DNA of 21,082 nucleotides from an uncultured Clostridia bacterium. GTDB taxonomy: Bacteria > Bacillota > Clostridia > Peptostreptococcales > Anaerovoracaceae. Positions 1 to 21,082 of the stretch are shown here, piece by piece. The position numbers were made by a program, and so were the translations under genes. Numbering within the stretch: position 1 is the stretch's first letter; the number at the start of each line of letters is the position of its first letter. The stretch spans positions 1 through 21,082 of the forward strand of contig CAKQUI010000026.1 in assembly GCA_934277495.1 (NCBI GenBank). The letters are read 5' to 3'. Under the pieces are notes generated by a model. It saw only the letters and a program-made list of their open reading frames with translations. It made no database searches and had not been told where the DNA came from.

Positions 1-2853
1 GGCTGCGGTACAGGTGTATGCGGCGCATGTTCAGTTATCCTGGACGGCAAAGTAATACGTTCATGTACCAAGAAGATCAAGAGAGTCGAAGAATACTCAT
101 CGGTAACCACTATCGAAGGCATCGGTACAGTTCTTCACCCTCATCCGCTCCAGTACGCATGGGTGCACCTTGGTGCAGTTCAGTGCGGATTCTGTGTTCC
201 GGGATTCATCGTTTCAGCTTACCAGCTGATCCAGGAAAATCCTGATCCTACAAGAGAAGAAGTCAGAGACTGGCTACAGAAGCACAGAAATGTCTGCAGA
301 TGTACAGGATACAAGCACATCGTAGACGCTATCATGGAAGCTGCTGCTATCTGCAGAGGCGATAAAACTCTCGAAGATATTACATACGACTGGTCAGAAG
401 ACATCGGAAACTTCTACGGCAAGCCGCTCATCAGACCTAACGCTATGGCTAAGGCCTGCGGTGTATGTGACTACGGTGATGATGTTGAGCTCCATATGCC
501 GGCAGAAACACTCAAAGTCGCTCTGGTACAGCCTAGAAAGTACAGCCACGCTCTGATCAAGAACATAGACTTCAGCGAAGCTGAAAAGATGCCTGGTGTA
601 TACAAGGTAATCACTTACAAAGACATCGACGGTCCTAACAGACTTATGACATACTCATTCTCAGCAAGAACTGTTGAACTCCAGCAGGGACACCACGTTC
701 TGGCTGAAGACAGGATCATGTACTACGGCGATGTAGTTGCACTGGTATGTGCCGACACAAGAGCACACGCCGAAGCTGCAGCTGCTGCAGTAAAGGTAGA
801 CCTTGAACCGCTGCCTGAATACATGAGCTACCTCGAAGCAGTAACACCTGACGCTGAGAAGATACACGAATGGCTCCCTGAAACATACGGTGCCAACATC
901 TACTCACAGCAGCCTGTACTCAAAGGGGATTCAGAACATGTGCCTGAACTCATCGAAGACGCTGCTTACTCAGTAGAAGGTTCATTCTACTCATCAAGAG
1001 AACCGCATCTCTCCATCGAAGGAGACGTTATGCAGGCTTACTATGATGAAGATGACAACCTCTGTATCCACTGCAAGACAATGACACTGTACTTCGACAG
1101 AGACGAGATCGCAGAAGCTATCGGCGTACCTGTTGAAAAGCTCAGAGTTATAGAAAATCCTACGGGTGGTTCATTCGGATGGGCAATGAGTGCACACACT
1201 TACTCAATGATAGGTATCGCTACCAAAGTAACAAAGATGCCTTGCTCACTGTCAATGAGCTACGCTGAATTCATGGCGGTTTCCGGTAAGCGTTCACCGA
1301 CTTACTTCAACGCTAAGCTGTCATGCGACGAAAACGGCAAGCTGGTTGCAGGTGAATTCGATGCAGGTCTCGACCACGGTCCATTCGGAGAACTGGGCGA
1401 TGACAAGCTGACTAAGATCCTGAGATTCATGTACTATCCGTACAACATGCCGAACGTAGCAGGTCTGGCAAGAGTAGCGTTCACAAACCACTCATTCGGT
1501 ACAGCATACAGAGGATACGGTGCTCCTCAGGCATTCACTGCATCAGAAGCACTGGTAGATATGCTGGCTGAAAAGGCTGGAATCGATCCGTTCGAATTCA
1601 GATACAGAAATATAGCACATCCTGGTGATACAAACATCAACCAGTATCCATTCCTCCACTATCCAATGGAAGAGATGATGGATAAGATGAAGCCTCACTA
1701 TGATGAAGCTGTAAAGGCTGCAAACGAATACAATGCATCATCAGACGGCAAGATCAAGAAGGGTGTCGGACTCGCATGGGGCGGATACAACGTAGGTCTC
1801 GGTGCAGTCGATGAAGCACACGTTGCTATCGAACTGATGCCTGGCGACAGACCTAAGTTCAGAAAATATGACACCTGGCAGGATCAGGGCCAGGGCGGAG
1901 ACCAGGGTTCACTCATCTGTACTCTGGAAGCACTGAAGCCTTACTTCCCTGAAGTAACTCCTGATGATATCAAGCTGATACAGACTGACTCCAAGTACTG
2001 TCCTAACACTGGCGAATCTGCAGGTTCAAGATCACACTACGCTAATGGTAAAGCATCCATCGTAGCTGCAAAGAACATCGCAGACGCTATGAGAAAACCT
2101 GACGGTACTTACAGAACATACGACGAGATGATCGCAGAAGGTATCCCTACAAGATACGATGGTGACTGGGCAACAGTTGACGAATACGACTACTTCTACG
2201 ACCTCGACCCTAACGATGGAAGCGGTAACCCTACATACACATACACTTACTCACTCTTCCTGGCAGAAGTTGACGTAGAAGTCGCTACAGGTAAGACTAA
2301 GTGTACAGGTATGACATGCGTATACTGGATCGGCAAACCTGGTAACATCCAGGCTGTTGAAGGCCAGATCTACGGCGGTATCTCACACTCCATCGGATTC
2401 GCTCTCAGCGAAAACTATGATGACCTCAAGAAGCATACAAACATGCTGACTGCAGGTGTACCGTATATCGATGATGTACCTGACAAACTGGTTGCTATAG
2501 ATGTCGGCGGTCACGACCCAAGAGGTCCGTTCGGTTCATCCGGAGCATCAGAAGCATTCCAGTCATCAGACCACATGGCTGTTATCAACGCTATCAACGA
2601 TGCAGTAGGCGTACGAATCTACGAGCTGCCTGCTACAAAAGAAAAGATCAAGGCTGGTATCGATGCACTGGCTAAGGGTGAACCTAACCCTAACGTGCCT
2701 GAACCATACTTCCTCGGATCCGACCTGTACGACGCTCTTGAAGATATCAGGAACAATCCGCTCGATAATTCAAAACCTGAAAATGTTGAATTCGGAACTC
2801 TTGGTAAAGAAGGCGTTCGCTGGAAGGATGGTCAGGAAGATCAGCTGAAATAA
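1..2853 (+). CDS. mop: Molybdenum-dependent aldehyde oxidoreductase (xanthine oxidase family), 5' end cut by window
   Basis: The frame is open from base 1, so the gene starts before the window. About 40 N-terminal residues appear to be missing compared with Desulfovibrio gigas Mop (907 residues). The product should oxidise aldehydes to carboxylic acids at a molybdopterin cytosine dinucleotide site in the cytoplasm. The visible part begins inside the plant-type [2Fe-2S] domain (GCGTGVCGACS, later a Cys near codon 22). It continues with the second [2Fe-2S] domain (QCGFCVPG and NVCRCTGY), then the Mo-binding domains with AYRGYGAPQ and GPFGSSGASE. The Glu of GASE (codon 851, base 2551) matches the catalytic Glu869 of D. 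gigas Mop. Both Fe-S domains and the Mo domain lie in one chain, as in Mop and unlike three-subunit xanthine dehydrogenases. A tail of about 60 residues extends past the usual C terminus. Codon choice is strongly biased (AGA for Arg, TTC, AAC), which suggests high expression. A terminator follows. Confidence 0.93.
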   Translation, partial: GCGTGVCGACSVILDGKVIRSCTKKIKRVEEYSSVTTIEGIGTVLHPHPLQYAWVHLGAVQCGFCVPGFIVSAYQLIQENPDPTREEVRDWLQKHRNVCRCTGYKHIVDAIMEAAAICRGDKTLEDITYDWSEDIGNFYGKPLIRPNAMAKACGVCDYGDDVELHMPAETLKVALVQPRKYSHALIKNIDFSEAEKMPGVYKVITYKDIDGPNRLMTYSFSARTVELQQGHHVLAEDRIMYYGDVVALVCADTRAHAEAAAAAVKVDLEPLPEYMSYLEAVTPDAEKIHEWLPETYGANIYSQQPVLKGDSEHVPELIEDAAYSVEGSFYSSREPHLSIEGDVMQAYYDEDDNLCIHCKTMTLYFDRDEIAEAIGVPVEKLRVIENPTGGSFGWAMSAHTYSMIGIATKVTKMPCSLSMSYAEFMAVSGKRSPTYFNAKLSCDENGKLVAGEFDAGLDHGPFGELGDDKLTKILRFMYYPYNMPNVAGLARVAFTNHSFGTAYRGYGAPQAFTASEALVDMLAEKAGIDPFEFRYRNIAHPGDTNINQYPFLHYPMEEMMDKMKPHYDEAVKAANEYNASSDGKIKKGVGLAWGGYNVGLGAVDEAHVAIELMPGDRPKFRKYDTWQDQGQGGDQGSLICTLEALKPYFPEVTPDDIKLIQTDSKYCPNTGESAGSRSHYANGKASIVAAKNIADAMRKPDGTYRTYDEMIAEGIPTRYDGDWATVDEYDYFYDLDPNDGSGNPTYTYTYSLFLAEVDVEVATGKTKCTGMTCVYWIGKPGNIQAVEGQIYGGISHSIGFALSENYDDLKKHTNMLTAGVPYIDDVPDKLVAIDVGGHDPRGPFGSSGASEAFQSSDHMAVINAINDAVGVRIYELPATKEKIKAGIDALAKGEPNPNVPEPYFLGSDLYDALEDIRNNPLDNSKPENVEFGTLGKEGVRWKDGQEDQLK

Positions 2854-2917
2854 CCATAAAGTATATTCGCCGGAATGCATCATGTGCATCAAGGCCGAAG
2901 TTGATACTAAAACTGAT

Positions 2918-2946
2918 AAGGGAACAGGTTTTACTTGTTCCCTTAT
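2918..2946 (+). terminator. Intrinsic terminator after the aldehyde oxidoreductase gene
   Basis: A 12-bp stem with one G-U pair (arms 2918-2929 and 2933-2944) closes a TTT loop and is followed by the short AT-rich stretch ATTTAT. It lies 65 bases after the stop codon. It should separate the highly expressed oxidoreductase from the next gene, with partial read-through possible because no strong promoter is visible before 2976. Confidence 0.75.
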
Positions 2947-2975
2947 TTATAAATTTACGAAGGTGGGATAATACT

Positions 2976-5387
2976 ATGAAATCACCACAGGACTTTTACG
3001 ATCAGTTTGATTCGTGCAGAGAGCACGATATCCCCTACTGCGCCGACAAATGTCCTTTCAAACTGGACATCCTGGACGTGCAGAACAGGGTCACAGGCAA
3101 GCGTTTCAATGCTGCCTACAAAACCATACGCGACAGTGTCGCTTTCCCAGGCATAGTCTCCCATGTATGTCCTGCATACTGTGAAGATTCATGCATCAGG
3201 AAAATAATAGACAGTCCCGTGCAGATAAAGCTTATGGAACAGTCCATCATAGAGCTTGCAACACGCAAGAAGCCTAATGCATACAATCTCCCCGCCAAGA
3301 AAAAGCGGGTTGCAGTCATCGGCGCCGGCCTATCAGGTCTTGGTTTTGCATTCCGTATGGCATCAAAGAAATATCAGGTGACCATATTCGAACGCAGCAG
3401 CAAACCAGGCGGCAGTCTCGCAGGACTCATGGATGAAGAAACATACATGGCTGATATAGAGCTGCAGTTCAAAAATGAAAAATACACTCTTGAGCTTGAC
3501 TCAGAGATAACAGATATACACAGCCTCTGCCTTGAAAACGATCCTGAAAACGGATTCGATCTGATATATATCGCTACAGGAAGAGACGGTGAGACTTTTG
3601 GCGTACCTCTGCCCCAGGCAGATGGAAACGGCGTTACCGGCGGCTGTACAGTCATAGACGGCACCGGCGTGTTCATCGGAGGCGAGGTCTGCGGCAAGGA
3701 TCTGATGCACGCCCTTGCAGACGGGCTTGCCATATCCTCCCCTGCCGAAAACTACCTCAAAGTAAAGAAACTGGACTACCCTGTCCCTGAGCCACCTACA
3801 AGATGCGAGGCCAATCAGCGTGATCTGGTGGAAACAGCAGCCACGTCCCCTGCCGGAGAGACTTTTTCAGAAGAAGAATGTATCGCAGAAGCCGAGCGCT
3901 GTATCAGATGCAAATGCAACTCATGCTCCACATACTGCGATCTCATCGGATATTTCGAAAAACTGCCGACAAAGATGCGTGACGAGATCGTCCTTTCCTG
4001 CAAACCTGCCGGCTCCCTGGTACACAAAAGTCCGGCAAGAAAATACGTTGCAGCATGTACAGGATGCGGTATCATGACAGAGCTTTGTCCTGAAGATATA
4101 GACCTCTGCGGCATGATCGAGGCAGCACGCCACAAGATGCACGAAGCAGAGAAAGTCCCTGCAGCATACAAGCAGTTCTTCCTCCGTGACATGGAGTTTG
4201 CCAACGGACAGTACGCAGCCATCAAAAAACCGGCTCCCGGTAAAGATACCTGCAGCTATGCGTTTTTCCCAGGCTGCAGTCTCGGAGCTCTTGACCCCGA
4301 ATATGTCATACGGCCTTATGAATGGCTGCTGCAGCAGGAACCGGATACAGGTCTGCTGCTGAGATGCTGCGGTATACCTGTCAACTGGGCAGGCAACGAA
4401 CCGGCCCACGAAATGGAGATAGAACGCCTCCGCCAGGACTGGACAGACCTTGGCAGTCCGACACTGATAACTGCATGTATATCCTGCCAGAAGCATCTCC
4501 GTGAATACCTGCCTGAAATAAAAGTCGTGACACTTTACGAATTCATGGCCGAGGCCGGTTTTTCAGGAAACGGCGATGCAGGTACAGGAGACTCAGTATA
4601 CTCTTTCTTCGACCCATGTTCAGCCAGAAACGAAGAAGATATACAGGCAGCGATACGAAAACTTGCAAAGGACGCCGGTATCAACACAGAAGAGCTGCCT
4701 GAAGGCGACAAACACGGCTGCTGCGGATTCGGAGGTCAAGGCAGCATGGTGGAAGCAGGATTCACTTACTATATCGCAGACCAGCGTATAAAACTGAGCA
4801 GCAATCCTTTCCTTGTGTACTGCTCGAACTGCAGGGATATATTCAGAAACAACGGCAAAGAAGTGATACACATACTGGATGTGCTGTTCGGTATCGACCC
4901 CGATGACAGCAGACACCAGCCTAACGTCACTGAGCGACGTATAAACCGTGTCATACTTAAAGAAAAACTTTTGAACAGGATCTGGAGCGAAGAAATGGAA
5001 TCAAAACCTGAAAAGCAGAAATACACACTTGTCATGACTCCTGACACCCTTTCCAAAACGGACCGTCAGAGGATACTGGCAGACGACATATGCGACGTCA
5101 TCGAACACGCCGAAGAGATCGGACGCAGGACTTTCGATCCGGAAACAGGACACTATAAGGCGTACCGTGAGATCGGAGCCATCACGCTTTGGGTGGAATA
5201 TTCCGATGACATGTCAGCGGAAGACATATCCGGACTGGTGAACATAGACAGCACTCCCTGCGGCAGCGAAGGCAGCCCTGACACCACAGCACCTGAAGGC
5301 ACCATCCGTATAATACACAACGTTTATACTCACAGAATGCAGATACAACTGGAGGCGGTATTCAATGGAAGAAAAGTTGATATGTGA
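2976..5387 (+). CDS. FAD/Fe-S oxidoreductase with two CCG domains, putative electron partner of the aldehyde oxidoreductase
   Basis: 803 residues. The ATG at 2976 follows AGGTGGG (2961-2967) with 8 bases between; an earlier in-frame TTG at 2901 would run through the terminator and was rejected. Order of parts: a GltD-type N-terminal Fe-S domain (C22, C26, C65, C69, C73); an FAD Rossmann fold (GAGLSGL, 116-122; ATGRD; GVFIGGEV near 231-238); a dicluster ferredoxin-like segment (C309, C312, C314/C317, C321 and C361, C364, C371, C378); two HdrD-type CCG domains (C434, CC464-465, CISC 501-504; C548, CC582-583, CSNC 616-619); then an unassigned C-terminal domain of about 120 residues. The NAD(P)-binding half of GltD-like enzymes appears to be missing, so NAD(P)H may not be the partner. 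From memory, proteins called 'pyridine nucleotide-disulfide oxidoreductase/dicluster-binding' sit beside Mop in Desulfovibrio (DVU1558 type). Its role as the electron acceptor of Mop is inferred from position. Confidence 0.85.
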   Translation: MKSPQDFYDQFDSCREHDIPYCADKCPFKLDILDVQNRVTGKRFNAAYKTIRDSVAFPGIVSHVCPAYCEDSCIRKIIDSPVQIKLMEQSIIELATRKKPNAYNLPAKKKRVAVIGAGLSGLGFAFRMASKKYQVTIFERSSKPGGSLAGLMDEETYMADIELQFKNEKYTLELDSEITDIHSLCLENDPENGFDLIYIATGRDGETFGVPLPQADGNGVTGGCTVIDGTGVFIGGEVCGKDLMHALADGLAISSPAENYLKVKKLDYPVPEPPTRCEANQRDLVETAATSPAGETFSEEECIAEAERCIRCKCNSCSTYCDLIGYFEKLPTKMRDEIVLSCKPAGSLVHKSPARKYVAACTGCGIMTELCPEDIDLCGMIEAARHKMHEAEKVPAAYKQFFLRDMEFANGQYAAIKKPAPGKDTCSYAFFPGCSLGALDPEYVIRPYEWLLQQEPDTGLLLRCCGIPVNWAGNEPAHEMEIERLRQDWTDLGSPTLITACISCQKHLREYLPEIKVVTLYEFMAEAGFSGNGDAGTGDSVYSFFDPCSARNEEDIQAAIRKLAKDAGINTEELPEGDKHGCCGFGGQGSMVEAGFTYYIADQRIKLSSNPFLVYCSNCRDIFRNNGKEVIHILDVLFGIDPDDSRHQPNVTERRINRVILKEKLLNRIWSEEMESKPEKQKYTLVMTPDTLSKTDRQRILADDICDVIEHAEEIGRRTFDPETGHYKAYREIGAITLWVEYSDDMSAEDISGLVNIDSTPCGSEGSPDTTAPEGTIRIIHNVYTHRMQIQLEAVFNGRKVDM

Positions 5388-5553
5388 TAAATGCAAAGTA
5401 GAGATGCAGCCCATCGAGGTGCAGTTCAAATATCTCACACGTACATTCCGCTACAAAGTGCCAAGGTGCCCTGAATGCGGACAGGTATCCCTGCCGGAAG
5501 ACCTGGTGAAAGGCAAGATGGCAGACGTGGAATCCATGATCGAAGGGAAATGA
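5365..5553 (+). CDS. Small zinc-ribbon-like redox protein (DVU_1557-like)
   Basis: 62 residues, with two CxxC pairs (CDKC at 7-10 and CPEC at 35-38) separated by a basic beta-like stretch. This is the pattern of a zinc ribbon or a rubredoxin-like metal knuckle. The ATG at 5365 follows GGAGGC (5351-5356), and the gene overlaps the end of the previous gene by 23 bases, so translation is very likely coupled. The order Mop, FAD/CCG protein, small four-Cys protein matches, from memory, the DVU1559-1558-1557 cluster of Desulfovibrio vulgaris, where this family is named 'DVU_1557 family redox protein'. Whether it binds zinc or iron, and whether it carries electrons, cannot be told from the sequence. 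Confidence 0.75.
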   Translation: MEEKLICDKCKVEMQPIEVQFKYLTRTFRYKVPRCPECGQVSLPEDLVKGKMADVESMIEGK

Positions 5554-5605
5554 CAGCAGGACGGATATGTACCAAAAACTACACAGTCTGAATTCTTTTT
5601 TTGGA

Positions 5606-5634
5606 TTGATACCTTAAACTTTATTTGTTATAAT
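5606..5634 (+). promoter_or_regulatory. Sigma-A promoter of the ThrE-type exporter genes
   Basis: -35 TTGATA (5606-5611), 17-base spacer, -10 TATAAT (5629-5634), with an extended -10 TG at 5626-5627. The predicted start near 5641 gives a leader of about 125 bases before the exporter's ATG. Confidence 0.85.
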
Positions 5635-5650
5635 GTACACGCTTATTCAG

Positions 5651-5709
5651 AAGGCTGCTGATACGATGCTTTGCTGCATCGTTCATGTAGCCTTTTAAAG
5701 ACCGTATCA
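5651..5709 (+). promoter_or_regulatory. Structured leader with two alternative pairings and a possible 10-codon leader peptide
   Basis: The leader holds a long hairpin: outer arms AAGGCT (5651-5656) and AGCCTT (5689-5694), inner arms ACGATGC (5663-5669) and GCATCGT (5676-5682), ending at CCTTTTAAAG. The segment TGATACG (5659-5665) can instead pair with CGTATCA (5703-5709), which would open the first hairpin. A 10-codon frame, MLCCIVHVAF, starts at 5667 inside the hairpin, with a weak AGAAGG upstream. This could be an attenuator, but the U-run is short and it matches no known riboswitch that I recognise. Confidence 0.4.
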
Positions 5710-5765
5710 TACGATGTGTTATGACATATCCCGTGACAGAGCATTATAACAGTGGAGGAGTTTTC

Positions 5766-6551
5766 ATGATAAACGCATATCAGAAGAAAATACTTATCCT
5801 GGCGATATATGCCGGTGAGATCATGATGAAAAACGGTGCTGAGATATACAGGGTCGAAGATACCATAACACGTATCTGCAAGGCCTGCAGAATGAACTAC
5901 GTGGAGGTCTTCGCCACGCCGTCAGGTATATTCGTGTCACTGGACAAAGGCGGTGATGAGAACGACACCCAGACATATATCAAGCGTATCAAAGGCGTAG
6001 GCACTGACCTCAACAAGATATCACTGGTAAATTCTTTTTCCAGGGAATTCACCACAACTGATCTTTCGGTGGAGGCCGGTATGAAGATACTTAAAAATAT
6101 CGACCACCAGAAATCATATCCTTCAGGGATCAGACTCCTTGGCGCTGCAATGATAGCATCATGCTACTGTGTCATATTCGGAGGCAACATGACAGATTTC
6201 GGTATCGCCTTCCCTGCAGGCGTGATATGCTACGCATTTTCCAGACTTCTTTCAAGATACGAAACGAACTTTTTCATACAGGGGTTCTGCTGCTGCATGC
6301 TGTCGGCTTTCATCGCAGTGTCCGCCTCGGCGGCTATACCCGGCGCCTCGTATGAGCCTATCATTGCCGGAGTGCTGATGATATTCGTGCCCGGCGTTGC
6401 TATCACTAATTCCATACGTGACTTCCTGTCGGGAGATATGCTGTCGGGTCTTGCCCGGATGACAGAAGCCGTGCTCACTGCCATAGCCCTTGCCGCCGGC
6501 GCCGGCGTCATACTCAAGATATGGAGCTATATGGGAGGTGCTATCGTATGA
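5766..6551 (+). CDS. Threonine/serine exporter family protein, ThrE N-terminal half (DUF1212)
   Basis: 261 residues; the ATG at 5766 sits 5 bases after GGAGGAG, so the in-frame start at 5721 is not preferred. The N-terminal soluble part carries the ThrE signature EIYRVEDT (26-33) and VEVFATPSGIF (46-56). From about residue 119 the chain is hydrophobic, with around five membrane spans and the conserved FVPGVAITNSIRDFLSGD stretch. In Corynebacterium ThrE exports threonine and serine, using the proton gradient. Here the transporter is split: this gene holds the long half and the next the short half, with ATGA overlap, so the two are translated together and presumably form one membrane complex. 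The substrate is inferred from the family and not shown here. Confidence 0.88.
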   Translation: MINAYQKKILILAIYAGEIMMKNGAEIYRVEDTITRICKACRMNYVEVFATPSGIFVSLDKGGDENDTQTYIKRIKGVGTDLNKISLVNSFSREFTTTDLSVEAGMKILKNIDHQKSYPSGIRLLGAAMIASCYCVIFGGNMTDFGIAFPAGVICYAFSRLLSRYETNFFIQGFCCCMLSAFIAVSASAAIPGASYEPIIAGVLMIFVPGVAITNSIRDFLSGDMLSGLARMTEAVLTAIALAAGAGVILKIWSYMGGAIV

Positions 6552-7009
6552 CATACCTTATGCTGCAGTTTTTTCTGGCAGTCTTCTCGAATATAGGATT
6601 CTGTATAATCTTCAGAGTACCTGTAAAAATAATGGCCCCCGGCGTCCTCATAGGCGCTTTCGGATGGGTGCTGTACCAGATACTGGTACTGTATAATAAT
6701 TCGGCGTTCATAGCATGTTTCGCTGCATCATGCCTTGTGGGACTGCTCAGCGAGATAGCTTCACGTATTTTCAAGGATGCGACTACGATATTCGTTATAC
6801 CAGGGATACTGTGTCTGGTGCCTGGAAACAACATATTCAAGACCATGGTGGCACTGCTTGACAACGATATAGACCAGACTGCCTCCATCGGACTGCAGAC
6901 ACTGATGATGGCAGGTGCAATATCCGCCGGTATCCTGTTCATGGGTGCAGTCAGCAAACTCATATACGCCATCGTAAAAAAACCGTTTCAAAGAAAACCG
7001 GGACACTGA
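6548..7009 (+). CDS. Threonine/serine exporter family protein, C-terminal half (ThrE_2/DUF3815)
   Basis: 153 residues. The ATG at 6548 overlaps the stop of the previous gene (ATGA) and lies 9 bases after GGGAGG (6533-6538); the in-frame start at 6521 has no good ribosome binding site. The protein is almost wholly hydrophobic, with about four to five membrane spans (for example 3-20, 27-45, 55-72, 108-135) and the family motif IFVIPGILCLVPGN near residues 78-91. It is the partner of the DUF1212 protein before it; together they equal a full-length ThrE exporter. A basic tail (KKPFQRKPGH) points to a cytoplasmic C terminus. The terminator begins inside the last codons. Confidence 0.87.
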   Translation: MTYLMLQFFLAVFSNIGFCIIFRVPVKIMAPGVLIGAFGWVLYQILVLYNNSAFIACFAASCLVGLLSEIASRIFKDATTIFVIPGILCLVPGNNIFKTMVALLDNDIDQTASIGLQTLMMAGAISAGILFMGAVSKLIYAIVKKPFQRKPGH

Positions 7010-7023
7010 ACGCCCCGGTTTTT
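6994..7023 (+). terminator. Intrinsic terminator of the exporter operon
   Basis: AAAACCGGG (6994-7002) pairs with CCCGG plus T5 (7014-7023). The stop codon of the second exporter gene lies in the loop. The A-tract before and T-tract after make it usable from both strands, though the facing gene ends at 7162. Confidence 0.85.
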
Positions 7024-7161
7024 ATTATGTTTAAGTGTATCTGCCTTCGTTGTTCCTGCAGCATCGGTATATCTGCACCCGCCTCTTCAGCATCTGCTCA
7101 TCATGAAAAAATACGCAAATACACATCGAAAAAAATCATCAGTCCACTTCTTATACTGATA

Positions 7162-8469
7162 TCACTTTTTCAGTCTCCAGCTGAAACATTTTCCCGCCGG
7201 TCGCTTTCTGCTCTGTGCCTCATATGCTGTTTCAGGTTCACGCACTTCAATGGTGCCGTCTTTCAGAGCTCCCTGATCGCAGGGTATGCCGCTTTGCTGT
7301 TTTCTGTATATATTCACTCTGAGGTCAACATCAAGATCAATGAATTCAGGCTCACGCAGTCCTGCTTCTTTCGTGCGGTCTATGATACGAGGGATACCGC
7401 TGCCCCATTGCTCCATGAGATTCATATATGCGAAAGCCTTTGCGATAGCCTCATTCCTTATCTTGGAATGACCGTACTTCATCCGCCGCAGATTCTGTCC
7501 CATCATAAGTTTGCCCGGCGAAGTCACCTCCAGACGGTCATCGTAGATCGCTACCTGTATATGTCCTCTGTCTATATAACTGCGATGCACTGCAGCATTT
7601 ACGATCAGCTCCCTTATGACATCCGATGGTATCTCATACACACTCCGGCGGTGCAGACCATTGAACTCGGCACTCATATGTATGTTGCGCAGCACGAACT
7701 GATATGCCTGCTTTACCTGTTCCCACAGTGTCCCTGTATATTCTCTGCTATCAACGAATACAGTCCTTGTGGAACCCTTGAATACAGCGCACTGTATGGA
7801 AGACGGCATCGACTCGTCGCCGATAAGCACAGGATATGCATTCGTTGGACACAACACGCCGTCTTTTTCTGTCAGTATCCCCCATGACAGCAGCTGATTC
7901 ACTGTCACATCCTTCACTGCCGCTTTCTGCTCATCAGTCTTTGCGTGGATCTGAGCCTCAGACTTCATGGCGTCACACAGCCTTGTGATATCATCATCAG
8001 TCACCTGCATCCCCATGCATAGAGTCTGATCAAAATGTCTGCCGCTGCCTTCGAACATCAGCTCCCTGATCATATCTTCATCTGCCGGTCTGCTGGTAGC
8101 TGCGACACGCACATACACGCCATGCTCGATACCCATTGATTTTATGTAGTAAGGTCGCTGTCTGCCTTCCGGTATATCGACGATCACGAGGGTCTTCCCC
8201 TCAACTGTCCGCATCGTGATATCAGGGATCACAGCAGGCTTGCAGCTGTCGGCTATAGCATTTGCCACAGAATCACAGACTTTGAAGATATCATCGCTGT
8301 CTATACCGACGACTTCTCTTGTCCCGTCCCTGACTCCGAATATCAGCCTGCCTCCCGAACTGTTGGCAAAAGCTACCACGGTCTTCATATATCTGCTGCT
8401 GTTTTCAGGCAGAGCTTCCTTGTACTCTATATCTGACGATTCACCTTTCATTATTTCATCCATATACAT
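7162..8469 (-). CDS. AlbA_2 (Schlafen-type) and HATPase domain ATP-binding protein, possible transcriptional regulator
   Basis: 435 residues; ATG at 8469, 5 bases after GAGGTG. The N-terminal AlbA_2 domain spans about 10-125, with IEYKEALP (14-21) and FANSSGGRLIFGV (34-46). A GHKL-type ATPase domain lies near 280-390, with VIRELIVNAAVHRSY (284-298) and WGSGIPRI (355-362). Such proteins are often called divergent AAA_4 or ATP-dependent DNA-binding proteins; their roles are poorly defined and include regulation and toxin-antitoxin or defence settings. Family members usually continue into a C-terminal winged helix. Here the chain ends after VNIYRK with a basic tail of about 45 residues that shows no winged-helix pattern, so the 3' end may be shortened. 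It is a single-gene unit with its own strong promoter. It converges with the exporter operon. Confidence 0.82.
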   Translation of the reverse strand: MYMDEIMKGESSDIEYKEALPENSSRYMKTVVAFANSSGGRLIFGVRDGTREVVGIDSDDIFKVCDSVANAIADSCKPAVIPDITMRTVEGKTLVIVDIPEGRQRPYYIKSMGIEHGVYVRVAATSRPADEDMIRELMFEGSGRHFDQTLCMGMQVTDDDITRLCDAMKSEAQIHAKTDEQKAAVKDVTVNQLLSWGILTEKDGVLCPTNAYPVLIGDESMPSSIQCAVFKGSTRTVFVDSREYTGTLWEQVKQAYQFVLRNIHMSAEFNGLHRRSVYEIPSDVIRELIVNAAVHRSYIDRGHIQVAIYDDRLEVTSPGKLMMGQNLRRMKYGHSKIRNEAIAKAFAYMNLMEQWGSGIPRIIDRTKEAGLREPEFIDLDVDLRVNIYRKQQSGIPCDQGALKDGTIEVREPETAYEAQSRKRPAGKCFSWRLKK

Positions 8470-8526
8470 CCAAACACCTCATTCCAGACACAAAGTGCCA
8501 TATCTTGTCCTGTTTTCTATTATTCC

Positions 8527-8555
8527 ATTATATGTAAATTATTTCAGCAAGTCAA
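8527..8555 (-). promoter_or_regulatory. Sigma-A promoter of the AlbA_2/HATPase gene
   Basis: On the minus strand, -35 TTGACT (8555-8550), 17-base spacer, -10 TATAAT (8532-8527). This gives a leader of about 50 bases before the ATG at 8469. Confidence 0.88.
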
Positions 8556-8582
8556 GATATTTTGTAAAATTTTCCCAAAAAC

Positions 8583-8628
8583 AAAACCATCGCTCTCCTG
8601 GGGTTCGCAGGACCGGGGCGATGGTTTT
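8583..8628 (-). terminator. Terminator of the Mrp-type ATPase gene
   Basis: An 11-bp outer stem (8583-8593 with 8618-8628) holds an inner TCCTG/CAGGA hairpin (8596-8600 with 8608-8612). On the minus strand the stem is followed by TTTTG and then T5, about 20 bases after the stop codon at 8650. The flanking A/T tracts make it potentially active both ways. Confidence 0.85.
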
Positions 8629-8649
8629 TATTCGTGTATCTCGTATGTT

Positions 8650-9564
8650 CTACAGCTTCTCTACCTTGTCTGCTGCTTCATCCAGCCAGTGTCCTTCGTA
8701 GAGCTCGATCATACCTCTGTCGCATGACGCTGCCAGTCTCGGATCTATCGGGAGCCTTCCCAGCACGTCTACGCCGTATGTCTTTGCGACTTCTTCCAGC
8801 TTGCTCTCGCCGAATACAGGATATTCCCTGCCACAGTCGGGACATTTGAAGTATGACATATTCTCCACCAGACCCAGTACCGGGATATTCATCATCTCTG
8901 CCATCTTCACTGCCTTGCCTACTATCATGGAAACCAGTTCCTGTGGCGACGTCACTACTATGATACCGTCAACAGGAAGTGACTGGAACACTGTAAGAGG
9001 TACGTCGCCTGTTCCCGGCGGCATATCCACGAACATGTAGTCCACATCTCCCCAGAGCACATCAGTCCAGAACTGCTTGACTGTGCCTGCGATCACCGGG
9101 CCTCTCCAGACTACAGGATCTGTGTCGTTTTCCAGCAGGTTGTTCACAGACATAGTGCAGATGCCTGACTTGGTCTTTACAGGGAATATACCCAGCTCGC
9201 TGGCTGTAGCCTTCTCTCTGGTGCCGAAAGCCTTAGGTATGGACGGTCCTGTGATGTCGGCGTCCAGGATAGCTGTCTTGTATCCTTTTCTCTGCATGTT
9301 CACTGCCATCAGCGATGTCACCAGTGATTTACCGACTCCGCCCTTGCCGCTGACGATACCTATCACTTTCTTTATATCATTGAAGCTGTTTGTCTCCTCC
9401 AGGAAGCTCTGTGGCTGGCTGCCGCAGTTTCCTGCACTCGGACAGCTGCTGCAGTCCGATGAACAGCCTTCTTCAGCCGGCTGCTGCGGTGCTGCTGAAG
9501 CACATCCTTCGCATGAAGCCTCTCCGCATGAAACGTCTCCGCATACCTTTTCTTTATCGTCCAT
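8650..9564 (-). CDS. mrp: Mrp/NBP35-type P-loop ATPase, Fe-S cluster carrier
   Basis: 304 residues. The ATG at 9564 follows GAGGA at normal spacing; a longer frame starting at a TTG (9594) would read through that ribosome binding site. The protein belongs to the Mrp/ApbC/NBP35 family, which binds an Fe-S cluster between two subunits and passes it to target proteins in the cytoplasm. The deviant Walker A GKGGVGKS is at 73-80, DADITGPS at 101-108, and FVDMPPGTGD at 178-187. The conserved CPDC pair (C241, C244) is the bridging cluster site. The first 50 residues are rich in Cys (C8, C13, C18, C21, C34, C38, C41, C47), more than the N-terminal ferredoxin-like motif of NBP35. It has its own promoter and terminator. 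A housekeeping role for the many Fe-S enzymes nearby is likely. Confidence 0.93.
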   Translation of the reverse strand: MDDKEKVCGDVSCGEASCEGCASAAPQQPAEEGCSSDCSSCPSAGNCGSQPQSFLEETNSFNDIKKVIGIVSGKGGVGKSLVTSLMAVNMQRKGYKTAILDADITGPSIPKAFGTREKATASELGIFPVKTKSGICTMSVNNLLENDTDPVVWRGPVIAGTVKQFWTDVLWGDVDYMFVDMPPGTGDVPLTVFQSLPVDGIIVVTSPQELVSMIVGKAVKMAEMMNIPVLGLVENMSYFKCPDCGREYPVFGESKLEEVAKTYGVDVLGRLPIDPRLAASCDRGMIELYEGHWLDEAADKVEKL

Positions 9565-9619
9565 GATTATTTCCTCTCTTGCTTGTTGATGCAACTTTAT
9601 TTTTTATCATATATACATT

Positions 9620-9648
9620 ATTATACCTGTCAGAGGCAGATTAAGCAA
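9620..9648 (-). promoter_or_regulatory. Promoter of the Mrp-type ATPase gene
   Basis: On the minus strand, -35 TTGCTT (9648-9643), 17-base spacer, -10 TATAAT (9625-9620). The start would lie about 50 bases before the ATG at 9564. The gap 9565-9674 holds nothing else clear; no strong T-tailed terminator is seen after the gene ending at 9675. Confidence 0.78.
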
Positions 9649-9674
9649 GGGCAACGGACATCCTGCCGGCTTCA

Positions 9675-10967
9675 TCAGATGAGTTTTTCATGATATATGC
9701 CCTCAAGGTCGTATCGTCTTATGCGTGTTCGTATCTCCTCCCGGTCTGTGGTGTAAAGCCCCTTGTCTTTCATCCGCTGGAAATATTCTGCTCCTGCAAA
9801 GGTATACCTTGTCATCAATCCGTCTGCTGTCTTCATACGCTCCGATGCAAAGGCTATGAGATCCCCCGCTGCAAGGCCTGCCGGCAGCTGCAGCAGCTTC
9901 ATGCCCTTGAGGTATCTCACTGCATTGTGACCGGCAAGGCTTCCTGTGGTTATAGCCTCCGTGTGACCTACGAAAAGTCCGGACTTTTCACCGCCGCAGA
10001 AGAGATTGGCTGTACCCTTGACTCTCATGTCGTTATCACGCTCCGTCACGGAAAGATACCTGACGGAGTTTCCTTTACCGCCTGCATAGGGGTCTGCATA
10101 TCTGGCGTTTTCGAATCCCGGTATCCGCCGCAGAGTCTCAAGGTCGAAAAACGGCGTCATTATCTTTGCATAGCCTGTATCCAGCAGGATTATGTTCTCC
10201 GCATATTCATCCAGAGCATACTGCCTGCATACTTTGAGATCCAGCTTTTCTTTTTTTATGAACTCCTCCGGCAGAGGCACTACAGCCACGCCTTTCTCGT
10301 TGAGTTCGTGCTGCAGCTCTACCGAAAGCGACTGTTTCTCCAGCTTGCCGCTGCCGCTGAAAGCGCCGTATGAGCCGTCGCTGCGCCGCCCCATGATGTC
10401 GTGGACTCCGGCTTTTTCGCTGATACTGACTCTCGGTCCGAAAGCAGGACATCTCAGGATACACATACAGCAGCCGTTGCCATATGTAAGACAGTTGCCC
10501 ATAGGACCGGTGCTTCCTGCCGTGTCGATGAAAACGTCGCCTTCTATCTCCTCTCCGTCAGCCAGCAGGACTTTTTTTATCTCTGTCCTGTCTCCGTTTC
10601 TGTCCGTCACCACATCCACAGCTCTGGACATCAGCCGTATCTCTACGCCCTTGCTTTTCAGCAGCTGTCTCACTTCCGGCTCCACTTTCATCACATCGTA
10701 AAGGCTGGCGTGCTCATGTCCCGGAAAGTCGAGACCTGTATGACGTGAGCATCTGTCGGTTATTTCGAAAAGTTCATCAGCTCCCAAAGCGATGTTCTCC
10801 TCCGCTGCTGTGAACCTGCCGTTGTTCCTCATGATACCGCCCACATTGCCGAGACCCAGCAGCAGATCTGTCTTTTCCAGCAGCACCACATCGGCGCCTG
10901 CGTTCCTTGCAGTGACTGCGGCTGCGCATCCTGCCCAGCCGCCCCCTGCTATTACCACTTTATACAA
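9675..10967 (-). CDS. FAD-dependent oxidoreductase (GidA/TrmFO-like fold, FAD_oxidored family)
   Basis: 430 residues. The start is a TTG (10967) 7 bases after AGGAGGG; no ATG lies near, and the FAD fold begins at once (VVIAGGGWAG, 4-13; acidic LLEK at the end of strand two). NVGGIMRNNGR follows at about 41-51, and the C-terminal FAD motif LFCGGEKSGLFVGHTEA includes GSLAGHNAV (about 355-363), as in GidA/TrmFO-like flavoproteins. A CCMCILRCP run near the middle could hold a cofactor or disulfide. It is not TrmFO itself: the tRNA-binding parts are not recognisable. It follows the PyrK-like gene and is the last gene of the flavin electron-transfer cluster, so it probably acts as a cytosolic dehydrogenase feeding or drawing electrons with that partner. 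The substrate is unknown. The start is covered by a strong hairpin (see 10968-11018). Confidence 0.8.
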   Translation of the reverse strand: MYKVVIAGGGWAGCAAAVTARNAGADVVLLEKTDLLLGLGNVGGIMRNNGRFTAAEENIALGADELFEITDRCSRHTGLDFPGHEHASLYDVMKVEPEVRQLLKSKGVEIRLMSRAVDVVTDRNGDRTEIKKVLLADGEEIEGDVFIDTAGSTGPMGNCLTYGNGCCMCILRCPAFGPRVSISEKAGVHDIMGRRSDGSYGAFSGSGKLEKQSLSVELQHELNEKGVAVVPLPEEFIKKEKLDLKVCRQYALDEYAENIILLDTGYAKIMTPFFDLETLRRIPGFENARYADPYAGGKGNSVRYLSVTERDNDMRVKGTANLFCGGEKSGLFVGHTEAITTGSLAGHNAVRYLKGMKLLQLPAGLAAGDLIAFASERMKTADGLMTRYTFAGAEYFQRMKDKGLYTTDREEIRTRIRRYDLEGIYHEKLI

Positions 10968-11018
10968 TAAAAATCCCTCCTGACATATTCACTCACTTCA
11001 GAATATGTCGCAGGAGGG
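10968..11018 (-). promoter_or_regulatory. Hairpin that covers the ribosome binding site and ends in a T-tract
   Basis: Arms 11018-11001 and 10990-10975 (minus strand order) form 16 base pairs with a 2-base bulge and a 10-base loop. The downstream arm contains AGGAGGG, the ribosome binding site of the gene starting at 10967, and ATTTTTATTG with the TTG start comes straight after the stem. It therefore has both a terminator shape and a sequestered binding site. The 11019-11191 stretch upstream holds no gene that I can support. Confidence 0.7.
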
Positions 11019-11166
11019 CGTTTTGTTAATATGTGGCCAAAGCCATGTACATGCTCAAAGCGTCATGCTTCAACGAAAAGACTTCACTGAATGAGCTGTG
11101 CATACGAACGCTGCCCACCGAAGACTGCATGAAACTCTGTGAAGCTCATCAGTCTGCCATGGCAAG

Positions 11167-11180
11167 TTCCCTGCAGGGAA
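11167..11180. repeat. Perfect 14-bp palindrome after the PyrK-like gene
   Basis: TTCCCTGCAGGGAA reads the same on both strands and starts 12 bases after the stop codon at 11192. No T-tract follows on the minus strand, so it is not a typical terminator. It could be a protein-binding site or an RNA hairpin. Confidence 0.5.
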
Positions 11181-11191
11181 ACCGCATCATC

Positions 11192-12199
11192 TCACAGCGG
11201 CATATCCATGGCTGCACATTTGCACATTTTGCAGACTCTGCCGCTGCTGTCTGTATGGCAGCATGCTCCGCATATGCCTTCACCGCAGCACATATTGAAA
11301 TTATTGCTGTATGCGAGCTTTTCCTCCGGTATTCTCAGCACCTTCGCCAGGTGCCTGATATAGTAGTCCGAGGTCAGGAGTATGATCCTGCTGTATGCGC
11401 TTTCGTCGCACCACGCCGGATATGGCATTTCTGCAAGGCTGATGTATCTCAGTTTGCCTTTTTCACCGTACTTTTCTATCTCAGGTTCGAGATAGTCACG
11501 GATGATGTCCGTGCCGACTTTCTCAGGGTCTGCTGCTATCTCGATATCTTTCCTGCCTTCTGCGCACCTCAGTATGTTCACAGCCGGTGCGAATCCTACG
11601 CCTTTTGTTATTATGAGCCACCGGTCTGAGTCACTTTCGCCGCTTGCTGAAACTGCCGGTGATGCTGAGCCTATACCGGTCCTGCACACAGCTTCCGCAC
11701 CTTTGCCTGCCAGACCGCTCCTGTAAACGCCACGGATCACAAGTTTTTCTTCTGCCTCTGCTATCAGCTTGGTCTTACCGGATATGACTTTCAGAGCCAG
11801 ATATATCTCTCCGCTGCTGACGTCTGCCTTCATCACAGACAGCGGTACATTGTAAAAAGCTTCGCTGCCGGATCTGTTCACAAAGACGAAAGCCCCCGGC
11901 TGAGATGCTTTCATGGCGAAGCCTTTATCCGTCTGCAGCACCAGGACCAGCAGATCGTCTCCGTATTTTATCTTCCTGACGATCCTGACGCTCATGTCTT
12001 TGCGCCGGTCGGTTATCCTGCTGCCGTTCTGGATATATTCGTTGTATATGCATACACCTGCCCAGCTGCAGTCGCATCTGTCCCTGCCGGAAAGCCTGCT
12101 GCAGACAAGGCAGTCGCCTGTCTCCGCCAGCGGACACGGACAGTTCACAGTACCTGCATCTGTACATACAGTCCCTTTCAGCGACCTGTTCAATGTCAT
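11192..12199 (-). CDS. PyrK-like FAD/NAD(P)-binding electron-transfer protein with C-terminal [2Fe-2S] site and N-terminal Cys-rich domain
   Basis: 335 residues. The core (about 68-300) resembles ferredoxin reductase-type PyrK and sulfide/dihydroorotate dehydrogenase-like proteins: an FAD barrel with YNVPLSVM (116-123), an NAD part with ITKGVGFAPAVNIL (197-210), and LLTSDYY (274-280). The C terminus has the PyrK-type [2Fe-2S] ligands in CCGEGICGACC and CKMCKC (C305, C310, C313, C323/C326). Unlike classical PyrK (about 250 residues) it has an extra N-terminal segment with C20, C22, C30, C33, C42, C44 and C50 (pattern CPCPLAETGDC...DCSWAGVC), probably another metal site. No pyrD lies nearby, so a role in pyrimidine synthesis is unlikely. 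It sits between the NapH-like protein and the FAD dehydrogenase, which suggests that it links NAD(P)H to the membrane. The ATG at 12199 follows GAGAGG by 12 bases, a loose spacing; the Cys-rich start supports it. Confidence 0.82.
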   Translation of the reverse strand: MTLNRSLKGTVCTDAGTVNCPCPLAETGDCLVCSRLSGRDRCDCSWAGVCIYNEYIQNGSRITDRRKDMSVRIVRKIKYGDDLLVLVLQTDKGFAMKASQPGAFVFVNRSGSEAFYNVPLSVMKADVSSGEIYLALKVISGKTKLIAEAEEKLVIRGVYRSGLAGKGAEAVCRTGIGSASPAVSASGESDSDRWLIITKGVGFAPAVNILRCAEGRKDIEIAADPEKVGTDIIRDYLEPEIEKYGEKGKLRYISLAEMPYPAWCDESAYSRIILLTSDYYIRHLAKVLRIPEEKLAYSNNFNMCCGEGICGACCHTDSSGRVCKMCKCAAMDMPL

Positions 12200-12298
12200 T
12201 TCATCACTGTTCCTCTCCGGATCACAAGATCCTGATATACAAATCTATAAATCATTCATATATCAATAATATGCGCCGGAAAGAGAAAAGAGCATGGA

Positions 12299-13135
12299 CT
12301 ACATCCACGGATAGCATATGGCGAAAAGCACAGCAGCCTTTACTATCGTCAGTATTATCTCGCTGCCTTTGAACCTGCGGTTTTCACCGATGCCGATATT
12401 GCCTTTTGGACATGTGTCTGCACATGCACCGCACTGGAAACAGTCTCCGGAAAATCCGTCTATGTCAAGGGACGCCGGACAGCAGCGCCTGCATGCACTG
12501 CAGCCTTTGACGCAGTTTTCGCTGTCTTTATTCACGATGGAGACCGGTATCACAGGCATCATTGCGAACACCGCACCCATAGGACAGAGGAACTGGCAGA
12601 AAAATCTCGGCACTATGCACATGCCGATGATGATGGCTCCCAGCACACAGGCTGCCGCTGCGTGTCCCGAAAGAGAAAAGCTGCCTGATGTGAATGAAGC
12701 GAACAGCTCCCACGGATCCGCCATGCTGACCTTTGCATACCAGCCGAAAAAGCAGAGAACGAGTATCGCCGCCAGCACTGCATATTTGACATACTGCAGT
12801 TTATGCAGGACGCCGTCGGTCACCCTGAGGACCTTGCCCCGGATCTTCTTCTGCAGGAAGGATGATATTCCGTATACTGCATCTCCCAGCGTACCGAAAG
12901 CGCAGGCGTATCCGCAGAAGAAACGCCCCGCCAGTACAGTGTACGCCAGCAGTATCAGCAGTATGCTGACGAATGATGTCACTTCTATGAGCTTCATATC
13001 GTGTATCTGCGTTATAAGATAGCGCACTCCGGAGAATGCTGCTGAGAAAAGTCCCGGCGCCATGATGAAGAATATCAGCTGTATCGCTGCCCTCACCAGC
13101 CTGTTGCGTTTCTTTTTGTTTTTCAGGAATTTCAT
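12299..13135 (-). CDS. NapH/NosR-like polytopic membrane protein with two [4Fe-4S] sites
   Basis: 278 residues; the ATG at 13135 overlaps the stop of the gene before it by 4 bases, after AGGTGG. About five to six membrane spans are visible (15-40, 52-70, 118-134, 162-180, 188-202, 262-275). Two loop motifs, FFCGYACAFG (72-81) and FFCQFLCPMG (178-187), are typical of Fer4_5/NapH-type quinol or flavin electron-transfer proteins. Two ferredoxin-like sites follow: C208, C212, C215, C219 and C232, C235, C238, C242. In related systems such a protein passes electrons across the membrane to flavinylated domains outside. Its translation is coupled to the anchored FMN_bind protein, which is its likely direct partner. 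The 99 bases after it contain a GGATC/GATCC hairpin and AT-rich sequence but no clear promoter. Confidence 0.87.
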   Translation of the reverse strand: MKFLKNKKKRNRLVRAAIQLIFFIMAPGLFSAAFSGVRYLITQIHDMKLIEVTSFVSILLILLAYTVLAGRFFCGYACAFGTLGDAVYGISSFLQKKIRGKVLRVTDGVLHKLQYVKYAVLAAILVLCFFGWYAKVSMADPWELFASFTSGSFSLSGHAAAACVLGAIIIGMCIVPRFFCQFLCPMGAVFAMMPVIPVSIVNKDSENCVKGCSACRRCCPASLDIDGFSGDCFQCGACADTCPKGNIGIGENRRFKGSEIILTIVKAAVLFAICYPWM

Positions 13136-13581
13136 TCAGCGCCACCTGCCTTTCCCAGAGCTTCTTTAGCAGCTCCTATGATGCCGTTGGAGGTGTATGT
13201 GGCTCCCGACACTACGTCCACATCGCTGCTCTGTTCTGTGATGATACTGTCAAGTACGTCTATCGCCATATTGTAGTATGCAGCATCCTCGCCGTCTGCT
13301 GACACCACCTGTATGTCGGAGATATATCCGTCTTCGATGGTGACTTCCACAGTCACAGTGCCGCCGAACCCCTGAGCGCTGCCCTGATATGTACCGTCTT
13401 TGTATTTTCCGCCTGCCTGGGAGGAAGATGTCTGTGAGCCTCCCGCAGAAAGGCTGGCGATGGTCTCGTTGGCCTTGGTCAGCTGCTGGTTCATCCCCAG
13501 CATCTGGTTGTAGTAAAGCAGCGCCAGCACTATCACGATGATGTTCACTGCCCGTATATACAGACTTTTTCTATTCTGCAT
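13132..13581 (-). CDS. Membrane-anchored FMN_bind protein, covalent FMN carrier
   Basis: 149 residues; ATG at 13581, 8 bases after AGGAGG. It overlaps the preceding gene by 11 bases and the next by 4. One N-terminal membrane span (about 9-28) is followed by a short coiled stretch (LTKANETIASLSA), a Ser/Gln-rich linker and one FMN_bind domain (about 59-145). The domain begins KDGTYQGSAQGFGG and holds VVSGATYTSNG (123-133), in which T128 of SGAT is the expected site where ApbE attaches FMN by a phosphoester bond. It resembles the RnfG/NqrC core in miniature. With the NapH-like protein it should form the membrane step that moves electrons to the outer, multi-domain flavoprotein. Confidence 0.9.
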   Translation of the reverse strand: MQNRKSLYIRAVNIIVIVLALLYYNQMLGMNQQLTKANETIASLSAGGSQTSSSQAGGKYKDGTYQGSAQGFGGTVTVEVTIEDGYISDIQVVSADGEDAAYYNMAIDVLDSIITEQSSDVDVVSGATYTSNGIIGAAKEALGKAGGAE

Positions 13582-14191
13582 CGGAAGTTCCTCCTGTATC
13601 GCTGCCGCTCTCTGATGTATCCGGCTTCAGAGCTTTGTCCAGAGCTTTCTTTACAGAATCCAGTATGCCGTTGGAGCTGTATGTAGCTCCGGTCACTGCA
13701 TCCACTCCGTCAGTCGTCTGCTTCGCTATTATCTTGTCTATGAGCTTTTTGGCCATGGAGATATATGGCTCGTCGTCCTGAGTCCTGGTCACGTCTATAG
13801 ATTTGATCCTGCTGCTTTCTATCAGCACGGAAACATACATGAATCCTTTGTATCCTCTTGCAAAACCTTCATATGTGCCATCCACGTAAAGGCCCTCTGC
13901 CGGTGTATCCGGCTCATCCGGCGTGTCTGGTGTATCAGGTTTGTCCGGAGTGTCTGGATTCTGCGGGTCGTCTGCATCAGACTTCACTACAGCCTTCTTC
14001 AGTGCGTTTTCCACAGCTTCTATGATGCCGTTGGAACTGTACGTTGCCCCGCTCACTGCGTCTACTTTCGTATTCTGAGCGCTGAGTATCCTTGCTATGA
14101 CGCCCTTTGATGCCTTGTCAAGATACGGTTTGTCGTCTCCTTCATTGTTTATCACCGATATCTTCGTTATCTTGCCGCCGCTTATGATCAC
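13571..14191 (-). CDS. FMN_bind domains 2 and 3 of the multi-flavin protein (3' part, shifted frame)
   Basis: This frame is open from 14332 down to the TAG at 13571. The only usual start codon is a GTG at 14191, which has no ribosome binding site and falls inside an FMN_bind domain. The domain really begins upstream (DGSKFRDGVYTGTGTGFNG, about 14265-14209). The segment therefore looks like the continuation of the gene at 14200-14835. It holds two FMN_bind domains, each with a flavin site (DAVSGATYSSNG and DAVTGATYSSNG), joined by a Pro/Asp-rich linker of about 30 residues with repeated DTPD/DKPD units (residues about 76-95 from 14191), and a Gly/Ser-rich end. Read as one chain with the 5' part, the product would be a secreted protein with three covalent FMN groups. 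Confidence 0.75.
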   Translation of the reverse strand: MIISGGKITKISVINNEGDDKPYLDKASKGVIARILSAQNTKVDAVSGATYSSNGIIEAVENALKKAVVKSDADDPQNPDTPDKPDTPDTPDEPDTPAEGLYVDGTYEGFARGYKGFMYVSVLIESSRIKSIDVTRTQDDEPYISMAKKLIDKIIAKQTTDGVDAVTGATYSSNGILDSVKKALDKALKPDTSESGSDTGGTSDAE

Positions 14192-14199
14192 GCTGACAG

Positions 14200-14835
14200 T
14201 TATCTTGCCGTTGAAGCCTGTACCTGTGCCTGTATATACGCCGTCCCTGAACTTGCTGCCGTCAAGAGACGTATCGTGTTTATGCGATGATGGCTTTTTC
14301 TTTTTCGTGCTGCTCTTTTGTCCTTCACGGATCTACCTGACGCCTTGGCTATGGCGTTCTCCACGGCTTTGATGATGCCGTTGGAGCTGTATGTGGCTCC
14401 GCTCACTGCATCAACGCTGATGCTCTGGGTACGCAGCATGGCAGATATGACGCCTTTTTTCGCCTTTGCAACATACGGCGCATCATCGGCCTCCACCTCC
14501 ACCACGTCTATGGAGATCATCTTGTGATCTTTGATAACGACCTTTACTTTGATGTTGCCGGCGTAGCCTCTGGCACTGCCGTAGTATGTACCGTCGGCAC
14601 ATTTGGAAAGATCTCCCTTTGCCTTGTACGGGCTTGTGCTTTTCTTGCTGCTTGCCGTCTTCTTCTGTTTTTTCACGGATGTTTTTTTGGTAGGTTGTTT
14701 AGTTACTGCTGCTGATGCATCGTTCCCTGCCGCCAGGGCCTCGGGTGCCGGGAATCCTGTACTCAGTGTGAAAACCACTGCTGCTATTATCAGCAGCGAC
14801 GGTATCATGCAGTGCAGTCCGCTCTTTCCTTTCAT
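14200..14835 (-). CDS. Secreted FMN_bind protein, domain 1 (5' part; frame ends early)
   Basis: 211 residues; the ATG at 14835 is 8 bases after AGGAGG, and earlier starts up to 14916 lack this signal. A signal peptide (1-35, likely cut near ALA|A) is followed by a Lys-rich linker (46-72) and one FMN_bind domain (about 75-166) with DAVSGATYSSNG (142-153); T148 is the expected FMN site. After residue about 173 the frame turns into a basic, unrelated tail ending at 14200, while the -1 frame carries on with FMN_bind domains 2 and 3. The switch lies in an A-rich stretch (see 14296-14332). It belongs to the apbE-led flavin operon and should act as the outer electron wire beyond the cell membrane. 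Confidence 0.85.
   Translation of the reverse strand: MKGKSGLHCMIPSLLIIAAVVFTLSTGFPAPEALAAGNDASAAVTKQPTKKTSVKKQKKTASSKKSTSPYKAKGDLSKCADGTYYGSARGYAGNIKVKVVIKDHKMISIDVVEVEADDAPYVAKAKKGVISAMLRTQSISVDAVSGATYSSNGIIKAVENAIAKASGRSVKDKRAARKRKSHHRINTIRLLTAASSGTAYIQAQVQASTAR
14296..14332 (-). other. One-base frame break in the multi-FMN_bind gene
   Basis: The frame must change by -1 between about 14332 (a TAG in the second frame) and the start of domain 2. On the minus strand the stretch reads GACAAAAGAGC followed by A5-G-A5-G. One extra A in the A4 run (14316-14319) would restore a single frame with a Lys/Ser-rich linker like the others in this protein. A lost base, a sequencing or assembly error, or slippage on the A5 runs would all fit. 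Confidence 0.8.
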
Positions 14836-14886
14836 GAAAATATCCTCCTGGTATAGTCTGATATGACTTGTTTCTTTACGGCAGAA

Positions 14887-14917
14887 ATTGCTGTGCCCCG
14901 AAAACAGGCACAGCAAT
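14887..14917 (-). terminator. Strong hairpin between the Tp47-like gene and the FMN_bind gene
   Basis: A perfect 11-bp stem, ATTGCTGTGCC with GGCACAGCAAT, and a 9-base loop. Only TTTCT follows on the minus strand, so it is at best a partial terminator or an mRNA-end protector. A second small hairpin, CCGGC-ACCA-GCCGG (14937-14950), sits just after the stop at 14963. Both could lower expression of the downstream electron carriers relative to the surface protein. Confidence 0.55.
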
Positions 14918-14962
14918 CTGCATTTCTGATGTTTTACCGGCTGGTGCCGGATATTTTGCTGG

Positions 14963-17002
14963 TTATTTTACTTTTACAGTCACTGTCTTTGAAACTCCGT
15001 TAGCTGAAACGGTGATCTTTGCAGTTCCTTTTTTCACGCCTTTGACAATGCCCTTTGAAGTCACTGTTGCGATCTTCTTGCTGCTTGTCTTGTATGACAC
15101 TTTTGCTGAAGGTGTTGCTGATGCTTTGACAGTTATCTTCTTGCCTTTCTTCACAGTGTATTTTGTCTTGCTTACCTTGATAGTCGGATCTTTTACTGTG
15201 ATAGTGCTCTTTGCAGTTATTCCGTTGGCAGTGGCTGTTATAGTCACTTTGCCTGCCTTCTTAGCTGTTACGACGCCCTTTGAGCTTACTGTCGCAACCT
15301 TGGTGTTGGAAGATTTCCATGTAACCTTGCTGTTCGGACCTGCTACATTGGCTTTCAGTGTCACTGTTCTGTACTTCGATGCAGGTTTCTTTGCATAGAC
15401 AGTAGCTGATTTCTTGCTCAGGCTGATAGTCGGTGCGTTCTTCTGATAAGTGAACGGCATGCTGAACTCGCTGAATCCTTTAGCTGCTACGCTGAGGCTG
15501 TACTGTGTGCCAGCTTCAAGACCTGTCACTTTTGTCAGATCGTATACACCTGTCTTGCTGTTTGCGAGAGTTGCCACATCTACTTTGTTTCTTTCTGCAT
15601 CTGTTGTCGTGATCTTCACTACTGTTTCAGAGTCAGCCAGAGCTGCCTTGAACTTGTCTGTGAGACCTGAAAGAGTCAGCTTTTCTCCGTAAGGTGATAC
15701 ATCAACGCCTGTCAGGAATACAGTTGCTTCAACATCATTGAATCCTGCAGCTTTGTAGATGACTTTCCAGTATCCCAGCTTGTCTGCTGATGCACCTTTG
15801 TTGTAAACACCGTCTACTGTAGTGTCTGAACCTGTTCCGCCAAGTCTAAGGGAGTCAAGGTTGAATCCTGCGTCTATCCTCACGCCGTGGTTCGATGACC
15901 ACCATGTGTCGGCAGCATTCTTAGTACCGTATACCGCCTTAGGCTGAGCTGTCTTGTCAGCATCAGGGTCTGTTGATCCATAGTACTGATATTCTGCAGT
16001 CAGATATCTTGATGCATACGCTGAGAAGTCTGTCTTGCTCATTTCTGAACCGTCAGCCTTCTTCAGATAAACATAAGCGTCTGCATAATCTCCGAATTTA
16101 GTGTTGTATTCGTATGTCACATGATCTACGGCAACATCGAAACCTGCTTCTGATTTGCCGTCTGATGCTGGACCGTATGTGCCGTCGGCTTCCAGCTTCT
16201 TGATGCCGCCTGTAGCTGCAGTGACTTCATTGCCTGCGCCGTCTTTGCCGCCGATCTTCACGTTGCTGAATGCTTTTGTTTCGTCAGTGCCCTTGCCTGT
16301 TTCGTTCAGGATCACTGCCTTTGCATAGTCCTGGCTGTTCACTGAAACAGGTATCCTCTGGAAGCCTGAAACGCTGTAGTTTTCTATAGTGTACTGTACA
16401 CCGTCGACTGTGAATGTCTTGCCCATATCAGGGACAAGGACAGCTCCCGGTGTGCCGTCTGCTCTTGTCACTCCGCTAAGCTTTGGTGTAGTGAAGTCCG
16501 GATCGATCTCCACCATAGCACTTGCTGCAGCTCCTGAGTCTGCAACGCCGTTTACTTTAGTCAGGAACTGGAATCCGTGTCTGAATATGCCGTGTTTCAC
16601 TGTCGCTCTTGAAACTGCATCGAAAGCGCCAAGGTCATCGGTCTTTTCCTGGTCCTGTGTAGTACCTTTGGCTTCTGTCTTTGTAGCCTTTTCGATGTCC
16701 TCGCCTTCCCAGTACTCCAGATATGACATGGATGCTGAACCGTAAAGTTCAGTGCCCTTGTCTGTCGTGTAGTACTTCACGCCTGTGTTTCCGATCTCTG
16801 TCGGTGTAACAGTCTTGCCGTCTGCAGTATATGTGTCTGCTGACTTGTCAGTGTAGTAGTATGTGATGCCGTCTTTGACATCGAGCTTAGTCATGGCTGC
16901 GCTGCCGCTGTCTGCATATACGCCTGCCGGTATGCAGGTCACCAGCATTGCTGCTCCTACTGCAAGAGAAGCAGCTCTGTTTCTGAGTTTTGATTTGATC
17001 AT
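14963..17002 (-). CDS. Secreted Tp47-like protein with two C-terminal Ig-like Big2 domains
   Basis: 679 residues; ATG at 17002, 11 bases after AAGGAGG. A signal peptide (1-30, likely cut at VYA|D) is present; LVTC at 20-23 is only a weak lipobox. Residues about 84-520 resemble Treponema pallidum Tp47 (TP0574): compare SMSYLEYWEG (91-100), GAFDAVSRATVKHGIFRHGF (125-144), LKKADGSEMS (313-322) and YGTKNAADTWW (358-368). The last 155 residues are two Big2 domains (about 525-604 and 605-679; TWKSSNTKVATVSSKGVVTA, SYKTSSKKIATVTSKGIVKG), very Lys-rich, typical of surface proteins. Tp47 is described as an unusual penicillin-binding protein, but the SVTK, TEN and KTG motifs proposed for it are not kept at the matching places here. 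It lies between apbE and the FMN_bind genes, so a part in extracellular flavin or electron handling is more likely here than cell-wall work. That role is inferred. Confidence 0.82.
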   Translation of the reverse strand: MIKSKLRNRAASLAVGAAMLVTCIPAGVYADSGSAAMTKLDVKDGITYYYTDKSADTYTADGKTVTPTEIGNTGVKYYTTDKGTELYGSASMSYLEYWEGEDIEKATKTEAKGTTQDQEKTDDLGAFDAVSRATVKHGIFRHGFQFLTKVNGVADSGAAASAMVEIDPDFTTPKLSGVTRADGTPGAVLVPDMGKTFTVDGVQYTIENYSVSGFQRIPVSVNSQDYAKAVILNETGKGTDETKAFSNVKIGGKDGAGNEVTAATGGIKKLEADGTYGPASDGKSEAGFDVAVDHVTYEYNTKFGDYADAYVYLKKADGSEMSKTDFSAYASRYLTAEYQYYGSTDPDADKTAQPKAVYGTKNAADTWWSSNHGVRIDAGFNLDSLRLGGTGSDTTVDGVYNKGASADKLGYWKVIYKAAGFNDVEATVFLTGVDVSPYGEKLTLSGLTDKFKAALADSETVVKITTTDAERNKVDVATLANSKTGVYDLTKVTGLEAGTQYSLSVAAKGFSEFSMPFTYQKNAPTISLSKKSATVYAKKPASKYRTVTLKANVAGPNSKVTWKSSNTKVATVSSKGVVTAKKAGKVTITATANGITAKSTITVKDPTIKVSKTKYTVKKGKKITVKASATPSAKVSYKTSSKKIATVTSKGIVKGVKKGTAKITVSANGVSKTVTVKVK

Positions 17003-17064
17003 GCTTTCGGGGTCCTCCTTCTCGACTCATCATCAATGATCATTAACGTATGATATATAGTGAC

Positions 17065-17087
17065 TTTCCCATGCCCTGTATGGGAAA
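17065..17087 (-). repeat. Inverted repeat between apbE and the Tp47-like gene
   Basis: TTTCCCAT and ATGGGAAA form a perfect 8-bp stem with a 7-base loop, 10 bases after the stop of apbE. No T-tract follows on the minus strand. It is probably an mRNA processing or stability hairpin rather than a terminator, so the two genes are likely co-transcribed. The 10-bp palindrome AATGATCATT (17035-17044) lies between it and the next ribosome binding site. Confidence 0.5.
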
Positions 17088-17097
17088 ATGACTATGC

Positions 17098-18141
17098 TTA
17101 TTCAACGACGGTGTATCCGTCCTTTGTCAGCGTGAATATGTTTTTTGCTTTTTTGTTCATATATACATTCTTATCTGAATCTGCAAACACTGCTGCTGCG
17201 TCGTATTTTTCTGCCAGCTCCATGCCTTTGTCTTTTCCCAGTACGAAACATGCTGTTGCCAGCATATCGCTGACTATGCCGCTGTCGCACACGACTGTCA
17301 CTGAGATGAGACCGCTTTCCGCCGGATAGCCTGTCTTCGGATCTATGATATGGTGGTATCTTACGCCGTCTTTCATGAAATATTTCTCGTAATCTCCCGA
17401 TGTTGAAATGTACGACTCGCCTTCCACTGCAACGGTGCCCAGATAGTCGCCGTCGTCCCTTGGATCCGTGACTGCCACGTTCCATGATGATCCGTCAGGC
17501 TTGCTGCCATATGTCATTATGCTGCTGCCGCCGATGGTTATGACTGCACCGGTGACGCTGCCGTCTTTGTCGAACATGTCCTTTATGCGGTCACATCCCA
17601 GGCCTTTGCCTGCTGCGCCAAGATCCAGCGACGTGTCTTCATTCAGTCTGACGCTGTTGCCGCTGAGCTTCACTTTCTCATATCCCGTGTCTTTGAGCAG
17701 AGCCTTTATTTTGCTTTCCTCCGGCATCTTCGGCGTTTCTCCGTCAAAGCCCCAGAGCCTTGTTATCTTTCCTATGGTGGGATCGAAAGCCCCGCCGCTG
17801 TCCTTTGCCATCTTCAGCACGCTGTCAAGATAGACTGCGGTATCGTCTGACACCTTCACAGATTTCTTGCCGGCTGATGCGTTTATCTCAGCGATCTCGG
17901 AACCTGATTTCCTCCAGGATATCAGCCTGTCTTCTGTATCGGAAAGTTCCTTTTCCACATCTTCTGTGATATCGTCTCCGGTTTTGTAAACAGTCTCACT
18001 GAGCACTGTGCCCATAACAAAGCCTGTGTAGTCGTACTGCTCCACGCTGCCGCTGCCTGTGCTGCCGCAGCCTGTGAATATTACCGCTGCAGCTGCTATC
18101 ATCACAGCTATAGCGACTGTACTGAAACATATCTTTCTCAC
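17098..18141 (-). CDS. apbE: ApbE-family FAD:protein FMN transferase, lipoprotein
   Basis: 347 residues. The start is a GTG (18141) 5 bases after AAGGAGGT. A lipoprotein signal (FTGC, with C25 as the lipidated residue) places it on the outer face of the membrane. ApbE cleaves FAD and attaches FMN to Thr of S/T-G-A-T motifs in FMN_bind domains, with Mg2+. Family signatures are all present: FVMGTVLSETVY (41-52), GGAFDPTIG (116-124), DLGAAGKG (173-180), GGSSIMTYG (204-212), STSGDYEKYF (246-255), HHIIDPKTGYP (263-273) and SDMLATA (291-297). It leads a run of genes with four FMN_bind domains, its likely substrates. It is the first gene after the promoter at 18332-18360 and has a long leader with a T-tailed hairpin and two dyad boxes, so expression of the whole cluster is probably regulated here. 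Confidence 0.94.
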   Translation of the reverse strand: MRKICFSTVAIAVMIAAAAVIFTGCGSTGSGSVEQYDYTGFVMGTVLSETVYKTGDDITEDVEKELSDTEDRLISWRKSGSEIAEINASAGKKSVKVSDDTAVYLDSVLKMAKDSGGAFDPTIGKITRLWGFDGETPKMPEESKIKALLKDTGYEKVKLSGNSVRLNEDTSLDLGAAGKGLGCDRIKDMFDKDGSVTGAVITIGGSSIMTYGSKPDGSSWNVAVTDPRDDGDYLGTVAVEGESYISTSGDYEKYFMKDGVRYHHIIDPKTGYPAESGLISVTVVCDSGIVSDMLATACFVLGKDKGMELAEKYDAAAVFADSDKNVYMNKKAKNIFTLTKDGYTVVE

Positions 18142-18248
18142 CGGTGACCTCCTTATAGTTCTGTACCGGACGGACCGGTGTTTATCGATCTCAGACGTTC
18201 ACAGGACACTGTCTGTGTGGAACATCTTCGAATGTGTTCATATACGTT

Positions 18249-18264
18249 GTTAGTTTCCGCTAAC
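18249..18264. promoter_or_regulatory. GTTAG-N6-CTAAC box 2 in the apbE leader
   Basis: GTTAG-TTTCCG-CTAAC, a dyad with the same spacing as box 1, about 60-75 bases after the predicted transcription start. It could be a second operator or an RNA hairpin. Confidence 0.5.
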
Positions 18265-18274
18265 CCTGTGTCTG

Positions 18275-18302
18275 AAAAAAACAGCCTCATACTGCGGCTG
18301 CT
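18275..18302 (-). terminator. Leader attenuator-like hairpin with T7, upstream of apbE
   Basis: On the minus strand CAGCC (18300-18286 region) pairs with GGCTG, with a 9-base loop, extended by a G-U and an A-U pair, and is followed by seven Ts (18281-18275). It lies between the promoter and apbE, about 25-50 bases into the transcript, so it could stop transcription early. The stem is short, so strength is uncertain. Confidence 0.55.
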
Positions 18303-18306
18303 ATCC

Positions 18307-18322
18307 GTTAGCTAAACCTAAC
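18307..18322. promoter_or_regulatory. GTTAG-N6-CTAAC box 1 at the apbE transcription start (DtxR/IdeR-like)
   Basis: GTTAG-CTAAAC-CTAAC lies about 10 bases after the -10 box, where a bound repressor would block the start. On the minus strand it reads TTAGGTTTAGCTAAC, which agrees at 14 of 19 places over a wider span with the DtxR/IdeR iron-box consensus TTAGGTTAGSCTAACCTAA as I recall it. Control by a metal-dependent regulator is inferred. Confidence 0.55.
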
Positions 18323-18331
18323 TCATTTGGT

Positions 18332-18360
18332 ATAGTATCATTTATATAGAGATTTGTCAA
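18332..18360 (-). promoter_or_regulatory. Sigma-A promoter of the apbE-led flavin electron-transfer cluster
   Basis: On the minus strand, -35 TTGACA (18360-18355), 17-base spacer, -10 TACTAT (18337-18332). The predicted start is near 18325, giving a leader of about 185 bases. Confidence 0.87.
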
Positions 18361-18385
18361 TATACCAACATCAAACAATACCATT

Positions 18386-18435
18386 TTTATATGAAAATAA
18401 AGAGGAAAAGGTTCCATCTCATATTTTCATATAAA
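18386..18435. repeat. Perfect 14-bp AT-rich inverted repeat upstream of the apbE promoter
   Basis: TTTATATGAAAATA (18386-18399) and TATTTTCATATAAA (18422-18435) pair perfectly around 22 bases, which contain a further GGAA-AAGG-TTCC hairpin. It lies 25-75 bases upstream of the -35 box. No T-tract follows on either strand, so it is not a usual terminator. Confidence 0.8.
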
Positions 18436-18486
18436 GCCTTTGCCGGTATACCAAAAATTTCGAAAATGCTTTTGCTGTACGATCAG

Positions 18487-18526
18487 AAAACCCGCCGGCT
18501 GCATATTGTATGTGTATGCCTGCGGG
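18487..18526 (-). terminator. Terminator of the QueG-like gene / PLP lyase operon
   Basis: On the minus strand CCCGC (18526-18522) pairs with GCGGG (18495-18491), with further inner pairs (GG-CC, CATA-TATG), followed by TTTT. It starts 13 bases after the stop at 18539. The 8-base direct repeat CTGATCGT flanks the stem. Confidence 0.75.
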
Positions 18527-18538
18527 CTGCTGACACGA

Positions 18539-19339
18539 TCAGACATCCTGAAATATATTGGCTGACCCGAAGGACTGACAGTGTTCGATACCTTCCTTCG
18601 ATACCGAGCTGCTGCCGTAGCGCCTGCGGTCCTCTCCCACCGGGCATACCGCTGTGCATACGCCGCAGGGGTATCTGAATTCATTCTTAAGCTGCTGATG
18701 GTATTCTGCACATTTGAACTTATCCATCTCAAGACAGCTTTTCTCAGTGTCCGACACATCTCCGAAAGCCTGCATCGGGCACTTTTTCCTGCAGAGTCCG
18801 CAGTGTATGCAAAGTTCCTCGCTTATGACCGGATCTGCTGTTATCTCTGCATCGGTGATGACTGAAACGATACGCACACGTGGTCCGAACTCTTTTGTTA
18901 TCAGCGTGTGGTTCCACCCTATGGTGCCCAGTCCTGCATACTTTGCAGCCAGCACATGGGAAAACGCAGCTTCCGGCTTTTTCACCAGCACCGATATGTC
19001 TCCGTAGCAGTCCCTTGGGAAAAAGTGCGCCCTGTAGCCCTGCCTGTTCAGAAAGGCTGCCAGCCTGTACGCCGCTTCATCCAGCAGTCTGTTGGTAGTA
19101 TTGTAAAGTTCCGAGTACACCACCGACGGCGTGGTCTCTATCATGGAAGGGAAGATCTGCACTCCAATGGATATCACTGTCCTGCACCAGGGCCATATGT
19201 TCCCCGGTCTGAAGGCTTCCGGCGTCTCGCCGTACTCGTCCCATCTTTCTGCCGGAGCGAAACCCGTTATATCCGCTCCAAGTTTCGCAGCCTCACGTTT
19301 TATCCTGCGCTTGAATTCAGCTTTTTTCTGTGCATCCAT
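18539..19339 (-). CDS. QueG-like epoxyqueuosine reductase homologue with two [4Fe-4S] sites
   Basis: 266 residues; ATG at 19339 after GAGGGA, 22 bases downstream of the PLP lyase gene. The N-terminal half is a corrinoid reductase-like domain with AGLGTIGWNHTLITKEFGPR (135-154) and VISVITD-type signature (VSVITD, 158-163), as in QueG and reductive dehalogenase-like proteins. Ferredoxin ligands are C177, C180, C183, C187 and C210/C225, C228, C232. QueG proper reduces epoxyqueuosine in tRNA using cobalamin and is usually 310-380 residues. This protein lacks the C-terminal extension and sits in an amino-acid catabolism operon, so it may be one of the many QueG-like paralogues of unknown substrate. 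Call it a 4Fe-4S double-cluster reductase with moderate certainty. Confidence 0.82.
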   Translation of the reverse strand: MDAQKKAEFKRRIKREAAKLGADITGFAPAERWDEYGETPEAFRPGNIWPWCRTVISIGVQIFPSMIETTPSVVYSELYNTTNRLLDEAAYRLAAFLNRQGYRAHFFPRDCYGDISVLVKKPEAAFSHVLAAKYAGLGTIGWNHTLITKEFGPRVRIVSVITDAEITADPVISEELCIHCGLCRKKCPMQAFGDVSDTEKSCLEMDKFKCAEYHQQLKNEFRYPCGVCTAVCPVGEDRRRYGSSSVSKEGIEHCQSFGSANIFQDV

Positions 19340-19361
19340 CTTCCCTCATCTCCTTGAATTC

Positions 19362-20558
19362 CTATATCTTTTCCAGTGCTCTGTCGATAGCCGCTATTAT
19401 ATCCTCCGGCTCCTCCAGACCTATGGAAAATCTCAACTGTCCATCAGTTATCCCTGCTGCTGCACGCTCCTGTGCACTGTAGGCACGATGTGAAGTCTTT
19501 GCTGCGTAGGATACCGTAGTGGCCGTACCTGCCAGACTTGGCACGAACTTTATCCAGTCAAGAGCCGCTATGACTGCTGAAGCTTCCTTTTCGCCGCCTC
19601 GTATATCGACGCTTATCATACCGCCGTACCTGCCTGATACGAACTGTGCTGCTGCGCGGTCGTGATCCGGCGAAGAAGCCAGGCCCGGATAGAACACCTT
19701 CTCCACTTTCGGGTGGTTCTCAAGATGCTCCGCCACTTTCAGTGCATTGGATGAATGTCTTGCCATCCTGAGCTGCAGCGTCCTGAGACTTCTTGCCAGC
19801 AGCCATGCGTCTGCAGCACTCAGAGTACATCCGTAAAGCACCTGTTTCTGTCTTATCCTGCCAACTACTTCTGCCGATCCGCTGACAGCTCCTGCAACGA
19901 TATCGCTGTGACCTCCCAGATACTTGGTTGCACTGTAAAGGACAGCGTCGGCTCCCAGCTCTGCAGGTCTTGCCACAGCCGGAGTCGCAAATGTATTGTC
20001 GATGAAAAACAGCAGTCCGTTTTTCTTTGCAGTATCAGCGATCTTCTTTATGTCCGGCACCTCCATCAGCGGATTGCAGATTGTCTCAGTATATATCAGT
20101 TTCGTCTCCGGTCTGATGTACTGCTCTATATCGTCGTTTATAAGATCTGCAAAGGTAACATCCACGCCGAATCTTGCCAGCTCATTGCTGAGGAAATCAT
20201 GCACGCCTCCGTAAAGCACCGGTGATGATATTATATGATCTCCCTTGCTGACCACCGACAGTATGCTGGTAGTTATGGCAGCCATGCCCGATGAGAAGAC
20301 AAGTCCGGCCTCCGCTCCGTCTGCAGCTGCTATTATCTTTCCTGCTGCATCGGTATTGGGATGCTTCATCCTGGAATAGATATACCCTTCCGCTTCACCT
20401 TCGTATATGGCGTCCACCGACGGCACATCGTCGAAGGCGAATACCGACGTCATGTAAACCGGCAGAGTTTCCGGCACCGACGCCGATTTTCCTATATCTT
20501 TGTAGTCCTGTCCGCTGCCTGTATGTATTAATTCTGTTGATATATTTCTTTCAGTCAT
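19362..20558 (-). CDS. Cys/Met metabolism PLP-dependent lyase (cystathionine/methionine gamma-lyase family)
   Basis: 398 residues, the usual family length; ATG at 20558, 8 bases after AAGGAGG. The PLP lysine is K212 in YSATKYLGGHSD (208-219). YSR at 61-63 and SSGMAA at 89-94 bind the cofactor phosphate, and DNTF at 187-190 contacts the pyridine ring. These enzymes cleave or replace groups on cysteine, homocysteine, cystathionine, methionine or O-acyl-homoserine. The active-site loop is VLYGGVHDF (114-122): Gly stands where methionine gamma-lyases carry their typical Cys, so a narrow call as methionine gamma-lyase is not supported. It lies between an M20 amidohydrolase and a QueG-like Fe-S protein in one operon, which suggests release and breakdown of a sulfur amino acid or conjugate. 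Confidence 0.9.
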   Translation of the reverse strand: MTERNISTELIHTGSGQDYKDIGKSASVPETLPVYMTSVFAFDDVPSVDAIYEGEAEGYIYSRMKHPNTDAAGKIIAAADGAEAGLVFSSGMAAITTSILSVVSKGDHIISSPVLYGGVHDFLSNELARFGVDVTFADLINDDIEQYIRPETKLIYTETICNPLMEVPDIKKIADTAKKNGLLFFIDNTFATPAVARPAELGADAVLYSATKYLGGHSDIVAGAVSGSAEVVGRIRQKQVLYGCTLSAADAWLLARSLRTLQLRMARHSSNALKVAEHLENHPKVEKVFYPGLASSPDHDRAAAQFVSGRYGGMISVDIRGGEKEASAVIAALDWIKFVPSLAGTATTVSYAAKTSHRAYSAQERAAAGITDGQLRFSIGLEEPEDIIAAIDRALEKI

Positions 20559-20623
20559 TGATACGTCCTCCTTGAATCACTGTCCGGATAACGGCTGCAC
20601 CGTTTCCTGTCTTTATGTCGTCA

Positions 20624-21082
20624 CTACGCCAGCTCTGCCAGCACATATCTTGTGAATATGTCTGTGGCCACCAGAAGAGATTCTTCATCCACATCCAGTC
20701 TGTCGCTGTGCAAGGGCAGACTTGTCTCCGGCCTTGCCGGATCTGCCGTTCCAATATGTATATATGCGCTTGCAGCGCCTTTTGCAAGATCAGAAAAGTC
20801 ATCTGCTGCAAACCCGAACAGTACTTCACCGTCCGGTATCACGTTCTCTTCTCCCAGCGTGAGTCCTGCTGCCGCAGCAGCTCCGAGACGCACATCGTCG
20901 TCGTTCACAAGCGCCGATGCAAAGGTCTCGAAGTATATCTCTGCTTCACACCCGTTGAGGGCTGCAATGGTTTCAGCAGAAGACCTCACCTTCTCCTGCA
21001 GCTTTCTGTGGGTCTCGTCGGAAAGGCATCTCATGGAGCCTTCCAGCTTTGCCTCCGCTGCGATTATATTGAAAGTGCTGCC
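20624..21082 (-). CDS. M20-family amidohydrolase/peptidase, C-terminal part (5' end outside the window)
   Basis: The frame is open to the last base of the window (153 codons visible), and the ATG at 21034 is internal. The first visible residues, STFNIIAAEAKLEGSMRCL, form the end of the dimerisation domain of M20 amidohydrolases. GEENVIPDGEVLFGFAADDF and SAYIHIGTADP (about residues 86-122) match the returning metal-binding domain of IAA-amino acid hydrolase/hippurate hydrolase-type enzymes. The visible catalytic ligand region lies at the C-terminal end (SLPLHSDRLDVDEE); its His is expected to bind metal. These enzymes cleave N-acyl or N-carbamoyl amino acids and related amides in the cytoplasm. 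The 65 bases to the next gene hold only its ribosome binding site, so the two are probably co-transcribed. The substrate is unknown. Confidence 0.85.
   Translation of the reverse strand, partial: GSTFNIIAAEAKLEGSMRCLSDETHRKLQEKVRSSAETIAALNGCEAEIYFETFASALVNDDDVRLGAAAAAGLTLGEENVIPDGEVLFGFAADDFSDLAKGAASAYIHIGTADPARPETSLPLHSDRLDVDEESLLVATDIFTRYVLAELA

Follow-up and report, generated by a model that had tools for sequence, protein, structure and literature searches.

The window, the whole 21,082-nucleotide stretch of DNA analysed here, probably comes from a gut anaerobe and holds a Tp47-family gene among flavin-related genes (Table 1), as the preliminary description had stated when it placed a homologue of the syphilis antigen Tp47 between apbE and FMN_bind genes. 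The sequence aaggagg was found upstream of the apbE start codon. The FMN_bind frame at 14200..14916 stopped short of the end, and the next domain ran on in the frame of 13571-14191, which is probably the remainder of the same gene. The flavinylation motif D-x-x-[ST]-G-A-[ST] was present at the four FMN_bind sites of the window (DAVSGAT, DAVSGAT, DAVTGAT and DVVSGAT). Three features of NapH-like flavinylation clusters were found together, namely ApbE, FMN_bind domains with the motif and a PF12801 membrane protein, and the window is likely, taking the explanation as a whole, to be a NapH-type flavin electron-transfer operon with the Tp47-family protein as its surface component.

Table 1. Features of the window, in order from apbE to the FAD-dependent oxidoreductase gene.
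Feature	Position	Strand	Basis or remark
apbE, FMN transferase	17098..18141	-	PF02424 3.7e-82; N-terminal export/lipoprotein-like signal by eye
Tp47-family secreted protein	14963..17002	-	Tp47 fold at residues 84-520; signal peptide by eye; Big domains at the C-terminus
Conserved heptapeptide DAVSRAT, residues 128-134 of the Tp47-type protein	16601..16621	-	One residue from the ApbE flavinylation motif
Big_2 (526-603) and Big-like (634-679), C-terminal in the Tp47-type protein	14966..15427	-	Domain scan
FMN_bind gene, one complete domain, site DAVSGAT	14200..14916	-	PF04205 1.3e-13
FMN_bind sequence in neighbouring frame, sites DAVSGAT and DAVTGAT	13571..14191	-	PF04205 1.7e-27, 2 stretches
Single-domain FMN_bind protein, site DVVSGAT	13132..13581	-	PF04205 2e-14; N-terminal hydrophobic anchor by eye
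NapH-like membrane 4Fe-4S protein	12299..13135	-	PF12801 1.4e-11; NapH/MauN 1.9e-17, under NCBIfam cut-off
FAD/NAD-binding protein resembling PRK05802	11192..12199	-	4.5e-71, under NCBIfam cut-off
FAD-dependent oxidoreductase	9675..10967	-	PF01134 1.5e-33, PF12831 1.5e-14

Tp47 is a standard syphilis antigen whose role in the bacterium is unsettled, and the name of its family rests on a reaction with penicillin. When the window protein was scanned, Tp47 Domain A (PF14889) scored 65.1 bits against a cut-off of 25; Tp47 Domain C (PF14888) scored 26.9 bits against a cut-off of 25 when residues 240-450 were scanned alone, and was unreported in whole-protein scans. The structural match to Tp47 proposed as a check was obtained: Tp47 was a strong match of the protein's predicted model, and the fold was full-length. 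The motifs SVTK, TEN and KTG, which we take to be the penicillin-binding motifs of Tp47, were absent on inspection from the window protein, as the preliminary description had said, and from protein P0094; a plasmid search with P0094 gave no match. Many invariant residues (W98, D117, D123, D128, R132, T134, K268 and D365) sit in the Tp47 core, suggesting a ligand or active site.

In 55 loci picked by Tp47 sequence alone, with flanks of up to 10 kb, FMN_bind was found in 49 (fusions included, counted with our own HMM run on the loci), a NapH-like protein in 44 and ApbE in 41; most of the named loci belonged to Bacillota and Coriobacteriia, and many were relatives of one another, so that these counts are not independent. 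Merging them to 40 organism labels left FMN_bind in 37, NapH-like in 32 and ApbE in 34. Tp47 was detected in all 55 loci by the family profile and in 31 when the window protein was the sole phmmer query. When distances were surveyed in the genomes of 50 of the 55 loci, apbE lay within 15 kb of Tp47 in 38 of 50, with a mean of 1.56 apbE per genome (78 matches, three partial-gene pieces excluded). By contrast, only 2 of 93 Big_2 control genes had apbE within 15 kb (Fisher p 1e-21 against Tp47); the control queried 44 of the 50 genomes and drew on the 150 Big_2 matches listed, from 27 genomes. Both of the near control genes (G005 and G043) shared contigs with Tp47 clusters, which they adjoin. The excess of apbE and FMN_bind neighbours anticipated in the preliminary description was therefore observed, and the fusions described below add to it.

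The gene families recurring beside Tp47 were mostly redox genes. The PRK05802-like and FAD-dependent oxidoreductase genes were dropped as core partners, with matches in 0/55 loci (phmmer, 1e-5). A Mrp-like gene was found in 0/55 loci by the same search and once among six later loci. The flanks of three Anaerostipes loci had no FMN_bind or ApbE match, and these genomes carry both elsewhere; locus L041 had FMN_bind and ApbE with neither membrane module. A Pfam search of the sampled families added eight new genomes, and in the six whose wider flanks were examined FMN_bind was present in five, the sixth being cut by a contig end. Tp47 was rare, occurring in 1/299, 6/296 and 14/299 genomes with the centres included (1, 5 and 13 of these above the Pfam cut-off), showing that its linkage to FMN_bind does not follow from both being ubiquitous.

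Single chains joining Tp47 to FMN_bind were found in 14 of 55 loci, and at least 49 of 109 proteins were such fusions, a low count since at least one protein scored by Pfam, P0098, escapes our FMN_bind profile. The Tp47 family profile runs into a downstream FIVAR-like region, and the short extra pieces there are not Tp47 domains. The strict D-x-x-[ST]-G-A-[ST] was kept in 39 of the 49 fused proteins; the motif was non-strict in the other 10, where flavinylation may have been lost, judging by sequence. Five loci without NapH carried a multi-span protein ending in a C-terminal FMN_bind domain. Four of these five were scanned and matched the MamZ C-terminal region, one of them also MsrQ, all far under the curated cut-offs; this second membrane module, joined to FMN_bind, is probably MsrQ-like.

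Homology, gene layout, family-wide linkage, fusion to FMN_bind and the two kinds of membrane module are the basis for the reading we prefer, to which we give a probability of about 0.7: Tp47-family proteins would serve flavin electron-transfer chains as the module on the acceptor side, outside the cytosol. The earlier suggestion that the native work of the family lies in flavin or electron transfer is thereby supported at the level of the family, from linkage and fusions as gene context. In this organism, electrons from a cytosolic reductant would enter through the FAD proteins, of which the PRK05802-like protein is a possible cytosolic input, and would pass to the NapH-like 4Fe-4S protein, the proposed transmembrane donor. 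From there they would move to FMN_bind domains carrying covalent FMN loaded by ApbE, and would finally reach the extracytosolic Tp47-type protein. Its Tp47 domain may dock the flavin domains, present or reduce a terminal acceptor, or position the chain in the wall; we infer the direction of flow, the direct contact and the acceptor. By extension, Treponema Tp47 may natively serve periplasmic flavin electron transfer and not cell-wall synthesis.

The C-terminal Big domains, a possible wall or matrix anchor, would also suit a scaffold or adhesin fixed to the wall, which would hold the flavin chain at the surface or bind a target (haem, for example) and take no part in electron transfer, and the FIVAR, SLH, dockerin or Shr-like HID domains borne by relatives point the same way. 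However, the invariant core residues are more in keeping with a ligand or active site, and it is the Tp47 core, rather than any one type of anchor, that stays with FMN_bind. We regard the scaffold as possible but rather unlikely.

A further reading turns on the heptapeptide of the window protein. DxV[STA]R[AP]T was found in 167 of 170 Tp47 matches, the other three starting downstream of it, and D, V, R and T were invariant in all 167 when the profile was stripped of the motif columns, the earlier family set having been selected on the motif. Three divergent relatives outside the 170 (L077, L078 and L079) read FDTVTRST or FDAVSRST. When the domain A profile was compared with FMN_bind by hhalign, a 12-column match fell on exactly this stretch (p 0.0021); none of 24 control profiles, some of them antisense frames, scored as well. 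It is conceivable, though we hold it only tentatively and think it unlikely, that Tp47 and its relatives form a new extracytosolic redox module in which D-x-V-[ST]-R-[AP]-T binds FMN, is covalently loaded with it, or holds the FMN phosphate of a partner.

The narrower proposal, that the domain is a non-canonical ApbE substrate with FMN on the invariant Thr (Thr134 in the window protein) and acts as a redox domain, draws on the same conservation and profile match, and on the scarcity of DxV[ST]xAT in the loci (2 of 1240 other ORFs). However, the similarity to the FMN_bind profile was gone (p 0.47) once the motif was masked, and the modelled DAVSRAT site was a loop ahead of a short helix, whereas the FMN_bind flavinylation site is a strand-turn-helix. 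A common origin of domain A and FMN_bind is accordingly no more than a conjecture. Among the best 50 matches listed by VIA-align there were no FMN_bind structures; after Tp47 the list was filled by the FnIII-like C-terminal domain, so that this absence carries little weight. The motif Gly was Arg in 167 of 167 readable Tp47 domains, so that D-x-x-[ST]-G-A-[ST] was absent and the domain is not predicted to carry a covalent cofactor itself. Even a Gly to Ala change in the motif cuts flavinylation to about half, according to a review (PMC12052999), and the ApbE-substrate proposal appears improbable. That the window protein is a cell-wall enzyme (a penicillin-binding carboxypeptidase or weak beta-lactamase) with unrelated flavin neighbours accords with the name of the family and with the title of the 2002 structure paper, which calls Tp47 a novel penicillin-binding protein, but was already unlikely given the flavin-gene linkage, and with the SVTK, TEN and KTG motifs missing and mostly redox genes recurring as neighbours it is very improbable.

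In T. pallidum, as the preliminary description had it, an FMN_bind-type gene lies near the Tp47 gene: TP0572 is annotated as FMN-binding, two locus tags from TP0574, an arrangement that rests on locus tags from papers. The sample contained no Treponema locus, and the first locus-finding pattern would miss Tp47 itself (stretch GMFDAV). A flavin role for Tp47 fits knowledge of T. pallidum, since an ApbE-family protein that traffics flavin in its periplasm is known (PMC4767422). In the open-licence PMC literature, including papers naming both Tp47 and flavin, we found no Tp47-flavin link and no paper treating TP0572-TP0574 together. Tp47 relatives usually lie beside or are fused to outward-facing flavin electron machinery, which points to a possible role for a puzzling family, and the linkage and fusion in gut bacteria, many of which are commensals that can be grown in culture, offer a concrete, testable function. 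If the redox-module reading were true, a main antigen of syphilis would turn out to be a protein of flavin electron transfer, and its naming as a penicillin-binding protein would be mistaken.

The window shares ApbE, FMN_bind and a NapH-like Fer4_5 membrane protein with the NapH-like and multi-flavinylated protein clusters of Meheust et al. 2021 (PMC8238504), some of which hold large proteins that lack annotation and bear SLH, FIVAR and further domains of wall type; the main text of that paper names neither Tp47 nor penicillin-binding domains (0 occurrences). Here, the surface component was identified as a Tp47 fold, which gives a name to at least some of those wall proteins. Compared with T. 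pallidum Tp47, the window protein has no lipobox by eye, lacks the SVTK, TEN and KTG motifs, adds an N-terminal region (34-83) and the C-terminal Big domains, and has a gene that immediately adjoins apbE and FMN_bind genes. In the flavin-based extracellular electron transfer of Listeria, PplA is an FMN_bind protein outside the membrane that is loaded by ApbE. The window likewise pairs an extra-membrane FMN_bind protein with ApbE; however, its scores against the PplA model were weak and far under the cut-off, and the systems described here differ from that of Listeria in having a Tp47 domain and, as membrane donor, a protein that is NapH-like or probably MsrQ-like.

Tp47, the syphilis 47-kDa antigen, has a real and probably meaningful tie to flavin electron-transfer genes, with a putative biochemical role. 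The preliminary description placed a Tp47 relative between apbE and FMN_bind genes, and the order apbE, secreted protein, FMN_bind was confirmed in the window. The genes from apbE to NapH were tightly spaced and so fit a single predicted operon. All four FMN_bind motifs in the window (DAVSGAT twice, DAVTGAT and DVVSGAT) agreed with the ApbE motif D-x-x-[ST]-G-A-[ST] as given in PMC12052999. Upstream of apbE, the minus strand also encoded a protein with a double 4Fe-4S ferredoxin region (18539-19339). An Mrp/NUBPL-like iron-sulphur NTPase gene was located near the cluster in the window (8650-9594) and in one related locus (L077:13785-14798).

Gene cluster of the window in order of transcription
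Feature	Coordinates	Strand	Place in order
apbE	18141-17098	minus	first
679-residue secreted protein (Tp47-type)	17002-14963	minus	second, after apbE
FMN_bind sequences	14916-13132	minus	third
NapH-like 4Fe-4S membrane protein	13135-12299	minus	fourth
FAD protein, first	12199-11192	minus	after NapH-like gene
FAD protein, second	10967-9675	minus	last

The two upstream FMN_bind ORFs (14200-14916 and 13571-14191) were separated by a frame change at about 14200-14412, near a stretch rich in A; the beginning of the middle FMN_bind domain was encoded in the second ORF's frame, before the start listed for that ORF. They look like a single longer gene with three FMN_bind domains, broken by the frame change, for which sequencing error, decay or frameshifting may account. 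One ORF held two FMN_bind domains in the related locus L005. Two overlapping FMN_bind frames were also observed in L025, the first bearing an odd tail.

When the 55 loci that Tp47-only patterns picked out of a species-genome collection were scanned, with flanks of up to 10 kb on each side of Tp47 (many shortened by contig ends), FMN_bind was present in 49 (fusions included), a NapH-like protein in 44 and ApbE in 41; counted per organism label (n = 40), the values were respectively 37, 32 and 34. FMN_bind was absent from six loci. L035 and L054 were short or partial stretches, and in L029 NapH was located at the contig edge. In the three Anaerostipes loci (L003, L004 and L009) the Tp47 genes stood alone with no apbE or FMN_bind match in the flanks, providing a natural test case for uncoupling Tp47 from these genes. 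Both FMN_bind and ApbE were present in all 50 whole genomes searched, with a mean of 1.56 apbE copies per genome. The expected excess near Tp47-domain genes was borne out: in 38 of 50 genomes an apbE lay no more than 15 kb from the Tp47 gene, compared with 2 of 93 for control Big_2 surface genes (Fisher p 1e-21, which is optimistic because the genomes are related to one another; the difference in size persists). Five of the 12 genomes without a near apbE were Faecalibacterium, in which FMN_bind and NapH-like genes adjoined Tp47 and apbE was elsewhere. Tp47 was rare in Pfam searches of sampled groups (1/299, 6/296 and 14/299 genomes, centres included). These yielded eight new genomes; among the six examined with wider flanks, FMN_bind was found in five, and ApbE and NapH also in four. 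Locus L078, cut by a contig end, had none of the three. NusG_II and Hpre_diP_synt_I (heptaprenyl diphosphate synthase component I) genes recurred beside the Tp47/apbE cluster (e.g., L007:3808-4188 and L020:16495-16989); they were the scanned representatives of two further gene clusters nearby in 22 and 21 of the 55 loci, and may point to a quinone step.

FMN_bind was in the same chain in 49 of 109 proteins matching the Tp47 profile. Since many of these fusions are closely related, the locus count is the fairer measure: the 55 loci contained 57 Tp47 ORFs, and 14 of these were fused to FMN_bind. The strict flavinylation motif was retained in 39 of the 49 fusions, DTVGGAT was found in two more, and eight had no such motif. 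Fusion in one chain is good evidence that the two domains would share a task.

Among 170 Tp47 matches obtained with a profile from which the motif columns were left out, 167 carried D-x-V-[STA]-R-[AP]-T and the remaining three started downstream of the site; in three more divergent relatives R-S-T replaced R-A-T. The Gly of the ApbE motif was always Arg in Tp47. Some fused FMN_bind copies carried DAVSSAT or DAVSRAT, showing that changes at the Gly position occur in FMN_bind domains too. The Gly was replaced by Ser, Arg or Thr in the FMN_bind part of proteins P0061, P0063, P0067, P0069, P0085, P0088 and P0101 and in L011:4693-6579, all in the same chain as Tp47 domains or adjoining them. The pattern DxV[ST]xAT occurred in 2 of 1240 other ORFs of the Tp47 loci, and no profile similarity between Tp47 and FMN_bind was found outside the motif. 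The Tp47 motif might serve as a site for a flavin phosphate or a partner, might be the relic of a former flavinylation site, or might have arisen by coincidence. Many Tp47-family proteins contained a further domain (D-x-[VF]-[ST]-[ST]-A-T-x-N-K), homologous to Tp47 (hhalign probability 95.6, E 1e-8) and matched by no Pfam model in the proteins scanned. This sister domain was detected in 31 of 55 loci and 51 of 109 proteins, a few matches being short and partial (e.g., L011, L014, L016, L022, L042 and L049; P0055 at 232-556 and 1115-1445). It fitted L080, one of the five FMN_bind-positive new loci, better than Tp47 proper, which scored below the Pfam cut-off there.

Reviews describe Tp47 as a penicillin-binding protein with very low beta-lactamase activity (PMC6351036) and as an immune-active antigen (PMC12417408). 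Clusters of this type were described by Meheust et al. (PMC8238504), who also note large proteins that lack annotation but bear wall-type domains. The words Tp47, penicillin-binding and Treponema are absent from the main text of that paper and from the main text, as available, of the 2024 follow-up (PMC11334425). No published Tp47-flavin link was found in searches of open-licence papers; the papers found to name both words leave them unconnected. Around the observed parts, fold, linkage and fusion, we infer a flow in which a reductant would deliver electrons to the NapH-like protein; they would cross the membrane and be taken outward by flavinylated FMN_bind domains. In contact with these, the Tp47-type protein, perhaps wall-held through Big domains, would accept the electrons or direct them to an acceptor.

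Besides the 44 loci with a NapH-like protein, five (L001, L002, L012, L030 and L033) encoded a multi-span membrane protein with an FMN_bind domain at its C-terminal end. Four of the five, scanned against NCBIfam, gave weak matches to the C-terminal region of MamZ (E 8e-6 to 3e-8), and one also matched MsrQ (2.5e-7), all far under the curated cut-offs. Pfam gave no membrane-domain match for these proteins, and MsrQ-like is therefore a probable rather than a proven assignment. Meheust et al. (PMC8238504) list five uncharacterised membrane classes, among them NapH-like and MsrQ-like systems. Tp47 was found with either module, which points to Tp47 as the invariant component on the outside. In L001 (Sarcina), the genes for Tp47, the membrane-FMN_bind protein and ApbE were consecutive. 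Because the T. pallidum protein TP0572 has been described as a putative membrane protein that binds FMN, a similar gene order is possible in T. pallidum, and the proposed flow may extend to Treponema.
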